The notes under the pieces were generated by a model that was given only the letters and a program-made list of their open reading frames with translations, was not told where the DNA came from and did not search any database. Below, piece by piece: positions 1 to 64,000 of a DNA stretch of 64,000 nucleotides (the first letter of the stretch is position 1; each line of letters begins with the position of its first letter). The DNA comes from Tepidisphaeraceae bacterium (GTDB lineage Bacteria; Planctomycetota; Phycisphaerae; Tepidisphaerales; Tepidisphaeraceae). Location of the stretch: contig DASYHQ010000018.1 of assembly GCA_035998445.1 (NCBI GenBank), positions 1-64,000 on the forward strand, in the 5' to 3' direction. Both the position numbers and the translations under genes were made by a program.

Positions 1-929
1 TCGTCGGCATCCACGTGGATGTTGCCGGTGACGACGATGACCACCGGCACCGGGCGGGCCTGGATCGTGACCGGGGCGCTCGCCAACTCGCCATCGAACG
101 TCTCGAACTGGTAGTCGTACCCCTTGGCCGGGTCGATGCCCGCGTCGGTGAAGGGCGTGGCCGTATCGGTCGCCAGCAGCACGTAGGCGGATCCGCCGGC
201 ATCGCGACGGCTGATGCGCACCGGGTGTGTCGCGCTGTAGACGATGACGATCGACGTGCCGCTGTAGGTCGCGGTGAAGACCTCGGGCGCGGCGGGCTTG
301 TCCGGTTCCTCCACCGTTGGCGGAAGCGGTCGGGTGGCCCTCACTAACGCCCGTTCGGACTCGTACCCCTGCGCGTCGATCGACGACAGGTAATACCGCG
401 TCTCCCGACCGGGCAGCGACGCCGTGTCGGTATAGGCCAGCGTGCCGGCGGGCAGGTTGATCGTCTCGGGGATAGTTTCGGGAACGGTCGCCGGTTGCCC
501 GGTGGCGTCGATCGTCTGGCGGTCCAATGAACGTTCAGCCAGCACCCGCCAGCCACTGACCGTCTCGGCGTTCCATTCCAGCAGGTTGTGCATGGGCGTG
601 GCCGTCGCGGTGAACCCGACCGAAGGTGCCGACCGCTTCGGCCTCGTGACCGTCTGGCTCGCGCTCGTTGACGACTTCCCCGTCGCCGCGTCGTAGGCCA
701 CCACGCGGTAGCTGTACTGCGTCCCAGGGGCGGGCAGGTCGGTGTACGTCGTCGCGTTCGCCGCCAGGGTGGCGACCAGCGTCGAGGCGAGGTAGACGCG
801 AATCTCCGTCCCAGCGGTGGCCGCGAACGTCAGGACCACGCCGTCGGCGGTCGCGTCGAGCGACGACAGGACCGGCGCGGCGGGCGCGGGGGTGCCGAGC
901 GAGGCTAATTTGATGCCGATGGTGGGCAT
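1..929 (-). CDS. Phage protein with fibronectin type III-like repeats (3' end missing)
   Basis: An open frame runs from the ATG at 929 to the window edge (309 codons, no stop), so the C-terminus is missing. It begins MPTIGIKLASLGTPAPAAPV and contains about three beta-rich repeats of roughly 90 residues with FnIII-like features: a Pro-rich linker, a W or Y core, and motifs such as TQYSYRVVAYD, TRYYLSSIDAQG and KGYDYQFETFDG in the F-strand position. FnIII repeats are common in tail, fibre and virion-surface proteins and may bind carbohydrates or other proteins. It is the last visible gene of the leftward late operon. The exact virion role is inferred from domain type and position only. Confidence 0.8.
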   Translation of the reverse strand, partial: MPTIGIKLASLGTPAPAAPVLSSLDATADGVVLTFAATAGTEIRVYLASTLVATLAANATTYTDLPAPGTQYSYRVVAYDAATGKSSTSASQTVTRPKRSAPSVGFTATATPMHNLLEWNAETVSGWRVLAERSLDRQTIDATGQPATVPETIPETINLPAGTLAYTDTASLPGRETRYYLSSIDAQGYESERALVRATRPLPPTVEEPDKPAAPEVFTATYSGTSIVIVYSATHPVRISRRDAGGSAYVLLATDTATPFTDAGIDPAKGYDYQFETFDGELASAPVTIQARPVPVVIVVTGNIHVDAD

Positions 930-950
930 TTAGTGTGGTAGAATCGGGGG

Positions 951-1382
951 ATGAGCGACGAAAACAGCTACCTGCCGGACTGGGGCCGAAGCACGACCGA
1001 AACGGAAATATCGCTGATGCAACAATGCTGTACGATCCAACCGGGGAACGGTTATCAGATCGTGCCAGCCGATCGCCTCGCCTATAACCCTCTCACAGCC
1101 AAGGGCGACACGTCGAACCGCCTGCTCATCATCCGACACGGAAACATGGTGGCGGTCATGCTGGAGGATTCGGAATCGTTCAAGATCGCTGAGGCTCATC
1201 CACGCGATGCGCTGTTGATGATATTGGGCGGGCAAATGTGGCTCGTGCCGCCCAATTCAGGCAAGGTCATTCACAAAGGCGAGTCAATGACGGTCGTAGA
1301 ATGGTCTACGCTTCCCGCCGTGTTTCCGCCCGACAGCACGCCAGATGGGATCAACCACCAGTCATCGCCACCTGATGCGTAG
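951..1382 (+). CDS. Hypothetical phage protein, 143 aa, opposite to late operon
   Basis: The ATG at 951 follows a purine-rich GGGGG just upstream. The 143-residue product begins MSDENSYLPDW and shows no family I recognise. It is mixed alpha/beta with a hydrophobic segment (DALLMILGGQMWLV) and no signal peptide. It is divergent from the FnIII gene (starts 22 nt apart) and convergent with the 84-aa minus-strand gene, overlapping it over 1271-1382. Such a long convergent overlap is unusual, so one of the two may be shorter or not expressed. The plus-strand frame looks protein-like until about residue 110, and the last 35 residues are low complexity. It could be a late-inserted moron gene. Confidence 0.5.
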   Translation: MSDENSYLPDWGRSTTETEISLMQQCCTIQPGNGYQIVPADRLAYNPLTAKGDTSNRLLIIRHGNMVAVMLEDSESFKIAEAHPRDALLMILGGQMWLVPPNSGKVIHKGESMTVVEWSTLPAVFPPDSTPDGINHQSSPPDA

Positions 1383-1525
1383 CACCATTCGTCCGATAGC
1401 CGCTCGACGGCCCATCGCGGCAGCAGCTTGCGAAGTTTCTTGACGACGTGCGTCGTTCGCTTTTCGGTGTTGCCGAACATCTGTTGGGCGATCTGCCAGT
1501 CTTTCAAGTCATCGCGGAACAGCAT
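1271..1525 (-). CDS. Hypothetical phage protein, 84 aa
   Basis: The start is taken as the ATG at 1525 because it overlaps the stop of the upstream gene in a TAATG arrangement, the same coupling seen elsewhere in this operon. The product begins MLFRDDLKDWQIAQQMFGN and looks like a small helical basic protein (TEKRTTHVVKKLRKLLPRW), followed by a W-rich segment (GGDDWWLIPSG) and an unstructured tail. The DDLKDWQIAQQMFGN stretch resembles a short helix-turn-helix start, but no family is assigned. Its last 112 nt overlap a plus-strand frame ending at 1382. Confidence 0.5.
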   Translation of the reverse strand: MLFRDDLKDWQIAQQMFGNTEKRTTHVVKKLRKLLPRWAVERLSDEWCYASGGDDWWLIPSGVLSGGNTAGSVDHSTTVIDSPL

Positions 1526-1725
1526 TACTTCCACCCGGCAACCACAAAACACCACAAGCCGATGAAAGCCCACCAGAACAGCGGGTCCGTTGGCGCGGCC
1601 TTGCGGCCCATCCGCACATTCTTGGCTGAGCGCATGGCCACCACCCAGAACACGGGCAAAGCGCATAGAGTGCCAATGAGACGCAAGACGTTTGCGACGA
1701 AATGCCAGAACTGATCATCCATCAT
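1525..1725 (-). CDS. Small two-helix membrane protein, 66 aa
   Basis: Begins MMDDQFWHFVANVLRLIG. There are two hydrophobic segments, about residues 6-29 (FVANVLRLIGTLCALPVFWVV) and 49-65 (FWWAFIGLWCFVVAGW), separated by a short basic loop rich in K and R (MRSAKNVRMGRKAAP). The pattern fits a small inner-membrane protein with a cytoplasmic loop. The start overlaps the stop of the previous gene (ATGA), and its stop overlaps the next start (TAATG), so it is translationally coupled in the late operon. Small two-helix proteins in this position are often holin-like, but no direct evidence of lysis function is visible. Confidence 0.65.
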   Translation of the reverse strand: MMDDQFWHFVANVLRLIGTLCALPVFWVVAMRSAKNVRMGRKAAPTDPLFWWAFIGLWCFVVAGWK

Positions 1726-2369
1726 CCCGCCACAACCTTGAACTGATTGGGAAATCGCGTCTTTCCATCGACCGACGTGACGACGCCCTCAAGGTTGACG
1801 GTCATCCCCACTTCGCGGGCCTTCTCGGTCGCCAACTGCTTCTCCAACTCCGCCACCCGTCCCCGCAAGTCCGGCTTCGGCGCCCCACCGCCCGCGATGG
1901 GCGGCCTTGCCTTCACCGTCACTTCAAACACCACCGGCGTCCCCCGCTTCCCCTTGGCATCGGCCGGCGTCACCTTCACGGTGTGGACGCCCTCGCTCAT
2001 CGCCGGGAAGTTCGGCACGCCCCCGTCGTCACCGAACGCCCAGAGGGGCGATGCGCCTTCCAGCCGTTCCTTCCCGCCATCCACAGAGACGTACGAGCGG
2101 TCGCCGCCCTTCAGCCAATATTCGATGTTGAACGCACCGGCGACGGTCGCCTTCGTGCATCCTTCGAACTGCTGACCGTCCTGCGTGGACAGGGCGTGAC
2201 GGATGACGGTGGGGTTTGACATGGGGGTTGGGTGTAGTGAACAGACCGGACGCCACAGCGGGCCGTCCTGCGCCTGCGCGGTGGCTCGGGTGCCGCAGAC
2301 GTAGCACGGCAGCCGCCGGACGCCACGTTCGGTGTAGGGGCGACGGCGGCCGTAGCGTTTGAAGGGCAT
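1722..2369 (-). CDS. Phage protein with N-terminal Cys pairs, Ig-like domain and coiled coil
   Basis: The 215-aa frame has three parts. Residues 1-48 are basic and hold CYVCG and CSLH, a possible zinc knuckle (C-x2-C ... C-x2-H) like small zinc proteins found in many phages. Residues 50-155 are beta-rich (NIEYWLKGGDRSYVSVDGG, HTVKVTPADAKG, VVFEVTVKA), like an immunoglobulin-type or surface domain. Residues 165-190 form a short coiled coil (RVAELEKQLATEKARE). The frame has no internal stop, but an in-frame ATG at 2222 (MSNPTVIRHALS) could start the second part alone. The zinc part and the Ig part may originally have been separate genes. The stop overlaps the start of the 66-aa membrane gene. 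Confidence 0.6.
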   Translation of the reverse strand: MPFKRYGRRRPYTERGVRRLPCYVCGTRATAQAQDGPLWRPVCSLHPTPMSNPTVIRHALSTQDGQQFEGCTKATVAGAFNIEYWLKGGDRSYVSVDGGKERLEGASPLWAFGDDGGVPNFPAMSEGVHTVKVTPADAKGKRGTPVVFEVTVKARPPIAGGGAPKPDLRGRVAELEKQLATEKAREVGMTVNLEGVVTSVDGKTRFPNQFKVVAG

Positions 2370-2419
2370 GACGACAACAGGTGTTTCCGCAGCCGTTGGT
2401 ATCGCAGGGAATGGGAAGG

Positions 2420-2836
2420 CTACTGCTTCATCGCGCCGTTGCCGTTGCCGTTGCCGTTGCCGCTCCGGTTGCGGGCCTCGGATAGCAGGATGTCCAGCTT
2501 CGTCTCGATGCGCGTCTGATTCGTCTTGCTGGCGTCCACGTCGCGCTGCACCGTCTCGATGGTCCCCTGTTGCTTTGCCACGGTACTGGCCAATGTGGCG
2601 AGCACCGATTCCAGCCGCGACTTGTCGTTCGCGTACGGCGAGTGGCGATCGACGTAGGTCTCCATCTCCTGTCGGGAGATGGTCGACTCCTGCACGTATT
2701 CCTTCAGGTCCGCACGGGTGATGAGGTTGCGACCGAGCGCAATGTAGGCGGTCAGCCCGGTCAGCACGACGCTGACCATCGCCGTGAGGGCGATCTTCAT
2801 CACGTCAAGTTTTCCGTGTTCGGTCATGTGTGTCAT
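2420..2836 (-). CDS. Membrane-anchored coiled-coil phage protein (holin- or spanin-like)
   Basis: The 138-residue product has one N-terminal transmembrane segment (about residues 14-34, IALTAMVSVVLTGLTAYIAL) followed by a long helical, coiled-coil-like domain (residues 40-125; repeated heptads such as LESVLATLASTVAKQQGTIE). It ends in a Gly-Asn repeat (GNGNGNGNG) encoded by a hexanucleotide repeat. One-helix plus coiled-coil architecture is common among phage lysis accessory proteins and type IV-like holins, and position in the late operon near a lipoprotein gene is compatible. No catalytic motif is present. Start: ATG at 2836; alternatives are ATG at 2827 (MTEHG) and ATG at 2800 (MKIALTAM). 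Confidence 0.65.
   Translation of the reverse strand: MTHMTEHGKLDVMKIALTAMVSVVLTGLTAYIALGRNLITRADLKEYVQESTISRQEMETYVDRHSPYANDKSRLESVLATLASTVAKQQGTIETVQRDVDASKTNQTRIETKLDILLSEARNRSGNGNGNGNGAMKQ
2435..2464. repeat. Hexanucleotide tandem repeat (GCCGTT)n
   Basis: Five tandem GCCGTT-type units (the last one GCCGCT) lie inside the 3' end of the coiled-coil gene and encode its Gly-Asn tail. Slippage would add or remove GN pairs without shifting the frame. Confidence 0.85.
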
Positions 2837-2914
2837 GCGTCAAAGGGTGTGCCGTGCCGAGACGACGTATGAGATTTGTGCGACGATGGTAGCGGAAGCG
2901 ACGAGTTTCGCCGA

Positions 2915-3181
2915 CTACCGAACCGGCTCATCCTGTACAGGTTCATCCCCCACCACCGCCACCGGCACGCGCGGGCGACCTTCTGCCGCAAGCTGCGCGT
3001 CAGTCTTGGCGTAGTCGGCCGTCAGCATCTCTTCGATCTCACGGTCGAACGCGGCATCCTGCTCGGGCGTGAGCGCGCCGGACATGCGGGCGGCCCGGCG
3101 CCATGCGTCGAACGCGGCGGCGGCGGCTTTGTAGACCTCGAACGACAGGGATAGCGCGGCTAGGGCACTCGTGGCGCTCAT
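2915..3181 (-). CDS. Small acidic helical phage protein, 88 aa
   Basis: Begins MSATSALAALSLSFEVYKAA. It has an N-terminal amphipathic, Ala-rich helix (residues 1-35), a middle acidic helix (LTPEQDAAFDREIEEMLTAD) and a Pro/Val-rich tail. No recognisable domain. Its ATG overlaps the stop of the upstream lipoprotein gene by four bases (ATGA), the fifth gene in a series of such overlaps from 4584 to 2915. This suggests a co-translated set of small late proteins. Function unknown. Confidence 0.65.
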   Translation of the reverse strand: MSATSALAALSLSFEVYKAAAAAFDAWRRAARMSGALTPEQDAAFDREIEEMLTADYAKTDAQLAAEGRPRVPVAVVGDEPVQDEPVR

Positions 3182-3606
3182 CGTTGGACTCCGGCTTGGG
3201 CCTTGGCGGCGTCGGCGGCCAACGCTTCCAGTTTGTCGATGGCTTCCTGCAACGGCCCATCCGCCGGCCGTCGCCCCGCCGCTACGTCTGCCTTGTACTC
3301 GACGGTCAGTCGCCGCACCTCACGGATGATGTCCGGTGCCTGCTGGCGAGTGCGATCGGCCACCTGTCGCACCAGCGGCGCGTTGCGCGTCAACCACTCC
3401 GCGTTGCGGTGGTCGAACTTCCAGAACTCTTTCAGGGTGCCGACGGCGGCGACCTGCGCCCGCTCCGTGTTGACCAGGGCGACGTTCTGACCCTTCTCGA
3501 CGGGCGTGATAGCGCAGCCGCTCATCGTTCCGATGAACAACGTCCCAACGGCGGTAGGCAGCGCGACGGCCAGCAGCATGAGGATGCGGATTGCGAGGTT
3601 CTTCAT
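3178..3606 (-). CDS. Phage-encoded lipoprotein (possible outer spanin)
   Basis: The 142-aa product starts MKNLAIRILMLLAVALP, a classic signal peptide, and has a lipobox-like GTMSGC with the lipidation Cys near residue 31. The mature part is helical and charged (NTERAQVAAVGTLKEFW, DIIREVRRLTVEYKAD, LEALAADAAKAQAGV), suiting a periplasmic coiled coil. A lipoprotein in the late region next to small membrane proteins resembles the outer-membrane component of a spanin pair, though it is longer than a typical Rz1. Coupled by ATGA overlaps to both neighbours. Confidence 0.7.
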   Translation of the reverse strand: MKNLAIRILMLLAVALPTAVGTLFIGTMSGCAITPVEKGQNVALVNTERAQVAAVGTLKEFWKFDHRNAEWLTRNAPLVRQVADRTRQQAPDIIREVRRLTVEYKADVAAGRRPADGPLQEAIDKLEALAADAAKAQAGVQR

Positions 3607-3938
3607 TGGTTCACCTTGAAGATGTCGGCGGCGGTGGGCTCATCGGCGGGCGTTACTTCGACGACGGCGGGCTTTTCGGCCTTTGGCTTTTTTATCGCAC
3701 CAGCCACCTTCTTGAGCTGGGCTAATTGCTTCAGATCCTCGTCATCGACCTTGAGCGCACCCGCCTTCAGCGTGGCGATCTCTTCGGCTTGCGTGGTGAC
3801 CACGCGAGTGAGCCGGGCGTTCTCTTCCAGCACGGCCTTGATGTCGATTCCGATTTCGCTCACGTCGTACTCCAAAACGAGGATGCTCTTGCCCGTCGAA
3901 CTGACGCGCGTCCGAATGCCATGCAAGGGAGTGCTCAT
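3603..3938 (-). CDS. Hypothetical phage protein with helical core, 111 aa
   Basis: Begins MSTPLHGIRTRVSSTGKSIL. A short beta-rich N-terminus (SILVLEYDVSEIG) leads into a helical, coiled-coil-like stretch (residues 32-60, AVLEENARLTRVVTTQAEEI) and then a Lys/Ala/Glu-rich low-complexity tail (IKKPKAEKPAVVEVTPADEP). It matches no family I recognise. Overlaps both neighbours by ATGA, implying strict translational coupling with the lipoprotein gene downstream and the membrane protein gene upstream. Confidence 0.65.
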   Translation of the reverse strand: MSTPLHGIRTRVSSTGKSILVLEYDVSEIGIDIKAVLEENARLTRVVTTQAEEIATLKAGALKVDDEDLKQLAQLKKVAGAIKKPKAEKPAVVEVTPADEPTAADIFKVNQ

Positions 3939-4243
3939 TGGACGCGAGGGTATGGCTCGTCAGCGGGCGGCGTCGTGTTCTGCGTCACCGTCCCCGTCGC
4001 GTTCGTGCCGACGTTGACGGCCAGTTTGCCATCGACCGGCACGTCCCGGTTCTTCGCGTAATCGCGAACACCCTCGGCGGCGATGGTGATGCACCCGATG
4101 GCCGTCACGCACACCAGCAACCGCCAGTCGGCGGGGAACACACCAAACATCGTCGCCAGCAGCCCCAGCGAGAACTGGTACTTGCTGTCGGTAACGACGC
4201 GCAGGAATCGTTCGATGTTTTGGGGAACGGCCATAGATGTCAC
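3935..4243 (-). CDS. Small phage membrane protein, 102 aa (holin candidate)
   Basis: Starts MTSMAVPQNIERFLRVV and carries two probable hydrophobic segments around residues 23-37 (YQFSLGLLATMFGVFPA) and 42-56 (LLVCVTAIGCITIAA), then a polar Thr/Asn-rich tail of about 40 residues (VNVGTNATGTVTQNTTPP). Two adjacent membrane helices and a polar C-terminus fit a class II holin-like topology, and the next genes downstream include a lipoprotein. This is inference; no sequence match to a holin family is claimed. ATG at 4231 (MAVPQNI) is an alternative start. Confidence 0.65.
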   Translation of the reverse strand: MTSMAVPQNIERFLRVVTDSKYQFSLGLLATMFGVFPADWRLLVCVTAIGCITIAAEGVRDYAKNRDVPVDGKLAVNVGTNATGTVTQNTTPPADEPYPRVQ

Positions 4244-4584
4244 ACCAGTTGCGGCGACCGGCGGTAGGCGGCCCAGCGGCGGCGGATGTCGTCGCGAGGG
4301 TTTACTTTCTCGTGCTCCACGAACGCGAGGAAGGTTCGGGGGCCAAACCTGTAGACGTCGTATTTCTTCACCGCTAGATACGGACTCACTTTTTGCCCGA
4401 TGCGGGGTAGTTGCCGCGTGGCGTCCGTGAAGCTGTCAGCTTCGATGCGGATAACATTGAGTCCGTCGGGGGCCACCCATGCGGGGTTACATTCGGGAAG
4501 AGAATCGTCAGGTATCGGCGTTGGGTCGTCGGGCCGCAGCTGGACGTAGTTCAACGGGACGTACTTTTCGGCCGGTTCGCTCAT
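4240..4584 (-). CDS. Hypothetical phage protein, 114 aa
   Basis: Begins MSEPAEKYVPLNYVQLRPDD. The N-terminus is Pro/Asp-rich and extended; residues 40-95 look like a compact alpha/beta domain (GLNVIRIEADSFTDATRQL, YLAVKKYDVYRFGPRTFLAFV) with a basic C-terminus (RRRWAAYRRSPQ). No signal peptide or membrane segment. It is the first gene of the chain of ATGA-overlapping late genes (4584 to 2915) and probably sets translation of the chain. Function unknown. Confidence 0.65.
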   Translation of the reverse strand: MSEPAEKYVPLNYVQLRPDDPTPIPDDSLPECNPAWVAPDGLNVIRIEADSFTDATRQLPRIGQKVSPYLAVKKYDVYRFGPRTFLAFVEHEKVNPRDDIRRRWAAYRRSPQLV

Positions 4585-4593
4585 CTCACTCCC

Positions 4594-4692
4594 TCAACAA
4601 CACACCGCCAACGCCGCCATCAGCCACGCGACGACGACCCAGCCCAGGGCCGCGCCCGCGTCGTCCCCGAACGTGTTGGGCGGGTGGGGCAT
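4594..4692 (-). CDS. Possible 32-aa single-helix membrane peptide
   Basis: A short frame from ATG 4692 to TGA 4594 fills most of the gap between the 86-aa and 114-aa genes. Residues 1-12 are polar (MPHPPNTFGDDA), then a hydrophobic stretch (ALGWVVVAWLMAALAV) ends in CC. This looks like a tail-anchored or bitopic micropeptide. No ribosome-binding motif is evident; the ATG is 7 nt after the upstream stop, so re-initiation is plausible. Low to moderate confidence because of its size. Confidence 0.45.
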   Translation of the reverse strand: MPHPPNTFGDDAGAALGWVVVAWLMAALAVCC

Positions 4693-4699
4693 GGGGCGG

Positions 4700-4960
4700 T
4701 TACTTCTGCGAACGCTGGGCGTCGCGGATGTCCTTCAGCGTCTTCTCGCCGACGCGGACGGACTTGTCGGCCAGGATCTGCTCGTCGCTCTTGTCCGCAA
4801 AGTAGGACAACGGCTTGCCGGCGAAGGTGGGCTCGTCGGCGGGCTTGGATGGCGCCTTGCCCTTCGGCGCGTTAGCCTCGGCAATGCGCCGCTCGATATC
4901 GGCGCGGTACTCTTCGTGGGACGGGGGCGGGGTAATCTCGCGGGTGATCAGGTCTTTCAT
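4700..4960 (-). CDS. Hypothetical phage protein, 86 aa
   Basis: Begins MKDLITREITPPPSHEEY. Charged and mainly helical (EEYRADIERRIAEANAP, EKTLKDIRDAQRSQK) with a Lys/Pro-rich linker between helices; no membrane segment. It sits two genes downstream of the major capsid gene and overlaps the preceding 68-aa gene by four bases (ATGA), the typical place for head-completion or small head-associated proteins. Its sequence does not identify it. Confidence in coding is based on operon spacing and a complete frame. Confidence 0.65.
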   Translation of the reverse strand: MKDLITREITPPPSHEEYRADIERRIAEANAPKGKAPSKPADEPTFAGKPLSYFADKSDEQILADKSVRVGEKTLKDIRDAQRSQK

Positions 4961-5163
4961 GGGGTCCTCGTTTGTTTAATCTGCAGCAGCAAATCGTCGA
5001 TACGTTCCAGCAGCTCGGCGGCGTATAGGTCCGGGTAGCGGTTCCGTGGAACCGTCGCCGACCGGAACGTGATGCCCAGTTGGTGCGCAACTTCCGACGC
5101 GCTCTGCGCCAGCTTTAGTTCGGCCTGCGCGCGACGCACGGCCACAGCGGTAGGGTCTGCCAC
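4957..5163 (-). CDS. Hypothetical small phage protein, 68 aa (after capsid)
   Basis: Begins MADPTAVAVRRAQAELKLAQ. Two helices (residues 5-28 and 48-65: YAAELLERIDDLLLQIKQ) flank a short segment (LGITFRSATVPRNRYPD). It is the first gene after the major capsid gene. Its size and position fit the small head-tail connector or neck proteins usually found there, but the helical content alone is not diagnostic. It is coupled to the next gene by an ATGA overlap. Confidence 0.65.
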   Translation of the reverse strand: MADPTAVAVRRAQAELKLAQSASEVAHQLGITFRSATVPRNRYPDLYAAELLERIDDLLLQIKQTRTP

Positions 5164-5183
5164 GACTAACGCTCCTTATCCGT

Positions 5184-6284
5184 TTAGGCGATCGGGAACG
5201 GGTAGGCCGTCGGCGCGGCGTACGAGGCATTGCCGACGCGCAGGACGTGGGCCCCAACCCGATTCTTACCGCCGAAGCCGACCGCGGCGACGTAGTTGTT
5301 CTGCTGGTACGGGAACCGGCTCATGGGCTCGCCCTGATTGATCAGGCCGCGCAGCGCCGGCTGGGGGTACTCGCGCAGCGCCAACGGCTTGACCGCCGCG
5401 TCGATGGCGACGTGGACGATGTACCCGCTGGGGAGGCTGCTCCACTGCACGATGTACGTGTTCTCGTGCATCCCAATGTAGGTCATCGTGCTCGCCAGCG
5501 GCAGGTTGAGCCCGGGGGCCTGCAGCGGGTCGATCGTCTCGTCGCCAGTCGCGGGGATGACGCTGATCATGTTTCGCGTCGCGGGGGCAAAGCCAGCCAG
5601 CAGGCGGATGGCCGCAACCTGATCGGACGCCACGAACGCCACGATGCGGCTGCCGTTCTGCGGGTGCTCGATCAGATCGTTGTAGATCGCGGTGAACGGG
5701 TTGGCCGCATCGGAGATGGCGGCAGCCTGTGCGCTATAGTGGCTATCGGTCGCGGCGCCGTTGCTCGACTGGTAGACCACGTCGTCTCCGTTGGCCAGGC
5801 CGTAGACGGTCAAGTCTTCGCCCAGGCGGGGGTCGGTGAAGTTGAAGCCTGCGCCGTTGTAGAACAGCGGCGCCAGCATTTGACGACGCACCCACTTCGC
5901 GTAGGCCGAGACCATCTGGTCGAGGCTTTCCGCGAAGTCGCGCAGCGTCATCTGCTCGAACGTCCAGAAGTTCCAGCCTTCGGCGGTCCCTCCCTTGAAC
6001 AGCGGTACGCCGGCGATGTACGAACCGCCGCCCTTCACCGGCTGCGGGCGACCGTTTTCGTCGAGCGCCTGAAACTCGTTGTCGGCACCGAGCCGGACCG
6101 CCAGCTGCGACTTGGTCGTCGGGTCGGCGAAGACGCGGACGTGCCGCTGGATTTCCGCATTGGCGGTGGCGACGGTCTCGAGCTGGGCCTCCAGCAACGC
6201 GACGCGGTCCACCTCACTGGCGATCACGTCGCCGTTTTCGTTCAGGTCGAGGTCCTTTTCCTGCCAGATTCCGTAAATGGGCAT
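5184..6284 (-). CDS. Major capsid protein
   Basis: The 366-residue protein starts MPIYGIWQEKDLDLNENGD; the ATG at 6284 is chosen because AGGAG lies about 10 nt upstream, and the further upstream ATG at 6341 lacks one. Size, position after scaffold and decoration genes, and a mixed alpha/beta composition with Asn/Ala/Gly-rich loops suit an HK97-fold major capsid protein. Supporting stretches include DQMVSAYAKWVRRQMLAPLF (spine-helix-like) and the beta-rich C-terminal half (YIVQWSSLPSGYIVHVAIDA). It would form the icosahedral shell on the scaffold encoded at 6787-7425. Assignment rests mainly on synteny. Confidence 0.8.
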   Translation of the reverse strand: MPIYGIWQEKDLDLNENGDVIASEVDRVALLEAQLETVATANAEIQRHVRVFADPTTKSQLAVRLGADNEFQALDENGRPQPVKGGGSYIAGVPLFKGGTAEGWNFWTFEQMTLRDFAESLDQMVSAYAKWVRRQMLAPLFYNGAGFNFTDPRLGEDLTVYGLANGDDVVYQSSNGAATDSHYSAQAAAISDAANPFTAIYNDLIEHPQNGSRIVAFVASDQVAAIRLLAGFAPATRNMISVIPATGDETIDPLQAPGLNLPLASTMTYIGMHENTYIVQWSSLPSGYIVHVAIDAAVKPLALREYPQPALRGLINQGEPMSRFPYQQNNYVAAVGFGGKNRVGAHVLRVGNASYAAPTAYPFPIA

Positions 6285-6356
6285 GGCGTGTACTCCTAAA
6301 GGGGTGTTTGCGGGTCGTGCGGTACTCGCCGCCGTGCCCATTTGGGTTAATGGTTG

Positions 6357-6764
6357 TTAGTTCGGGCAGTCGATGCGGACGTTCTTGTCGTACGCGGTCC
6401 CGGGCGCGACGGCGGTGCCTTCCAGCACGCGGCCGACGACGACGGACGTGGTGCCGGCGGTGTCCGCCAGCGTTCCGGTATCGGAGAGGTAGAGCGAGGC
6501 GTTGTACGCCTGCGTCACGGTGTAACCCGAGACGACGCCGTTCTTCATGCCGGTCAGGGCCTCGCCCGCCTTCACGGTGCGGAGTGCCAGGCGAGCGCCG
6601 GCGGCGTTCGTGGCGCTCGTGGCGAGGGACTGAATCCACTTGCCGCTCGTGTCCTTGCGAACGAACGTGCCAGCGGTGATGTCGGCAGCGGCGACGCCGT
6701 TGTCCTGCTCGCCCCATTCGACGACTTCGATTCGACCTGCGGTGGTGGTGGCTACGGTGGCCAT
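6357..6764 (-). CDS. Head decoration/stabilisation protein (DUF2190-like)
   Basis: 135 residues, start MATVATTTAGRIEVVEWG with TAGGAG just upstream of ATG 6764. It is almost all beta strand and small residues (ITAGTFVRKDTSG, LALRTVKAGEALTG, YDKNVRIDCPN), with the recurring pattern of DUF2190/decoration proteins: a hydrophobic strand, a Gly turn and a repeated AG motif. Located between scaffold and major capsid genes, where head decoration (gpD-like) proteins usually lie. Likely trimerises on the mature capsid; the role is inferred from fold pattern and position. Confidence 0.7.
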   Translation of the reverse strand: MATVATTTAGRIEVVEWGEQDNGVAAADITAGTFVRKDTSGKWIQSLATSATNAAGARLALRTVKAGEALTGMKNGVVSGYTVTQAYNASLYLSDTGTLADTAGTTSVVVGRVLEGTAVAPGTAYDKNVRIDCPN

Positions 6765-6786
6765 GTGAGACTCCTAAAAGTGAGGG

Positions 6787-7425
6787 TTAAAAGCGGCTCG
6801 ACGCAACGCTTGCCGCGCCGCCGTAGCCATTGGTTCGCCTGGGAATGTTAGAACCCGCCGGAGCCTTGTGGCCGTGGCTGCCGGGCGTGCCGCCAAAGCC
6901 GCTCGGGCGTGGGTTGTCTTTGATGTATTGGTCGCAGGCGGCCTTGACCGCCTTCGCGATGGCCGATTGGTCGGCGCCGGGCTGCAGGTCGAGCGTGGGC
7001 CGCACGTACCGCTCCGCCACGCCCGCGTAATCCTTGCGCGTAGGGTCAGCCAGGTAAACGGCAATCTCGCGGTCGACGGCCTTATCGTGCCGTTCCTGCG
7101 CGAGGTCGCGTTCCAGCGACTCACGCTTCGTGCGCTCGTCGGTGGCGACCTTCTCCCACTCGCCCTTGGCCTCGGCTTCCTTCCGGTCGCGTTCCGCCTT
7201 GTCGGCCGCGGCCTTGTCGGCGGCGGCCTTTTCCCACTTCGTGCGCTCGGCGGCGATGGCCGCGGCGATCTTCGCGTCGGTGTCGTCGGCCTTGGGTGGC
7301 TCAACGGGTTTCCCGGCCGGCTTGTTCTCTCCCTGCGACTCGCCCCCTTCATCGGGCGTGTCGTAATGGATGGAACCCATCAGGCTACGGTGGAACGTGT
7401 ACGGGTTGGGGATTGGCTTGAACAT
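6787..7425 (-). CDS. Phage capsid scaffolding protein
   Basis: 212 aa, start MFKPIPNPYTFHRSLMGS. The middle (residues 50-120) is a long charged coiled coil made of Ala/Lys/Glu heptads (AAIAAERTKWEKAAADKAAA, KATDERTKRESLERDL-like), preceded by an acidic/Pro-rich linker and followed by a Gly/Ser/Pro-rich tail ending SVASSRF. Scaffold proteins characteristically have this design, and the gene lies directly upstream of decoration and capsid genes. It would direct procapsid assembly and be lost before packaging. Strong support from composition and synteny. Confidence 0.8.
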   Translation of the reverse strand: MFKPIPNPYTFHRSLMGSIHYDTPDEGGESQGENKPAGKPVEPPKADDTDAKIAAAIAAERTKWEKAAADKAAADKAERDRKEAEAKGEWEKVATDERTKRESLERDLAQERHDKAVDREIAVYLADPTRKDYAGVAERYVRPTLDLQPGADQSAIAKAVKAACDQYIKDNPRPSGFGGTPGSHGHKAPAGSNIPRRTNGYGGAASVASSRF

Positions 7426-7445
7426 AATTGTTTAGGGGTGAACGG

Positions 7446-8279
7446 TTAGCGTCGATACTCAACGCGGCAACGGCATTGGAAGGAACAGCGGCGCCCACCG
7501 GGCAGGATCATGTCGTCTATCGGAATCCAGCCAGCCTCGGTCAGTTCGACGCAACCGGGCACTTCCGGCGTCCCATCGCTGCAGGACTCGCTCGCGGCGT
7601 CGAGCACGTTGAACGCGAATCGGTAGCCGACGGCGACGTGGGACGCGTACCGCGACGCCTCGTACTGCTGCCGCGCGTCGGCGGCGTAGTACCCCGCCCT
7701 TCGGAGTACCGCGTCAGGATCGGTGTAAGTCCCGTCGGACAACGCCCGGGCGAACACGCCAAGGCGGACCAACGCGAACGCGAGGGCGGCGGCAAGTCGG
7801 CGGTCATCTTCGTCCGTCAACTGCCCCACGCCCCCGCCTGCCACGGCTGCGAGTGCGATTTGGTAAGCAATGAGCGTGTCGCGCATCGCCGATTGCCACT
7901 GCGACAGCGTGATGGACCCAGCCATCATCGCCCGCGTTGTGCGTTCGATCTCGGCGGCCATCGCATCGCTATAAGCGTCGACCGTCGCCTGTACCGCGTC
8001 GGGCAGCACGAGGCGGCGGGTGCCGATGCCGTAACGCTGTTCATCCCGAAGGAACCACCACGCGGGCGGTTGCGGGGGGACGGCTTGGCGGACGGCGTAC
8101 AGCGTGGCGTCAATCATCCCCGCGTATTCGGCGGGCACGGCAGCGGCCCACGATTGGCGGGCGGCGTCACGACGTTGGCCCAGCAGGAACGGCAACAGGA
8201 ATAGCCACTCATCCTCTTCCCGATCGGCCTCGGGCGTGCCGACGATCTCAAGGTCGGGGATGGCGAGGGCTTCGGCCAT
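7446..8279 (-). CDS. Phage head morphogenesis protein (SPP1 gp7 / Mu gpF-like)
   Basis: The start is ATG 8279, overlapping the portal stop in TAATG; the longer open frame upstream is out-of-frame portal sequence. The 277-aa product begins MAEALAIPDLEIVG. It has a helical N-terminal region, and the C-terminus ends with PGGRRCSFQCRCRVEYRR. The C-x3-C-x-C cluster is the hallmark of the minor head / head morphogenesis family and probably binds metal. Such proteins act at the portal vertex during procapsid assembly or DNA injection. Position right after the portal is canonical. Confidence 0.8.
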   Translation of the reverse strand: MAEALAIPDLEIVGTPEADREEDEWLFLLPFLLGQRRDAARQSWAAAVPAEYAGMIDATLYAVRQAVPPQPPAWWFLRDEQRYGIGTRRLVLPDAVQATVDAYSDAMAAEIERTTRAMMAGSITLSQWQSAMRDTLIAYQIALAAVAGGGVGQLTDEDDRRLAAALAFALVRLGVFARALSDGTYTDPDAVLRRAGYYAADARQQYEASRYASHVAVGYRFAFNVLDAASESCSDGTPEVPGCVELTEAGWIPIDDMILPGGRRCSFQCRCRVEYRR

Positions 8280-9799
8280 TACATCTCTTCGGAGGGAATC
8301 GACCCCGGCCCCGCCTTGCGGGCGATGATCGTCTCGACGTCCTCGACCGGACCGCCGGCAGCGACGGTCAACCCGGCCTGCGGGTCGGCCAGCTTGGCGA
8401 GCGCCACACCGTCGGCGATGTCGCGGGTCCGACGGGACGTTTCCAGTTCCACCTGCTTCAGCTGGTCCCACATCGTCTGCGGCAATGCCGCGCGAGGCTT
8501 GAAGCTGCCATGAAGCAACCTGCGACGAAACGCAGCGTCGGCGGCCTGCGCCGTCCCCACGCCCGTACCGTAATTGCTGATGCCCAGCAGGATGCGCCAA
8601 CTTTGGGCGATCCGCAGGGCGTCCCACAGTGAGGCTTCGTAGCGGGCGCGGGCCTTGAGGATCAACTGTTTGACCGGCATCAGCAGGTTGCTGATGGATT
8701 CGCCAGACAGGCCGCTGAGGGCCTTCATGTCGGCCAGGACCATCTCGGGATAGTTCCGCATGAGCTGGCCGATCAACGACAGCCAATACTCGCGGGCCTC
8801 GCCCTGCTGTAGCTGCGGGACGATCGCCTGCAGGAACGGCGTCGGATCGTCCTTCTGTAGCTTGACGTACTTCGCGTAATGGCGGCCCATCATGAAGTTC
8901 TTGGGCGGGTCGCCGGCGCCGGCCGCCAGCCATTCGGGGTAACCGTGGTCGTAGACGCTCCACCCCTGCGCAGTGGCGATGAGGTTGATCCAGTCGATCG
9001 TCTGCCACGCGCCGTAGTGGGCGGGCAGGCCGCGGTCGCTGTCGTCGTCACCGACGTGCATCGCGATGACGATCGGACAGACGCCCAGGCGGTTCACCTG
9101 CTCGGCCGGCGTCAGTCGCTCCACGCCGTCATACTTGAGCGAGAACGACGTTTTCGTCAGTCGTTCCTCAACCTTCACGACCCGGCGTTTCTCGCCCAGT
9201 TCACCGTTGAGGATCTCATAGGCCAGCAGCACGTCGACCGCGTGCCCGCCCTTGTCGGTGTCGTAATCCTTCAGCCGCCTCGGATGCTCGAATTGGATCG
9301 TCACCTTGCGCCGGGAAGGGTCGACGGCATCGTCGCGGGCGACGACGCGCTGAATGCACGTCCCGAGGTTGGCCAGGTAGTTCTGGTAACGCTCCTTGGC
9401 GATGTCCAGTTCCGAGTCCTGCCAGATCGCGGTAATACCATCGCGTAGCGCGTCGCTCGGCGGTTCGCCCTTGGCGTCGTCGGCCAGTTCGATCTCGTCA
9501 CCGAACGCGCCGCTCAGGCACGCTTGATAGGGGTCGACAATCGACTTCGTCGTCACCTGCGCGACGATCTTGGCCGTCTTGTCGTTGTCGTCGGTGCAAT
9601 CCAGCCCGGTCAGGTCCTGGTAGATCGCGTCGAGTAACCCGCCCTCTTGTCGCGTCCGGTAGACGCTGCCGTGGTAACGCAACTTCCACTCGGCGTAATG
9701 GTTCGCCCACGACTGCCAATCCCACAGGAACGGCTGGTCGCGGAACCTCGCACCGTTGTGCATCGCCGTCTCGGTGCCGTAGAAGAGTGGGGAAGGCAT
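8279..9799 (-). CDS. Phage portal protein
   Basis: 506 aa, start MPSPLFYGTETAMHNGARF. The length, helix-rich composition, Trp/Tyr-rich N-terminal stretch (WDWQSWANHYAEWKLRYHG) and long C-terminal helix (SNLLMPVKQLILKARARYEA) fit the SPP1-type portal family, which forms the dodecameric ring at one capsid vertex through which DNA is packaged and ejected. It lies between the large terminase and the head morphogenesis gene, the standard order. The stop overlaps the next ATG (TAATG). I judged the family by size, composition and synteny rather than a signature motif. Confidence 0.82.
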   Translation of the reverse strand: MPSPLFYGTETAMHNGARFRDQPFLWDWQSWANHYAEWKLRYHGSVYRTRQEGGLLDAIYQDLTGLDCTDDNDKTAKIVAQVTTKSIVDPYQACLSGAFGDEIELADDAKGEPPSDALRDGITAIWQDSELDIAKERYQNYLANLGTCIQRVVARDDAVDPSRRKVTIQFEHPRRLKDYDTDKGGHAVDVLLAYEILNGELGEKRRVVKVEERLTKTSFSLKYDGVERLTPAEQVNRLGVCPIVIAMHVGDDDSDRGLPAHYGAWQTIDWINLIATAQGWSVYDHGYPEWLAAGAGDPPKNFMMGRHYAKYVKLQKDDPTPFLQAIVPQLQQGEAREYWLSLIGQLMRNYPEMVLADMKALSGLSGESISNLLMPVKQLILKARARYEASLWDALRIAQSWRILLGISNYGTGVGTAQAADAAFRRRLLHGSFKPRAALPQTMWDQLKQVELETSRRTRDIADGVALAKLADPQAGLTVAAGGPVEDVETIIARKAGPGSIPSEEM

Positions 9800-9808
9800 T
9801 GGATCGGG

Positions 9809-11380
9809 TTAACGGCGGTGGCCGGCGGCTGCGAAGGGGTCGTGCGGGATTGATCGGCCACGGACGGACTTGAAGGCGTCGAGGTCCCAGGGCTTGCTTT
9901 CGTCGGTGAGGAACGCATACGCACCGCTCGCCCCGTCCCCTTGATCGTCGTGCGGCCCCAGCGGGAACGCGATCAACTCTTCAATGAAGTCTTCGTTCCA
10001 TGCGGCGCTTTGCACGAGGAACACGTCGCCACGCTCGCACGCGGCGTTGAACGGGCCCGACCGCGTCAATTTAGAGTTACGGGGAATTCCGGTGAACCGG
10101 GCGTCGAAGCCGTCCAACATCCGCTCAAAGTGCGACTTGACGATCTTTCCGGACGCAGCCCCTTCCTGTTCGATGCGAATGGCCACGTCGCGGCCATCGG
10201 TCATCGCGTATTGCTTGATGCGATCTTCGACCACCTTCGCTGAGACGCGGGCGCGATGAACGTGAAGGATGTAATAACGGCCATCGGCCGTCCGCCCCAT
10301 CTTCACGCCTGCGAGCCAGTCGGGGTCGTCGTTGCCATTCTCGCCCTCGGCGGTAGCGGCCAAGTCCCAGCAGCGGACAACCTTCGTCAGCTGCGGGACG
10401 CGATCAGCCTCGATGACCTTGAACCACTCACGCTTGAAGTAGCCGCCCTCGGGGTCGGTCGGGCGCTGCTGGAAGAGCGCAGACCACGTACGCCCTTGCT
10501 TGCGGAACGTCTCGAAGTGGTCGGCGGTAAACCATTCCTTCCACAAGCGTTCACCAATGGATCGGCCCAGCGGGTCGTCAGCGCGCTCGGCGATGGCCGG
10601 TAGACAGATGACGTGCCACACCTTGCCGTCGCGGCACCCGATCGGCCCCGACTCGCCCGCCCATCGCTCGGGCAGGATGCGCCCGGCCAAATCCTTCTTG
10701 TTCCATCGCGTCTGGACGATGATCTCGAATCCGCCGGGAATCAGGCGGGTCCGCAGATCGTCCTGATAAGCCTCAAGCGTCTTCTTTTGGATCGTCTCGC
10801 TGTCGGCTTCCTCTCGCCCCGCTACCGGGTCGTCGATGATGATGCCGTGCCCGCGGTTGCCGGTCAGACCGGACAGGATGCCGCCGGCCATGAACTCCGA
10901 TCCGTTCGACAGCGACCATTGGTCCGCGGCGCTCGACTCATCGCTGATCGTAGCGCCGAAGATCGGGACATAGCCGGGGGAGCGGACGATCTGCCGGGCC
11001 CTGCGGCCCTGCTTTCGGGCGATGTCGCTGGCGTAGGATGCTAGGATGATCTTGGAGCCAGGCCGCCAACCCATGTACCACGCGGGGAAGACGACGCTGG
11101 TATACGTGCTCTTAGCCGAGCCGGGCGGCATGAACACCATCAGCCGCTGAATCTCACCACGGGCCACCTTTTCCAGATGGTCCAGTAGCAGCAGGTGATG
11201 GGCGGCTAACGTCGTCTCAACCGGCTCGAACAGCCAACCCGTCGGGTCTTCCTCGGCGGGCTTGCCGGGAATGTTGACGGCGTTAGCGAACCCGGTCAGA
11301 GACGCCCGCGCCCGCCGGCGCCTCAGCAGTTCCCGCGCTGCTTCTTGTGGCGATACGGATAAGGTCGTCGTCGCTGGCAC
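9809..11380 (-). CDS. Terminase large subunit
   Basis: 523 aa. Residues 84-92 MPPGSAKST form the Walker A of the packaging ATPase, preceded by a conserved LMVF strand. GIIIDDPV near 179-186 is Walker B with the catalytic acidic pair. The C-terminal nuclease domain shows RCWDLAAT (about 336-343; first metal Asp), RIEQEGAASGK and GPHDDQGDG (distal acidic cluster). TerL pumps DNA into the procapsid and cuts concatemers. The annotated ATG at 11380 overlaps the small subunit by 98 nt, so a start farther in is possible, but no good ATG precedes the conserved LLLLDHLEKV region. Confidence 0.95.
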   Translation of the reverse strand: MPATTTLSVSPQEAARELLRRRRARASLTGFANAVNIPGKPAEEDPTGWLFEPVETTLAAHHLLLLDHLEKVARGEIQRLMVFMPPGSAKSTYTSVVFPAWYMGWRPGSKIILASYASDIARKQGRRARQIVRSPGYVPIFGATISDESSAADQWSLSNGSEFMAGGILSGLTGNRGHGIIIDDPVAGREEADSETIQKKTLEAYQDDLRTRLIPGGFEIIVQTRWNKKDLAGRILPERWAGESGPIGCRDGKVWHVICLPAIAERADDPLGRSIGERLWKEWFTADHFETFRKQGRTWSALFQQRPTDPEGGYFKREWFKVIEADRVPQLTKVVRCWDLAATAEGENGNDDPDWLAGVKMGRTADGRYYILHVHRARVSAKVVEDRIKQYAMTDGRDVAIRIEQEGAASGKIVKSHFERMLDGFDARFTGIPRNSKLTRSGPFNAACERGDVFLVQSAAWNEDFIEELIAFPLGPHDDQGDGASGAYAFLTDESKPWDLDAFKSVRGRSIPHDPFAAAGHRR

Positions 11381-11981
11381 GGTTCACGGTGACGGTTACA
11401 GTGGGGCTGCCCGGCTCTTGCACAATGCCCAGTATGCGGGCCAGCAGTTGCAGGTACGGGGCGGGGTTGTGCGTCTCGATCTGGCGTTCGATGACCGTCA
11501 CCTCGCCGCCCTGCTCGATCCCCCTCTGCTTGTACTTTCGGATCTGGACGAACGCCCCCATCCGCTCGGCCTGGCGCCAGTCGATGACGGGCTGTCCCTC
11601 AGCATCCAGCGTGAGGAACGAACCCATATTCGACGCGGCAAGAGCGGCGGTCATCTCTCGCACCCAATCGGGACTGAGATTGGCGCGGGCCAGGCGACGC
11701 CCTATCGCTTCCCTAACCTTGACAAAACTCAACGTACGGGAGGCGGTCGATTCGAGGTTCCGGCGGTTGTCCGCGGCATAGCCAGCCATCTCGGCGGCCT
11801 TGGTGGCGTTACCGCCAGCGGGGCCAATGATGGCGTCTACGAACAGGCGTTGCTTGACGGTTAGGCCCTCATCGTCCCACGCGCCGTCGTCGACTTCCGG
11901 CCTCGCCTCAACATCCGGCAGCACGTACGGCTTGACTTCCGTGGCCTGTACGAGCTTCTTGGTTGTTCGCTTACCGGCCAC
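11283..11981 (-). CDS. Terminase small subunit
   Basis: 232 aa, begins MAGKRTTKKLVQATEVKPYV. Residues 40-100 show the pattern of the Terminase_2 family: LTVKQRLFVDAIIG, then GGNATKAAEMAGYA (a helix-turn-helix that recognises the packaging site), then a spacing helix (REAIGRRLA). The rest is helical with a beta/Val-rich C-terminus (TVTVTVNRASDDDL). It selects phage DNA for TerL. Overlaps the large subunit by about 98 nt, which is long but common for terminase pairs. Confidence 0.88.
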   Translation of the reverse strand: MAGKRTTKKLVQATEVKPYVLPDVEARPEVDDGAWDDEGLTVKQRLFVDAIIGPAGGNATKAAEMAGYAADNRRNLESTASRTLSFVKVREAIGRRLARANLSPDWVREMTAALAASNMGSFLTLDAEGQPVIDWRQAERMGAFVQIRKYKQRGIEQGGEVTVIERQIETHNPAPYLQLLARILGIVQEPGSPTVTVTVNRASDDDLIRIATRSSAGTAEAPAGAGVSDRVR

Positions 11982-12012
11982 GTCTTCACATCACTTCCAG
12001 GGGGTCGAGGGG

Positions 12013-12243
12013 TCAGGCGACGGCTTCGAGGCGATGGGTACGCACCCGGCCACGGGGGCAATGCCGCTGGCGTTCCAACCGTGGATACTTCGACACGGCG
12101 GCGTGCCAGTGTTGGCGGACGGTTGATTCGTCCTTCTCCATCACGGTGGCCACCTGACGGAACGACGCGCGCTCATGGACGACCAGCAATGCCACGCGGG
12201 CCTGTAGCTGCGTTAATCCCGTCTTCATGAGCACGCGAACCAT
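12013..12243 (-). CDS. Small helix-turn-helix protein (sigma-region-4-like)
   Basis: 76 aa. LTQLQARVALLVVHERASFR followed by QVATVMEKDESTVRQHW reads as a helix-turn-helix of the sigma-70 region 4 / RinA-like type: a first helix with L-Q-R-A-L spacing, then a turn and a recognition helix containing ESTVRQHW. The C-terminus is basic. It lies directly before the terminase genes, where late-transcription activators are often found, so it may turn on packaging and head genes. Either ATG 12243 or ATG 12228 (MKTGLTQ) may be used; no ribosome-binding motif decides. Confidence 0.7.
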   Translation of the reverse strand: MVRVLMKTGLTQLQARVALLVVHERASFRQVATVMEKDESTVRQHWHAAVSKYPRLERQRHCPRGRVRTHRLEAVA

Positions 12244-12324
12244 CTACCAGAGGGACGGGTGCGGGGTATCGTTTGGCGTAAGTACAGCAACCGCAAGGGG
12301 TAGAAAAATTGAATTGGTACACAA

Positions 12325-12696
12325 CTACGGACACATCATGCCCCACCGGTGGCCGGTAGAGTCAATGTCGCGGCGACGCTTGCCCCGCAACCGGGCGATT
12401 CGACGATTGAGACGACGGCGGCGAACGGCAGACATGAGCCCCCACGGGCGGTACTGATTCTGGTACGCGTCGGCTATGTGCCTCAACGGGTATCCGCTGG
12501 TGCGACTGAGCAAGTGAACGTTGTTCAATTCGAGGTATGGCCGGGGCGTGCAGAATGTCCTCATCAACATTTCCCGCGCCCGCGCGAACTCAATACCCGG
12601 CACCAACGGCGACAGCTTCAGCGTCGGGCAACTCGCCGTCGCCTTCATGTAGAGGGTACTATTCAGCCCAAAATCTATCCGAGGCTTTCCGCTCAT
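12325..12696 (-). CDS. Hypothetical basic phage protein, 123 aa
   Basis: The start is ATG 12696 because it overlaps the stop of the 162-aa gene (ATGA); the open frame extends upstream but that part is a shadow of the neighbouring gene. The product begins MSGKPRIDFGLNSTLYMKAT, contains a conserved-looking stretch (FCTPRPYLELNNVHLL), and ends in a very basic tail (AVRRRRLNRRIARLRGKRRR) that would bind nucleic acid. The fold is unrecognised. It sits between the replication module and terminase genes. Confidence 0.6.
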   Translation of the reverse strand: MSGKPRIDFGLNSTLYMKATASCPTLKLSPLVPGIEFARAREMLMRTFCTPRPYLELNNVHLLSRTSGYPLRHIADAYQNQYRPWGLMSAVRRRRLNRRIARLRGKRRRDIDSTGHRWGMMCP

Positions 12697-13181
12697 CCCA
12701 TCACCTCTTTCCGTTCTCCGCGTCCCCAATTCCTTACCTCTTCCACGTCGCTGACCGCCCTGCCCAGAACCTCTTTCGGGTCGATCCGCTCGTCCACCTG
12801 ATCGCCCGTCCGCAGCACGCTGGCCCGGCGCAGGTCCGCAAGCGAATCCCGCTGCTTGTCGCTCAGGGCGGCCCACCACGGCCAGACGCCGACGAACTCG
12901 CGCCGTAGCACGTCCCAGCCGCACCGGCGGGCCTGCCAGTAGGCGTAGTGGTCGAACATCTCGGGCGGTGCCGGCGGCCAGTTGTAGTCCCACGCGATGC
13001 CGAGGAACGCGGCGTAGGGCGGGCGCCACATGCGTTTGGTCATCCGGGCGACGACCAGCCGCTCGTGGCGCTGTCGCTCCTCCCGGGTGGCCTGCTGGCG
13101 TTCGGCGGCCTCCCGATCCTTGCGCAGCTTCTCCAGGCGGCGGATGTCTTTTCGGTTGGCGACGGCTAAGGGGCTTGCCAT
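12693..13181 (-). CDS. Hypothetical phage protein with basic coiled coil and Trp-rich domain
   Basis: 162 aa, begins MASPLAVANRKDIRRLEKL. Residues 8-50 form a strongly basic helix (RKDIRRLEKLRKDREAAE), and the central part is unusually Trp-rich (RMWRPPYAAFLGIAWDYNWP, RCGWDVLRREFVGVWPWWA). The C-terminal third is charged. I do not recognise the family. It is the first gene after the AT-rich island and likely the start of the late leftward transcription unit. The following gene is coupled by ATGA. Confidence 0.65.
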   Translation of the reverse strand: MASPLAVANRKDIRRLEKLRKDREAAERQQATREERQRHERLVVARMTKRMWRPPYAAFLGIAWDYNWPPAPPEMFDHYAYWQARRCGWDVLRREFVGVWPWWAALSDKQRDSLADLRRASVLRTGDQVDERIDPKEVLGRAVSDVEEVRNWGRGERKEVMG

Positions 13182-13364
13182 GCTTCAATTCTACGCTATA
13201 TCTGGGGCGATTCAATTAAAAACCACTAGGGGTGGGGGTTAGGCGGCCTTTTCCTGCCCGTCGTCGCGCGAGTGGTAGACGGATGGGCGGATTTAATCTG
13301 GGTAGTATGAACGAAATCATCGACCGTAAGCATGGTAACCACAGAGAGATATAACAATGTATAT

Positions 13365-13380
13365 TTAATATATACTCATA
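13365..13380. repeat. Left arm of 16-bp perfect inverted repeat
   Basis: TTAATATATACTCATA; its exact reverse complement lies at 13496-13511. The 115-bp spacer contains the second, nested repeat. Confidence 0.9.
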
Positions 13381-13422
13381 TTACTTATTCTCTTTCTATC
13401 TTTCTCTCCCTGAAAACGAGGA

Positions 13423-13457
13423 CACCTACAGACTCTCTGTAAGAGACTCTATAGGTG
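13423..13457. repeat. Nested imperfect inverted repeat (15-bp arms, 13 matches)
   Basis: Arms 13423-13437 (CACCTACAGACTCTC) and 13443-13457 (GAGACTCTATAGGTG) pair at 13 of 15 positions around a TGTAA loop. Likely a protein-binding palindrome or structured origin element. Confidence 0.85.
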
Positions 13458-13495
13458 AGTAGTATTTAATTAATCGGAAAAAGGGAAACGACCCC

Positions 13496-13511
13496 TATGA
13501 GTATATATTAA
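13496..13511. repeat. Right arm of 16-bp perfect inverted repeat
   Basis: TATGAGTATATATTAA, exact reverse complement of 13365-13380. It ends one base before the stop codon of the PrimPol-helicase gene. Confidence 0.9.
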
Positions 13512-15671
13512 TTACGCGGCCACATAAACCGTTGCTGGTGCGCCCCTTGCGGCCTTTTTCTGCGTCTTAATGATTCTAGCATTAATTACTAGCTCGTTCA
13601 GAGCTTCGGTCCGTACGCGGGGCTGCATACCTTGGGTGAGCCGGGACAGCTGCGTGGTGGTGACCCCATCGGCGCCGCCGGTCCGAATTGCTTTCAGTAC
13701 GCGATTGATCTCGCGTCCGAACTCTGACGACGAAACGTTATCTTGAACGGAAATGACGAGTTGGGTGACGAGGTGTTCGACCAGGGCAACGGCGTACGCT
13801 GCCACGTCGGCCGTGACGCGCGGGGAGGTGTACTCAATGCCGCAGGCCAGGATGAGTGCGACCTTGCGAGCATGTTCGACGGCCCGTGACCAAAGGGCGT
13901 CCAGAGAACTCGAGCGATGGGCAGCTTTTTGGTCCCGGCATCGAACGACGAATCGACGGAACTCCGCTTCTGCGTCCGGTTCAAAAGGGACCAGGATGGG
14001 ATGCGTGCGAATAACGGCGTCGATATTGCCAGTGTCAGGCGGTGCCGGCAGCCGTCGGACGTGCCATGCTTTTACCATCGCGAGGATTTCGGAGGGAACG
14101 GCCCCGGAAACAACGTCGTCATGTTCCTTCGGATCCGGGTCATCCGACTCGAAGATGATCATGCGGCCCAGAAAGCCGTCAGCGATCTCGTCGGGGGAGA
14201 GTCCGTCGTACAGTCGCCCTGGGACGGTTGTTCCATACAGGCACACGTTCGGCTGGTCGACCTTCTTTCGCTCGTTGTTCTTTCGGTCCGCGAAGTCTTT
14301 GCCCAGCAGGACGGTGTTAGCGGAAGAGAACATCTTGGTGAGCAGGACCGGAATGGCGCGCTGGTAGTTCTGAGCGTACTTACTCATGGTCGCGCGGATC
14401 ATGTGACCGATCTCGTCCAGCTGAAAAAGAACGGTGGGCTGTGCGTGAACGGTGGAGAACAGCGCAGAATCGGACGCGATGTCCTCGCCGCCAAGGATGG
14501 CGTCGACGATGCCGGCTTCAGCACAGATTTTCTTGATGCACTTTCGCGAATGATCTTTACCCGAGCCCGAAGCCCCTACGCCCAGGCAGTAGATGTTCGT
14601 TCTCAGATCCTGAGCCGTCGCCACCTTTCGGCCCAGCATGGTGCCAAAGAACGCGAGGCTGTTGGCTAAAGCGAATACAGGTTGCGGCTTGTACGCCGTC
14701 GCGTTGATCCAGCGGCAAAGTTCGCCGACAAAACCTGGGGGGTTAAGCAGGTCGGCAGGGAAAGGGGAACGATTCGGGAGCGTGGCCGACGGTTCTATCT
14801 CCGGCTCGCTCACGTACACCACGGCGCCGGGGTTCTTCGTAAGGTGCGTGCGGGCAACGCTCGCCGCCGTGCGGGCGAGTTCGGCAGCGGACAGCGGAGC
14901 AGGGTTGTTCTCGTTCCATCCGTTCAGTTTACGCATGACCTCATGGAGGCTATCACCGGCGGTGATGAACTGCCCGGCCAATGACGCGGCGGCGGTATTG
15001 CGTCCGCCAATAGCAACGGGGGAGCCGTCGGCTTTAACGGGGCCGGCCGTGAAGGCCAGATTGCCTGCCGCCAGCTGACCGATCTTAAGTGAACCGGGGC
15101 AAAGCCAGTCCGGAAGATCGGCCAGCGGCACGTCATCGGGGTGGGACGAGCTTTCCCATTCGTAATGGTTCCCGCTCATGTGCCGACTGGGCGGCGCCAC
15201 GATGTAACCCCCTTCCCCGCGGGCATCGATGCCCGGAGCGATCGCGTTGTTCGAGTTGCGAAAGCCGGGGATGTAGTTGAAAAGCAGGTGACGCCCCAAA
15301 CCGCCGGTTTGTGATTCGGGGGTGTGAGGGAGAAGGCCGTGAGACGTTTCTAACTCGTCCAGGCTCGCGTCGCCGCCATGACGCGGGTCCACGTCGATCA
15401 CGATAAAGGACAGGCCGGTTCGAAGCCCGATGTTGGCGTCCGGCCATCGCGTCCACCATGCGGTGATCTGCGCGGCGTCCGTCGTCGCGTCAGACAATCC
15501 GTTCTTCGTGCGCGGGTGCTTGGCTGGACTGCTGCACTCGCCCTCTTTCTTCCCCTCTGGCCGCCCGCAGCTGCAGCGCAGCTCGCCCGCCTCCCCCACG
15601 GGGTTATGCAGTGGGAAGACGAGCCAGCCGCGAGCGGTGTAGGCTAGTGCGTGTTCAAGCAAAGATCGCAT
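13512..15671 (-). CDS. Phage PrimPol (bifunctional primase-polymerase) with helicase domain
   Basis: 719 aa. The N-terminal 200 residues match the archaeo-eukaryotic PrimPol family: GWLVFPLH near the start, a Cys/His cluster (CSCGRPEG...C...H) that may bind zinc, the catalytic VIDVDPRHGG at 91-100 and GGLGRHLLF at 123-131. The second half is a DUF3987-type SF3/AAA helicase with Walker A GVGASGSGKDH (364-374) and Walker B FQLDEIG. A C-terminal winged-helix-like part follows (GVTTTQLSRLTQ). The protein would prime and unwind phage DNA. Its start overlaps the helicase gene by 17 nt; the AT-rich island lies just downstream. Confidence 0.92.
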   Translation of the reverse strand: MRSLLEHALAYTARGWLVFPLHNPVGEAGELRCSCGRPEGKKEGECSSPAKHPRTKNGLSDATTDAAQITAWWTRWPDANIGLRTGLSFIVIDVDPRHGGDASLDELETSHGLLPHTPESQTGGLGRHLLFNYIPGFRNSNNAIAPGIDARGEGGYIVAPPSRHMSGNHYEWESSSHPDDVPLADLPDWLCPGSLKIGQLAAGNLAFTAGPVKADGSPVAIGGRNTAAASLAGQFITAGDSLHEVMRKLNGWNENNPAPLSAAELARTAASVARTHLTKNPGAVVYVSEPEIEPSATLPNRSPFPADLLNPPGFVGELCRWINATAYKPQPVFALANSLAFFGTMLGRKVATAQDLRTNIYCLGVGASGSGKDHSRKCIKKICAEAGIVDAILGGEDIASDSALFSTVHAQPTVLFQLDEIGHMIRATMSKYAQNYQRAIPVLLTKMFSSANTVLLGKDFADRKNNERKKVDQPNVCLYGTTVPGRLYDGLSPDEIADGFLGRMIIFESDDPDPKEHDDVVSGAVPSEILAMVKAWHVRRLPAPPDTGNIDAVIRTHPILVPFEPDAEAEFRRFVVRCRDQKAAHRSSSLDALWSRAVEHARKVALILACGIEYTSPRVTADVAAYAVALVEHLVTQLVISVQDNVSSSEFGREINRVLKAIRTGGADGVTTTQLSRLTQGMQPRVRTEALNELVINARIIKTQKKAARGAPATVYVAA

Positions 15672-17277
15672 GCGGTTTATCCGTTCTGAGGGTGATCGAA
15701 GTAATCTCCGGGTACTTTGTCACCTGCCGAACCATGATTGATTCGGTCAGGTCAGTCAGCCGGTGGGCCAGGAACAATGAGCCCATGGCGTCGGCTACCG
15801 TGGCTGGCACCGGCTGACCGAACCGGCGTACCCACCACTGGTGGGCCTTTGTTTTGGCGTAACCATCGTGTTCCAAGCAGATGTATTCGCGGTAACGCTC
15901 GATCGGAGTGGGGCCGTAGTAGGTAACCCGCAGTGAATCGGGCTTGCCCGGCTTCGAATGCACGTCAACGATCACGCGAGCGACATGCACCCTGAAGGAT
16001 TCCGAGGATCGCAGGATTGACGCGGAGTCGGCGTGCGCATCATGCTGGCCCTCACGTGGGGGGAACTGATGATGGCACGCGGGGCATTCAACGGCGGCCG
16101 CGTGAATGATCTCCTGGCATTCAGGGCATTCTTTCGTGGGGGCTGGTGCAGACGGCTTGCCCTCGCAGACGCTCGATTCTCTCATCCGGATCGCGTCGAT
16201 CGGGCCGTGTCGACGAACGTTGCCACCGAAGTCGAGAACGAGGCAGTCAGTTTTGCCGGGATGCAGCCGGAATCCTCGGCCAGCCATCTGCACGAACAGC
16301 GACGTGCTCTTCGTGGGCCGTAACATCGCGATTAAGTCGATGCGAGTGACGTCGAGCCCGGTCGTAAGGCAGTTCACGTTGCAGACGGCTCGAACGGTGC
16401 CGGCATCGAGCGCGGTGATGATTTGATCGCGTTCTCCAGGGTTGGTGTCCCCCGTGACGACGGGTGCCGTGATTCTGTACGAGGCAAGTTCCCGGCTGAC
16501 GTTCTCGGCATGGGTCACCGAGCAGCAGAAGATCAACCAAGACCCGCGATCGGCCCCACGCGAGACGATCTCGCGAACGGCACCACGGACCATGTCGTCC
16601 GTGTTTGCTCGAGCCTCTAGGTCCGACACGATGAAGTCGCCGTTCGCAGTGCCCACGCCGACGGTATCGATGGCAGAAGAGGTGCCTTTCGAGCGAAGAG
16701 GCGACAGGTACCCCGCCTTGATGAGCCTCGCGATGTCGGCCTCGTAGCACACCTCATGCAAGATTTTACCCGGTCCGGTAATGAAGCCCCCGGACAATCG
16801 GAACGGCGTGGCCGTGAACCCGATCACGATCAGGTTCGGGTTCATCTTTTTGCAATCGTTGATGAATCGGCGATACATGCCCTCCCCTGTCGTGGGGATC
16901 AGGTGAGCCTCGTCGATGATCAGAATGTCGAACGGGAAAAGATCGAAGGCCCGTCGATAGATCGACTGGATGGCGGCGATCGTGATCGGTGCCGATTCGC
17001 GACGGCGCAGCCCGGCCGAATAGATGCCGACCGGCGCCGCGGGCCAGACCTGCAGTAGCTTTCGTTCCGCTTGGGAAAGAAGTTCCTTAACGTGCGCCAA
17101 TATCCCGACCCGCGGGGCCGGCCACTGTGGGTGGTTGAACCAGTCGTAAATCAACGACGCAAATACAACGGTTTTCCCGCCAGCCGTCGGGATGACGACG
17201 AGCGGGTTTGTGTGCTTCTCCGCGACGTGACGATTCACGGCGTGACGAGCTTCTAACTGGTAGTCCCGAAGGATCAT
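15655..17277 (-). CDS. Phage SF2 DEAH-box helicase
   Basis: 540 aa. Start MILRDYQLEARHAVNRH at ATG 17277, overlapping the upstream stop (ATGA). Motifs in order: Q-motif RDYQ, Walker A PTAGGKT (30-36), Ia-like HVKELL, DEAH box IIDEAH (120-125), motif III GFTATP, the C-terminal RecA-like domain with VTGDTNPGERDQ, and motif VI QMAGRGFR. After the helicase core come two CxxC pairs (CPECQE and CPACHH), a zinc ribbon. The family includes RecQ/UvrB-like and phage replication or recombination helicases. It lies between a PD-(D/E)XK nuclease gene and the PrimPol gene. Confidence 0.92.
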   Translation of the reverse strand: MILRDYQLEARHAVNRHVAEKHTNPLVVIPTAGGKTVVFASLIYDWFNHPQWPAPRVGILAHVKELLSQAERKLLQVWPAAPVGIYSAGLRRRESAPITIAAIQSIYRRAFDLFPFDILIIDEAHLIPTTGEGMYRRFINDCKKMNPNLIVIGFTATPFRLSGGFITGPGKILHEVCYEADIARLIKAGYLSPLRSKGTSSAIDTVGVGTANGDFIVSDLEARANTDDMVRGAVREIVSRGADRGSWLIFCCSVTHAENVSRELASYRITAPVVTGDTNPGERDQIITALDAGTVRAVCNVNCLTTGLDVTRIDLIAMLRPTKSTSLFVQMAGRGFRLHPGKTDCLVLDFGGNVRRHGPIDAIRMRESSVCEGKPSAPAPTKECPECQEIIHAAAVECPACHHQFPPREGQHDAHADSASILRSSESFRVHVARVIVDVHSKPGKPDSLRVTYYGPTPIERYREYICLEHDGYAKTKAHQWWVRRFGQPVPATVADAMGSLFLAHRLTDLTESIMVRQVTKYPEITSITLRTDKPHAIFA

Positions 17278-17843
17278 ACTTCGTTCATCCTCGCGACGGT
17301 GGCCATGCGATCCTGTCGTTCGGACCACTCGTTAAATCGTTCGCCGATGCGGACGTGAAGGATCTTCGACGCGGCCAGCTGCGACATGTCAGCGTCAGTC
17401 AGGTCGAACGCCGTTGCCAGCATGAACGCTGGCCGGCCGTACCCCTGCCAGTACTCGCGGTACAAATTGACTTGTCGAAGCATGGCGCCAACGGAGGTCG
17501 CCCGGGACTTCACTTCGATGATCAGTTCTTGGTCGAACGAGCCGGAAGATGACTGAAAGAAAATCTTGTACAGCACGTCGAGAAAACCGATGGTCTGCTT
17601 GTAGCTGCCCTGTCCTTTTGTGAGTGGCACTTCGGTCGCGCGAGCCACGGAGCGGACCGTGACTGGCGCGTGAGCGGGAATCATTGCAGCGACCTGCGTG
17701 GCGACGTCCGGCGTCATCAGGTACTGGCAAATCCGATCGTGCAGCCCGTCGGCCTTGTCGGGGTCGGCGAACCCAAGATTGGCGATCAGTGTCCTATCCG
17801 TCGCTCGCACGGTTCCTCCTTGAAAAGCAGATATGTTGCTCAC
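17274..17843 (-). CDS. PD-(D/E)XK-fold nuclease-like phage protein
   Basis: 189 aa, begins MSNISAFQGGTVRATDRTL. The core GFLDVLYKIFF (D89), then QELIIEVKSRAT (E110, K112) and a following helix with Q124 (AMLRQVNLYRE) is the D...ExK...Q signature of PD-(D/E)XK nucleases. No close family comes to mind. It is sandwiched between the SF2 helicase (ATGA overlap) and a Cas4/RecB-like nuclease, suggesting a DNA-processing complex. It might alternatively be a Holliday junction or mismatch-type resolvase for the phage. Activity is inferred from the motif only. Confidence 0.7.
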   Translation of the reverse strand: MSNISAFQGGTVRATDRTLIANLGFADPDKADGLHDRICQYLMTPDVATQVAAMIPAHAPVTVRSVARATEVPLTKGQGSYKQTIGFLDVLYKIFFQSSSGSFDQELIIEVKSRATSVGAMLRQVNLYREYWQGYGRPAFMLATAFDLTDADMSQLAASKILHVRIGERFNEWSERQDRMATVARMNEV

Positions 17844-18913
17844 TGCAGCACCTCCACGACTTCCCCGCCCAGCGTGGATTTAGCATCTTCCACTGCCCCG
17901 GCACCGACGAGCGAGGCTGGGAGGATGGAGAGTTCGACGGAGCGATAGCCGGGGGTCTGTTTCGTGTTCCGCCACGTCGTGCCGTCGAGATTGCGATATT
18001 CCACCCAATCGCCGTCGGGCGAGTAGCCAGCGTCGATTGCCTCGGCGAACGGGATGGTCTCGGGTATGAACAGATGATCGGGGCACGCGCGGGCCTGTTC
18101 GGCTTCAGCCAGTACGCGGTTGTGTTTGGCGCAGGTCCACGCCCCCCGGCCGGTCATCTCGGCCGTCGCGTGGACGCACGACCTGCAGGTGACGGCGGGC
18201 AGTTCTTCCCCAAAGCATCGCGCCCGGTGTGGGCAGTAAACGCACGGCGGCTTAGCGGCCGATTCGGCAATGCGTGCCGGCGGGTTCTTGGCGGCCACGA
18301 CCTGCCCAGCAAAGGAAAGCAGTCGTTCGGCGTCCGCACGTACTTCTTCGATGCGAAGCCGCTCCGAATAGAGCTCGTCTGTGTCTTTGTTCACCGCCAG
18401 GTACAGCCCCCGGGGCAACTCGGCCAGGAGCATGCCGACCGACAATTGCGCGAAGTGCTCCGGCTTGGCTTCCCGCAGGCCTTTACGGCGTAGTTCCGTA
18501 AAAGACTTGTTCGAGTGCGTCTTGAACTCGCAGGCGTGCCACGCCTTTCGGGCCTCGGGGACGCCCAGGGCAGCGCCGTCGATCTTGCAGACGAAATGCC
18601 CGGCGACGGCGGTGTATTCGAACTGTTGCCCGGTCGCAGGGTCGACCGTGTGAACCTCCGCGCCGATGGTCCGGAGGTTGGCCGCGAATCGCTCCTCCGC
18701 CAAGTGGCCGGTTTCGAACAGCCGAAGCATTCGGCCAGCGAAGGCTTCCTTCCCGGCCCAGCGGAAATCGAACCAGAGCTTTCGCGCGCACGGATGGCCG
18801 ATCTGGGACGCGCCCAGCCGTTGCGATAGGCGGGACTTTTCCGCCTTCTCATATGCCGCGTATATCGCGGCGACTGTGGCTGAATCTTCGGGCGGTTCGG
18901 GTAACTTCGCCAT
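17840..18913 (-). CDS. Cas4/RecB-like PD-(D/E)XK exonuclease
   Basis: 357 aa. It shows the Cas4/RecB pattern: GASQIGHPCARKLWF with an N-terminal Cys42, H70 (FETGHLAEER), catalytic D112 (CKIDGAA), E129-x-K131 (HACEFKTHSNKSF), then the QxxxY/Q-helix (KPEHFAQLSVGM). The C-terminal cysteine cluster (CVYCPHRARC, CRSC) probably coordinates an Fe-S cluster. Such phage enzymes resect DNA ends for recombination, here perhaps with the Red-beta-like protein at 24461-25279. Overlaps the next gene by ATGA. Not linked to any CRISPR locus in the window. Confidence 0.85.
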   Translation of the reverse strand: MAKLPEPPEDSATVAAIYAAYEKAEKSRLSQRLGASQIGHPCARKLWFDFRWAGKEAFAGRMLRLFETGHLAEERFAANLRTIGAEVHTVDPATGQQFEYTAVAGHFVCKIDGAALGVPEARKAWHACEFKTHSNKSFTELRRKGLREAKPEHFAQLSVGMLLAELPRGLYLAVNKDTDELYSERLRIEEVRADAERLLSFAGQVVAAKNPPARIAESAAKPPCVYCPHRARCFGEELPAVTCRSCVHATAEMTGRGAWTCAKHNRVLAEAEQARACPDHLFIPETIPFAEAIDAGYSPDGDWVEYRNLDGTTWRNTKQTPGYRSVELSILPASLVGAGAVEDAKSTLGGEVVEVLQ

Positions 18914-18973
18914 GCTTTCTCCTGCTAAAGCCGGCGGTGACTGTTACGCCACCACCGACCGAAAGGGGGACGG

Positions 18974-19471
18974 TTACGACGCCTTTCGAGCCCATGGCGG
19001 TTTGCCGGTAGACGCCGCCGCGCCCGCTGCCGCAGGCTTGGCGACCGGCGGCACGGTGCTGCGCGGCGCCGTGGCACCCGATAGGCTCGAATAGCCCTTG
19101 ATCTCGTTGCGCGGCGAGTACTGCCCATCGCCCGGCTTCACGATGACGTGAATGATGCACGGGATGTTGTGCAGCTCCGCCGAGTCCGAAACCCGCAGCT
19201 TGCCGACGGCGTGACAGATGGCCGACAGGTCCTTCCGGGCGATCTCGACCGCCGTCGCGTTTGGGTTGTCCAGGTTGAGGTTCGACCAGACCTTACGGCC
19301 CTTGAACTCACCGTCGGTGATGGTCCACGTCATCGCGAGCCGCTGCCCGGTGCCCGCGGCGGTGGCCTTCATCTCCGATTCGGTGATCATCGCTTCGTAC
19401 TGGTCGGGCGGGATCGGCGTCATCGGTGCCGAGGGTTCCACGTTGTTCGCGTCAAAGTCTAAGTTTGCCAT
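18974..19471 (-). CDS. DUF669-type phage protein, possible ssDNA-binding protein
   Basis: 165 aa, start MANLDFDANNVEPSAPMTPI at ATG 19471, preceded by AAAAGGAAAA; a longer frame upstream is unlikely. Typical DUF669 features: an N-terminal DFDANNVEP, PPDQYEAMI, a beta-rich OB-like core (QRLAMTWTITDGEFKGRKVW, IPCIIHVIVKPGD), and a Pro/Ala-rich tail ending PPWARK. Members sit in phage recombination and replication operons next to RecA-like ATPases and are suspected single-strand DNA-binding proteins. The Pro/Lys tail resembles the protein-contact tail of SSBs. Confidence 0.8.
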   Translation of the reverse strand: MANLDFDANNVEPSAPMTPIPPDQYEAMITESEMKATAAGTGQRLAMTWTITDGEFKGRKVWSNLNLDNPNATAVEIARKDLSAICHAVGKLRVSDSAELHNIPCIIHVIVKPGDGQYSPRNEIKGYSSLSGATAPRSTVPPVAKPAAAGAAASTGKPPWARKAS

Positions 19472-19533
19472 GATGTTTTCCTTTTCTGAGAGGGTTACAG
19501 TGTCCGTGTCCGTTTCGGGGCTCACGCCCCGCG

Positions 19534-20319
19534 TCACGCGGCCGGTGCCGCCTGCGATGCCTTGGTGACCTCCGCCATGAACTCTTGCCAGTTCATGGGG
19601 ATCTCGTATGGCAGTTGCCCGTACGCGCCACGGCCGCCGCCAGGATGCGCCGGCCGTTTTTGCGTGTAGATCTTTCGCTCGTTCGTGCTCGTAGCGCGGC
19701 TCGCCTTTTTGTTGAACCCCGCGTCCTGCTTGTTCACGATCGTCTTCACGTTCGCGAACAGGATGGAATCGGCCCAGCGAAACAAGGCGTTGCTGGCCTT
19801 CTCCTGTACATCGAACAGGTAGGTGTCGTACGGGTCCGCGAGCGGATCGTTAAACACCTTTACCTTGACGTGCCCGATGATGATCGTGGCCATGCCGCGT
19901 TCCTCGCGAAGCGCGTCGAGCCCGTCCATCAGTTCCTGCCAAAGCTTCAGGGCCTCCACGTAGCCCTTGCCGAACCCGCCACCGACACGCTCGATAGACG
20001 GGACACCGGCGTTCGCGCACGTCTGTTCCCAGACCAGCCGCTCGAGCGTGCTGGCGGAGTCGATCACGACCGTCTTGTGATCGTGCTCCTCCTGGTACAA
20101 CACGCGGATCGCTTCGAGCACGTCCGCGTACGACCGGGCGGTGGGGAACTTCGCCACGTCCAGGTCGTCGATGCCTTCCTCTCCCTTGATCGGAATGAAA
20201 ACAGGATTCTCGGCGCCGCCGGCGAACGTGGACTTTCCGATCTTTTCCACGCCCAACAGGACGATGCGAGGGGCCTTCAAAGCCCGTCCCTTACTGATGC
20301 TGGCCAAACTGAGTGCCAT
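19534..20319 (-). CDS. Phage RecA-like AAA ATPase (AAA_24 / Sak4-like)
   Basis: 261 aa. Start MALSLASISKGRALKAPRI at ATG 20319 with AAAGGAAGGG upstream. Walker A is VEKIGKST (about residues 25-32), the Walker B strand is HKTVVIDSAST, and GMATIIIGHVKVK is a later conserved strand. This is the phage single-domain RecA-like family (Sak4/AAA_24) that loads on DNA and works with SSB-like proteins during recombination or replication. The DUF669 gene follows directly, a pairing seen in many phages. Confidence 0.85.
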   Translation of the reverse strand: MALSLASISKGRALKAPRIVLLGVEKIGKSTFAGGAENPVFIPIKGEEGIDDLDVAKFPTARSYADVLEAIRVLYQEEHDHKTVVIDSASTLERLVWEQTCANAGVPSIERVGGGFGKGYVEALKLWQELMDGLDALREERGMATIIIGHVKVKVFNDPLADPYDTYLFDVQEKASNALFRWADSILFANVKTIVNKQDAGFNKKASRATSTNERKIYTQKRPAHPGGGRGAYGQLPYEIPMNWQEFMAEVTKASQAAPAA

Positions 20320-20470
20320 GCTGTCCCTTCCTTTCAAACTTCCCGCCAGCCGTTAGGCCGCCGGGTCGTCGTGTGCGGTGGTCGCTTGTCACAGTCGTGC
20401 CGTCCGCCCACTGGTTGTGTCGATCTAAGAGCCACCGCCGCGGGTTAGGCGGCCGTGGCCCGCTCGTGGG

Positions 20471-20707
20471 TTATTGCATCACATCCATCGTGACCAATCC
20501 GCCCGCGGGCTTTTCCGTTTCAACCACCTGCGCCGCTGCCCTGTTCTCGCGCCGGATGGTTCGGTAGACCTCTTCGCGATGAACGCCGACGTCTTTCGGG
20601 GCAGTTATGCCCAGCCGCACCTTGTCCCCGCGGACGTCGACGATCGTGATTTCGATGTCGTCGCCGATCATGATTCGTTCCAGTCGTTGTCGTGATAAAA
20701 CCAACAT
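20471..20707 (-). CDS. csrA: Phage-encoded CsrA/RsmA RNA-binding regulator
   Basis: 78 aa, start ATG 20707 with AAAGGA upstream. It aligns by eye along the whole CsrA core: [20 protein letters not shown] (strand 1-2), [18 protein letters not shown] and [15 protein letters not shown], including the VHREE motif whose Arg contacts GGA in RNA. CsrA dimers bind GGA hairpins near ribosome-binding sites and repress or activate translation. It carries a C-terminal extension of about 20 residues beyond the usual core. Located in the early operon between small unknown genes and the RecA-like ATPase. Likely modulates host or phage mRNAs; its targets are unknown. Confidence 0.92.
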
Positions 20708-20796
20708 GGCGGCGTCCTTTCCGGTTGATCCCCTCAAGTGCTGGCCGGGCCGTGGGTGTGAGCCCGGCCAGTTGGGGAGGGGGAAACGTTGCTTCG

Positions 20797-21033
20797 TTAC
20801 TCGAACCGGTCGCCCGTATGCTTTGCGTCCCACTCCGCCTGCTCTTGCTCGTCGGTCTTCAGCTCCGGCCGGTCGATGTCGTCCATCAGGCGATTCAGGC
20901 ACCGTGCGATGTGCTCGGGGTGGTAGTGCTCCTCCAGCCGGTGCCGCCGGACGACGACCGCGGCCTGCTCGAGCGTGGGCCGTTCGGGCGCCGGCTGGTG
21001 GATCGCGGTGGTTTCGGTTTGTTGTTTGGTCAT
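20797..21033 (-). CDS. Small early phage protein, 78 aa
   Basis: Start ATG 21033 ([19 protein letters not shown]); the open frame continues upstream but that part is a shadow of the neighbouring gene. It is a charged helical protein with [20 protein letters not shown] and [13 protein letters not shown]; many His residues and an acidic tail ([19 protein letters not shown]). No family recognised. Lies upstream of csrA in the same direction with an 89-nt gap. Probably an early regulatory or accessory protein. Confidence 0.6.
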
Positions 21034-21089
21034 GTTCAGTCTCGCTGGTTTGTTGTTGATGCCGCTGACGATGTCCGCGATATGGTCGA

Positions 21090-21368
21090 TCAACGCAGCC
21101 GCTCCGCTTCCGCATGCCGCGTCTTCACGAGGTCCTTCTTCAGTTCCAGCAGCCGCGTGTAGATGCCGTCGGCGGTGTCGGCCTCCAGGTCGTCCATGAT
21201 GTCGGTCAGCTCGTCGGCGATATCGACCCGCGCGCACCATCGGCGGTCGACGTGGACCTTGTCGGGCTGGTACGTGCCGAACGCCGGGACGAAACTCATG
21301 CGGGGCTCTCCGCTCTCGTCAGCGAATGCCGTTGACGACCATGGGCTGTGGGGGTTAGTGTCGATCAT
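21090..21368 (-). CDS. Small early phage protein, 92 aa
   Basis: Start ATG 21368 ([19 protein letters not shown]), preceded by AGAGAGGTA; ATG 21299 ([11 protein letters not shown]) is an alternative. The middle is acidic and helical ([20 protein letters not shown]), and the C-terminus is a basic helix ([20 protein letters not shown]). It has no known domain. It follows the HTH protein gene in the early operon. The high D/E content at residues 55-70 could suit a nucleic-acid mimic or regulator, but that is speculative. Confidence 0.6.
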
Positions 21369-21515
21369 GTCGTACCTCTCTGTTAGGTGCGGCCGTGCCG
21401 ACGGGTGCTACTAACACCGCGTCGGTTTTTGTTTGCCCTGCCGGAACGTCCGGGGAGGGCCTTCAATCGCCCCACCACCCCGTTAAGGCTGGCGGGCGAA
21501 CACGTGGAGTCGTCC

Positions 21516-21980
21516 CTACACCACCTTCATTCGCTGCCGGGGCAGGTTCGCCTTGATCTGCTGCAGCGTCACAATCGCGTCCGATGCCAACGCATCAATC
21601 TGCTCGGATTCCGGCACCGTCACGTTGTTGTCTTCCGTCGCCGCGTGAACCGCCTTCAGCGTGGCGTGTGCCTCGCCGTTGGCCCTTACCGCGTGGGCCA
21701 GCATGTCGCCGCCGTCCGAGTCGGGCGCGAAGCAGACGATCAGCCCCGTGCTGGCGAACGCCGCCTGCCCGACGTGGAGGCGGACGTCGCTCTGCATGCG
21801 CTGCAGCCACAGGTTGACGGTTCGGTAGGTGGGGTCGGTGTTGCCTGCGAGGTAGTTGTAGACCGTGCGTTCCTCGCAACCGGCCCAATGCGCCAGCTGC
21901 TTCACCGTCAGCTCGCCCGCGTCGATGTAGTGCTGTAGGGCGGCGACCAGCGATCCGAAGTTCATTGCGTTCTTAGTCAT
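21516..21980 (-). CDS. HTH regulatory protein (CII-like)
   Basis: 154 aa, begins MTKNAMNFGSLVAALQHYID. Residues 24-48, LTVKQLAHWAGCEERTVYNY, form a clear XRE/Cro-type helix-turn-helix at the N-terminus. The C-terminal part is helical with an acidic patch (PESEQIDALASDAIVTLQQ). Its position after the ribbon-helix-helix gene in the leftward early operon resembles CII- or phage-regulator genes that control lysogeny. DNA target unknown. ATG 21965 (MNFGSLV) is an alternative start. Confidence 0.75.
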   Translation of the reverse strand: MTKNAMNFGSLVAALQHYIDAGELTVKQLAHWAGCEERTVYNYLAGNTDPTYRTVNLWLQRMQSDVRLHVGQAAFASTGLIVCFAPDSDGGDMLAHAVRANGEAHATLKAVHAATEDNNVTVPESEQIDALASDAIVTLQQIKANLPRQRMKVV

Positions 21981-22029
21981 GGAAGTGAAATCCGTTTCGT
22001 GGGCCTGCGGCTATCGTTAGATGCGTTAC

Positions 22030-22236
22030 TTAGGCGGCGGCGTTCGGGTTACGAGCGTCGTTGGCGCTCACCGGTTGGTTGCCGGTGGCGGTGAGCTGCG
22101 GCCGAAGGGATTCCAGTTGAACGAATCGCTCTTTGGCCACGTCGCGCAACGTCTTCGTGAGGGTCTTGTGGCCCCGGCGCTGTCGCTCCGCCTCAACCTG
22201 TCGCTCGAACTCTTCATCACGAATGTTGATTGCCAT
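22030..22236 (-). CDS. Small DNA-binding-like regulator, first leftward gene
   Basis: 68 aa, begins MAINIRDEEFERQVEAERQR. The start ATG 22236 is chosen over 22302 because a good promoter lies at 22246-22274, inside the longer frame. Residues 1-35 look like a ribbon-helix-helix protein: a short strand (AINIRDEEFERQ) then two helices (VEAERQRRGHKT, LTKTLRDVAKERFVQ). Such proteins are often antitoxins or phage Arc-like repressors. It opens the leftward early operon opposite the repressor gene and likely acts as a Cro-like switch. Its mRNA would have almost no leader. Confidence 0.7.
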   Translation of the reverse strand: MAINIRDEEFERQVEAERQRRGHKTLTKTLRDVAKERFVQLESLRPQLTATGNQPVSANDARNPNAAA

Positions 22237-22245
22237 GATGAGGCG

Positions 22246-22274
22246 ATTATGTAGCGATTTAGTACCGAAGTCAA
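22246..22274 (-). promoter_or_regulatory. Sigma-70 promoter for the leftward early operon
   Basis: On the minus strand: -35 TTGACT (22274-22269), 17-bp spacer, -10 CATAAT (22251-22246). The predicted transcription start near 22239 is only about 3 nt from the ATG at 22236, so the transcript would be leaderless or nearly so. An operator copy sits between -35 and -10. Confidence 0.75.
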
Positions 22275-22330
22275 ATATATTTGTAGCGATTTTGTATCGC
22301 ATCGCTACGCATTGTTGCCTAAATCGTTAC
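22251..22330. promoter_or_regulatory. Operator array of GTAGCGATTT half-sites
   Basis: Four copies of one sequence: GTAGCGATTT at 22251-22260 and 22283-22292 (direct repeats), ATCGCTAC at 22301-22308 (reverse), and AAATCGTTAC at 22321-22330 (reverse, one mismatch). The second and third form an 8-bp perfect palindrome with a 10-bp spacer. The first lies inside the leftward promoter. This is the expected layout for repressor/Cro binding in a lysogeny switch. Confidence 0.8.
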
Positions 22331-22351
22331 AGTGTCGTAACTAATGAGGGA

Positions 22352-22819
22352 ATGCCGGTGTTTGGAGACGCGTTCAATAAGTTGGTCACCGAAGAATTGC
22401 GGTGGTCGATCCGTCGTTTTTCGGCACAGACAGGATTGAGCACCAGCACGTTCAATCGCATCAAAGCGATGGACTCGCCTCGCGAGCTCTATCCTTCAAC
22501 GGTTGAGAAGATTACTGCGGGGCTCGGGTGGTCAACCGCGGAGTTCAATAGCTGGTGGGCCGGCGTGCAGTACGGCGACCCCGTGCGACGGCTGCGAGCG
22601 CGCATGATCGATATGCGGGTGAGCGTCGAACAACTGGCCGACGCGACGCAGCGCGGCTTCGATGCCGTTGGCGCGGCGCTTGAGAATCCGCGCATCATGA
22701 GCCGCGAACTGTTTGAGGAACTGAGGGCGGCGCTAGACCGAATCGGTAGGGAGCGTGCGGAAGGGACCGCCAAGCCCAAGGGGGACGCGGGGGCGGGCGG
22801 GAAGTCAAAGGCGGGGTGA
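22352..22819 (+). CDS. Putative phage repressor (HTH protein)
   Basis: 155 aa, start ATG 22352 (MPVFGDAFNKLVTEELRWSI) with GAGGGA upstream; in-frame sequence before it belongs to the control region. Residues 15-50 contain a Cro/C1-type helix-turn-helix (WSIRRFSAQTGLSTSTFNRI). A second helical segment (RLRARMIDMRVSVEQLADAT) may mediate dimerisation, and the tail is Lys/Gly-rich. It has no visible LexA-like Ser-Lys protease domain. Transcribed divergently from the early operon across the operator array, so it is the likely lysogeny repressor. Confidence 0.75.
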   Translation: MPVFGDAFNKLVTEELRWSIRRFSAQTGLSTSTFNRIKAMDSPRELYPSTVEKITAGLGWSTAEFNSWWAGVQYGDPVRRLRARMIDMRVSVEQLADATQRGFDAVGAALENPRIMSRELFEELRAALDRIGRERAEGTAKPKGDAGAGGKSKAG

Positions 22820-22856
22820 GGGGCGAGGGGTACGGTCTTAACTTTTTGGGAGGGTT

Positions 22857-23786
22857 ATGTCTGACAAAATCGGCCTGAACGCGTACGTGGTGAAGATGCG
22901 TAAGCGCATGACAGCTTCGGATCTGGAAAGTTCCCTCGGTGGCCCGCACGATGCGACGGCAGTGTTCTACGACTACCTGAACCAGCGACGAACTACCACG
23001 ACGAAGGTTCAGCGAACATCGACCGCGTTCTCGGTGATCCGGCTGGAGAAGGACGAGACGATTCCATCTGTGCATGGCCTTATTGAGTTTGGAGAGTACG
23101 GCCGCGCGGCTACGCTGAAGGATGTAGAAAGCGGTTCCACGACACACCGAAAAGGTAGGAACGAAAGCGAGTTCTCCCCCCGTTATTTTCGAGCCCACTT
23201 CCCGAACGGGCGAACGCGCGGTGTGTTCCTCGTTCAGCAAAATGGCAGCGACAAGACCAAGGCTACGATCGAGAACGACCTTCGGTCTTACTGCGAAAAT
23301 TGCGAGCTGACCTTGGCGATGAACCCGCTCACTCACCAGGAGGCGCTGGAGAAGTTTCTAGGCCAGGGCCAGGCCAAGACCCTTCGCGTTACTCGTTATG
23401 TTCGGAATCAATTTTCGGACGAGATTCTGAGGGGAATGAAGGTTGATGGCGAGCAGCTGGATCAGGGCGCCGAGGTGGAAATTGTGATTCGACACTCCAA
23501 TCTGGTCAAGCGAATCGGAGCCGCCGCGCTCAGTGTGTCACAGCGGGCAACCGCCGCAAGGGATCTGATCGAAATCGCTGGATTGGACGGATACGATGAT
23601 GTTGCGGTCGACGTCCAGCTGGCAGGAAAGACCCGAAAGATGAGTTTGACAAGTGCTGGTGGGACAGCTATGCGATACGACGTGACGAACGATATTGAAC
23701 TGGACGGGGACGGACACCCAACCTATTCGTCAATAGACACTTACGCGAAAAAATTATGTCGAGACTTGGTGGACAAAATCGTCTAG
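22857..23786 (+). CDS. Unknown soluble protein of a low-GC two-gene cassette
   Basis: 309 aa, start MSDKIGLNAYVVKMRKRMTA, 37 nt after the repressor stop. No signal peptide or membrane segment. It has a distinctive motif HGLIEFGEYGRAATLKDVES near residue 72 and a hydrophobic beta-strand pattern later (RGVFLVQQNG, VEIVIRHSN). I recall I-E-x-G-E-Y-G proteins in variable regions of other bacteria, but cannot name the family. GC is visibly lower than flanking genes (about 48% in a counted line versus about 60-65%). The partner gene starts 10 nt downstream. Possible immunity or superinfection-exclusion protein, inferred from position next to the repressor. Confidence 0.7.
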   Translation: MSDKIGLNAYVVKMRKRMTASDLESSLGGPHDATAVFYDYLNQRRTTTTKVQRTSTAFSVIRLEKDETIPSVHGLIEFGEYGRAATLKDVESGSTTHRKGRNESEFSPRYFRAHFPNGRTRGVFLVQQNGSDKTKATIENDLRSYCENCELTLAMNPLTHQEALEKFLGQGQAKTLRVTRYVRNQFSDEILRGMKVDGEQLDQGAEVEIVIRHSNLVKRIGAAALSVSQRATAARDLIEIAGLDGYDDVAVDVQLAGKTRKMSLTSAGGTAMRYDVTNDIELDGDGHPTYSSIDTYAKKLCRDLVDKIV

Positions 23787-23796
23787 AATCCATGCC

Positions 23797-24423
23797 ATGA
23801 CACGGTTCTTCAACATTGGACCGATTGTCTGGGACCATTTCCGTCCCTTCCGTTTTGGGGAGAAACGGCAAACGAGTTTCCAGCACATCGCCGTCTTTCT
23901 CGTGATTCCGATCCTATTCGGGGTCGCGCTATCGTTTTGGAAGCCGGCCGGAGCTCGCTCACAGCAGGCCGCGTTCATGACTGCCTACTCCTTGGTGGCG
24001 GCCGTGATGCTGGCTCTTTTGCCGGTCGTCCAAAGCATTCTTGGTTTTACCCCTATCGACCGAGAGCGAGTGTTTTTGGAGCGAGATAAGCCACTTTGGA
24101 GAGAACAGGTCATTCGCCTTCAGGTGTTACGAGAGCTCTACTCTGAGATCTCGTTTGCTGTCCTAATACTTGTCGTATCGTTGGCTCCAGCTATGGCTGC
24201 AGGCGCTAGCGCTCTGCCGCTTTGGGCTCTTCAGGGGTTGAGTGCTTTCGTCTACTCCGTCGGATTCTCTGCTGCGATCGCTTGCGTACACATAATGACC
24301 AATGTGTATCTGGTTTTGGATGCGCAAGCCAAAGAGGCGACTCGCTTTCTCGACAAGGCGAACCCTGACGCCGCTCATCCCTCTCAAGAGAATCGGATGT
24401 CGAGCGGTTCATCTGCGGCATGA
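23797..24423 (+). CDS. Polytopic membrane protein, partner of the 309-aa protein
   Basis: 208 aa, start MTRFFNIGPIVWDHFRPFRF. Four probable transmembrane segments: about 29-46 (HIAVFLVIPILFGVALSFW), 58-82 (AYSLVAAVMLALLPVVQSIL), 112-135 (SFAVLILVVSLAPAMAA) and 138-172 (LPLWALQGLSAFVYSVGFSA). A cytoplasmic loop with DRERVFLERDKPLWREQVIR separates TM2 and TM3. The N- and C-terminal parts would be cytoplasmic. Same low GC (about 48% in a counted line) and direction as its neighbour. A soluble sensor plus membrane effector is a common design of phage-exclusion modules, but no known system is recognised. Confidence 0.7.
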   Translation: MTRFFNIGPIVWDHFRPFRFGEKRQTSFQHIAVFLVIPILFGVALSFWKPAGARSQQAAFMTAYSLVAAVMLALLPVVQSILGFTPIDRERVFLERDKPLWREQVIRLQVLRELYSEISFAVLILVVSLAPAMAAGASALPLWALQGLSAFVYSVGFSAAIACVHIMTNVYLVLDAQAKEATRFLDKANPDAAHPSQENRMSSGSSAA

Positions 24424-24427
24424 AAAA

Positions 24428-24449
24428 GGCCGTTCCTCCCTGAACGGCC
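24428..24449 (-). terminator. Rho-independent terminator for the recombinase gene
   Basis: Perfect 8-bp stem GGCCGTTC/GAACGGCC with loop CTCCCT, followed on the minus strand by TTTTT. It lies between the convergent membrane-protein gene and the Red-beta-like gene. Confidence 0.85.
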
Positions 24450-24460
24450 ACTGCGTCAAT

Positions 24461-25279
24461 CTACCCCGCCGCCACCCCGTACTTCTCCGGCTCCGACGCC
24501 AGGCAGTACAGCACCGTCGCCCAGAACCGCAGCGGCGGCACGTCCGGATCGCCCGTCAACAGGTGCGGGTATCGTTCCTCAAACGAGCGTACCAGCGCCT
24601 TGCGCGCCGCCTCGCTGCCCAGCCCGTAGACGTGGATCAACTTCAGTTCGAACTGCATGGCCGACGTCGGCGTTTCATCTGTCGGTTCGACCCCGCGCCG
24701 TTCGATGTCCTCGTGTGTCTGCACCGTTGAACGCGGCGTCCGCTTCATCCGCTCGGGGTTCAACTCCCCTTCCACGTAGATCCCGCCCAGCTGCTCGGGG
24801 AACGCCAGCCGCAGCACGCCGGCCTCGGCGCACTTGCCCAGCATCGTGTGGGGCATCGTCCGCCAGCAATCACTTTCCGGGTTCTCGCGTTCGCCCCATC
24901 GCACCGTGTGCGCGTACAGGAACCGCTCGCCGTTCAACAGCCGGTAAGCGTACGCGGTGGCGCTGACGAGCCTGCCCTCGCCGTCCTCCGCGAACTTCGT
25001 GACCTCGTTGCCAGCGTACTGGCCGGTGCGGTGCGCGATTGTGCGGATGCCCTCGATCGTCAGTTCGAACTCGACGACGCGATGCCCCGCGGCGCCGGGG
25101 CAGTCCCGGAATTTGGGGTAGACCGTCCTGCTCCAAGCGTTGAGGTTGTGCTTCGCGCAGAAGTCCAGCATGTGCCGGTATTCCTCGCGGGACAGTTCGG
25201 GGAACCGGCTACGGCGGTGCGCCTCTTCCGATTCCGTCAGTACCACCTTCACGCCATCGTCGGAACTCTTAGCCATCAC
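24461..25279 (-). CDS. Red-beta/RecT-family single-strand annealing recombinase
   Basis: 272 aa. Family signatures: EYRHMLDFCAKHNLNAWSR, VEFELTIEGIRTIAHRTGQY, DCWRTMPHTMLGKCAEAGVL and FPEQLGGIYVEGEL, matching the Redbeta core (W-x-P-x-M-L-x-K-C-A-E-A ... AFP). These proteins anneal complementary single strands during phage recombination, after a partner exonuclease such as the Cas4-like enzyme at 17840-18913 resects the ends. Unlike typical Red operons, the partner lies some 6 kb away, across the lysogeny switch. It starts MMAKSSDDGVKVVL at ATG 25279. A terminator follows. Confidence 0.88.
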   Translation of the reverse strand: MMAKSSDDGVKVVLTESEEAHRRSRFPELSREEYRHMLDFCAKHNLNAWSRTVYPKFRDCPGAAGHRVVEFELTIEGIRTIAHRTGQYAGNEVTKFAEDGEGRLVSATAYAYRLLNGERFLYAHTVRWGERENPESDCWRTMPHTMLGKCAEAGVLRLAFPEQLGGIYVEGELNPERMKRTPRSTVQTHEDIERRGVEPTDETPTSAMQFELKLIHVYGLGSEAARKALVRSFEERYPHLLTGDPDVPPLRFWATVLYCLASEPEKYGVAAG

Positions 25280-25436
25280 GGCCTCCCGTTGTAAATCCCC
25301 ATCCGTGGATGTGTTCGGTCTTCTACAGGGAGGGATTATACTCCATAAGTACGGGAAGTGTTAGGATAAAGTCACTTATCCCCACCCTGTCCACCAAGAT
25401 TGTGTTTCTGGCCCGAACCGGGATAGGCTACGCCCC

Positions 25437-25565
25437 ATGCTCCGCCGCCTCTGGTCGATCCTCGCCACGTTCGCCCGCGACGTCTACGACTTCGCGTTCC
25501 CGCCGTTCCACGAGCCCCCGCCGCCCGGCGGCTTTCCCGTCGAGACGCCGAAGAAATCCGAGTAG
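25437..25565 (+). CDS. Possible 42-aa small phage protein
   Basis: Short complete frame from ATG 25437 to TAG 25565: it begins MLRRLWSILATFARDVYDF and continues into a Pro-rich tail (EPPPPGGFPVETPKKSE). The N-terminal part could be an amphipathic helix with Trp. It lies in an otherwise empty 412-nt gap between the recombinase and methyltransferase genes and points the same way as the latter. No ribosome-binding motif is clear. Confidence 0.45.
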   Translation: MLRRLWSILATFARDVYDFAFPPFHEPPPPGGFPVETPKKSE

Positions 25566-25691
25566 CCGATTTGCCTCCCCGCCGTTCGTAGCGTATCGTG
25601 ACCCCGTCACAGTCACCGGAAGCGGGACTTGCGACTGCATACCCCGACCGAACGCCGTCCGCCTACCTCGCACAAGAGAGGTGGGCACGCG

Positions 25692-26426
25692 ATGGAACCC
25701 TACTACAGCGAAAACGGAATCACGATTTTCCACGGCGATTGTCTAGAAGTCGCTGATGGGCTGGAGAGTGATTCCGTCAACCTGATCCTAACCGATCCGC
25801 CGTACAGCAGCGGAACGCGCCGTGAGGGTGCCAAGGGCGTCCGCAAGAGCATGAACCGTGAGACGGCGGACGACGCGTGGTTCGGGACTGACTGCCTTAC
25901 AACCAACGGCTTTCTGTGGCTGATGCGAGGTTGCGCTCGCGAGTGGCGGCGACTGTTGAAGCCCCACAGCCACATACTGAGTTTCATTGACTGGCGGATG
26001 AATCCTGCGCTGGCCGGTGCGATCGAGACAGCGGACCTGCGACAGTCCGGCGTGGTCGTGTGGGACAAGATGATGATCGGCATGGGCGCGTGCTTCCGAA
26101 ATCAGCACGAGTTCATCCTGCATTTTACATACGGCGTGGGACGCGAGCCATTCCGCCGGGACTGCCCCAACGTGCTGCGCTACCCCGCGATTCGCGGCGG
26201 CCTACATGACTGCGAGAAGCCCGTCGACCTGCTGTCGAAGTTGATCGAAGTGACAACCGACGCAGGCGAAACGGTCTGCGATTTTTTCGCGGGCAGCGGT
26301 TCGACTTTGGTAGCCGCAAAGGCTGTCGGGCGGTGCGCGATCGGCATCGAATCGGAAGAGCGATACTGCGAGATCGCCGCCAACCGCCTGCGCCAAGGCG
26401 TTCTCTTCGGATCGGAGGTGGCCTAA
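25692..26426 (+). CDS. Phage DNA methyltransferase (N6/N4 type)
   Basis: 244 aa, start MEPYYSENGITIFHGDCLEV with AGAGAGGTG upstream. Motif IV DPPY is at 35-38 near the N-terminus and motif I DFFAGSGSTL at 197-206 near the C-terminus; this order is the beta class (N4-cytosine/N6-adenine). The rest is a complete compact Rossmann core (VVVWDKMMIGMGACF, AIGIESEERYCEIA). No restriction enzyme is next to it, so it is probably an orphan that protects phage DNA from host restriction. The excisionase-like gene starts at its stop (TAATG). Confidence 0.92.
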   Translation: MEPYYSENGITIFHGDCLEVADGLESDSVNLILTDPPYSSGTRREGAKGVRKSMNRETADDAWFGTDCLTTNGFLWLMRGCAREWRRLLKPHSHILSFIDWRMNPALAGAIETADLRQSGVVVWDKMMIGMGACFRNQHEFILHFTYGVGREPFRRDCPNVLRYPAIRGGLHDCEKPVDLLSKLIEVTTDAGETVCDFFAGSGSTLVAAKAVGRCAIGIESEERYCEIAANRLRQGVLFGSEVA

Positions 26427-26689
26427 TGGAACGGCTCCTATCGACAACCAAAGCAGGCGAGGCGCTGGGCGGCCTCCATCGTAACGACGTCTGTCGTTTG
26501 ATCCGCGACGGCAAGCTCACCGCTAAGAAGCTGGTGGTCCGCGGCCGTGGTGGTAAGCCGCGCTACGCCGCCCCCCAATCCTCCATCGACCAGTTCATCC
26601 GCGAGATGCCCGACGCGAAGGGCGACGCGCGGCCGGTTCGGCGCGCGCCTCGTCGCGGGAACCTGCGCGACGTGATTGAGTTCGTTTGA
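26426..26689 (+). CDS. Excisionase-like HTH protein
   Basis: 87 aa, start ATG 26426 in a TAATG overlap with the methyltransferase. Residues 1-35 (MERLLSTTKAGEALGGLHRN, then VCRLIRDGKLTAKKL) form a winged/MerR-type helix-turn-helix as in excisionases; the rest is basic with KPRYAAPQSSIDQFIR. Its 3' end overlaps the convergent integrase gene by 95 nt. Location beside integrase and the att site fits a recombination directionality factor. It could instead be a general HTH regulator. Confidence 0.7.
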   Translation: MERLLSTTKAGEALGGLHRNDVCRLIRDGKLTAKKLVVRGRGGKPRYAAPQSSIDQFIREMPDAKGDARPVRRAPRRGNLRDVIEFV

Positions 26690-27950
26690 CGTCCCCGAAC
26701 AACTGACGCTCCACATGACTCGCCACCTCTCCCAACTTCTCCCGCAGATCGCCGCGGATGTAATACTCGTCCACCGGGTAGCGGAACCGTCGGCCCATCA
26801 CGACCGCGATCAGGTCGGAGTCGACGTTGGCGCCCACCATCAGCGTGCGGCCCATCGCGCGGAGCGTCTTGAACCCGGCGCGGTACCGCTCAAGTTCAAG
26901 CCCCGCCACGAACCGCTGGAAGTTCTTGCCGATCGTGTCGTTTCGCCCCGTCGTCAGCAGGCCCCGCTCGTCGCTGGTCGTTCGAGCCGCGTTGCACCGT
27001 TTCCCCTGCTCGCTCAGGAAGAACAGGTGCGGCTCGGCAGGCGTGATGCCCTTCAGCTTGAACAGTTTATCGCGATGCGCCGCGCTCGCGTCCAGCGCAG
27101 CCCACACGACCGCGGGCAACGCCGCGACGCGCGGCCTGTTGTTCTTCACGCGAGGGAAGACGACGACGCCCTGCTCGCGCTTGAACGCCTGCCGTGGGAC
27201 GGCGGAGCAATCGTCCGAACCGAAGCCGGCGAACAGCGCCAGCAACATCTGCGCGTACAGGTGCGGATTGCGTTTCTTCCCCTTGGCGGCGGTCAACATG
27301 GTTCGCAGGTCGTCGACGGACCACGAACGGGCGCCGTGCTTCAGGTCGCGATCGTTGCGGTCGCGATCGATCCGCGCGGCCGTCGGCGGGTCGAAGTCGT
27401 CGCCGTAATCGGGGGACCGCATCAGGTGCTTTCGAGCGGCCACGTCCAGGGCGGCGCGAACGATGACGATGTGACGATGGGCCGCCTGCAGCCCACGCCC
27501 GACCGCTCGTGCCCGAATGGCGGTGAAGTGCTTGCCGGGCGCGGGGTCGCCGGGGTAGCCGGCGCAGAACTCTTCCAGGTCGGTGGCGAACGAGGTCGAT
27601 TCCTTCAACTTGCGATCCAGCTCCATCCGGCACTTGGCGAATTGGACGGCGCTCAGTTCCCCATCGTCGAGCCGCTTCTTCTGCCGCGTCAGGTAGAGAT
27701 TGACGGCGTCGCGCAGCGTGTACCGTTTGCGAGCGGCCACGACGCGGCCCATGCCCGTACGCTCGGCTTCCAGATCCGCCTTGTACTGGTCGTAGCTCTC
27801 CATCGCGTCGGCGGTGTACCGCAGTTCGCGACCGCGTCGCTTGCACATCCAGTAGCCGCGAACGTGCCAGTACAGGGGAAATTCGGGCCACGGCTTGGCG
27901 GGCTTGTTCGTGGTCGCGGGTGTGCGAACGGGTGTGCGATCGTCGCTCAT
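26595..27950 (-). CDS. Divergent tyrosine recombinase (phage integrase)
   Basis: 451 aa. Layout of a tyrosine integrase: N-terminal arm-binding segment, core-binding helix region, catalytic domain with LALFAGFGSDDCSAVPRQ, Lys in FPRVKNN, and C-terminal LRAMGRTLM ... VVMGRRFRYPVDEYYI. The catalytic RKHRHY set is reduced: the first Arg becomes G in AGFG (instead of TGLR), His of HxxR becomes K (KTLR), the second His/Trp becomes R (MGRR); K, the second R and the Tyr (EYY) remain. As I recall, GFG-type integrases are common in planctomycetes. It lies 57 nt from the att fragment. Confidence 0.85.
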   Translation of the reverse strand: MSDDRTPVRTPATTNKPAKPWPEFPLYWHVRGYWMCKRRGRELRYTADAMESYDQYKADLEAERTGMGRVVAARKRYTLRDAVNLYLTRQKKRLDDGELSAVQFAKCRMELDRKLKESTSFATDLEEFCAGYPGDPAPGKHFTAIRARAVGRGLQAAHRHIVIVRAALDVAARKHLMRSPDYGDDFDPPTAARIDRDRNDRDLKHGARSWSVDDLRTMLTAAKGKKRNPHLYAQMLLALFAGFGSDDCSAVPRQAFKREQGVVVFPRVKNNRPRVAALPAVVWAALDASAAHRDKLFKLKGITPAEPHLFFLSEQGKRCNAARTTSDERGLLTTGRNDTIGKNFQRFVAGLELERYRAGFKTLRAMGRTLMVGANVDSDLIAVVMGRRFRYPVDEYYIRGDLREKLGEVASHVERQLFGDVKRTQSRRAGSRDEARAEPAARRPSRRASRG

Positions 27951-28006
27951 GCCCTCATGTTGAACGAAATCGCCCGGAAAAACAACGCGCCTGCGAACGC
28001 TGCCAA

Positions 28007-28053
28007 CGTCCCTGATAAGGACGAGGTCGATGGTTCGAATCCATTCGGGCCCA
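28007..28053 (+). other. attR: 3' fragment of tRNA-Ile(GAT), 47 nt
   Basis: The sequence runs CGTCC, CTGATAA (anticodon GAT loop), GGACG, AGGTC, then GATGG/CCATT T-arm and CGGGCCCA: a perfect anticodon stem, T-arm and acceptor 3' end of tRNA-Ile(GAT). The 5' half is absent upstream (ctgccaa precedes it), so this is not a functional gene. Identity begins exactly at the 5' side of the anticodon stem, as expected when a tyrosine integrase crosses over at the anticodon region. The intact tRNA-Ile should sit at the left end of the prophage, outside the window. Confidence 0.92.
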
Positions 28054-28064
28054 TTTGTGGAAGC

Positions 28065-28093
28065 AGGCCGATCCCCATGGATCGGCCTTTTTT
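28065..28093 (+). terminator. Host tRNA-Ile terminator
   Basis: Stem AGGCCGATCC/GGATCGGCCT with loop CCAT (28065-28088), followed by six T. It lies 12 nt after the tRNA fragment and shows that the right side is the original host chromosome. Confidence 0.88.
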
Positions 28094-28197
28094 ATGCGCC
28101 GGTGTTCCGCAGCCGCCTGCATCCTTACGCAAATGCTGGCTTGACCCTGGAACGGCACCCGCGAATCATGGGGCGGACGCGCACAAAGGAGCCGCCG

Positions 28198-28893
28198 ATG
28201 TTGAAATCTGGCGTTGTCGTTTTAACCGCCCCATCGCCGGGCCAGTTGGCCGAGTCCCATGGCGCTTACGTGAAGGTGGACGGGCGCGAGTGCCTGTTGC
28301 GCAGCGTCGAGCTGTTCCTGAACCGCGACAACGTGAAACAGGTCCTGCTGGTGATCGATCCGGAACGGATGGATGAAGCCAAGCAAAAGTTCGGCGCGCA
28401 CCTGGGCTTTTCGGGCGTAAAGGTGGTCAGCGGTGGGCCGCGCTGGTTGGACCAGATCGCCGCGGCCCAACCGAGCGTGATCGGCGAGGCGACGCACGTC
28501 ATCGTGCACGACGCCGCCCGGCCGGTGGTGCCGTTTTCCGATATCGATTCCTTGATGGAAGCCGCGGCGCAGCACGAGGTCGTCGGCCTCTGCACACCCG
28601 TGCGGACGACGCTCGTGGAGACTGACGAGGGTGGGCACCCCATGGCGTACCACCTGCCCGACCGCTACGTGCAGTTGCTGACGCCGCAATGCTTCAGCGT
28701 GGGCAAGTTCGCCGAGATGGCCAAGACGAAGATGGAACTGCACGCGTCGACGGTACACCTGCTGAAGGGGTCGCCGTTCAACATGCGCGTGGGCCACGTG
28801 GGTGATGCGGTGCTGGCCAAGGCGTTTCTGGGCATGTTGCCGAAGCCGAAGAAGTCGCCTCTGAATAATCCGTTCGAGGAAGCGCAGTGGTGA
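28198..28893 (+). CDS. IspD-like cytidylyltransferase with degenerate nucleotide loop
   Basis: 231 aa, start MLKSGVVVLTAPSPGQLAES with AAAGGAG upstream (an upstream ATG inside the tRNA fragment is rejected). The central VIVHDAARPVVPFSDI is a hallmark of IspD (2-C-methyl-D-erythritol 4-phosphate cytidylyltransferase) and related GT-A-fold nucleotidyltransferases. But the usual AAGSGxRMG loop near the N-terminus is replaced by TAPSPGQLAESHG, and the typical CTP-binding Lys is not obvious. So it may be a divergent or inactive paralogue. Single gene; no ispF beside it. Confidence 0.75.
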   Translation: MLKSGVVVLTAPSPGQLAESHGAYVKVDGRECLLRSVELFLNRDNVKQVLLVIDPERMDEAKQKFGAHLGFSGVKVVSGGPRWLDQIAAAQPSVIGEATHVIVHDAARPVVPFSDIDSLMEAAAQHEVVGLCTPVRTTLVETDEGGHPMAYHLPDRYVQLLTPQCFSVGKFAEMAKTKMELHASTVHLLKGSPFNMRVGHVGDAVLAKAFLGMLPKPKKSPLNNPFEEAQW

Positions 28894-29080
28894 TGGGGTG
28901 CGGAAGAAGTGGGCGGTGGCGGTGGGCAGTCGCGAGTACATTCTCTGTACAACGCCCCCCATCGTCATCCTGAGAGGCTGTTAAAGAACACGCTCGCGTC
29001 CGTTTCGTCTGCCCGTTAACCACTCCCCTCCCCGCTCACTTGACAATTTCCGTGCCGCGACGACGCTTCGCCGCGTCGGT

Positions 29081-31222
29081 TTGGGACACGGAGATACGTC
29101 TATTTACCTGCTGCTTATCCAAATTGCGGTGATTTTAATCGCGAGCCGATTGCTCGGCATGCTCGCGCTGCGCATCGGGCAGCCGCAGGTGGTGGGCGAG
29201 ATGCTGGCCGGCATCATGCTGGGGCCAAGCCTGCTGGGGCTCATGTCGCCAGAGACGTTTCAGAGCCTTTTCCCGGCCGACTCGGTGGGCGCGCTGAACG
29301 TGCTGGCGCAGGTCGGCATCGTGCTGTTCCTGTTCCTGATCGGGCTCGAGCTGGACCCGAAACTCGTGCAGGGCAAGCGCCGTAGCGCGCTAATCATCAG
29401 CACGGCCAGCATCGTCGCGCCGATGGCGCTCGGCATCGGGTTAACGTTCTACCTGTTCAACCGGCACTACGACCCCGCGACCGACGGCTTCCTGTCCGTG
29501 TCACTTTTCATGGGCGCCGCGATGAGCGTGACGGCGTTCCCGGTGCTGGCCCGCATCCTGACTGAGCGCAACCTGCACAAGACCCAGATCGGTGCGATGG
29601 CGATCACCTGCGCCGCCGCCAACGACATGATCGCCTGGTGCCTGCTGGCGTTCGTGGTCGCTATCACCACCGCCGACGGCACGCTGCTGGACGCCGGTCG
29701 GACCGTCCTGCTATCGCTGGTGTACATCACAGTCATGGTGATGCTCGTCCGGCCGTTCCTTCAGCGGTTGCAGGGGTTGCACGACAGCCAGGGGCGGCTG
29801 AGCCAAGGCGTCTTCGCGCTGATCCTGTCATTGGTGCTGGTGAGCGCGATCGCGACGGACCTGATCGGCATCCACGCGCTGTTTGGCGCGTTCATGCTGG
29901 GCGCGATTATGCCAAAGGGGTCGCGGTTCGTGCATACGCTCAACGAGAAGCTGGAGGACGTGACGGTCGTCTTCCTGCTGCCGATCTTCTTCGCCTCGGC
30001 CGGTCTTGAGACGAAGATCGGCCTGCTAAATAGCGGGGCGCTGTGGGTCGACGCGATGCTGATCATCGCGATCGCCTGCGCGGGCAAGTTCGGTGGATCG
30101 GCACTGGCGGCCCGCGCCTGCGGCATGCCGTGGCGCGAGGCGTCGGCGATCGGCATCCTCATGAACACGCGCGGCCTGATGGAACTGGTGATCCTGAAGG
30201 TCGGCCTGGACCTCGGCGTGGTCACCCCGCCGGTCTTCGCGATGCTCGTAATCATGGCGATCGTAACCACTGCACTCACGACGCCGGCCCTTGCGTGGGC
30301 GTATCCCAAGCGATTGATGCAGCCCGCATCGCCTCGGCCCGCGGAGCCAGCGGGGGCCAGCGAGACGCCGTCACCGCACAAGGGATACTCCGTGCTGATC
30401 CCGGTCGCCTCACCCCGCAGCGGTGGGCCGTTGGTGCAGTTGGCGAGCCTGATCACGGGGCGAACGAGCGGCCGGATCATCGCGCTGCACTTGCGCCGCC
30501 CGGTCGAACGCGACGCGTATCGCACCGGCCTGGATGACTCGATCACCCCCGCTCAGGACGAATCGCTGGAACCGCTGCTGGCACGGGCCAGCGCGCAGCA
30601 GATCCCGGTCGACCCGCGCACGTTCACCAGCGTGGACGTGCCCGGCGACATCGCGCAGGTAGCCTACGACGAGCGATCGAACCTCGTGTTGATCGGCTTC
30701 CACAACCCGGTCTTCGGCCAAGCGCTGCTTGGTGGCACGGTGGCGCGCGTGATGCACGACACCGATACCGACGTCGCCGTCTTCATCGACCGCGGCTTCC
30801 GCCAGCCGCGGCGCCTGCTGGTGCCCTTCCTCGGCACCTCGCACGACCGCCTGGCGCTGGAACTGGCCGACCGCATCGGCCGGGCGGGTGAGACGTCGAT
30901 CACCGTGCTGCACGTGGTGGCCCCCAAGAGCGCCAACGCCACCACGCCCACCGGCGCACGGCACGCGGTCGAGCGCGTCTTCAACGATCCGACCCAGCCG
31001 CGCCCCGTGGAGGTGCGCACGATCGAGAGCGAGACCCCGGTGTCGGCCGTGCTCGAAGCGGCCGGTGAGTTTGACCTTGTCATTATCGGCGTTTCGGAAA
31101 CGTGGGGCCTCGGCAGCCGCCTGTTCGGAATGCGCGCCGAACGCATCGCCCGCGACTGCGTGTCGTCGCTGCTCATCGTGCGCAAGCATTCCCATCAAAC
31201 GGCTGAAGCTTCCAAGCGCTAG
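29081..31222 (+). CDS. Kef-type cation:proton antiporter (CPA2) with USP domains
   Basis: 713 aa; the frame opens with TTG (29081) and reads (M)GHGDTSIYLLLIQIAVI. About 12 hydrophobic helices occupy residues 1-410, including GEMLAGIMLGPSLLG and FFASAGLETKIG, which fit the CPA2 family. Residues 430-710 are two universal-stress-protein-like domains (SVLIPVASPRSGGPLVQLA, RRLLVPFLGTSHDRLALELA). Such fused proteins exchange K+ or Na+ for H+ at the inner membrane and sense metabolites through USP domains. Isolated between IspD and the ankyrin gene. Confidence 0.88.
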   Translation: MGHGDTSIYLLLIQIAVILIASRLLGMLALRIGQPQVVGEMLAGIMLGPSLLGLMSPETFQSLFPADSVGALNVLAQVGIVLFLFLIGLELDPKLVQGKRRSALIISTASIVAPMALGIGLTFYLFNRHYDPATDGFLSVSLFMGAAMSVTAFPVLARILTERNLHKTQIGAMAITCAAANDMIAWCLLAFVVAITTADGTLLDAGRTVLLSLVYITVMVMLVRPFLQRLQGLHDSQGRLSQGVFALILSLVLVSAIATDLIGIHALFGAFMLGAIMPKGSRFVHTLNEKLEDVTVVFLLPIFFASAGLETKIGLLNSGALWVDAMLIIAIACAGKFGGSALAARACGMPWREASAIGILMNTRGLMELVILKVGLDLGVVTPPVFAMLVIMAIVTTALTTPALAWAYPKRLMQPASPRPAEPAGASETPSPHKGYSVLIPVASPRSGGPLVQLASLITGRTSGRIIALHLRRPVERDAYRTGLDDSITPAQDESLEPLLARASAQQIPVDPRTFTSVDVPGDIAQVAYDERSNLVLIGFHNPVFGQALLGGTVARVMHDTDTDVAVFIDRGFRQPRRLLVPFLGTSHDRLALELADRIGRAGETSITVLHVVAPKSANATTPTGARHAVERVFNDPTQPRPVEVRTIESETPVSAVLEAAGEFDLVIIGVSETWGLGSRLFGMRAERIARDCVSSLLIVRKHSHQTAEASKR

Positions 31223-31244
31223 CGCCCAGTCCACAGCCCTTTCG

Positions 31245-34115
31245 CTACGTCGCCCCGATCGATCGCAGGTAGGCCGCCGCTGTGGGCTTGTTTTCGTGAA
31301 TCGCCCAGCCCAACGGCGTGCTGTTCCAGAGCGTGTCGTACGTATTAAGGTTCGCGCCGCTGGCCACGAGCAGTTTCAGCATCTCCACATCGTCGTGGAT
31401 CGCCGCCTGATGCAACGGCGTCGAGTGGACGTGCACGAGCAGGAACGCGTTCGCGTCCGCACCGGCATCCAGACAAAGCCGCGCCGCCTCATGCTGGCGG
31501 TTGATGCACGCCATCGATAACGCGGCGTGACGCTCCCCGGCGTCGGCAGTCGGCAGCAGGCGCGTAAGGTCGTCGTTGCGCCCAAGGCCGGCGGCGATCG
31601 AGGCGGTCATTGGTAGGCCCTGGTTCACCATCGCCTGCACCGGCTCGCGCAGCGCATGGCCAAGGGTGATGTGGATCGCGTGCGGCGTCACCTGCGCGCC
31701 GCGCGACAGCAGGAGGGCCATCAGTGGTTGCTGAAGGCCCTGGTCGCGGGCGGGGTCGCTGGTCATCACCAGTTCGAGCGTGTAATCGAGGTCCGCCCGC
31801 TTGGCGCCTGCGTCGATGATCGCCGCCGCGCAGTCGACAATGTTGGCGGGCATAACCGCCATCAACGTCGGGTTGTTCGCGACAAACCAGAGCAGCTTCG
31901 GGTCCTTGAAGTACCCCGGCTGATAGCACTCGGGCTCTTCCGCGGCGTCACTGGCCAGGTTCGGATGATCGGAGAGCAGCCGCTTCAATGTCGCTAGGTC
32001 GCCAGCATGAACGGCCTGTACCGCCGACTTGAAATGTGGATCGCGAATCACAGGGCGATCCAGCAGCTCGATAATCTGCTCGCGGTCCGCCGCGACGCCA
32101 CCGTCCCGGGCGTAGTTGATCGGCGACTTGCCGTTCTTGTCACGCAGCCACTCCTTGGCATTGTGGCGGAGCAACAGTTCCACCATCGCCAGCGGCCCGC
32201 GCCACGCCGCGAAGTGGAGCGGGGTCGACCGGTCCTCGCACTCGCGTCGTGGGTTAGCACCGGCAGACAAGAGACGCGACGCGATGGCGATTCGATCCGC
32301 TTCGTTCGCACTCGACTGACACGCCAGCCACAGCGGTGTGTTGGTAACACCTGTTGGCGAGTCGGCGGCCACGCCCATCGCCAGTAGCGCATCTATGACG
32401 GCCACGCGCCCTGCGCGGGCCGCCGTCTGCAAGGCGGTGAATCCAATAGGCCCCCGTGCGTCGGCTAGCGCCGAGTCGTCGCGCAGCATTGCGATGGCCG
32501 CGTCGTCGTTGCCGAGGTAGATGTGCGTGAACACCGTATCAACCGCCCCACCTTCCCGAAGCACCTGGCGGACCGCCTCGACGTTCGGTGGCGTTGCCAA
32601 CCCGCAGAAGGCCAATTCGTACGGCGTGATATTCTCGCCATCCACAACTTCCAGCCTCGCCCCGCGCGACATCAGCAGCCGCAAGACGTCGACCAGCCCC
32701 CGGTCGGCCGCCAAGTGCAGTGGCTTGCGCGGGGCCGAGCATTCGTTGGGGTCCAGCCCACTGTCTAGCAACAGCGTCACCATTTCCAGCGACTTTGCCT
32801 GAAAGATCGCCGGTGGCCAGAGCGCGGGCGTCAGCAGGTTCTGATCAGCATCGATCATCGTCCGTACCGCTTGCACGTCGTCTCGCGCAGCAGCCTGTGC
32901 TATGGCGTGACGGCGGTCCAACGCGCGCACGATCGTGAGTTCCTCGATCGCCCGGGGCTTGTAGTGGGCATGCTTGGGGTCAATATCTCGCGCTGCCTTC
33001 TCGGCGTACTCCAGCGGCGTCATCGGTGTCCTGGTCGGGTCGAAATCGCGAACCGCCCAGCCGGCGTGGCCGCGCCACGTCGCGCGAACGCTCATGTCGA
33101 TGTGCTGCCCGACACGCGCGGCGAGATATTCCAACATGTACAGGTTCCGATCGCCGTTCGTGTTGATCGCGTGGAAGATCGGCGTTTGCCCCCCAACGCC
33201 GTCGATCATGTCGGCACGGGCATTGACGTCGGCGTATCTCTTGAGCAGTTCCTCACAGCACTCGATCTCACCGAACTCCACGGCACAGTGCAGCAACGTT
33301 GCCCCGGCCAGCCGGATGTTACCGTGGGGCATGTCGGTGATTCGCTTCGATATCAACGCCCGGTCCGCATTCAGCAGGTCGGCCAGTTGCTTTGCGTCGC
33401 CCCGATGGATCGCCAGAACGGGCGGCGACAGTTCCGGCGGAACGTACGCGCCGTGCTGCAGCAGCAGATCGATCCCACGGTGCTTGGCGTCGTTGTGACC
33501 TCGGACGTACGTGCCGGTCCACGCCACCAGCGGGCAAGTGGCGCCGTACTTCGTATCGACGGGTGGAAACGTGACGTCGCAGCCGGCGTCGAGCAGCCAC
33601 TGCAACCCCAGCACGTCCAGGCCCTCGCCCACGCCGAACACGATCGGCCCATAACCGCTGCCGTACTGCCCGTCGGGGTCGGCGCCGTGATCGAGCAGCA
33701 GGTCGAACAGTTCCCGGCGGACCTTCACCACCTCCGGCGCGTCGCCGCCGTACCACACGGCGTTGGCCAGGCCGGCGTCCAGGTCGTGCTGCGTGAAGTC
33801 GCCACCGGTCAGGATCGCCCGCACCTTCGCCACGTCGCGCGCACGCACGGCCCTGGGCAACGGCTCGACCTCGCGCTTCACGTCGATCGTCTGATCCGCC
33901 CCGCGGTTCATCACCTCGACGACGCGCATCAGCTCGGCCCAGTTGCGGCAGCCGTAGCCGCGCGCCAGGCGGTGCTGCGCATCGGCCAACTGGATCGCCT
34001 CCAGCTTCGCCAGCCGTTTGGCCTGCTTCTTCAGATTCTCGATGGACGGTTTGACCGGCAGCCGTCTACGCGGCGGCGGCGGTGACGACGACGACGGACC
34101 GTTGGACGTGGACAT
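31245..34115 (-). CDS. Large ankyrin-repeat protein, 956 aa
   Basis: Start ATG 34115 (MSTSNGPSSSSPPPPRRRLP) with GAAAGG upstream. It begins with a Pro/Ser/Arg-rich disordered part, then an amphipathic helix (IENLKKQAKRLAKLEAIQLA) and many ankyrin repeats with the canonical TPLHxAxxxG pattern: ATLLHCAVEFGEIECCEELL, KPLHLAADRGLVDVLRLLMS, TALQTAARAGRVAVIDALLA, TPLHFAAWRGPLAMVELLLR, STPLHQAAIHDDVEMLKLLV. No signal peptide, so cytoplasmic. Ankyrin scaffolds mediate protein contacts; the partner is unknown. It converges with the Kef gene. Confidence 0.85.
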   Translation of the reverse strand: MSTSNGPSSSSPPPPRRRLPVKPSIENLKKQAKRLAKLEAIQLADAQHRLARGYGCRNWAELMRVVEVMNRGADQTIDVKREVEPLPRAVRARDVAKVRAILTGGDFTQHDLDAGLANAVWYGGDAPEVVKVRRELFDLLLDHGADPDGQYGSGYGPIVFGVGEGLDVLGLQWLLDAGCDVTFPPVDTKYGATCPLVAWTGTYVRGHNDAKHRGIDLLLQHGAYVPPELSPPVLAIHRGDAKQLADLLNADRALISKRITDMPHGNIRLAGATLLHCAVEFGEIECCEELLKRYADVNARADMIDGVGGQTPIFHAINTNGDRNLYMLEYLAARVGQHIDMSVRATWRGHAGWAVRDFDPTRTPMTPLEYAEKAARDIDPKHAHYKPRAIEELTIVRALDRRHAIAQAAARDDVQAVRTMIDADQNLLTPALWPPAIFQAKSLEMVTLLLDSGLDPNECSAPRKPLHLAADRGLVDVLRLLMSRGARLEVVDGENITPYELAFCGLATPPNVEAVRQVLREGGAVDTVFTHIYLGNDDAAIAMLRDDSALADARGPIGFTALQTAARAGRVAVIDALLAMGVAADSPTGVTNTPLWLACQSSANEADRIAIASRLLSAGANPRRECEDRSTPLHFAAWRGPLAMVELLLRHNAKEWLRDKNGKSPINYARDGGVAADREQIIELLDRPVIRDPHFKSAVQAVHAGDLATLKRLLSDHPNLASDAAEEPECYQPGYFKDPKLLWFVANNPTLMAVMPANIVDCAAAIIDAGAKRADLDYTLELVMTSDPARDQGLQQPLMALLLSRGAQVTPHAIHITLGHALREPVQAMVNQGLPMTASIAAGLGRNDDLTRLLPTADAGERHAALSMACINRQHEAARLCLDAGADANAFLLVHVHSTPLHQAAIHDDVEMLKLLVASGANLNTYDTLWNSTPLGWAIHENKPTAAAYLRSIGAT

Positions 34116-34354
34116 GACGAACCCTTTCCGCAAGTTCGCCCGTGTCCGCTAATCGGGTGAGGAGGAAAAGGTTGTATGTACGAAACGCAGTACGGCAAGG
34201 CGGGCTTGGCCCTTCCCGCGGACGGGTGGCCGCCTGATCGGCCTCGGCTGTTGTACCGCGGTGATGAAGCGGTGTCGAACGAAATCGCGGGATCGATGCT
34301 CATGATCACCGCTTCATCCGTGCGGTGCACATACTTCGCCTGTACACTACGGCC

Positions 34355-34846
34355 GTGTCATCCTTCCTGGACCTCATCCGCGCCTTCAACGACGCCTCGG
34401 TCGAGTACGTCATTGTCGGTGGTTTAGCGACGATCCTGCACGGTCACCAGCGGTTGACGGGTGACGTTGATTTCGTCATCTCGCTTGATCCGGACAACGC
34501 CCGGCGTGCGGTTGAGGCGATCGGTGCGCTAGGATACCTCCCGCGCGTGCCCGTGAACCCGCGCGACTTCGCCGATGCCGATGTTCGGCAGTCGTGGGTG
34601 CGGGATAAGGGACTGATGGTCATGTCGTTCTTCGACCCGAAGAGCCCGCTGCTCGACGTCGACCTGTTCGTCGACTACCCCGTTCCTGAAACCGAGTTGT
34701 GGGCCGATTCGGAAGTGAAGGACGTCGGCGGTCTACCCGTGCGGGTCTGTTCAATCAATCACCTGATCGCGATGAAACTGAAGGCCGCACGGGCGAAGGA
34801 TTTGGAGGACGTGCGCGTGCTGCGCATGATTCAGGCCGATGGATAA
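34355..34846 (+). CDS. Nucleotidyltransferase (MNT/AbiEii-like), possible antitoxin or toxin
   Basis: 163 aa. The start is taken as GTG 34355 (VSSFLDLIRAFNDASVEYVI) because similar proteins have about 18 residues before VIVGG; GTG 34325 is also in frame. Signature of the Pol-beta superfamily: VEYVIVGGLATILHGHQR followed by TGDVDFVI with the GD-x-D catalytic acids, then later YPVPETELWADSEV and an HLIAMKLKAARAKDLED helix. This resembles MNT-type and AbiEii-like enzymes of toxin-antitoxin systems. The next gene overlaps its end by 8 nt and encodes a 71-aa partner, so a two-gene module is likely. Confidence 0.8.
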   Translation: MSSFLDLIRAFNDASVEYVIVGGLATILHGHQRLTGDVDFVISLDPDNARRAVEAIGALGYLPRVPVNPRDFADADVRQSWVRDKGLMVMSFFDPKSPLLDVDLFVDYPVPETELWADSEVKDVGGLPVRVCSINHLIAMKLKAARAKDLEDVRVLRMIQADG

Positions 34847-35054
34847 CGTCACGCCTACGCCCGCACCCGACGCGATGGCCGAGCAGGAACGTCAGCAGAT
34901 CCTGTACAAGGCTCGGCATACGACACCGTTGCAGCGCATCATTTGGCTCGAGGAGACGCGCAAGCTGCTGGCGCCCTATCTGTTGCGCGGAGAAAAAGCC
35001 CGCGCAAACGCAACTGGGGGGACGACGGCAGGTCACACTAGCGCGCCTGGATGA
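34839..35054 (+). CDS. Small partner of the nucleotidyltransferase, 71 aa
   Basis: Starts ATG 34839, inside the last codons of the nucleotidyltransferase gene. Residues 12-50 are helical with aromatic Trp (MAEQERQQILYKARHTTPLQ, RIIWLEETRKLLAPYLLR), then a Gly/Thr-rich tail. Such proteins (motif P-x-x-R-I-x-W-L-E-E) often accompany nucleotidyltransferases in planctomycetes, where the pair may act like a toxin-antitoxin or HEPN/MNT-type module. I cannot tell which member would be the toxin. Confidence 0.65.
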   Translation: MDNVTPTPAPDAMAEQERQQILYKARHTTPLQRIIWLEETRKLLAPYLLRGEKARANATGGTTAGHTSAPG

Positions 35055-35260
35055 TCGATTGCGGCTCAGCTTCTCCGCCGGGGGGACAAAGCTAAGCCGC
35101 AAGCGGTACTCGCGAGGCGCGGTCGGTTGAACTCTTCCGCGCCCTCGCGTATCCTTTTGCCACCTCCCATAGCCGTGGGCACGTCGTCCCGGCGGGAACC
35201 TATCAACGACCGACCCATACCGGCCTCGGCTGGGGGTTTGGTGTCTAGGAGTACGTTTCG

Positions 35261-35530
35261 ATGTCGATCACCGCTGAACTGAAGAGCCAGATTCTGTCCG
35301 ATCACAAGCTTCACGAGAAGGACACCGGTTCGCCGGAAGTTCAGATCGCGCTGCTTACCCGGCAGATCACCGAGCTCACCGACCACCTTCGCACGCACAA
35401 GAAGGATCACTCGTCGCGCCGCGGGCTGCTGAAGATGGTCAGCCGGCGTAACAGCCTGCTGAAGTACCTGACGCGCGAGGATCGCACGCGATACTTGGCG
35501 ATCATCGCCAAGCTCGGCCTGCGTAAGTAA
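35261..35530 (+). CDS. rpsO: 30S ribosomal protein S15
   Basis: 89 aa, normal length. Clear family motifs: [39 protein letters not shown] and [20 protein letters not shown], including the SRR segment that contacts 16S rRNA. S15 binds the three-way junction of 16S rRNA in the early 30S subunit. A strong terminator follows at 35540; pnp lies downstream, the conserved bacterial rpsO-pnp order. The 206-nt leader upstream may carry an S15-binding autoregulatory site, but I did not resolve one. Confidence 0.97.
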
Positions 35531-35539
35531 ACTTTTCAA

Positions 35540-35571
35540 AGATCGGGGCACGCAACAGCGTGCCCCGATCT
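35540..35571 (+). terminator. Terminator after rpsO
   Basis: Perfect 14-bp stem AGATCGGGGCACGC / GCGTGCCCCGATCT with loop AACA, followed by GTTTT. It separates rpsO from pnp transcription. Confidence 0.9.
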
Positions 35572-35700
35572 GTTTTATCACCCGCCGTTCGCCATCGGCT
35601 TCGTTCCTCTCGGCCTCGGGACGAACAGTGACGGCAACGATCGCGGGTCTTTTGCTTTACCGAGGGAGCGGACTGATCGAGGATCGAAGATAGGTGGTCT

Positions 35701-35796
35701 GGAATTGCGAATTGCCGATTGCGGAGTGCGGATTGAAAGACAGGCATGCAGCCCCTTCACTCCGCACTCCGCACTCCTCAATTTGCAATCTTCGGC
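35701..35796. repeat. Imperfect inverted repeat in the rpsO-pnp gap
   Basis: Arms GGAATTGCGAATTGCCGATT... and ...GCACTCCTCAATTTGCAATC read as an imperfect palindrome around GGAGTGCGG units. The 300-nt rpsO-pnp gap holds this repeat and the terminator, and no gene. Confidence 0.55.
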
Positions 35797-35870
35797 TCCC
35801 CTCCCCTCGACCTTCGATTCATCCCTTCCTCGACCACACGACAACTTGAGGCCGCGGAGAATCCACACTT

Positions 35871-38138
35871 ATGCCACAAGCCATTCGAGTTGAACGCCAG
35901 ATCGGTGGACGGACGCTGTCGATCGAGACCGGCAGCTACGCCAAGCTCGCCGCCGGCGCCGTCACGGTGCAGTACGGCGACACGGTCGTCTTCGGTGCCG
36001 TCGCCACCGCCAACCCGCGCGAGGGCATCGACTTCTTCCCGCTGCAGGTCGACTACCGCGAGCGCCGCGCTGCCGCTGGCAAGTTCCCAGGCGGGTTCCT
36101 GAAGCGCGAAGGCCGCCCCACCACCAAGGAAATCCTGACTGCCCGCCTGATCGATCGTCCGCTGCGCCCGCTGTTCCCCAAGGGGTTCATCGACGAGGTG
36201 CAGATCCATTTGAACGTGCTGTCGTTCGATGGCGAGAACGATCCCGACATCCTCGCCGGCATCGCCGCCAGCGCGTGCGTGGCCATCAGCGAGATCCCGT
36301 TCATCACGCCGACCGCGCACGTGCGCGTCGGCAAGATCGAGGGCAAGCTGGTCATCCAGCCCACGATCGAGCAGGTTGAGTACAGCGACATGGACCTGGT
36401 CGTCGCCGGCACGAAGCACTTCGTGAACATGATTGAGGTCGGCAGCCGCGAAGTGCCCGAGGACGACGTCGCCGACGCGATCGAGTTCGGCCACAAGCAC
36501 GTGGTCGAGATCGCGAAGATGATCGAGGAACTGGCCAAGAAGTGCGGCACCGTGAAGAACGAGAACAAGTACGCCGCCGATCCCAGCGTCGCCGAGACCG
36601 TGCGTGCCAAGGTCTACGATCAGGTGCGCGAGGTGAAGGGCAAGGCCGGCAAGGCCGACCGCGCCGAGGCAACCAGCGCCGTGCTGACGAAGCTGTTGCT
36701 GGAAATGGCCCCGCCGATCACCGATCCCAACGCGTCGTACGGCGCGATCATCGCCCAGAAGACGCAGGCCAAGAAGATCCGCGCCGCCTTCAGCGAAGTG
36801 GAAGAATCGATTACCCGCGAAGCCATCCTGTCGGGCGTCCGCCCCGATGGCCGCGGGTTCAACGACATCCGCCCGATCAGCTGCGAGGTCGGCATCCTGC
36901 CCCGCGTGCACGGGTCGGCCGTCTTCACGCGCGGCGAGACGCAGGCGATGTGCACCGTCACGCTCGGCACCAGCAGCGACGAGCAGATGGTCGACGGGCT
37001 GATCCCCGAGTACAGCCAGAAGTTCATGCTGCACTACAACTTCCCCAGCTACAGCGTGGGTGAGGTTCGCCCGATTCGCGGGCCCGGCCGTCGCGAGATC
37101 GGTCACGGCGCGCTCGCCGAGCGTAGCCTGATCGCCGTCCTGCCGCCGATCGACGTCTTCCCCTACACCGTCCGCATCATCAGCGACATTCTCGAGTCCA
37201 ACGGCTCGTCGTCGATGGCTTCCAGCTGCGGCGGCTGCCTGGCGCTCATGGACGCCGGCGTGCCGATCACCAAGCCCGTCGCGGGCATCTCGGTCGGCCT
37301 GGTTCAGGAAGGCGACAAGTACGAGCTGCTGACCGACATCATCGGCGAGGAAGACCACTTCGGCGACATGGACTTCAAGGTTGTCGGCACGACCGATGGC
37401 ATTACCGCCATCCAGCTCGACATCAAGACCGAAGGTATCACGCACAAGATCATTCGCGACACGCTTCACCGCGCGAAGGAAGCCCGCCTGAAAATCCTGG
37501 CCGAGATGGCCAAGGCCCTACCCGCCCCCCGTAAGGAGATCAGCGAGTACGCCCCGCGCCTGCTCACGATCAAGATCAACCCTGAGAAGATCGGCAAGAT
37601 CATCGGGCCCGGCGGCAAGAACATCAAAGCCCTGCAGGAGTCGACCGGCGCTCAGGTCGACATCGAGGACGACGGCACGGTTTACATCTCCTCGGTGGAC
37701 GGCGCCGGCGCCGAGAAGTGCCGCGACATCATCGAGGCGATGACCGCCGAGGTGAAGATAGGCAAGATCTACACCGGCACGGTCGTCAGCATTAAGGACT
37801 TCGGCGCGTTCGTCGAGATCGCCCCGGAGACCGATGGCCTCTGCCACGTCAGCGAGCTGTCCGACAAGTACGTCGAACGCGTGATGGACGTCGTGCAGAT
37901 GGGCCAGGAGATCAAGGTGAAGGTGCTGCTGATCGACGATCAGGGCCGCATCAAGCTAAGCCGCAAGGCCGCGATGCAGGAACTGGGCGAGAGCGACCCC
38001 GATCCCGCTCCGCGCGAGCAGCGCGAAGGCGACGAAGCCCCCGCCGGTGACGGTGGCGGCGACCGACCCCGCGGTGGCGACCGTGGTGGCCGCGGTGGTG
38101 GTGGCGGTGGCCGCAGCCGCGGCCCGCGCCGGGACTAA
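35871..38138 (+). CDS. pnp: Polynucleotide phosphorylase
   Basis: 755 aa, start ATG 35871 (MPQAIRVERQIGGRTLSIET). Two RNase PH domains: the first (residues 1-220) with PLQVDYRERRAAAGKFPGGF and RLIDRPLRPLFPKGF; the second (from about 320) with TRGETQAMCTVTLGT and ASSCGGCLALMDAGVPI. Then KH domain INPEKIGKIIGPGGKNIK and S1 domain TGTVVSIKDFGAFVEIAPET. An Arg/Gly-rich tail (RPRGGDRGGRGGGGGG) of about 45 residues follows. It degrades and remodels RNA 3' ends by phosphorolysis. A terminator follows at 38194. Confidence 0.97.
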   Translation: MPQAIRVERQIGGRTLSIETGSYAKLAAGAVTVQYGDTVVFGAVATANPREGIDFFPLQVDYRERRAAAGKFPGGFLKREGRPTTKEILTARLIDRPLRPLFPKGFIDEVQIHLNVLSFDGENDPDILAGIAASACVAISEIPFITPTAHVRVGKIEGKLVIQPTIEQVEYSDMDLVVAGTKHFVNMIEVGSREVPEDDVADAIEFGHKHVVEIAKMIEELAKKCGTVKNENKYAADPSVAETVRAKVYDQVREVKGKAGKADRAEATSAVLTKLLLEMAPPITDPNASYGAIIAQKTQAKKIRAAFSEVEESITREAILSGVRPDGRGFNDIRPISCEVGILPRVHGSAVFTRGETQAMCTVTLGTSSDEQMVDGLIPEYSQKFMLHYNFPSYSVGEVRPIRGPGRREIGHGALAERSLIAVLPPIDVFPYTVRIISDILESNGSSSMASSCGGCLALMDAGVPITKPVAGISVGLVQEGDKYELLTDIIGEEDHFGDMDFKVVGTTDGITAIQLDIKTEGITHKIIRDTLHRAKEARLKILAEMAKALPAPRKEISEYAPRLLTIKINPEKIGKIIGPGGKNIKALQESTGAQVDIEDDGTVYISSVDGAGAEKCRDIIEAMTAEVKIGKIYTGTVVSIKDFGAFVEIAPETDGLCHVSELSDKYVERVMDVVQMGQEIKVKVLLIDDQGRIKLSRKAAMQELGESDPDPAPREQREGDEAPAGDGGGDRPRGGDRGGRGGGGGGRSRGPRRD

Positions 38139-38193
38139 GGCGCACACTGGCCGTGCCGCTTTAGCGGTTCGGTCTTAAGCTTTGCTACAAATC

Positions 38194-38221
38194 AGGGAGG
38201 ACGCCCAACGGCGTCCTCCCT
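38194..38221 (+). terminator. Terminator after pnp
   Basis: 12-bp stem AGGGAGGACGCC/GGCGTCCTCCCT with loop CAAC, then TTTCTGTT. Confidence 0.88.
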
Positions 38222-38288
38222 TTCTGTTCAGAACGCGCCACCGTTATTTGGAAGCTGGCCGCACTGTAAATGCGAAGGAGGCTGATTC

Positions 38289-39080
38289 GTGGCGCAGGAA
38301 CTACCGTGGCGGAAGGCCATTGAAATCGTGTTGGCGTCGTCGCCGGCCCCCTTGCACTATCAGGAGATCACCAAGCGCATCATCGACCAAGCCCTTCGCA
38401 CGTCGCTGGGAGCGACGCCAGCCGCCACAGTGAATGCGCAGATGGCCACGTCCATTAAGCATGACGGGTCAGCATCCCCATACGTGCGCGTAGCGAAGGG
38501 AACCTTCACGCTTCGGAACAGCTCTGCCGACGTTCCCATTGTTCCCGCGAAGCTAACGCCTGATGTTGTTGAGTCGGAGGAAACAGAGGAACAGTACGAG
38601 ATTATCACCTCGTTCGGCATGTTCTGGCGCCGCGCAGGCGTAGAGTGGAGCGCGACACCCAAGCTGCTCGGCATGCAGCAGATCGGCACCACGCCGGTCG
38701 ACTTCTTCAAGCAGTTGGGCATTTACTTGCTTTATGATGGCCGGGAGGTGATCTACGTCGGTCGCACTACCGATCGGCCGCTTGGCCGGCGGCTTTATGA
38801 GCACACGCTCGATCGCCTATCGACGCGGTGGGACCGCTTCTCGTGGTTCGGGCTTCTTCCGGTATCGGATAAAGGTCAACTCGGCCATCTGCCTGTAACT
38901 TTCGAGGCCGCCAATCTCATCCCTGCGCTGGAAGCCATTTTGATCGAGTCGCTCGAGCCGCGTCAGAACCGAAAGCGTGGCGACGATCTGGCCGCGGTGG
39001 AGTATGTCCAACGCGTCGACCCCGAAATTGAGAAAAGACGCATGAAGGCGGCGCTGGACGCCGTGGTCAACAAGCTATAG
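38289..39080 (+). CDS. HARE-HTH winged-helix protein fused to a GIY-YIG nuclease domain
   Basis: 263 aa, GTG start at 38289 (frame (M)AQELPWRKAIEIVLASSPA). The N-terminal 95 residues look like the HARE/HB1 winged helix: PWRKAIEIVLASSPAPLHYQ, EITKRIIDQALR, ATVNAQMATSIKHDG, PYVRVAKGTFTLR. Residues 140-240 are a GIY-YIG-type domain: LGIYLLYDGREVIYVGRTTD, LGRRLYEHTLDRLSTRWDRF, LEAILIESLEPRQNRKRGDD (with the catalytic Glu). HARE-HTH fused to nuclease domains has been proposed in restriction-like contexts, but this gene stands alone. DNA-modification-linked defence or repair are both possible. Confidence 0.8.
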   Translation: MAQELPWRKAIEIVLASSPAPLHYQEITKRIIDQALRTSLGATPAATVNAQMATSIKHDGSASPYVRVAKGTFTLRNSSADVPIVPAKLTPDVVESEETEEQYEIITSFGMFWRRAGVEWSATPKLLGMQQIGTTPVDFFKQLGIYLLYDGREVIYVGRTTDRPLGRRLYEHTLDRLSTRWDRFSWFGLLPVSDKGQLGHLPVTFEAANLIPALEAILIESLEPRQNRKRGDDLAAVEYVQRVDPEIEKRRMKAALDAVVNKL

Positions 39081-39150
39081 CCATCCAGAAGCTATCTCTC
39101 GTGAAGGGCATTTCCGCAACCTCGAACATGGTCATTGCCCGCATTAGCTG

Positions 39151-40086
39151 TTAGCCCTTTCTTCGCCTGCGGCTGAGCGAGGGGATGATCGCCCCACCCA
39201 AGTTGACCACGGTCATCTCCGGCAACGCGAACGCACGGTCGCCGCTGCGGATTGCGCGCACGAGGGATGCGGCCACCTTAAACGGGGCGACGAGGTTGCG
39301 GACGGGGGAGGGGTTGGCGGTGAGCGGGTTGGGGCGGAAGAGCATCAGCGTGGCGTCGTCGGCCTCGATGTGGTGCCCGCAGCGCGTCTCGATCGCGTTC
39401 AGCAGGCGCGGGATGAGCGTGGCGGCGTCGTCGATCGCAACGCGCTGCACGACGTCGCGCAAGCCCTCCAGGTTCAGTTGCTGGCCCGCGTCGTCGAGGA
39501 TCTCCATCAGCGAATCCGTGTAGCACAGGACCAGGTCCCCCTCGTCCAGCGTAACGTCGAGCTGCTGGTAGGCCACATCAGTCATGATGCCCAGCGGGAA
39601 GTTCGTGAACGATCCGTCGTCGGCCATCTCGTGGTCCAGGAACTGCCACTGCCGGGTCGCCGCCCGATAGATGAGCGGTGGTGGGTGGCCGGCGTTGCAG
39701 AGCGTTAACGTCGACGTGGGGGCGAAGTACGTCGTAACGACCGCGGTGGCGAAGATGTTGACCGCCGACCGCGCGGCGAACTCGCGGTTCATGCTCGCGA
39801 CGAACTGCTTCAGCTCGAGGTGGTTGACGTGCTGACGCATCAACTGCCGCAGCGCCTCGGCCAGATCGGCGACGCCGACGCCATGACCGGAAACGTCCGC
39901 CACGAGCAACCGCGTGATGCGCCCGGTGGCACAACTGGAGACGTAGTAGACGTCGCCCCCGGCCCCGGCGCCCTCATATGGCTTGGAGTAGACCCACGCG
40001 TCCAGCCCGGCCAGATGGACGCTGCTGTCGACGGCTTGGTTGCCGCCCCACACTTCCATGCATTGTAAAACGTGACCGTCGGACAT
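39151..40086 (-). CDS. SpoIIE/PP2C-type serine phosphatase
   Basis: 311 aa, start MSDGHVLQCMEVWGGNQAVD. PP2C metal-binding motifs: GAGAGGDVYYVS, LLVADVSGHGVGVADL, CNAGHPPPLIYR, NFPLGIMTDV, VLCYTDSLME, and EADDATLMLF near the C-terminus. These are the aspartates and glycines of SpoIIE-like phosphatases that dephosphorylate anti-anti-sigma proteins. No sensory domain precedes it, and no kinase is adjacent. It could act in a partner-switching pathway. It is isolated, between the GIY-YIG gene and the epimerase gene. Confidence 0.9.
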   Translation of the reverse strand: MSDGHVLQCMEVWGGNQAVDSSVHLAGLDAWVYSKPYEGAGAGGDVYYVSSCATGRITRLLVADVSGHGVGVADLAEALRQLMRQHVNHLELKQFVASMNREFAARSAVNIFATAVVTTYFAPTSTLTLCNAGHPPPLIYRAATRQWQFLDHEMADDGSFTNFPLGIMTDVAYQQLDVTLDEGDLVLCYTDSLMEILDDAGQQLNLEGLRDVVQRVAIDDAATLIPRLLNAIETRCGHHIEADDATLMLFRPNPLTANPSPVRNLVAPFKVAASLVRAIRSGDRAFALPEMTVVNLGGAIIPSLSRRRRKG

Positions 40087-40190
40087 GAGTTGCTCGGGCT
40101 GAAGTGCGATGCTACCCCATCGTAGGCAACCCGCGAGCGTCGCGACGCAGTTAAATCTTTACGCGTCCCAACTTCATATGTAGCGTTGGC

Positions 40191-40222
40191 CGTTTAGCCG
40201 CGGGCTTGCCCGCGGCTAAACG
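40191..40222. repeat. 15-bp perfect palindrome (REP-like)
   Basis: CGTTTAGCCGCGGGC and its reverse complement with a TT loop. Lies between divergently oriented transcription ends; may terminate transcription or be a dispersed repeat. One copy seen here. Confidence 0.85.
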
Positions 40223-40258
40223 TGGCTCTAGTCGAAGGTGATGCGCTCGCTTTACCAG

Positions 40259-41194
40259 CTAACTCAGCCACTGGGTCTCGCGGCACCACTTCACGTACTT
40301 CCCAATCCCCTTCGTCAAGGGTGTCTGCGGGTCGTAGCCCAGCAACGTCTTCGCGCGGCTGATGTCGGCGACGTAGCGCGTCACCTCGCCCGTGAGCGGC
40401 TTCTCGTACGTCGCGATCGCGTCGCGGCCGACGGCGGTCTCGATCAGGTTCACCAGGTCGAACAGCGTTTGCCCTTGGCCGTAGGCAAGGTTGATCGTCT
40501 GGTTGGTGACCCGGCGGGAATGCAGCGCGTCGATGCCGGCCAGCAGGCCGCTCACGCAGTCGTCGACGTAGGTGAAGTCCAGCATCTTATCGCGCCCGTA
40601 GACGCAGATCGGCTCGCCGGCGGCAATCTTGCGCACGAAGAGCGGGATCACGCGCTCCATGCGTTCCAGATCGTTGTCGAACCGGCCATAGACGTTGCTA
40701 AAGCGGAAGACGAGCACCGGCAGGCCGTAGCACTTGGCGTAGCTGTAAAAGAACGCCTCGCCGGCGATCTTGCTGGCGCTGTAGGGCGACTCCGCGACGA
40801 CGAAGTCGGCCATCGATTCGTCTGTCACGTGCCGCCGCACGTCGCCGTACACCTCACGGCTGCTGCCGAAGATGATCGGCGTCTTGTTGCGACGCGCCAA
40901 TTCCAGCGCCGCGAACGTCATGTCGACGTTCTCCAGCGACTTCTCCGGCTCCTTCACGAGCTGGTGAACTTTCGCCCAAGCCGCCAGGTGAACGATGACG
41001 TGCGGCGTGGTCGGCACTTCGACCGGACGGTTCGCTCGAGCGGCCGCCACGAGGTCGACAGTGTGCGTAGGAAAGTCGTTGGTCCAGGCGTTGGGACGCT
41101 TGTCGATGCCCAGGACACTGTCGCCGCGCTTCAACAGCGACAGGGCGAGGTTGGTGCCGATCTGCCCCGACGAACCGGTGATCACAACGTTCAT
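40259..41194 (-). CDS. NAD-dependent epimerase/dehydratase (SDR)
   Basis: 311 aa, start taken at ATG 41194 (MNVVITGSSGQIGTNLALSL); ATG 41203 and 41230 are alternatives. Extended SDR features: NAD-binding G-x2-G-x2-G at 7-13 (GSSGQIG), D31-containing second strand (VLGIDKR), HLAAWAKVH, IIFGSSREVYGD and YSASK (Tyr138, Lys142) with catalytic Ser nearby, then FSNVYGRFDNDLERM. It interconverts nucleotide-sugar substrates, for example UDP-sugars for cell-wall or surface polysaccharide. Function among epimerases cannot be narrowed further. Free-standing. Confidence 0.9.
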   Translation of the reverse strand: MNVVITGSSGQIGTNLALSLLKRGDSVLGIDKRPNAWTNDFPTHTVDLVAAARANRPVEVPTTPHVIVHLAAWAKVHQLVKEPEKSLENVDMTFAALELARRNKTPIIFGSSREVYGDVRRHVTDESMADFVVAESPYSASKIAGEAFFYSYAKCYGLPVLVFRFSNVYGRFDNDLERMERVIPLFVRKIAAGEPICVYGRDKMLDFTYVDDCVSGLLAGIDALHSRRVTNQTINLAYGQGQTLFDLVNLIETAVGRDAIATYEKPLTGEVTRYVADISRAKTLLGYDPQTPLTKGIGKYVKWCRETQWLS

Positions 41195-41295
41195 GGGTCG
41201 CATCGTCGGCGATGGCAATGGCAGCGTCAATTGGCCGGGCTCAGTGGTGGGTTAGGCGCTGTCGGACGGATCGGATTGAAGTGCCCAGCCATGGT

Positions 41296-41404
41296 AGTTG
41301 TCATCCCGAAGGGACGGTAGCGACCTGAGGGATCTCGAACGCTAAGCGATTGATGTCAGTGGGAGATCCCTCGGTTCGCTACCGCTCCCCTCGGGATGAC
41401 AACT
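41296..41404. repeat. Palindromic repeat of the TGTCATCCCGA family (copy 1)
   Basis: The left arm AGTTGTCATCCCGAAGGG and right arm CCCCTCGGGATGACAACT are near-perfect inverted copies. Related to copies at 49067-49171 and 51322-51426. The region between the epimerase and SlyD-type genes (41195-41471) holds only this repeat. Confidence 0.9.
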
Positions 41405-41471
41405 GCGGTTATGGCCACCTATGTTGATCGGGCGGAGAAGCCCCCGGTGACACAAGATTTCTGTACGGAAC

Positions 41472-41954
41472 CTAGTGCTGATGGCCACCCGGCCCGTGCA
41501 CGTGGCCGTGCTGAACCTCTTCGGGCGTGGCGGCACGCACGTCGACCACCTTCACGTCGAAGTTCAGCGTCTGCCCGGCCAGCGGGTGGTTGGCGTCGAT
41601 CGTGATGTTCTCATCGTCCACCGCCACTACCGTCACCACCTGCGGGCCCTCTTCCGTCTTGGCTTGAAACTGCATACCGGGCTTGATGTCGGTGGCCCCG
41701 CTGAACATCTTGCGGGGCACGGGTTGAATCAGCTCCTGGCGCTTCTCGCCATAGCCTTCACCGGGCGCCACTTGCAGCTTGAAGGCATCACCGATCGCAC
41801 GGCCCTCGAGGCCGCGCTCCATGCCGGGAATCAGGCCACCGTTGCCATGCAGGTAGACCAACGGCTGGCCACCCTGCGAGGTGTCGAGCACGTCGCCGGC
41901 GTCGTTAGTGAGCGTGTAGTCGATCGAGACGACCGTGTTCTTCGCGACCTGCAT
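41472..41954 (-). CDS. slyD: SlyD-type FKBP peptidyl-prolyl isomerase
   Basis: 160 aa, start ATG 41954 (MQVAKNTVVSIDYTLTNDAG); the longer frame upstream is not used. FKBP-like fold with SlyD insert: VVSIDYTLTNDAGDVLDTSQ, LHGNGGLIPGMERGLEGRAI, GDAFKLQVAPGEGYGE and the C-terminal VKVVDVRAATPEEVQHGH. The tail HVHGPGGHQH is His-rich, typical of metal-binding SlyD. It isomerises Xaa-Pro bonds and may handle nickel. No signal peptide, so cytoplasmic. Confidence 0.92.
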   Translation of the reverse strand: MQVAKNTVVSIDYTLTNDAGDVLDTSQGGQPLVYLHGNGGLIPGMERGLEGRAIGDAFKLQVAPGEGYGEKRQELIQPVPRKMFSGATDIKPGMQFQAKTEEGPQVVTVVAVDDENITIDANHPLAGQTLNFDVKVVDVRAATPEEVQHGHVHGPGGHQH

Positions 41955-42055
41955 GGGGCGGCTCCAGTTCGAGTTTCGGCCAGCATAAAACGCGGCAATG
42001 CCAAAGTCGACTGACTGGCGCCTTCGCCAGAATGCGCCACTGCGGCGTCGCCCCA

Positions 42056-42089
42056 ATAAAAACGACCTGCCCGAAATGAGCCGGGCAGG
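42056..42089 (-). terminator. Terminator after the BI-1 family gene
   Basis: Stem CCTGCCCG/CGGGCAGG with an 8-nt loop, followed on the minus strand by GTTTTTATT. Confidence 0.82.
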
Positions 42090-42121
42090 CCGAAGGAGGA
42101 GTTCAATTGTAGGACCTGCAC

Positions 42122-42835
42122 TTACCGGCGACTGCCGAGGATGCGCAGGATCGACAGGAACATGTTGATGAACGCGATGTACAGCACCAGCGAGCCGACG
42201 ATCGCGTAGCGACCGAGCAGTTCCGGCTGGCCGCGCAGTTGCTCGGCGGTCTGCTTCAGTTGCTGCGTCTGGTAGGCGGTTAGACCGATGAACACCGCCA
42301 GGATGCCGTAGGTGATGACCCACGACAGCGCGTCGTTGGCCCAGAAGACGTTCACGAGTGACGCGAGGAACAGGCCGATGAAGGCCATGATCAGGAACGA
42401 GCCGATGCCCGTGAGGTCACGCTTGGTCACGAAACCGTAAAGGCTCATGGCGCCGAACGTGCCGCCGGTGATCAGGAACGCGCCACCGATGGTGCGCATG
42501 TCGTACACGATGAAGATCGGGGCAATCAGCGCGCCTAATAGGGTGGCGTACAGCAGGAAGAGCGCAATGCCCGCCGCTGCGCTGATGCGCAGGGCGACGG
42601 TCTGGACCAGCATTGCGATGCCGAAGAGGGCCAGCGCGATCACCACGGTGAACGCGCGACCACCTTGGAAGATGTTCATGATCTGCGGCGTCTGCGAAAC
42701 GTAGTACGACACTGCCGCCGTCAGCGCCAGGCCGACCGCCATCCAGGCGTACACGGTGTTGAAGAACGAGAACGTGACTTGGCTGTCGGTGCCGTAGTCG
42801 AGTTCAACTCGACGCGTCTGCGGAAACTGGCTCAT
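42122..42835 (-). CDS. Bax inhibitor-1 / YccA family membrane protein
   Basis: 237 aa, start MSQFPQTRRVELDYGTDSQV. Seven hydrophobic segments fill residues 25-230 (for example VYAWMAVGLALTAAVSYYV, IALFLLYATLLGALIAPIF, VFIGLTAYQTQQLKQTAEQL, YAIVGSLVLYIAFINMFLSI), the pattern of the BI-1/YccA/TMBIM family. The conserved first helix and the AYQTQ and YIAFINMFL motifs are typical. These proteins are calcium- or pH-responsive channels or modulators of membrane proteases. Single gene with its own terminator. Confidence 0.9.
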   Translation of the reverse strand: MSQFPQTRRVELDYGTDSQVTFSFFNTVYAWMAVGLALTAAVSYYVSQTPQIMNIFQGGRAFTVVIALALFGIAMLVQTVALRISAAAGIALFLLYATLLGALIAPIFIVYDMRTIGGAFLITGGTFGAMSLYGFVTKRDLTGIGSFLIMAFIGLFLASLVNVFWANDALSWVITYGILAVFIGLTAYQTQQLKQTAEQLRGQPELLGRYAIVGSLVLYIAFINMFLSILRILGSRR

Positions 42836-42968
42836 CGTGCTCCCATTTTGTTCGATGTTCGAAGTTTGTAACCCGGCTGATTATAGCAGACCGTGCCGGA
42901 CTACTCCACGATTTGAGCCGCGGGAGACATTATAGGCTATGGGGAAATTTCTACAGGGACGCGATGCG

Positions 42969-45728
42969 CTACTCGTGCCGGACGCCAACGCGCGGGGCAG
43001 TGGCGGGTTGGGCGGTCGGGGCAACGTTCACGGCCTGGCCGGCCTCGGCCTGCTTTAACTTCTGCAGCAGGCGCAGCTTCAACTCCTGCAGGTCCGCACG
43101 CGTGGAATCATCTTCGTTAATGCGTTCCAGCGATCGCTTCCACGTCGCCGTCGCGTCGTCCTTCTCCTGTTGGCGGTAAAACGCGTCACCAAGATGGTCG
43201 AGCACGATCGGGTCGGCCGTCTCCGATGCGTCGGCGGCCATCTGGAGGTACTGCTGGGCGTCGGTGAACCGGCCGCGCTTGTAAAGCACCCAACCGAGGC
43301 TGTCGAGGTACGACGCATTTGTCGGATCGGCGTTCACGGCAACGCGCACCATCGATTCAGCCCGCTCCAAGTTGCGGCCAGCGTCGGCCAGCGCGTAGCC
43401 CAAATCGTTATTGGCCGGCGCGTGCTTGGGGTCCTGCTTCACGGCAACCTCCAGCAGTTCCTCGGCCGTCTCGGGCTGGCGGATGCCGGTGTAGAGGCCG
43501 GCGAAGTAGTAGAGTGCATCCGCATCGGCGCCGCCGGCTTCAACGGCGTTCGTGCGGAGCGCGTCCAGCACCCGGGCGGCGTCGGGGAACCGCTGCATCT
43601 GGGCGTACGTTTCGACCAGCATCTCGCCGGCGACGTAGTTCGACGGGTCGGCGGCGCGCAGCGCTTCGAGCTTGCTCACGTACGCCTCGATGCGTCCGTT
43701 GCTCACGTAGAACCCGTACAGATCGGCCAGCACCGCGGAGTTGGACGGGTGCTCGTTCACCAGGTTCAGCAGCACCTCCTCGGCCGCCTCGTTGTGGCTG
43801 GACTGGCGGAAGACCGACGCCTGCAGCAGCCGGGCGTTCACGTTGCTTGGGTCGGCGGCGAGCCAGCGCGAGACGATCTTCACGGCGGCCATCGTGTCGC
43901 CCCGCTGCAGGTACTGCGTGAAGAGCGAGGTGTAAGCGGCCTCGCAGGTCGGGTGGTCGCTGATCAGCTTCCACAACAGCCCCTCGGCCTTTCGTACATC
44001 ACCGGCGGTGGCGTGCGCCCGGGCGGCGGTCAGGATGCGATCGGGCGAACTGCCACCGGCGCGCACCGCCTCGCTCAGCGTGGTCGCGGCGGCGGTGGCG
44101 TCGTTCTGCGCCAGCTGCGTGAGGCCCTGAAGCTCCATCGCGAGCGCCGCGTCACCGCCCCGCTTGGCGCGGGTGGCTAAGGCGCGGCTCAAGCGCTGCT
44201 TTTCCTGGAGATCGCTTACCTCGTCGGCCCAGATCTGTCCGTGAAGCGCCCGGTACGCCGGCGGGAACACCGGCAGTTGCGCCACGGCACGCTCGAGCGT
44301 CTCGCGCACGGTGGCGCTGCGGCCCATCTGCTGGGTTGATTCGGCTTGGAAGTACAGCTTGGCCGCCCGTGCCTCCACCGGCACGTCGAGCGCCGCCACG
44401 TCGGCCACGCCCAATCGTTTCGGCCGGGCGAGGCGCGTCAGGTCGTCCCAGAGCGGCGCCAGTTCGCTGGTCGATTCCGGCTGCTGCGCGATCGTGCGCA
44501 ACAGCAACGTTGCAGCGGCCTTCACGTCGTTCTTAGCGTCGTAGACACCGAACAGCCGGCGGGTGATCTCGATGTTGGCCGACTGCTTGCCCAGCGCTTC
44601 GACGAGGATCTGCGTCGCCTCGTCCTCGTGCCCTTCGGCCCGCAGCGTGTCGGAAAGCGCGAACAGGATCGCGCGGTCGGTCGGGTTGGCGTTGGCAAGC
44701 CGGCGCAGGTGAACGAGCGCCCCACCGTCACCACTGTTGGCGCCGCGCCCGATCTCGCGCATAAGTTCGACCGAGGCCCGGCTGGCGCGAAAGCGCGTGA
44801 GCAGCTCGACCGACCGCGCCATCGCTTCATCCGAGCGGCCGACGAGCTTCAGCAGCCGGGCGACGCGCGCCTGCAGATCGAAGTTGTCCGGGGCCTCGCT
44901 CGCGACGGGTTCCAGTGCCGCCAGCGCGCGCTCGTACTGCCCGCCGGCCTCGTACAGCCGGCCGATGTCCATGGCGATCAGGTCGGGGTTGGCGACCAGC
45001 AGCGCCAGTTCCGGGTCCTTGCGCAGGCTAAGGTCGCGCGTCTTCACGCGGCTCAGCAACCGTTCGTAGCGCTCGATGGCCGCACGCGAGTAGCCGCCCT
45101 TCTCCAGCGCCTTGGCGAGGAACAGATCGGTGGTGGCAGCGACATCTTCATGTTCACGGTAGCGGGGCGTGGCCATCGCCAGCCGCAGGTGCGCGATCGC
45201 ACGCTGCACGTCGCCCTTGGCCAGGTACTGCCGGCCAAGCTCGACGCGCGTATCGGCGTTGGTGGGATCGAGTTCCGACGCCGTCTCCAGCGATCGGATC
45301 GACTTGTCGTTGAACGTGCCTTCGCCCAGCTGCGCCTCGGCCAACAGCAGGTAAGGCGCCGGTGACAGTGGGTCGATGCCGATCGCCTGTTCGAGCTGCT
45401 TGATCGCAGTGAAGCGCTGCCCGTCGATCAGGCTGCGGCGGGCCTGCGCGTACAGCATGAGCGCCTCGGCCGGGGCGGGCTTGGCCGCTGCGCGCGTGGT
45501 GGCCGGCGCCGGCAGTGCGGGGCGTGGCTCGATGTCGTCCAACGCCAGCGCCGCCCGGCGGGTGGTGGTGTCGCTGGGTTGATCGAGCCGCAAGCCCGCC
45601 CCTTCACCGAAGAAGCCGTTGCGCGGCTTCCCCTTCACCCGGCCGGCGACGGGATCACTCGACGAAGTCCCACAGCCAGCGACCGCGGCGGACAGGGCGA
45701 GATACGTCAGGGTGCGAAATGCGCTCAT
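42969..45728 (-). CDS. Large TPR-repeat lipoprotein, 919 aa
   Basis: Start ATG 45728 (MSAFRTLTYLALSAAVAGCG): a signal peptide with lipobox AVAGC, so probably a lipoprotein. After a linker, TPR-like helices run from about residue 90 to the end: AIKQLEQAIGIDPLSPAPYL, NADTRVELGRQYLAKGDVQR, PADYGS-like turns, NPTDRAILFALSDTLRAEG, NDLGYALADAGRNLERAESM, FTDAQQYLQMAADASETADP. TPR proteins of this length act as periplasmic or outer-membrane scaffolds. A family role is not evident. The upstream frame (45812 to 45729) is likely non-coding. Confidence 0.85.
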   Translation of the reverse strand: MSAFRTLTYLALSAAVAGCGTSSSDPVAGRVKGKPRNGFFGEGAGLRLDQPSDTTTRRAALALDDIEPRPALPAPATTRAAAKPAPAEALMLYAQARRSLIDGQRFTAIKQLEQAIGIDPLSPAPYLLLAEAQLGEGTFNDKSIRSLETASELDPTNADTRVELGRQYLAKGDVQRAIAHLRLAMATPRYREHEDVAATTDLFLAKALEKGGYSRAAIERYERLLSRVKTRDLSLRKDPELALLVANPDLIAMDIGRLYEAGGQYERALAALEPVASEAPDNFDLQARVARLLKLVGRSDEAMARSVELLTRFRASRASVELMREIGRGANSGDGGALVHLRRLANANPTDRAILFALSDTLRAEGHEDEATQILVEALGKQSANIEITRRLFGVYDAKNDVKAAATLLLRTIAQQPESTSELAPLWDDLTRLARPKRLGVADVAALDVPVEARAAKLYFQAESTQQMGRSATVRETLERAVAQLPVFPPAYRALHGQIWADEVSDLQEKQRLSRALATRAKRGGDAALAMELQGLTQLAQNDATAAATTLSEAVRAGGSSPDRILTAARAHATAGDVRKAEGLLWKLISDHPTCEAAYTSLFTQYLQRGDTMAAVKIVSRWLAADPSNVNARLLQASVFRQSSHNEAAEEVLLNLVNEHPSNSAVLADLYGFYVSNGRIEAYVSKLEALRAADPSNYVAGEMLVETYAQMQRFPDAARVLDALRTNAVEAGGADADALYYFAGLYTGIRQPETAEELLEVAVKQDPKHAPANNDLGYALADAGRNLERAESMVRVAVNADPTNASYLDSLGWVLYKRGRFTDAQQYLQMAADASETADPIVLDHLGDAFYRQQEKDDATATWKRSLERINEDDSTRADLQELKLRLLQKLKQAEAGQAVNVAPTAQPATAPRVGVRHE

Positions 45729-45809
45729 CGTGTCACCGGTTTGGACACGGGAGTATAGCAGTTGGTGAGGGAGATGGGGCAGAATGTCCGATGACCGAGC
45801 CCGAATGAA

Positions 45810-45960
45810 CAATCAAATCCCAATGGCTAAGCTCCGATGACCAATGAACCTGCTGTCCTTGGTCATTCGGATCTGGGCATTGGGGTTTGGGATTGGGACT
45901 TTCCGGCCGTTTGAAAATACCCTCACCTCGCCTCTCCCGGAGTACCGGGAGAGGGACCGG
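45810..45960. repeat. Palindromic repeats upstream of the TPR gene
   Basis: Two palindromes: 45810-45895 (AATCAAATCCCAATGGCTAA ... CATTGGGGTTTGGGATTGGG), imperfect arms of about 36 nt; and 45930-45960 (CGCCTCTCCCGGAGTACCGGGAGAGG). Both types resemble repeats at other gaps in this window. The 249-nt gap holds nothing else. Confidence 0.7.
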
Positions 45961-45977
45961 AGCGCCCAGTCTGGCAA

Positions 45978-46745
45978 CTACCGCTGTCCCGTCGCCAAGC
46001 CCGCGTTAGTCAGGTACGCGTAGCTATCGCGAACCGCGTCCATCATCTTGTCGTTGCCTTCGACGTAGTTATCCAGCTCGACCACCAGCCACTTCAGCAC
46101 GTTGGGGTCGGCGGCGGCGATGGCGGCCTTGTTGTCGAACTTGCCCTTGCCGACGGCGGTGTTCGGTTGGTCCTTCACCAGGGGGCCGTCCTTCACGTGC
46201 ACGATCGGAGTGCGGCTGGCGTACTTGCGCAGCACTGCCGGCACGTCGACCGCGCCGAAGTTGCTGGCCCAGTACAGGTCCAGCTCGGCGCCGAGGGTCG
46301 GGGCCTGGTCGAAGAAGACGTCCCACGCGTACCGCCCGTCGTGCTTGATGTCGAATTCCCAGTAGTGGTTGTGATAAAGCTGTTGCAGCCCGTGTGGCTT
46401 AAGCAACTGGGCGGCCGTCTCGTATCGCTCGGCCAGCGCCTTGATCGAAGATTCATCCTTGAACTTGTCGGGACCATCGCTACCGATGAAGTGCGTGATG
46501 CCGGTTTCCTTGGCGATGTCGATGAACTGCTGCACGTTGTCCGCGGTCGGCACGGCCCACCAGCTGGAAAATTTTAAGCCACTTTCGCGATACAACTGCC
46601 GCGTGTCGTCGGTGAGCTTTCCGCCGCCCCCTTCGGTCGCCACGTAACCGATCTGGCCGATCTCGCGAATCACCTTCACCCGGTCCTCGGGCGTCTTGGT
46701 TAAATCGCGAACGGTATACATCTGGATCGACAGGGGATAGGGCAT
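45978..46745 (-). CDS. Sugar phosphate isomerase/epimerase (TIM barrel, AP endonuclease 2 superfamily)
   Basis: 255 aa, start ATG 46745 (MPYPLSIQMYTVRDLTKTPE). TIM-barrel motifs of the Xylose isomerase-like family: VIREIGQIGYVATEGG, TGITHFIGSDG, HNHYWEFDIKHDGRYAWDVF, GAELDLYWASNFGAVDVPAV, TPIVHVKDGPLVKDQP and VVELDNYVEGNDKMM, carrying the metal-binding Glu/Asp/His positions. Substrate could be inosose, tagatose or another sugar; unclear. Typical in planctomycete genomes. No operon partner visible. Confidence 0.88.
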   Translation of the reverse strand: MPYPLSIQMYTVRDLTKTPEDRVKVIREIGQIGYVATEGGGGKLTDDTRQLYRESGLKFSSWWAVPTADNVQQFIDIAKETGITHFIGSDGPDKFKDESSIKALAERYETAAQLLKPHGLQQLYHNHYWEFDIKHDGRYAWDVFFDQAPTLGAELDLYWASNFGAVDVPAVLRKYASRTPIVHVKDGPLVKDQPNTAVGKGKFDNKAAIAAADPNVLKWLVVELDNYVEGNDKMMDAVRDSYAYLTNAGLATGQR

Positions 46746-46791
46746 AGCGGTGGCCTCCGAGAGTGAAGATGATGAAGACGTGAAATGATAA

Positions 46792-46842
46792 AGACATGAA
46801 ACATGAAGAGATACCCCAAAGGCCTCTTCATGTTTCATGTCT
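46792..46842. repeat. 19-bp perfect inverted repeat
   Basis: AGACATGAAACATGAAGAG at 46792-46810 and its exact reverse complement at 46824-46842, with a 13-nt loop. It lies between the isomerase gene start and gatC stop, so may act as a terminator for gatC or a dispersed palindrome. Confidence 0.9.
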
Positions 46843-46861
46843 TCATGTTTTCATCCGCTGT

Positions 46862-47173
46862 CTATCCTGCGCTGTCCTCGTCGCCACCGATGACCTTCGG
46901 CACCTTGAAGAACGGGCCATCCGTATCCGGGGCGTTCTGCAGGACCTTTTCGAGCGGCAGCGAGGGCGTCACCACGTCTTCGCGCAACACGTTGGCAACG
47001 GGCAGCGCGTGGGCCATCGGTTCGACGCCGGCGACGTCGGCCTTACCGATCTGGGCGACGTACTCCAGGATGCCTTCGAGCTGGCCGGTCAGCTTCAGCA
47101 GCTTTTCCTCGGGCAGCGCAAGGCGGGCCAGCTTGGCGACGTGGCGGACGGCTTCGGGGGTGATCTGCGACAT
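46862..47173 (-). CDS. gatC: Asp-tRNA(Asn)/Glu-tRNA(Gln) amidotransferase subunit C
   Basis: 103 aa, start ATG 47173 (MSQITPEAVRHVAKLARLAL). Family pattern: VRHVAKLARLALPEEKLLKL, GQLEGILEYVAQIGKADV, and the PLREDVV / APDTDGPFFKVPKVIG C-terminus. GatC stabilises the GatAB complex that converts Glu-tRNA(Gln) to Gln-tRNA(Gln). gatA and gatB are not adjacent in the window. Start selected because the family begins at exactly this MSQ-type segment; the longer frame is a leader. Confidence 0.95.
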   Translation of the reverse strand: MSQITPEAVRHVAKLARLALPEEKLLKLTGQLEGILEYVAQIGKADVAGVEPMAHALPVANVLREDVVTPSLPLEKVLQNAPDTDGPFFKVPKVIGGDEDSAG

Positions 47174-47202
47174 GATGGGAATGTAACCGACCAGACGTAA
47201 AG

Positions 47203-47243
47203 ACGCGAAGAAGACAGCAGCGTTGCCGCCGTCTTCTTCGCGT
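47203..47243. repeat. Palindrome (13-bp arms) between gatC and rpmB
   Basis: ACGCGAAGAAGAC and its exact reverse complement GTCTTCTTCGCGT around a 15-nt loop. In the minus direction it follows rpmB, so it may attenuate or terminate transcription ahead of gatC. Confidence 0.75.
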
Positions 47244-47293
47244 GGAGTTTCGTTCAGATGGCCAACCGCAGCGCCGCGAGCGGCGCGGGTCAA

Positions 47294-47560
47294 CTACGCG
47301 GCCGCTTCTTCGGGCTTCTTCCAAGTGCGGCGGACGGGCTTCACAACGTAGCCCATGCGCAGCGCCTTGGCGCTGACCTTGATGCGGACGACCTGACCGT
47401 CGATGACGGCGCGGACTTTCTGGATATTCGGCTTGAACTTGCGGGCGGTGATGCCCGTGATCTTCGTGCCGACACCACCCAGATACTTCGCTTTACCGCG
47501 ATGGGTGATCTGCTTACCGAAGGTCGTCTTCTTGCCTGTAAATTTGCAAACGCGTGGCAT
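47294..47560 (-). CDS. rpmB: 50S ribosomal protein L28
   Basis: 88 aa. Starts MPRVCKFTGKKTTFGKQITH; L28 motifs C-x2-TGKK, HRGKAKYLGGVG, RKFKPNIQKVRAVIDG, VRIKVSAKALR. Size and motifs are standard. L28 lies in the large ribosomal subunit near the E-site. Transcribed leftward; gatC follows after the palindrome. Single Cys at residue 5, no zinc-finger pairs. Confidence 0.96.
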   Translation of the reverse strand: MPRVCKFTGKKTTFGKQITHRGKAKYLGGVGTKITGITARKFKPNIQKVRAVIDGQVVRIKVSAKALRMGYVVKPVRRTWKKPEEAAA

Positions 47561-47751
47561 TTTTAACCTCTGCTGTCCGGAAAAATCGAGCGGGCCATAG
47601 TAAACCGCACCGCGACCGATTGCAAGCGATGGAGCACGGAATGGTTAAAGCGTAATGCAACCCGGCACATTGCTGGTGCAAACGCTTTCAGAATCGAATA
47701 TACTGATCTTTGCTCGTCATATCACGTCTCGGGTTCGACAGGGAGGCTAGC

Positions 47752-48747
47752 ATGTCGCAGGTAACGCAGCAGACGATGAAGTGCGCCGCGTGCGGGCTCA
47801 AGTACCCGTGGTCGCCGCAGACCGCCGGTCGGAAGATCAAGTGCAAGTGCGGCACGATCTTCGTCGCGCCGACGTCGCTGTCAGCAGGTCCCGCCCGCAC
47901 GACCACGCCCAAGGTCAGCGCCGCGGTCGCCAGGATTGCCGCCGCCCGCCCGGCGGCTCCACCGGCGGTCGGGCACGCAGATGTTTCCCCAATTTCGCGT
48001 CGGCCCGCCACGCCCACCGCCCCCACCGCGCCGATTGCGCCCGTCGAGGAACCGGTGATCGACCTGGAAGATGAGGACGAGCTCCCCGACGCAGCCGGCG
48101 ACCTCTACGACATCGCCGACGACCTCGCCGCCCCACCGCCACTGCCCAACCCCGCCGTGCCCGCTGCGGCCACCACCGTAGCCCCGGCCCGGCCCGCCGG
48201 GAAAGCGCCTGCGGGCAAGGGGAAGGCCAAAGGCCACGTTCCGGCGTTCCCGGGCTACGCCCCGAAGAAAATCGACGATTCCGACGAGCAGAAGGCACAG
48301 ATCAAAAAACTGTTGATCCCGCTGGTGGGCATTGCACTTCTGGTGGGCGTGGTATTTGGCGCCCGCCAATTGGTGGGTGAAAGCCAGGCCGACTACACCA
48401 CCTTGCCCGGCGACGACGGTGAGTTCCAACGCCTCGCCGACCGCGACGGCGCCTTCGAGGCCCGCGAGTGGCTGGCCGCCAATAACGCGCGCGGCGTCGT
48501 CGGCTTCTTCTGGACCCGCAACAAAACCTCCATGATGCTCGACCGCTGGTACAACGATGGCGCCAAGAAGGTCCTCGCCTTCGGCACCAGCCCCATGACC
48601 GCCTCCATGGCGATCGAATTGCCCGACGACCCGACCCAGCGTAAGACCTTCATCGACTACGCCAACCAATGGCGCCGCGAGAAAGAGCGCGGCAAGCCCC
48701 CAGTGACCGACGTCGGCCAAAAGTACGTCATCATCCGCTTCCTATGA
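47752..48747 (+). CDS. Zinc-ribbon membrane protein (planctomycete type), paralogue 1
   Basis: 331 aa, start ATG 47752 with GGGAGG upstream. The N-terminus is a zinc ribbon, MKCAACGLKYPWSPQTAG ... IKCKCGTIFVAP. A Pro/Ala-rich linker with an acidic patch follows (EDEDELPDAAGDLYDIADDL), then one hydrophobic segment (LLIPLVGIALLVGVVFGARQ) and a C-terminal globular domain (about 230-331). The CKCG ribbon resembles that in the gene at 52419-53213, so they are paralogues. The C-terminal domain may be periplasmic. Function unknown. Confidence 0.8.
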   Translation: MSQVTQQTMKCAACGLKYPWSPQTAGRKIKCKCGTIFVAPTSLSAGPARTTTPKVSAAVARIAAARPAAPPAVGHADVSPISRRPATPTAPTAPIAPVEEPVIDLEDEDELPDAAGDLYDIADDLAAPPPLPNPAVPAAATTVAPARPAGKAPAGKGKAKGHVPAFPGYAPKKIDDSDEQKAQIKKLLIPLVGIALLVGVVFGARQLVGESQADYTTLPGDDGEFQRLADRDGAFEAREWLAANNARGVVGFFWTRNKTSMMLDRWYNDGAKKVLAFGTSPMTASMAIELPDDPTQRKTFIDYANQWRREKERGKPPVTDVGQKYVIIRFL

Positions 48748-48886
48748 CGTGACCTCGCGACGGCCCCGGATCACCCGACAATCGCTCCGGATCCGCGGCC
48801 CAACCGCGGCAACTTGCATCCGTAACGCGAACCGTTATCTTACCCAACCCGCTCCACGCATCCCGGCGTAGTGCGGCGGCAGCGTT

Positions 48887-48960
48887 CGGGGTGTAGCTCA
48901 GCTTGGTAGAGCGCTTGGTTCGGGACCAAGAGGCCGCAGGTTCAAATCCTGTCACCCCGA
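48887..48960 (+). tRNA. tRNA-Pro(CGG)
   Basis: All arms form: acceptor CGGGGTG/CACCCCG, D-arm GCTC...GAGC, anticodon stem CTTGG/CCAAG around TTCGGGA (anticodon CGG), T-arm GCAGG/CCTGT. 74 nt, no encoded CCA. A terminator follows at 48978. Confidence 0.97.
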
Positions 48961-48977
48961 CTTCTCGATTGAATACG

Positions 48978-49010
48978 AAGCCCTTCGACGGACACGTCGA
49001 AGGGCTTTTT
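48978..49010 (+). terminator. Terminator after tRNA-Pro(CGG)
   Basis: Stem AAGCCCTTCGAC/GTCGAAGGGCTT with loop GGACAC, then a T-run to 49010. Confidence 0.88.
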
Positions 49011-49066
49011 CGTTGGCCGGACGACCCTTTAGGTGAGCGGACGAAACCTGTCACCTCGCGCGCCCT

Positions 49067-49171
49067 TGTCATCCCGATGGGAGCCTCAGGCGACCTGAGA
49101 GATCTCGCATGGCCGCGAACCGTCCGTGGTTCGAGATCCCTCAGGTCGCCAAGGCTCCCTTCGGGATGACA
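49067..49171. repeat. Palindromic repeat of the TGTCATCCCGA family (copy 2)
   Basis: Left arm TGTCATCCCGATGGGAGCC, right arm TCCCTTCGGGATGACA, with a second palindrome inside (GAGATCTCGC ... TTCGAGATCCCTC). The gap 49011-49333 holds this repeat, a terminator and no gene. Confidence 0.88.
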
Positions 49172-49251
49172 CGTCCCTGGTCAACGTCGGGGTTTTGTCC
49201 GACAGCCTGTACGCCCCGTTGCCCCTCGCGGGCGACCCTCCCGCAACGTAA

Positions 49252-49287
49252 AGGCCCGGCCAAAGCGTGATTGCTTCGGCCGGGCCT
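49252..49287 (-). terminator. Terminator after the ERR-repeat gene
   Basis: Stem AGGCCCGGCC...GGCCGGGCCT extended by AAGC/GCTT; on the minus strand TTTACG follows. Confidence 0.75.
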
Positions 49288-49333
49288 GGTGGTTCCTGGA
49301 TTGGATTCCGCGCGAGTCGACGGGCAGCGGGCG

Positions 49334-49780
49334 TTAGGCCGTCTTGCGCAGGTGAAGGTCGGGTTCGGGCACGTTCGGCAGCGAGATCTCGCGGGCGTTC
49401 ACCTTCCGGTAGCCCAACTGCAGCATGACCTCGAGCACTTCGGTCCACGAGGGAAACATGCGCTTGTTCACCTTCTTGTACGTCTCGATCGCCATCACGA
49501 ACTCGAACTGCTCGGCGGTCATCTCGCCCTCTTCGGCGCTGCGGCGGTCGTCACTGCGACGCCGGCCGGGGCCACGGCGACGTTCCAGACCGGTATCCGA
49601 CCGGCGATCTTCCACACCGCGCCGTTCCGGCCCTTCGTACGCCGCTGCGTCCGCAGGGGCGGTGCGTCGTTCCAAGCCGCTCCGGCGTTCCACCACGGTC
49701 TGCCGGCGATCGGGGCCCTTGCCCTCCCGCTTTTCCGGGGCAGCAGCGGGACTTACATTGGTGTCGTCAGAGTTGGCCAT
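49334..49780 (-). CDS. Basic repeat protein with ERR motifs (planctomycete type), 148 aa
   Basis: Start ATG 49780 (MANSDDTNVSPAAAPEKREG); the frame upstream to 49825 is not needed. Residues 20-85 carry repeated arginine pairs: VVERRSGLERRTAP, EGPERRGVEDRRSD, LERRRGPGRRRSDDRRS. Then a C-terminal helical domain (EQFEFVMAIETYKKVNKRMF, SWTEVLEVMLQLGYRKV). The Arg-rich part might bind nucleic acid or membranes; the C-terminus resembles a small helical regulatory domain. Function unknown. Confidence 0.75.
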   Translation of the reverse strand: MANSDDTNVSPAAAPEKREGKGPDRRQTVVERRSGLERRTAPADAAAYEGPERRGVEDRRSDTGLERRRGPGRRRSDDRRSAEEGEMTAEQFEFVMAIETYKKVNKRMFPSWTEVLEVMLQLGYRKVNAREISLPNVPEPDLHLRKTA

Positions 49781-49956
49781 AAGTGCGATACCTCTGAACC
49801 CACATCGTTCATTTACCGCACTCACTTAAGCGCCCCGGCCGGTATAAATCGTTACGAGCCCCAGATTCCCCCCGTTGGCAGGGAAGTTTTCGGCCTATCG
49901 GTACAAACGGAAACGACCCAGTTGGCTTGAGAAAGCAGCCCGACTAGCCGCCAAAC

Positions 49957-50213
49957 TGTCATCCTGAGGTACTCCGAAAGATCTCTTTCTTCCGGACGTG
50001 AATACGGGGGGGAGATCCTTCGGAGTACCTCAGAGGGTGTTTATTAAGTCTGGCCCCTCTCCCATGTACTCGTAGGGAGGCTGGGAGGGGGTGATCTCGA
50101 ACGACGACAAGTGTCAGCCGTTCGAAATCGCCCCCTCCCAGCCTCCCCCGGCGTACCGGGAGAGGGGCCGGAGCGAGTCCGTCCGGCTTAATAAACACCC
50201 TCTCAGGATGACG
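49957..50213. repeat. Composite palindromic repeat with an inserted MITE-like element
   Basis: Outer palindrome: TGTCATCCTGAG at 49957-49968 and CTCAGGATGACG at 50202-50213, with a further hairpin TGAGGTACTCC / GGAGTACCTCA inside the left half. An inner element, 50034-50201 (168 bp), starts AGGGTGTTTATTAAG and ends with its exact reverse complement. CTCAG precedes and follows it (50029-50033 and 50202-50206), a 5-bp target-site duplication. The inner element carries GC-rich palindromic arms (CCCTCTCCC ... GGGAGAGGGG) seen at other gaps. The gap 49781-50290 holds no gene. Confidence 0.85.
50034..50201. mobile_element. 168-bp MITE-like element with 15-bp TIRs and CTCAG duplication
   Basis: TIR AGGGTGTTTATTAAG / CTTAATAAACACCCT, perfect over 15 bp, with similarity continuing for about 85 nt inward apart from an indel of some 14 nt. 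Flanked by direct CTCAG repeats. No coding capacity, so it would be moved by a transposase elsewhere. It is inserted in a chromosomal palindromic repeat. Confidence 0.8.
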
Positions 50214-50247
50214 TTTGCTTCGTGTAGTACGCAAGTCCAAACGAAAG

Positions 50248-50275
50248 AGCCCTCCGACGCGTTCGTCGGAGGGCT
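50248..50275 (-). terminator. Terminator after tRNA-Pro(TGG)
   Basis: Stem AGCCCTCCGACG/CGTCGGAGGGCT with loop CGTT; on the minus strand a T-rich CTTTCGTTT follows. Confidence 0.8.
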
Positions 50276-50290
50276 GAAAATCGTCTCTAA

Positions 50291-50364
50291 TCGGGGCGAC
50301 AAGATTTGAACTTGCGGCCTCCTGGTCCCAAACCAGGCGCTCTACCAAACTGAGCTACACCCCG
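50291..50364 (-). tRNA. tRNA-Pro(TGG)
   Basis: Read on the minus strand: acceptor CGGGGTG/CGCCCCG (one G-T pair), D-arm GCTC...GAGC, anticodon stem CCTGG/CCAGG around TTTGGGA (anticodon TGG), T-arm GCAAG/CTTGT. 74 nt, no CCA. Together with tRNA-Pro(CGG) 1.3 kb away it reads most proline codons. Confidence 0.97.
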
Positions 50365-50546
50365 GATCTCGACTCCTGCCGACCAATCATAGGACTGCAC
50401 CGGCAACGGTCGCCAGCGTATCAGCCCGCACTGCGGGCGGCAAGGTCGCGGCAGGTCGCGAGGAATGGAAACACAGGTCGCGGCTCACCCCGCCAGCATC
50501 TGTCATGCTATCGCGGGGCGTCGATGCGAATTAGAATGATGACACC

Positions 50547-51119
50547 ATGAGCATTGTTTCCGAGATCCTCGAGTACAACCGCAAGTTCATTGAAAGTAAG
50601 GAGTACGAGTTGCTTCGTACCGATCGATTTCCGAACAAAAAGCTGGTCGTGCTGGGTTGCATGGACACCCGGCTGGTGGAACTGCTGCCGCGCGCGATGG
50701 GATTCCGTAACGGCGACGTAAAGCTGGTGAAGAACGCCGGCGCGATCGTGTCGCACCCCTTTGGCAGCGTGATGCGAAGCATCCTGCTGGCGATCTACGA
50801 GCTGCACGCCGAGGAGGTGCTGGTGGTGGGTCATACCGGTTGCGGCATGATGGGCCTGAGCTGCGAGCGCGTGATCGAGAAGGCGCGGGCACGCGGCGTG
50901 TCGCAGGACGTGCTGTCGACGTTGCGCCATGCGGGCATCGACCTCGAGCATTGGCTGACCGGGTTCAAGTGCGTCGAGGACGGCGTGCGCAACAGCGTCG
51001 ACGTCATCCGCAACCACCCCCTGCTGCCACGCGACGTCGCGGTTCATGGCATGCTGATGGACTCCGACACCGGCGCGCTGGCGAAGATCGTCGAAGGATA
51101 CGGGATGCGCACGGAGTAG
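50547..51119 (+). CDS. Beta-class carbonic anhydrase
   Basis: 190 aa, start MSIVSEILEYNRKFIESKEY. Zinc-binding residues: Cys38-Met-Asp40 (GCMDTRL), His96 and Cys99 (VVGHTGCGM), with Arg42 in the catalytic dyad. This is the beta class, which interconverts CO2 and bicarbonate. It looks short and compact like the clade of minimal beta enzymes. Between tRNA-Pro(TGG) and the prepilin gene, with no partner. Probably housekeeping bicarbonate supply. Confidence 0.93.
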   Translation: MSIVSEILEYNRKFIESKEYELLRTDRFPNKKLVVLGCMDTRLVELLPRAMGFRNGDVKLVKNAGAIVSHPFGSVMRSILLAIYELHAEEVLVVGHTGCGMMGLSCERVIEKARARGVSQDVLSTLRHAGIDLEHWLTGFKCVEDGVRNSVDVIRNHPLLPRDVAVHGMLMDSDTGALAKIVEGYGMRTE

Positions 51120-51197
51120 TAACGTCGTCTACGACTGCGGTCACATAGGGGCAAGCCTCCGTACCCGCCCGCTTACGTTTCGACGTCATCCGCATTG

Positions 51198-51492
51198 CCT
51201 CCCTCTCCCGGTACTCCGGGGGAGGGCTGGGGAGGCAGCGTTTGTTCCAATCAACAAGTATGGCCCGGACAGCGCCCTCCCAAAAGGCTGGCGGATAGAA
51301 TCACTACGTTGGTCGGCGACGTGTCATCCCGATGGGAGGCTTGCCAACCTGACCCATCTCCCAAGGGTAAGAACCGTCCGTCGTTTGAGATCCCTCAGGT
51401 CGCCTGAGGCTCCCTTCGGGATGACATGCGCGCGCGGGGCGACAGGTTCTGTCCGCTAGCCTAATCCCCCACAGCGTACCGGGAGAGGAGGT
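51198..51492. repeat. Cluster of palindromic repeats after the carbonic anhydrase gene
   Basis: 51198-51237 (CTCCCTCTCCCGGTACTCCGG ...) and 51475-51490 (CAGCGTACCGGGAGAGG) look like two halves of one GC-rich palindrome. Copy 3 of the TGTCATCCCGA family lies between them (51322-51426), possibly an insertion. The gap 51120-51629 holds nothing else. Confidence 0.65.
51322..51426. repeat. Palindromic repeat of the TGTCATCCCGA family (copy 3)
   Basis: TGTCATCCCGATGGGAGGC at the left and TCCCTTCGGGATGACA at the right, 105 bp long, the same length as copy 2 (49067-49171), and its interior CCGTCCGT and GAGATCCCTCAGGTCGCC stretches are also shared. Confidence 0.9.
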
Positions 51493-51629
51493 CAGTCAAT
51501 TTCCGCCTCAATTGCTGGGTATTTCCGGGCTAATTCAGCGCCAAGCCTGCCGCACCTCGCCTACACTTGGCGGCGGAGGCGGCGCCGTCGCCTGAGCCGC
51601 CGTTGTGGGGAGCGCAGTACGAGAAACGC

Positions 51630-52388
51630 ATGATCCGCTCAAAAACTTTCTCAGACTCGAACCCGACGCGCCGCGTGCGCAGCAGCGCGTTCACGCTCGT
51701 TGAACTGCTGGTGGTCATCGGCATCATCGCGATCCTGATCAGCATCCTGCTGCCCGGCATCGCCAAGGCGCGCGAGGCGGCCAACCGGGCGGCGTGCCTG
51801 AGCAACCTGCGGCAGGTTCACCTGGCATTCCACCAATACGCGCTCGCCCACCGCGACCGCGTGCCGGTCGGCTATCGCACGGATTCCAAGCAGTTCAACA
51901 GCATGGTCTACACCATCACGGCAAGCGAGTGGGTGCTGTTCGGCCTGCTGCAGCAGGCGGGGCTCATTCCGCAGGCGAAGGTGCTGTTCTGCCCGTCGGA
52001 GACGAACGACAAGTTCATGTTCGACACTGCTGCCAACCGCTGGCCAGAGCCCAACACAACGCCGACGGCGAACGTGCAGTCCGGCTATGGCACGCGGCCG
52101 GAAGTTCAGATTCCCGACGATCTCGCGGGTCAATCGCTGTCGGTGTTGCCGCGCCTGACGCAGTTCGGCAACCGAGCGATCTTCGCGGACCTAACGTCGG
52201 CGCGCACACGCGTGGTGACGCGCCATCGCCGGGGTGCGAACGTGCTGTTCGCCAACGGTGGCGCGAAATGGATTGAGCTGAGCGCGTTTGACCAACCGGC
52301 GGCCAACTGGCCGGAACCGTCGTTCCCACCGGCCACTACGTACAACGCGACGCAGGACCGAATCTGGACGGCGTTCGACCGCCAGTAG
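51630..52388 (+). CDS. Prepilin-like protein (type II secretion/planctomycete N-methylation motif)
   Basis: 252 aa, start ATG 51630 ([20 protein letters not shown]). The signature [20 protein letters not shown] follows, a prepilin-type N-methylation motif with the F-T-L-V-E-L cleavage site and a hydrophobic helix. Then [19 protein letters not shown] and later [15 protein letters not shown], features of a planctomycete-specific family related to DUF1559. Such proteins are exported by a type II/IV pilin-like system and form surface pseudopili. The mature part is beta-rich. Function in planctomycetes largely unknown. Confidence 0.88.
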
Positions 52389-52418
52389 ACGCGCGGCCGC
52401 GGCAATCGCACGCCGTCG

Positions 52419-53213
52419 TCACACCTTGAGTACGACGCAACCGGTCATGGCTTGCAACAGTGTGATGATGGAGACCGTGATCAACGTCTCCTGCAGTTCC
52501 AGGTCGAACAGCGTCGCAAAGCTGATCCAATAGACGACGACGACGACGTGCAGCCCGGCGATCGCGCCGCGGACGCCTTCGGGGTCGAGGCGCAGGCAGC
52601 CGTAGAACAGCGCGCTGGCGAACAACGCCACACCCACGAGCTTGATCGCCGCCGACGCCGGCGTGCCGAAGTTCAAGCTGAGCATCGCCGCGGCGGCGAA
52701 CATCGCCAGCACCATCGCGACCAGGTTGGCGGCGGTTAGCGCCCCCGCCATCACCAGCGTTTGCCCCACTGCCGCCCCGCGCGCGGGAAACACCGTCACC
52801 AGCACCAGCCAGCCAACGACGCCCATCAGCGCGAGCGCCATCGGGACGTAGCGTTCCTTCCAGGCCGACGGCGCGTCGTCCTCATCGGTCTGCGCCACCT
52901 TACGTCGGCGATGCGCCGCGTATGCGCCGAACGGCGTGGCCTGCGCCGACGTCGCGGCTGGGCGCGGATCGGTGGATGAAACGGGTGCGGTGATGACCGT
53001 CGCGCGGGGCACGTGCGAGTGGACCGCGGGATCGACTTCGGGGTACAGATCGATCTCGTCCGACGCCGGCACCTGTTGCGCGGGCGCGGCGGATGGCGCG
53101 CAATCGTGCGGCGCGGAAAAAACGCTCCCGCACTTGCACCGCACCTGTCGGCCGGCCAATTGCGGCTTCCAAGTGAACTGCTTGGCACACGCTGGACATG
53201 AAAATTTCGTCAC
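52419..53213 (-). CDS. Zinc-ribbon membrane protein (planctomycete type), paralogue 2
   Basis: 264 aa, GTG start at 53213, (M)TKFSCPACAKQFTWKPQLAG, chosen because it puts the ribbon at the N-terminus like paralogue 1; the frame further upstream is unsupported. Ribbon continues RQVRCKCGSVFSAP. After a Pro/Ala-rich linker come about five hydrophobic segments (residues 125-260: YVPMALALMGVVGWLVLVTV, LTAANLVAMVLAMFAAAAML, LVGVALFASALFYGCLRL, HVVVVVYWISFATLFDL, TVSIITLLQAMTGCVVL). A polytopic membrane protein with a cytoplasmic zinc ribbon. Function unknown. Confidence 0.8.
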   Translation of the reverse strand: MTKFSCPACAKQFTWKPQLAGRQVRCKCGSVFSAPHDCAPSAAPAQQVPASDEIDLYPEVDPAVHSHVPRATVITAPVSSTDPRPAATSAQATPFGAYAAHRRRKVAQTDEDDAPSAWKERYVPMALALMGVVGWLVLVTVFPARGAAVGQTLVMAGALTAANLVAMVLAMFAAAAMLSLNFGTPASAAIKLVGVALFASALFYGCLRLDPEGVRGAIAGLHVVVVVYWISFATLFDLELQETLITVSIITLLQAMTGCVVLKV

Positions 53214-53366
53214 GTGCCGTCCCTCCGTTCCCCTCGTATCGGCATCATTCCGCACCGTACCGGAACGGTTAGAATAGGGCAAATTACTCCAAATTTACCC
53301 GCGATTACCTCCGTTTGGCGGCACGGATGCAACGTGGCGCGGCAGATCGGGTAATCTTCCTACCCG

Positions 53367-54992
53367 ATGACCGATACGCTGACCGCTTGCGTCCCACCAA
53401 CCGCCCCTCGCGCGGCGTCGCCGACGCCACGGCAAATCGTGGTGGCGCGGGGTCGGAACGTGTCGCGCCTGATCGCAACGATCGTGCTGCTGGCAACCTT
53501 CGCCGGCTGCATGTGGATGTACACGCGGCACAACGCGTTCCCCATTCAGTATCACCCCGACGAGGACAGCAAAGCGACGCAGATTCTGTCCGAGGAAGGC
53601 GAGCGCAACTTCAACCACCCCCAGTTGTTGCTGGAGACCACGCAGTGGGCCGTGCACTGGCTCGATACGCCCGCGGATCCGCAGGCGGTCGTGGTGGTTG
53701 GCCGGACGGTATCGGCAACGCTGGCGGCGATCGCGGTGGTGGCGCTGTCGCTGTGCGGCTACCTGATCGCCGGATTGCCCGGCCTGATCGCAGTCACACC
53801 GATGGTCGCGCTATGCCCGTTTTTGCTGGCCTACTCGCACGCGATGAAGGAGGACGCCTCGCTCGTCTTCGGCACCGCGATCGCGGTGCTGGGCGCGTGC
53901 CTGCTTTGGGCGTGGGGCCGGCGCCCCGCGCTGCAATGGCTGGCGGTGGTCGTGCTGGCTGCGGGCGTGGCGCTGGCAAGCTCGGCCAAATACGTGGGCG
54001 TGGTGACGCTGGCGCTGGCGGTGCTCGCATTACCATTCGCGCCGCGCGCCTCGTTTGTAACCGCGGTGCTCAGGCCGGTGGCCTTCATCTCGTATGTCCT
54101 GCTGCTGTTGATCGTCGTCAACCATCGCGCGCTAAGCCATTTCGAACAGTTCAACCGCGGACTTGACCGCGAGTTCGAGCACAGCACGACGCACCATTCG
54201 GGCCTGACCATGGCCCAGCCGAATGGGTACACGCTGGCGATCGCGCTCGACCAGACGCCGACGTACGCAATGGCGCTGCTGGCGATCGGGCTGCTGCTGT
54301 CGATCGGCTGGTGGCGCGGCCGGCTCGGGTGGGACCGCTGCATCTGGCTGTTCACCGGCATCTTCCTACTGCTGTTATCGCACGGCGTAATCCCAATGCC
54401 GCGCTACGCGCTGCCCATCGTCGTCCTCGCCGCGCTGCTGGCCGGGCTGGCCGCGGCGCGGTTAGGGCAGTTCATCGGCAAGCCCTGGGGCGTGTGGGGC
54501 GTGCCGATCGTTGTCGCGTGCATCACTGTTGCAGTTCAGTTGCCGCGCTGCCTGGATTACGTGCGGCAGTTTGGTGACGACAGCCGACAGCGCCTGCGCG
54601 AGTTCGTGCTGACCCAGGTGCCCCGCGGCAGCTACATCTTCGCCGACAGTTACGCGGGTTTGGATGCGCCCCCGTACGACCTGAAGTACGACGGCCTGAG
54701 CGATCACGTTCGCGTATCGTCGCGCTTCACCGCCGGTGACGGCGGGTCGCTGGAGAACCTGCGCCGCCGGGGCGTCACGCACGTCGCGGTGGCGAACCTG
54801 ATGCACGAGCGTTACTTCGACCCGCACGTCTTCCCGGTCAGCGGCTACGAGTACCAGTACAACCGGCACCGCGGCTTCTACGAGGAACTGTTCCGCGACG
54901 GGAAACTCATCTGGTCGCAGGAGGCAAGCTACCCGATGCGCACGTACAACAACCCGCAAGTTCGGCTTTACAGCATCGAGCGCGAAGACTGA
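53367..54992 (+). CDS. GT-C glycosyltransferase (PMT/ArnT-like)
   Basis: 541 aa, start MTDTLTACVPPTAPRAASPT. About 10-12 hydrophobic helices; the first long loop carries the catalytic-type acidic YHPDEDSKATQIL (D-E-D), typical of dolichyl-phosphate mannosyl-type GT-C enzymes (GT39/GT83). Later: LLLSHGVIPMPRYALPIVVL with the characteristic R-Y before a helix, and a C-terminal soluble domain (GSYIFADSYAGLDAPPYDL). It would transfer sugars from a polyprenyl carrier at the membrane, acceptor unknown. No operon partner. Confidence 0.85.
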   Translation: MTDTLTACVPPTAPRAASPTPRQIVVARGRNVSRLIATIVLLATFAGCMWMYTRHNAFPIQYHPDEDSKATQILSEEGERNFNHPQLLLETTQWAVHWLDTPADPQAVVVVGRTVSATLAAIAVVALSLCGYLIAGLPGLIAVTPMVALCPFLLAYSHAMKEDASLVFGTAIAVLGACLLWAWGRRPALQWLAVVVLAAGVALASSAKYVGVVTLALAVLALPFAPRASFVTAVLRPVAFISYVLLLLIVVNHRALSHFEQFNRGLDREFEHSTTHHSGLTMAQPNGYTLAIALDQTPTYAMALLAIGLLLSIGWWRGRLGWDRCIWLFTGIFLLLLSHGVIPMPRYALPIVVLAALLAGLAAARLGQFIGKPWGVWGVPIVVACITVAVQLPRCLDYVRQFGDDSRQRLREFVLTQVPRGSYIFADSYAGLDAPPYDLKYDGLSDHVRVSSRFTAGDGGSLENLRRRGVTHVAVANLMHERYFDPHVFPVSGYEYQYNRHRGFYEELFRDGKLIWSQEASYPMRTYNNPQVRLYSIERED

Positions 54993-55052
54993 TTGAAGCG
55001 AAATCGGATCGGCATCGCTCGACCATCCCACGCGCCCTCTAAGCGGCGGCCA

Positions 55053-56342
55053 TCAATAACCCGCAGCAAAGTACGCAACGAACGCCGCGGCCACCACGTA
55101 CATCAACGGGTGCACCCTGCGGAAATGACCGGTCAGCAGGTTCAGCACGACGTACGCCACAAACCCGTAGCCAATGCCGTGGGCGATGCTGAACGTCAGC
55201 GGGATCGTGAGGATCGTGATGAACGCCGGCACGGCGTTTTCGAGCCGCTTGAAGTCGATCTCGGCGACCTGGCTCATCATCAGGAAGCCCACCAGGATCA
55301 GCGCCGGCGCCGTCGCGCTGGCGGGGACCACCGTCGCCAGTGGCGCCACGATCGCCGCCAGCAGGAAAAGCAGCCCGACGATCACGCTGTGCAGGCCCGT
55401 GCGTGCGCCCTCGGCAACGCCGGCGGCGCTTTCGATGAAGCTGGTGTTGGAACTGGCACCCATCGCCCCACCCAGACTCGCTGCGGCGCTGTCGACGATC
55501 AGCAACCGCCGCACGCGCGGGATGTTGCCGTCACCGTCCGCCAACCGCCCCTGTTCGGCGACGGCCGAGGCGGTGCCGAGCGTGTCGAAGAAATCGATCA
55601 TCACGATCGACAGCAACAGCGGAAGATACCTCCACTGCAGCACCGCGGGCACGTCGGCCTGGAACATCGCGCTAAAGTCCGGCCTTGGAAAGCGATCGGG
55701 CAACGACGTCACGCCCAGCCACAACGCCAGCGTCGTGGCCAGCAGGATGCCCAGCAGCAGCGCGCCGGTGACCTTTCGGATCATCAGCACGGCCGTGACG
55801 ATGAGCCCGACGCTGGCGATCAGCGTCTCGCGGTTCTGGAACGAGCCGGCCGTCACCATCGTCACCGGGCTCGCGACGATGATCTTCGCGCCCTGCAGCC
55901 CGATGACGGCGATGAACAATCCGATTCCCGCGCCGATCGCGATGCGCAGTTCCCGGGGTATCGCGCGCAACACCGCCTCGCGCAGGCCCACGAGCACCAG
56001 CAGCAGGATGAGCAGCCCATCGAGCACGACGAGCCCCATCGCTGCCTGCCATGACCCCGTTGCCGCAGTGATCTGGAACGCCACCATCGCGTTCAGCCCC
56101 ATGCCACTGGCGAGCGCGATCGGGAAGTTGGCAAACAGGCCCATCGCGATGCAGCAGACCCCCGCCGCCAGCGCGGTCGACGTCGCCGCCGCCGTGACGC
56201 TGATGCCTGCGTTAGCAAGTATGAGCGGGTTGACTGCGATGATGTACGCCATCGTGAGGAACGTCGTCACGCCGCCGCGCATCTCGCGCGCGAGCGTGGT
56301 CTGACGCTGCTCGAACTCGAAGAATCGTGCGATCGCGTTCAT
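55053..56342 (-). CDS. NCS2-family purine permease (AzgA-like)
   Basis: 429 aa, start ATG 56342 (MNAIARFFEFEQRQTTLARE); the longer frame upstream (to 56564) lacks support. 12 or more hydrophobic segments. Family motifs: TTFLTMAYIIAVNPLILANA, ASGMGLNAMVAFQITAATG, DFFDTLGTASAVAEQGRL, and the NAT/AzgA ESAAGVAEGARTG in helix 10. It imports adenine, guanine or hypoxanthine with protons. Isolated; the 482-nt gap to the PA14 gene holds palindromic repeats. Confidence 0.93.
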   Translation of the reverse strand: MNAIARFFEFEQRQTTLAREMRGGVTTFLTMAYIIAVNPLILANAGISVTAAATSTALAAGVCCIAMGLFANFPIALASGMGLNAMVAFQITAATGSWQAAMGLVVLDGLLILLLVLVGLREAVLRAIPRELRIAIGAGIGLFIAVIGLQGAKIIVASPVTMVTAGSFQNRETLIASVGLIVTAVLMIRKVTGALLLGILLATTLALWLGVTSLPDRFPRPDFSAMFQADVPAVLQWRYLPLLLSIVMIDFFDTLGTASAVAEQGRLADGDGNIPRVRRLLIVDSAAASLGGAMGASSNTSFIESAAGVAEGARTGLHSVIVGLLFLLAAIVAPLATVVPASATAPALILVGFLMMSQVAEIDFKRLENAVPAFITILTIPLTFSIAHGIGYGFVAYVVLNLLTGHFRRVHPLMYVVAAAFVAYFAAGY

Positions 56343-56589
56343 GATGAGCACCGCGCGGTGAAGGCGTTTATAGCAGCAAATCGCATTTGCGGCGACCTTC
56401 GAGATAGAGGTGCAGTCACATTGACAGAAGGGTGTGATAGGGGTGGCGCAACAGGAGAGACGAAGTGAGAACAGACAAAAGAGACACAGGCAAGAATGCC
56501 TGTGCCACGGAATAAGGGGGAGAGGAAGACGGGGGGAGAGACAGGCAGGAATGGGCAACAACATACTTGACGCACACCGTGCCCGCGCG

Positions 56590-56725
56590 TCCCTCCGGTC
56601 CCCTCTCCCGGTACGCCGGGGGGTTAGGGTGGGGGCGCGAGCGCCGACACGTTCCAGATCGGACGCGCAGCCCCCTCCCTAGCACCCCCCCGCGAGTACG
56701 CGGGAGAGGGGACCGGAACCGATGC
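56590..56725. repeat. GC-rich palindromic repeats upstream of the permease gene
   Basis: 56605-56635 (CCCTCTCCCGGTACGCCGGG) and 56690-56715 (CGAGTACGCGGGAGAGGGGA) are inverted arms of the same type as in the inner element at 50034-50201. The rest of the 56343-56824 gap has no gene. Confidence 0.7.
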
Positions 56726-56824
56726 ATCAAGTATGTTGATGCCTAGGAATGCCTGTCCTACAGAAGAATACGCGGGACTGGCCACTTAAGTGGGCAGTGC
56801 TACCGGACGACGTGCGAGACAGCC

Positions 56825-59437
56825 CTACGGCTTAGCCAACAACGGATCCCCCCACACACCGGGCAGCGCAACCGCATTCGCGGGGTCGGCTGGCTCCACC
56901 TTCAGCGTCAGGCGGTTCACCTTGTCCAACTTCAGGCTGACCGGCAGGCTGTCGCTTAGGCTCGTCAGCGCCGGCGAGCGGAAGATTTCCTTGCCGTCGG
57001 CCGTCGCAGTGAACAGCAGCCCACCCGTCGGCAGCAACGCCGCCGGCACGCCCGCCGTAGCCAGTAACGTCTTGTACTTGCCATCCAGCGCGTACGTCAC
57101 GGTCGTGCCCGGCGACAGGCCGATCGAGCGCGTCGGGGTGTAATCGAACAACCGTACGGGCACGCCGACGGGCGTGCCATCGAGCCGCATCGCGCCGCCG
57201 CTCACCTCGGGCGACAGCTCGGCAAGCGAGGCGACGCGTTCGCCAGCGTAGGCGATGTCGCGAACCGTGTCGGCGGCAACCGTCACCTTGCCGGCGGCGC
57301 GGTCGGTCACGATCAGCTTGCCACCGTCCACCGCTACCTCGTCCGCCATGTAGATGGAACCGTCGACCGTCTTCACGACGTACTCCGCTGGTTCCGGCCG
57401 CGCGTCCTGCAGCACCAATGCCGCAACCTCTTTCCGCAGGTCGAACGTGCGCGGGCCGAAGATCAGCGAGTTGACGGTAAGGCGATCGCCCTTCAATCCC
57501 TCGACCTGCCCGTCGAAGAAGTCGCCGTTGGTCAGCAGCACGCCGAACGAGCCGCCCGGAATGTGCTCCAGCAACGACGACGTCAGAGGCCGCAGCGACA
57601 ACCGCGCCACCCGCGCCGTGGGTAGCGACAGCGTCTCGTCGTCGGCGCGCTTGAAGCGCATCGTCGTGTCGTCCATCTGCTCGAGCGTGATGCCGGTCAG
57701 CTCCGACCCATCGCGGGTGAGGATGCGCGTGTCCACCTCTTCGCCGGGCGTTTGGAAGCGTTCGCCGGGGATGATTTGCTTGTCGATGTCCGGGCCGTCC
57801 CACATCAGCCGCGCGATCCAACCACCGGCGCCGTTAAACGATTCCATTCGGATCGGTACCGGCTCGTTCGCCTTCAGCTGGATGACGCCGCTGTCCTCGA
57901 CCCCAGGGTTCATCTGCCAGTTGTCGATCAACTGCTTGTTGTTGATCCACAGGCGCACGCCGTCGTCGCTCAGCGTGTAGAAGGTGTACCGGCCGCTGGC
58001 CGGTGGCACGAGCATACCGGTCCAGCGAACGGAGAACAGGTTCAGGCCATCGTCGGCGGGCGAGTTAGGCTGCTGGAAGTTCACCTCGCTGTCGGTCCGC
58101 ACCAGGTGGAGGTTGGAGAGGGTTGCGTCGGCGAAGTATTCGGCGCGCAGGCCGTTCTCCGACTCACCGTCATCGTCGCGCTCCGCAGGGATCAGGAAGC
58201 GGCTGGGTATGACCTGCCGGGGGACCTTTTCCGATTCCCACTCCAGTTTCACGTTTGCCTCGCGGACCTTCTCGAAGTAGTCGACGCGGATCGCAACCGA
58301 CTGCCCGCTGCGCAGCGTGATCTCCCGGCTGCTGCCGCTGCGCTCAAGCAATCGATTGCCGTTCACCCAGACCACCACCGAATCGTCGGCGCTCGCGTGG
58401 AAACGATACTTGCCGGTCAACGGCACGCGCAGCCGGCCTCGCCAACGTACCGAAAAGTTGTCCACCGGCAACCCGTCCGCAGGCGCATTGGTGCCCCAGT
58501 TGTGGTCCAGGCTCGGGTCGACGCGCGCGATCTTCGGTTCGGTGAACTTCTCGGTGGAGTAATACTGACCGCGCAACCCGGTCGTTGCGACCTGTGCCGC
58601 CTCGACCAAGCGAAGCGACTCGAACGTCGCGTGCGGCGTGGCGACGGGAGGCGCGTCCTTCGACGGCTTCTTGTCACCCGACGGGGCTCGGACCGTGCAG
58701 GCCATGCCAATCAATACGTTTTCCGGCAGGTCCAGCCGTTCGGTGGCGAAGACCTTCCAGTCGTTGCCGTCCGTCGACGTGCCGACCTCGATAAAGTCGC
58801 CCTCGCGGGTCAATCGCATCCACTGCGGCGCCGATATGCGGGGGAGATCGGACTTTCGCGCCGCCTGCCCATTGGCCGGCCGCACGTGGCGCTCACCCGA
58901 ACGGGTGGTCATTGAACCATCGACGCCACCGATAGCCGCGTAGAACGTCAGCGCGTCCGGCTCGGGCCCACCTCGCAGCATGACGCCCGCCGCCGCGGTG
59001 GCGGCCGAGATGTCCGTTATGCGTAGGACCAGTTCGAAATTTCCCTTTACCGGACGACCGAAAAACGGCACGGAATCGCTGGTATCAGTGACGGTGCCGG
59101 CCTGCAGCGTGACCCTGGTCGCCGTGCGCTTCACGCCTCCCGCCGGTGGTTTGCCGATCTCCCGCGGCGCCCAGGGTGCGCGGATCGGCTCGCGGTCGGC
59201 GACCTCCGCACGCTGCGTCGGCACGCTGGCGCGGAACGAGGCGCTAAGCACGTCCGCCAGTTTCACCCGCACGGCCGATCCGGAGGTCGGCTGCATTGTC
59301 AGCATGTCGCCGGTGTCAAACTTGATCTGGCCCTCGTACACCTTGCCGTCCAGCGTGCGCAGCACGTCGGCGCGCGCGCCCGGCAAAGCCAGCAGGACGG
59401 TCAGGATCGCGACGATGAACGGGCGGGTACGACTCAT
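56825..59437 (-). CDS. Secreted protein with two PA14 domains and NPCBM-like C-terminus
   Basis: 870 aa, start MSRTRPFIVAILTVLLALPG, a signal peptide. Region 290-430: PA14 domain (TTGLRGQYYSTEKFTEPKIA, GLPVDNFSVRWRGRLRVPLT, KYRFHASADDSVVVWVNGNR). Region 440-580: second PA14 (NGLRAEYFADATLSNLHLVR, LFSVRWTGMLVPPASGRYTF, DGVRLWINNKQLIDNWQM). The C-terminal 130 residues are beta-rich, compatible with NPCBM (carbohydrate-binding). PA14 domains bind sugars. Last gene of the four-gene operon from 64000; most likely a surface or periplasmic carbohydrate-binding protein. Confidence 0.88.
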   Translation of the reverse strand: MSRTRPFIVAILTVLLALPGARADVLRTLDGKVYEGQIKFDTGDMLTMQPTSGSAVRVKLADVLSASFRASVPTQRAEVADREPIRAPWAPREIGKPPAGGVKRTATRVTLQAGTVTDTSDSVPFFGRPVKGNFELVLRITDISAATAAAGVMLRGGPEPDALTFYAAIGGVDGSMTTRSGERHVRPANGQAARKSDLPRISAPQWMRLTREGDFIEVGTSTDGNDWKVFATERLDLPENVLIGMACTVRAPSGDKKPSKDAPPVATPHATFESLRLVEAAQVATTGLRGQYYSTEKFTEPKIARVDPSLDHNWGTNAPADGLPVDNFSVRWRGRLRVPLTGKYRFHASADDSVVVWVNGNRLLERSGSSREITLRSGQSVAIRVDYFEKVREANVKLEWESEKVPRQVIPSRFLIPAERDDDGESENGLRAEYFADATLSNLHLVRTDSEVNFQQPNSPADDGLNLFSVRWTGMLVPPASGRYTFYTLSDDGVRLWINNKQLIDNWQMNPGVEDSGVIQLKANEPVPIRMESFNGAGGWIARLMWDGPDIDKQIIPGERFQTPGEEVDTRILTRDGSELTGITLEQMDDTTMRFKRADDETLSLPTARVARLSLRPLTSSLLEHIPGGSFGVLLTNGDFFDGQVEGLKGDRLTVNSLIFGPRTFDLRKEVAALVLQDARPEPAEYVVKTVDGSIYMADEVAVDGGKLIVTDRAAGKVTVAADTVRDIAYAGERVASLAELSPEVSGGAMRLDGTPVGVPVRLFDYTPTRSIGLSPGTTVTYALDGKYKTLLATAGVPAALLPTGGLLFTATADGKEIFRSPALTSLSDSLPVSLKLDKVNRLTLKVEPADPANAVALPGVWGDPLLAKP

Positions 59438-59489
59438 TGGTTTCTGACGATGGCAATCGCGTGAGGATCATGCGCGCCCGCGATGGCGA

Positions 59490-60593
59490 TCATCGCTGGT
59501 ACAGCGGCACGTAATGGTAGGGCATCGCGAGGATCATCGTGTAGACGCTGGTCGCGTAGACCTCGTTCTGCCCGTTGCCGCCGATCGGCGTCCAATAGTT
59601 CATGTCGCGCTCGCGCTTCACGGTCTTCATCAGCTCGGCGCTCACCTGCGTGTACCAGCGCTTCCACGTGTCGCCGCCGATCATGTACTGCGCCGGCGCC
59701 GCGTAGAACGCGCCGTACGTGTACCACTCGCGGTCGCTGTTGAACTTGTCGAACAGGAACTTCGAGCCGGCCTTCACGAGCGGGTCGTCGTACTGCCCGC
59801 ACACCTGCAGCGAGTAGATCGCCGCCGCCGTGCGCGCGAAGCCCGCGTTGCCACCGTGCGCCTGGTAGGCGAAGCCACCCTGATCCTTGTTGTAGCACTT
59901 GCGCACGTACTCGACGGCCTTGTCGATCGTGGTCTGCGGCACGTCGATCCCACTGTTCTTGGCCACGCGCAGCGCGACGACCTGCAACACGGTGACGGAG
60001 ATGTCGGCGTCGGCCTTCACGGGCTGGTAGCGCCAGCCCCCTTCGTTGTTCTGACTGTCAATGATCAGCCGGATCGCGCGCTGCAGCTTCGGGCGAATGA
60101 CGGCGTCCTGCGTTTGGCCGTAAGCCTCACCGAGCGCGATCGTGGCGATGCCGTGACCGTACATCTTCACTTCATCGTTCGGGGCGGCGATGAACCCGTT
60201 CGGGCGGCAACTGTCGAGCACGTACTTCAGCCCCAGCTGCACGTTCTTGCTGTACTCGCCTTCCTGCGGCAAGTGACCGGCCGCCATGAAGGCCATGAGC
60301 GCGTAGCTCGTGAACGCCGTCGTGTGCCGGCCGCTGACCCACGACCCGTTCGGTTGCTGCTTGCTCGCCAGCCACTTCAGCGCGCCCTTCACCACCGCTT
60401 CCGATTGCGGCGAGATTGCGACGTCAGTCGCGGCGCGCCGCGGCGCAGCTGCGGCAAGCGTGGGATCGACCGCCATCACCGGGGTGCTGCACGCCAGCCC
60501 CGCGATGAGGGTGAGACCGCCCGCGACGCGCATCAGCGATCGCCGGCGGACTGCAGTTGATCGAAATTGACGGCGTCGGAGGAAGTCGATCAT
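59490..60593 (-). CDS. Secreted prenyltransferase/squalene-cyclase-like alpha/alpha-toroid protein
   Basis: 367 aa. N-terminus MIDFLRRRQFRSTAVRRRSL then a hydrophobic signal (LTLIAGLACSTPVMAV). The mature part has repeats ending in QPNGSWVSG, NNEGGWRYQP, KDQGGFAYQAHGGN, which are QW-like motifs (G-G/S-W-x) of prenyltransferase/squalene-oxidase repeats forming an alpha/alpha toroid. The catalytic DCTAE of true squalene cyclases is not seen, so it is probably not a cyclase. In planctomycetes such genes sit in operons like this one with PA14 proteins. Coupled to the coiled-coil gene by ATGA. Confidence 0.85.
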   Translation of the reverse strand: MIDFLRRRQFRSTAVRRRSLMRVAGGLTLIAGLACSTPVMAVDPTLAAAAPRRAATDVAISPQSEAVVKGALKWLASKQQPNGSWVSGRHTTAFTSYALMAFMAAGHLPQEGEYSKNVQLGLKYVLDSCRPNGFIAAPNDEVKMYGHGIATIALGEAYGQTQDAVIRPKLQRAIRLIIDSQNNEGGWRYQPVKADADISVTVLQVVALRVAKNSGIDVPQTTIDKAVEYVRKCYNKDQGGFAYQAHGGNAGFARTAAAIYSLQVCGQYDDPLVKAGSKFLFDKFNSDREWYTYGAFYAAPAQYMIGGDTWKRWYTQVSAELMKTVKRERDMNYWTPIGGNGQNEVYATSVYTMILAMPYHYVPLYQR

Positions 60594-63169
60594 CGCTGCG
60601 GCTCGTTGGAGAGGTTGCGAAGGTACTGCTCGATCATCGGGCCATATTCTTCGGGGTACTTTGCGGCGCCACTGCTGATCAGCGCCTGCCGTTCGCGCTC
60701 GGGCAGCGCGACGAACTTGCCGGCGCCGTTGGGGTTGCCAAGCGGGCCACCGGCACCACCGGGCTGCTGATTGCCTTCCGTCGGATTATCCGACGGCCCC
60801 GGCGGGCCAGGTTGGGCGGCGGGCATCGACATGCCGGGCATCGGCGGGCCCGGTTCGGCCGCGGGGCCTTGGGCCATCTCGGGCAGACCGGCCTGCAGGC
60901 CCTCCATCGCCAGTTGCAGTGCCGCCTTGGCGGCCTCCAGCTTGTCGCTGGCGGCTTGGGCGTCTTCCTTGGCACCGGCGGGCTTGTCGGCATTGGCCTT
61001 GGCAGCGGCCTCGGCCAATGCCTCGTTCGCCTCGGAGATTGCTTTCTTCGCTTCCGTGGGCAACTGATCGCTCTCCTCAGCGCTCAGCTTCGCCAGATCG
61101 CTCTGCGTCTTCTCAAGCTCCTTGGCGGCCTCTTTGGCTTCCTGCAGCTTGCCCTTTTCCGGTGGCAGCTTCTCGGATGACTGATCGATCTCCTGCTGCG
61201 CCTTTTCGATCGCATTGGCCAATTCACCCAGCGAACGCCGTTGCTCGGCAGGCGGTTGGTTCAACTGCTGCTGAAGCTGGGCAGCGGTCTGGTCAAGCGC
61301 GTCCTTCGCCTTGGCCAGCTGCTGCATTGCCTGCTGCTGATCGGGCTTGGCCGCCTGCGGCTGGCTCTGATTCAGGTCTTGCTGCGCCTGCTGCATGGCT
61401 TGCTGCGCGTCCTGCATTGCCTGCTGGGCCTGCTGCGCGCTTTGCGGCAGTTGGGCTTGGGCGTCCTTCGCCGTCTGCTGCATTTGCTGCTGCTGCTTGG
61501 CCAACTCCTGCGGCTTCGGGGCATCGGCCGCGGTGCTCTCGGCGGCCTTGGCGGTCTCGGTGGCGAGCTTCTGCTGATCCTGCATCAGCTGGGAGATGTC
61601 TTCCTTGGCCTTCTCGACCTTCGCCAGATCCGCAGCCGCCTGTTCAAGCGATTGCTGCTTCTTTTCCAGGATCGCCTGCGCGTCCGCCAGTGCCTGGTCG
61701 GACTGCTTCTGCTGCTCGGCGATGGCCGCCTTCTTGTCGGCCGAAATTGCATCTGGCGTGTTTAGCACCGTGGCCGCGCGGCCCATTTTGCCCGCGGCGG
61801 ACGAGAAGTAGGACGACGCTTCCGGCGCCGTCGCGGTTGCATCCGTTTGGAGGCCCAGCGCCAGCGTCCGCAGTTCCCCCTGTTTCGCCGACGCCGCTCG
61901 CAACGGCTCGGCACTCGCCCCGGCAGCGGAGGACTTGGTGACGGTCGCCTGATCGGCGCGCAACTGTTTCGTCCGCGTCAACAAATCGGCGACGGCCGCC
62001 AACGCGTCCTTCGGTGGCTCGTTGGCCTTGGCCTGCTCCTTCTGAATTTCCTTCTCCAGCTCGGCCTTGGCATCGTTCAACGCCGCCAGCGCCTGCTCCT
62101 GCTTCTGCGCAGCCTCAGGGCCCATCTTTCTCGCCAGGTCGGGACGCGCCTGCTCCATTTTCTGCTGTGCGACCGTCAACTTGTCGGCCGCCATCGGGGC
62201 GTCCTTGGCGACGTCCTGCTGCGTCAGGCTGGTACGGTCCGCCAGATCGGCCTGCTGCTCATCCAGCTTCGGACCGAACGCGTTCGCCTTTGTCTGCTCG
62301 TTCACCTGTTGCTGCTGCTCGATCGCCTTATCGACCTGCGCGACCGCGTCCTGCAGCGTCTCCAGCTTTTCCTTTGGTGGCGCCACCGCTCGGCTGAGCT
62401 CGCGCAGGCTGTCGCGTGTCTTTTTCTCGTTCAACGCCGCCCGGTAGACGTTGCCAGAGGCTAAGTCCTCGGCAGCGGCGGTGGCGGCTTCCTCGACCTT
62501 TTCGTCGCGTGCCTTCTTGGCCGCCTCGGCGGCACGCTCGGGGGCGGTCTGCGGGTCCTGCGCCATCGCGGTCAGGTCGCTGACCGCCTGGCGAACCTCT
62601 TCTTTCAGCGCCGACTGCTCGGCCTGCTGGACGCGCAGCGCGTCCTTTTGAGCCGCGCTGAACTGCTCAGACTTCCGGCCGGCGGTTTCCTTCGCCAGCG
62701 TGACCGATTGCTTGAAGTTCTCGTTCTGCCGATCCGCCAGCTTCTCCAGCCGGCCCGATAGCTCGTGCATCGCCTGCTGCCGCCGATACTCCTTCAGCAG
62801 ATCACCTAATTGCGACGAGATCGTCTTCTGCCCCACAACCGCCTGCGTGACATTGCGGCGGGCGGCGTCGTCGGTGTCGGCGCTTCGGGCCTTCTGCAGC
62901 AAATCGACCACCTGCTGCATCTGCGATGCGCTAAGGCTACCGAGTACGCTGTGGATGGCACGCAGCGTCTGCACGTCGTCACCTGTGATGCCGTTGCGAT
63001 CGAATTCAGCCAGCACGCCCTCGATCTGCGTCGCGACCGCCTGCGTCTGCGACTTCAGCCGGGTTTGCGTTTCGGCACCGTCGCGCAACGCCTCGTTCGG
63101 CACCGCCAGCACCGCGACCGGGCTGGCCGCCAGGGACAGGCACAAACTGAGGATGATCGATCGCTTCAT
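60590..63169 (-). CDS. Secreted Gln/Ala-rich coiled-coil protein, 859 aa
   Basis: Start ATG 63169 (MKRSIILSLCLSLAASPVAV) with GAAGGAGA upstream: a signal peptide. The rest is almost entirely coiled coil rich in A, Q, K and E (KAEQARSADTDDA-like heptads; QQQQVNEQTKANAF; LDQTAAQLQQQLNQPPAEQR; LEKTQSDLAKLSAEESDQL) with a Pro/Gly/Met-rich region near 800 (PGPPMPGMSMPAAQPGPPG). Likely a periplasmic, fibrous protein. Large Gln-rich coiled coils are common in planctomycete operons with PA14 and toroid proteins. No enzymatic motif. Confidence 0.8.
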   Translation of the reverse strand: MKRSIILSLCLSLAASPVAVLAVPNEALRDGAETQTRLKSQTQAVATQIEGVLAEFDRNGITGDDVQTLRAIHSVLGSLSASQMQQVVDLLQKARSADTDDAARRNVTQAVVGQKTISSQLGDLLKEYRRQQAMHELSGRLEKLADRQNENFKQSVTLAKETAGRKSEQFSAAQKDALRVQQAEQSALKEEVRQAVSDLTAMAQDPQTAPERAAEAAKKARDEKVEEAATAAAEDLASGNVYRAALNEKKTRDSLRELSRAVAPPKEKLETLQDAVAQVDKAIEQQQQVNEQTKANAFGPKLDEQQADLADRTSLTQQDVAKDAPMAADKLTVAQQKMEQARPDLARKMGPEAAQKQEQALAALNDAKAELEKEIQKEQAKANEPPKDALAAVADLLTRTKQLRADQATVTKSSAAGASAEPLRAASAKQGELRTLALGLQTDATATAPEASSYFSSAAGKMGRAATVLNTPDAISADKKAAIAEQQKQSDQALADAQAILEKKQQSLEQAAADLAKVEKAKEDISQLMQDQQKLATETAKAAESTAADAPKPQELAKQQQQMQQTAKDAQAQLPQSAQQAQQAMQDAQQAMQQAQQDLNQSQPQAAKPDQQQAMQQLAKAKDALDQTAAQLQQQLNQPPAEQRRSLGELANAIEKAQQEIDQSSEKLPPEKGKLQEAKEAAKELEKTQSDLAKLSAEESDQLPTEAKKAISEANEALAEAAAKANADKPAGAKEDAQAASDKLEAAKAALQLAMEGLQAGLPEMAQGPAAEPGPPMPGMSMPAAQPGPPGPSDNPTEGNQQPGGAGGPLGNPNGAGKFVALPERERQALISSGAAKYPEEYGPMIEQYLRNLSNEPQR

Positions 63170-63279
63170 CTGGTCTCCTTCAAGGCTCGTGCGTGCTATG
63201 GGTACCATCTTACAGTACCGGGTCAGATTGCGGGCGTTGACGTCAACTTGGGTGGACCGTGCAACATGTACGGGCAACC

Positions 63280-64000
63280 TTATGGCGTTGCAGCGGGCTT
63301 TTCCTGCACCATTGTCCCGAGTTTCGTGCTCAGATCGACCTGCCCCTCACGAACCGCGTTGATCTCGCCGAAGTAATCGCCCACGCGGCCCATCAGTTCG
63401 GCCCGCTTCTCGGCCTCGGTGACGACGCGCATCAGGTACTTCTCGCTTGTAGCCACGCCGGGGCCAGTCTGGTCGTTGTTGTCACGAGCTTCAATCCACC
63501 ACTCGAACGTTGTGCCAATCGGCGCGCTGGCTCCAAGGGATTCGATCTTCCAAGGGTAAAAACCACGCGTCGATTTCGGCGAATGGCCGATCTCCAACGG
63601 AATCGCCTTCGCCGCCCGCGCCGCGGCATTGGCGGCGGTGATCTTAGGCGCGTCCAAGTTGAACAGGACCTCGGTTGGAACCACTTGCGGCTGTTCATCT
63701 TTCCGCGCCCACATCAGCGTGACGTGAGCGTTGCCCGCGTTCTCGAAGTACTCCAGCGTGATGTCGACCGCCTTGTCGGCCGACAGTTCGATCGGCTGCG
63801 ATACCGCATCAAAATCACCATCGTGCCACTCGTCGATGATCTTCTTGCCGTCCACCCAGAGCCGCACGCCATCATCGGTGTCGAGCGTAAAGGTGTAGGT
63901 GCCCGATTCCAGCGGCTTGATCTGACCACGCCATCGCACCGAGAAGTTGTCCACGGGGATACCCGCCATCGGCGACTTCTGCTCAAAGTCGAACTCGATC
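63280..64000 (-). CDS. PA14-domain protein (5' end missing)
   Basis: The frame is open to the window edge (no start in view). Visible part: EFDFEQKSPMAGIPVDNFSV, RWRGQIKPLESGTYTFTLDT and DDGVRLWVDGKKIIDEWHD form a PA14 domain; then a beta region (AVDITLEYFENAGNAHVTLM) and a C-terminal helical part (EAEKRAELMGRVGDYFGEIN). It resembles the two PA14 domains of the gene at 56825-59437. It is the first visible gene of the leftward operon, 110 nt before the coiled-coil gene. Confidence 0.8.
   Translation of the reverse strand, partial: IEFDFEQKSPMAGIPVDNFSVRWRGQIKPLESGTYTFTLDTDDGVRLWVDGKKIIDEWHDGDFDAVSQPIELSADKAVDITLEYFENAGNAHVTLMWARKDEQPQVVPTEVLFNLDAPKITAANAAARAAKAIPLEIGHSPKSTRGFYPWKIESLGASAPIGTTFEWWIEARDNNDQTGPGVATSEKYLMRVVTEAEKRAELMGRVGDYFGEINAVREGQVDLSTKLGTMVQEKPAATP

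Follow-up and report, generated by a model that had tools for sequence, protein, structure and literature searches.

The question raised by this locus was what kind of element interrupts a palindrome in the genome of a Phycisphaerae-class planctomycete, and what brought it to that site. The window, i.e., the whole stretch of 64,000 nucleotides analysed, is the start of contig C18 in a draft genome of 5.84 Mb in 64 contigs. It contains a non-coding element of 168 bp bounded by perfect 15-bp inverted ends, with CTCAG on either side (50029-50033 and 50202-50206). The ends, described as perfect in an earlier sequence-only reading of this DNA, were indeed exact inverted repeats, AGGGTGTTTATTAAG (50034-50048) and CTTAATAAACACCCT (50187-50201), and no other match to them was present in the 64 kb with up to two mismatches allowed (chance 0.02). 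Rejoining the flanks gave a palindrome, GTCATCCTGAGGTACTCCGAAAGATCTC...GAGATCCTTCGGAGTACCTCAGGATGAC, whose 28-bp arms are complementary at 27 of 28 positions. In this palindrome, here called repeat A, the left arm (GTCATCCTGAGGTACTCCGAAAGATCTC) lies at 49958-49985, and the right arm is broken by the insertion into a first part at 50012-50032 and a remaining part (GGATGAC) at 50206-50212, all on the positive strand. The element interior self-folds almost end to end (DNA fold -71.3 kcal/mol, z -13.2). Most of it is a palindromic repeat, B (TCTGGCCCCTCTCCC...GGGAGAGGGGCCGGA, 50049-50173, no strand assigned), followed by a short spacer before the right end (50174-50186, positive strand) that was retained in the closest end-bearing copies and absent from stand-alone copies of B. 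The inward similarity of about 85 nt previously noticed between the two ends corresponds to the element's own inner palindrome (50049-50172), within the separate repeat B. A minus-strand ORF of 129 aa (49959-50348) overlaps the element and crosses the palindromes and a tRNA gene, the locus being a tRNA-Pro one; this ORF is read as a chance occurrence.

A genome-wide search for the ends, which the sequence-only reading had proposed as a check on its claim that a MITE-like element of a multicopy family had inserted into a palindrome, recovered many other copies, and a solitary insertion, which would have counted against that claim, can be set aside. At least 21 genome sites matched the strict end with up to two mismatches, and at least 39 matched a broader end, CTNAG-AGGGTGTTNAAGAA, with up to one; reversed-pattern controls gave 0 in both cases (the genome-wide counts rest on searches and cover the matches listed or scored). 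With the whole element as query, the best other B-type copies among the matches listed showed 96% identity over 168 bp and 93%, and several further copies in the host genome, at 77-81%, carried one or both ends. The copies are thus multiple and dispersed in the host genome, as expected of a MITE. The idea of an active or recent family gained support for its multicopy nature but not for activity: the nearest listed copy differs by 4%, erosion is seen in many copies, and the host draft genome gave no transposase with these ends (see below).

Similar ends enclosed at least two unrelated palindromic interiors, namely repeat B in the window copy and a commoner repeat, C. The C subfamily is about 206 bp long, has similar ends and the palindrome GTGGCATGGGCG...CGCCCATGCCAC, and its matches span positions 1-213/214 at 90-94%. 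In genome G021, from the same taxonomic family, similar ends enclosed a copy of repeat A itself. Repeat B was also present without the ends at about 30 loci (element positions about 16-140), which indicates that it exists independently, and stand-alone copies inspected by eye for a target duplication of their own showed none that was consistent. B-type stretches without inverted ends also lie in the window, at 45925-45975 (CCTCTCCCGGAGTACCGGGAGAGGGACCGGA) and 51200-51235 (CCTCTCCCGGTACTCCGGGGGAGGGCTGGGGAGG). Less usual in this family is that different palindromes, one of them (B) also free-standing, lie between the same ends. In IMG/VR the strict end had no match, and the broad end gave two matches, both uninformative.

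The interrupted sequence, correctly recognised before as a chromosomal palindrome, proved to be more than a local feature: repeat A is abundant and is the habitual target. At least 160 of its arms matched a 25-base probe with up to one mismatch and, since the probe spans the insertion point, these arms are uninterrupted. Flanks were tabulated for the 33 copies in which both ends could be placed, about a dozen copies with poorly placed ends being excluded. Both flanks were recognisable arms of A, at its CTNAG, in 30 of the 33 (calls tolerated two to three mismatches over six to seven neighbouring bases), i.e., most copies lay within an abundant extragenic palindrome, as REP-targeting insertion sequences do. 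The right arm of A, as in the window copy, was hit in 12 copies and the left arm in 13, while 5 had outer arms on both sides and 3 a single recognisable A flank. The density of CTNAG in the window (87 per 64 kb) corresponds to about 7,900 sites genome-wide, and about 160 of these (about 2%) come from A; with insertions assumed to be independent, the binomial probability of such an enrichment was 7e-48.

A preference of this kind might also come about by selection and not by transposase specificity, if insertion were broad at CTNAG and copies persisted mainly in the intergenic, dispensable A. Related-end elements of other planctomycete families (genomes G286 and G283) occupy varied CTNAG sites outside A-like repeats, as this account would have it. 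We consider it unlikely since, on the assumption that just 10% of CTNAG sites are permissive, the share belonging to A would still be about 20%, far under the observed 30/33 (p about 4e-18, independence again assumed); the account is in any case compatible with a MITE and differs solely in why A is filled. The 700-bp flanks of the copies had only short repeats in common, not whole loci, and no segmental duplication was seen, which supports the independence assumed in both binomial figures. Very improbable is a spread in which A and an element already inside it were copied together, the apparent target choice being a product of co-amplification: one position within A does hold nearly all copies, but either arm was hit, B or C interiors occur at the same A site, the A loop varies from copy to copy, the sequence outside A is unrelated, and many copies of A are empty.

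The five copies with outer A arms on both sides (L200, L202, L213, L219 and L012) had mismatched TNA, mostly TGA on the left and TCA on the right, with no direct duplication and without the inner hairpin of A. Simple insertion does not account for them. Recombination between two copies was rejected as their origin, as it predicts inner-inner cases too and 0 were seen in the table; loss of the inner hairpin, possibly after insertion, is therefore the better guess.

The presence of CTCAG on both sides was confirmed, but its interpretation as a 5-bp target duplication was not. Readings of 5 bp and of 3 bp yield identical sequence within repeat A, and the window copy alone cannot separate them. 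At the ends of some elements the outer G was absent (TTA then A in L259, CTTAC in an element of genome G016, CTAAC in L163), and it was duplicated inconsistently, whereas TNA, or T-N-A with the middle base changed, was duplicated. Of the 12 insertions in the right arm, 11 had the same TNA to the left and right of the element, as did 8 of the 13 in the left arm. Three complete insertion sequences from the host's class, L257 (about 869 bp), L259 (about 850 bp) and L262 (about 844 bp), had both ends, starting with GAG or GAA, and TTA on both sides, i.e., the TNA duplication of the IS1031 group proposed as parent; the flanking TNA pairs of L163 and L195 (see below) were imperfect. From the ends without the outer G and the TTA-flanked insertion sequences, the window element is read as 170 bp long (50033-50202), and its duplication is most likely a 3-bp TCA with a 16-bp GAGGGTG... 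end, over the 5-bp CTCAG with 15 bp, as judged from these sequence comparisons. The putative duplication would comprise a left TCA at 50030-50032, within the left CTCAG, and a right TCA at 50203-50205, both on the positive strand and of the TNA form known in the IS1031 group (PMC12016507). The left terminal inverted repeat, GAGGGTGTTTATTAAG (50033-50048, positive strand), is then the earlier 15 bp plus the outer G, and the right one lies on the negative strand at 50187-50202 (CTTAATAAACACCCTC as read on the positive strand). A short non-coding length (168-170 bp), perfect 15/16-bp ends, TCA flanking the window copy and matching TNA at most copies are all features of a MITE.

IS5-family elements with matching ends were found in other genomes. 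One in Caldilineaceae (L163) had matching ends and ORFs in two frames with PF13340 (DUF4096) and PF01609 (DDE_Tnp_1) over the cut-off, i.e., a DDE transposase of the IS4/5 type, as in the IS1031 group; L178 and L181 were fragments of an element of this type. A degenerate Palleronia element (L195) belonged to the IS5 family and had matching ends, and a cyanobacterial element of the family (L169) had one matching end. In genome G012, of the same family as the host, a transposase is split between contig ends, which hold its start (MARPPYETDLTDRQW...) and its end, with AGGGTGTCCAAGAAG ends, and this broken IS5 element sits in the G012 counterpart of repeat A. In genomes other than the host's, the MITE ends are thus common to an autonomous element. 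The many contig-database matches to CTNAGAGGGTGTNNAAGAAG were probably due to chance.

The host draft genome yielded no transposase bearing such ends, and a query with one from the matching group gave no match at E 1e-20. The host's IS5-type transposases on contigs C13/C23, C6, C8 and C64 were rejected as partners, as they have other ends; this applies to its PF13340/PF01609 matches. Current mobility is for this reason no more than possible. Since the assembly is a draft in 64 contigs, the partner could be missing from it, and its absence may be genuine, the family then being stranded, or due to a gap in the assembly. The insertion sequence with the same ends that the sequence-only reading had proposed to look for was located, with matching ends, in relatives, in the IS5 family, and not in the host draft genome; its claim of a MITE was not overturned.

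The window element is very probably a MITE, a non-autonomous derivative of an IS5-family, IS1031-like insertion sequence, the IS1031 group being assigned to the parent from ends, size and duplication alone. The copies, ends, target position, duplication and interiors, and the IS5-family elements with matching ends elsewhere, were read directly from the DNA. To produce them, a DDE transposase acting in trans would bind the GAGGGTGTTNAAGAA-type ends, excise or copy whatever sits between them, and join this DNA at a staggered 3-bp cut, C^TNA^G, with duplication of TNA. The target would be chosen by the transposase; in the host genome the site used is nearly always the CTNAG located close to the base of each A arm. 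Repeats B and C would have been captured as cargo: since the interior is not conserved (B here, C in the larger subfamily), what the ends carry seems to be palindromes taken up from elsewhere and not a deleted transposase gene. A more speculative version, which we regard as possible but rather doubtful, is that the transposase recognises repeat A itself and that the ends serve as a cassette for the capture of B and C, as well as of A in a related genome, whereby nested palindromes would co-spread.

Repeats A, B and C are abundant and palindromic like REPs, and an element of REP/REPIN type, mobilised by a tyrosine transposase (RAYT), might be proposed in place of a DDE MITE; the defined linear inverted ends with a short direct target duplication, and the DDE insertion sequences bearing the same ends, make this extremely improbable, although a REP/RAYT reading may hold for any of the three repeats as such. 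Identification as a structured RNA or terminator, as improbable, would suit the very strong fold (z -13.2) but not the transposon-like copy number, ends and duplication, and the Rfam matches on the element, microRNA ones included, were far under gathering scores and are expected of any long hairpin.

As a MITE, the element can be compared with known systems. For the IS1031 group (e.g., ISLrh), a length of 857 bp, an end GAACCTGT... and a TNA duplication have been described (PMC12016507). Both this group and the element have ends of about 16-17 bp beginning GA...TGT, with TNA duplication, and the candidate partners resemble the group in having about 850-870 bp and DUF4096 plus DDE_Tnp_1, with ORFs that occupy two frames in L163 and L145. 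Unlike the insertion sequences of the group, the element has no transposase gene and is strongly placed in one repeated palindrome. REP palindromes are documented targets of insertion sequences from five families, IS5 included, e.g., ISRm22, ISPpu9, ISPa11 and the IS5-family ISNm1106 (PMC1525189). Here too an abundant extragenic palindrome holds nearly all copies, but these are mainly non-autonomous miniatures, they reside in a planctomycete, and their target palindrome has long arms. MITEs such as NEMIS, Nezha and RUP, with ends of 15-30 bp, are well known in bacteria (PMC3733652); the present family shares with them a length within 70-300 bp, ends of 15-30 bp, lack of coding capacity and possible strong folding, and differs in that the same ends surround different palindromic interiors that also occur alone. 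REP-targeting insertion sequences and MITEs are thus of a known kind and this family appears to be undescribed, no paper on it having been found in a literature partially covered, in which matches were judged by titles and abstracts. The family connects little-described planctomycete palindromic repeats with IS5-type transposon ends, clearly exemplifies MITEs restricted for the most part to one repeated palindrome, and supplies, for testing, a DDE transposase whose landing site can be predicted. If confirmed, it would help to account for the nesting and multiplication of palindromes in these genomes, and for the assembly breaks there.

A common A + element + C sequence was present at four contig ends of the host assembly: the start of C58 (L012) and the ends of C26 (L009), C35 (L010) and C64 (L013). 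At these places it lies inside a larger palindromic arrangement (GATACGAATCGTGATTAAACC...), and the nested repeats seem to break the assembly. At the start of G000:C23 (L150), right after an IS5 transposase remnant, we observed another MITE-like inverted pair, AGCGTGTTATGCACTTT...AAAGTGCATAACACGCT, and ends resembling it (GAGCGTGTTATG) were located near the transposases L267 and L270. Genome G286 carries a different MITE-like family (L123, L131, L135 and L141) with related ends, AGGGTGTTTAAGAAGG...CTTCTTAAACACGCT, around a GAACCGAGCCGCGACCGTCAGGGAGCGG palindrome, positioned at CTNAG-like sites outside repeat A.
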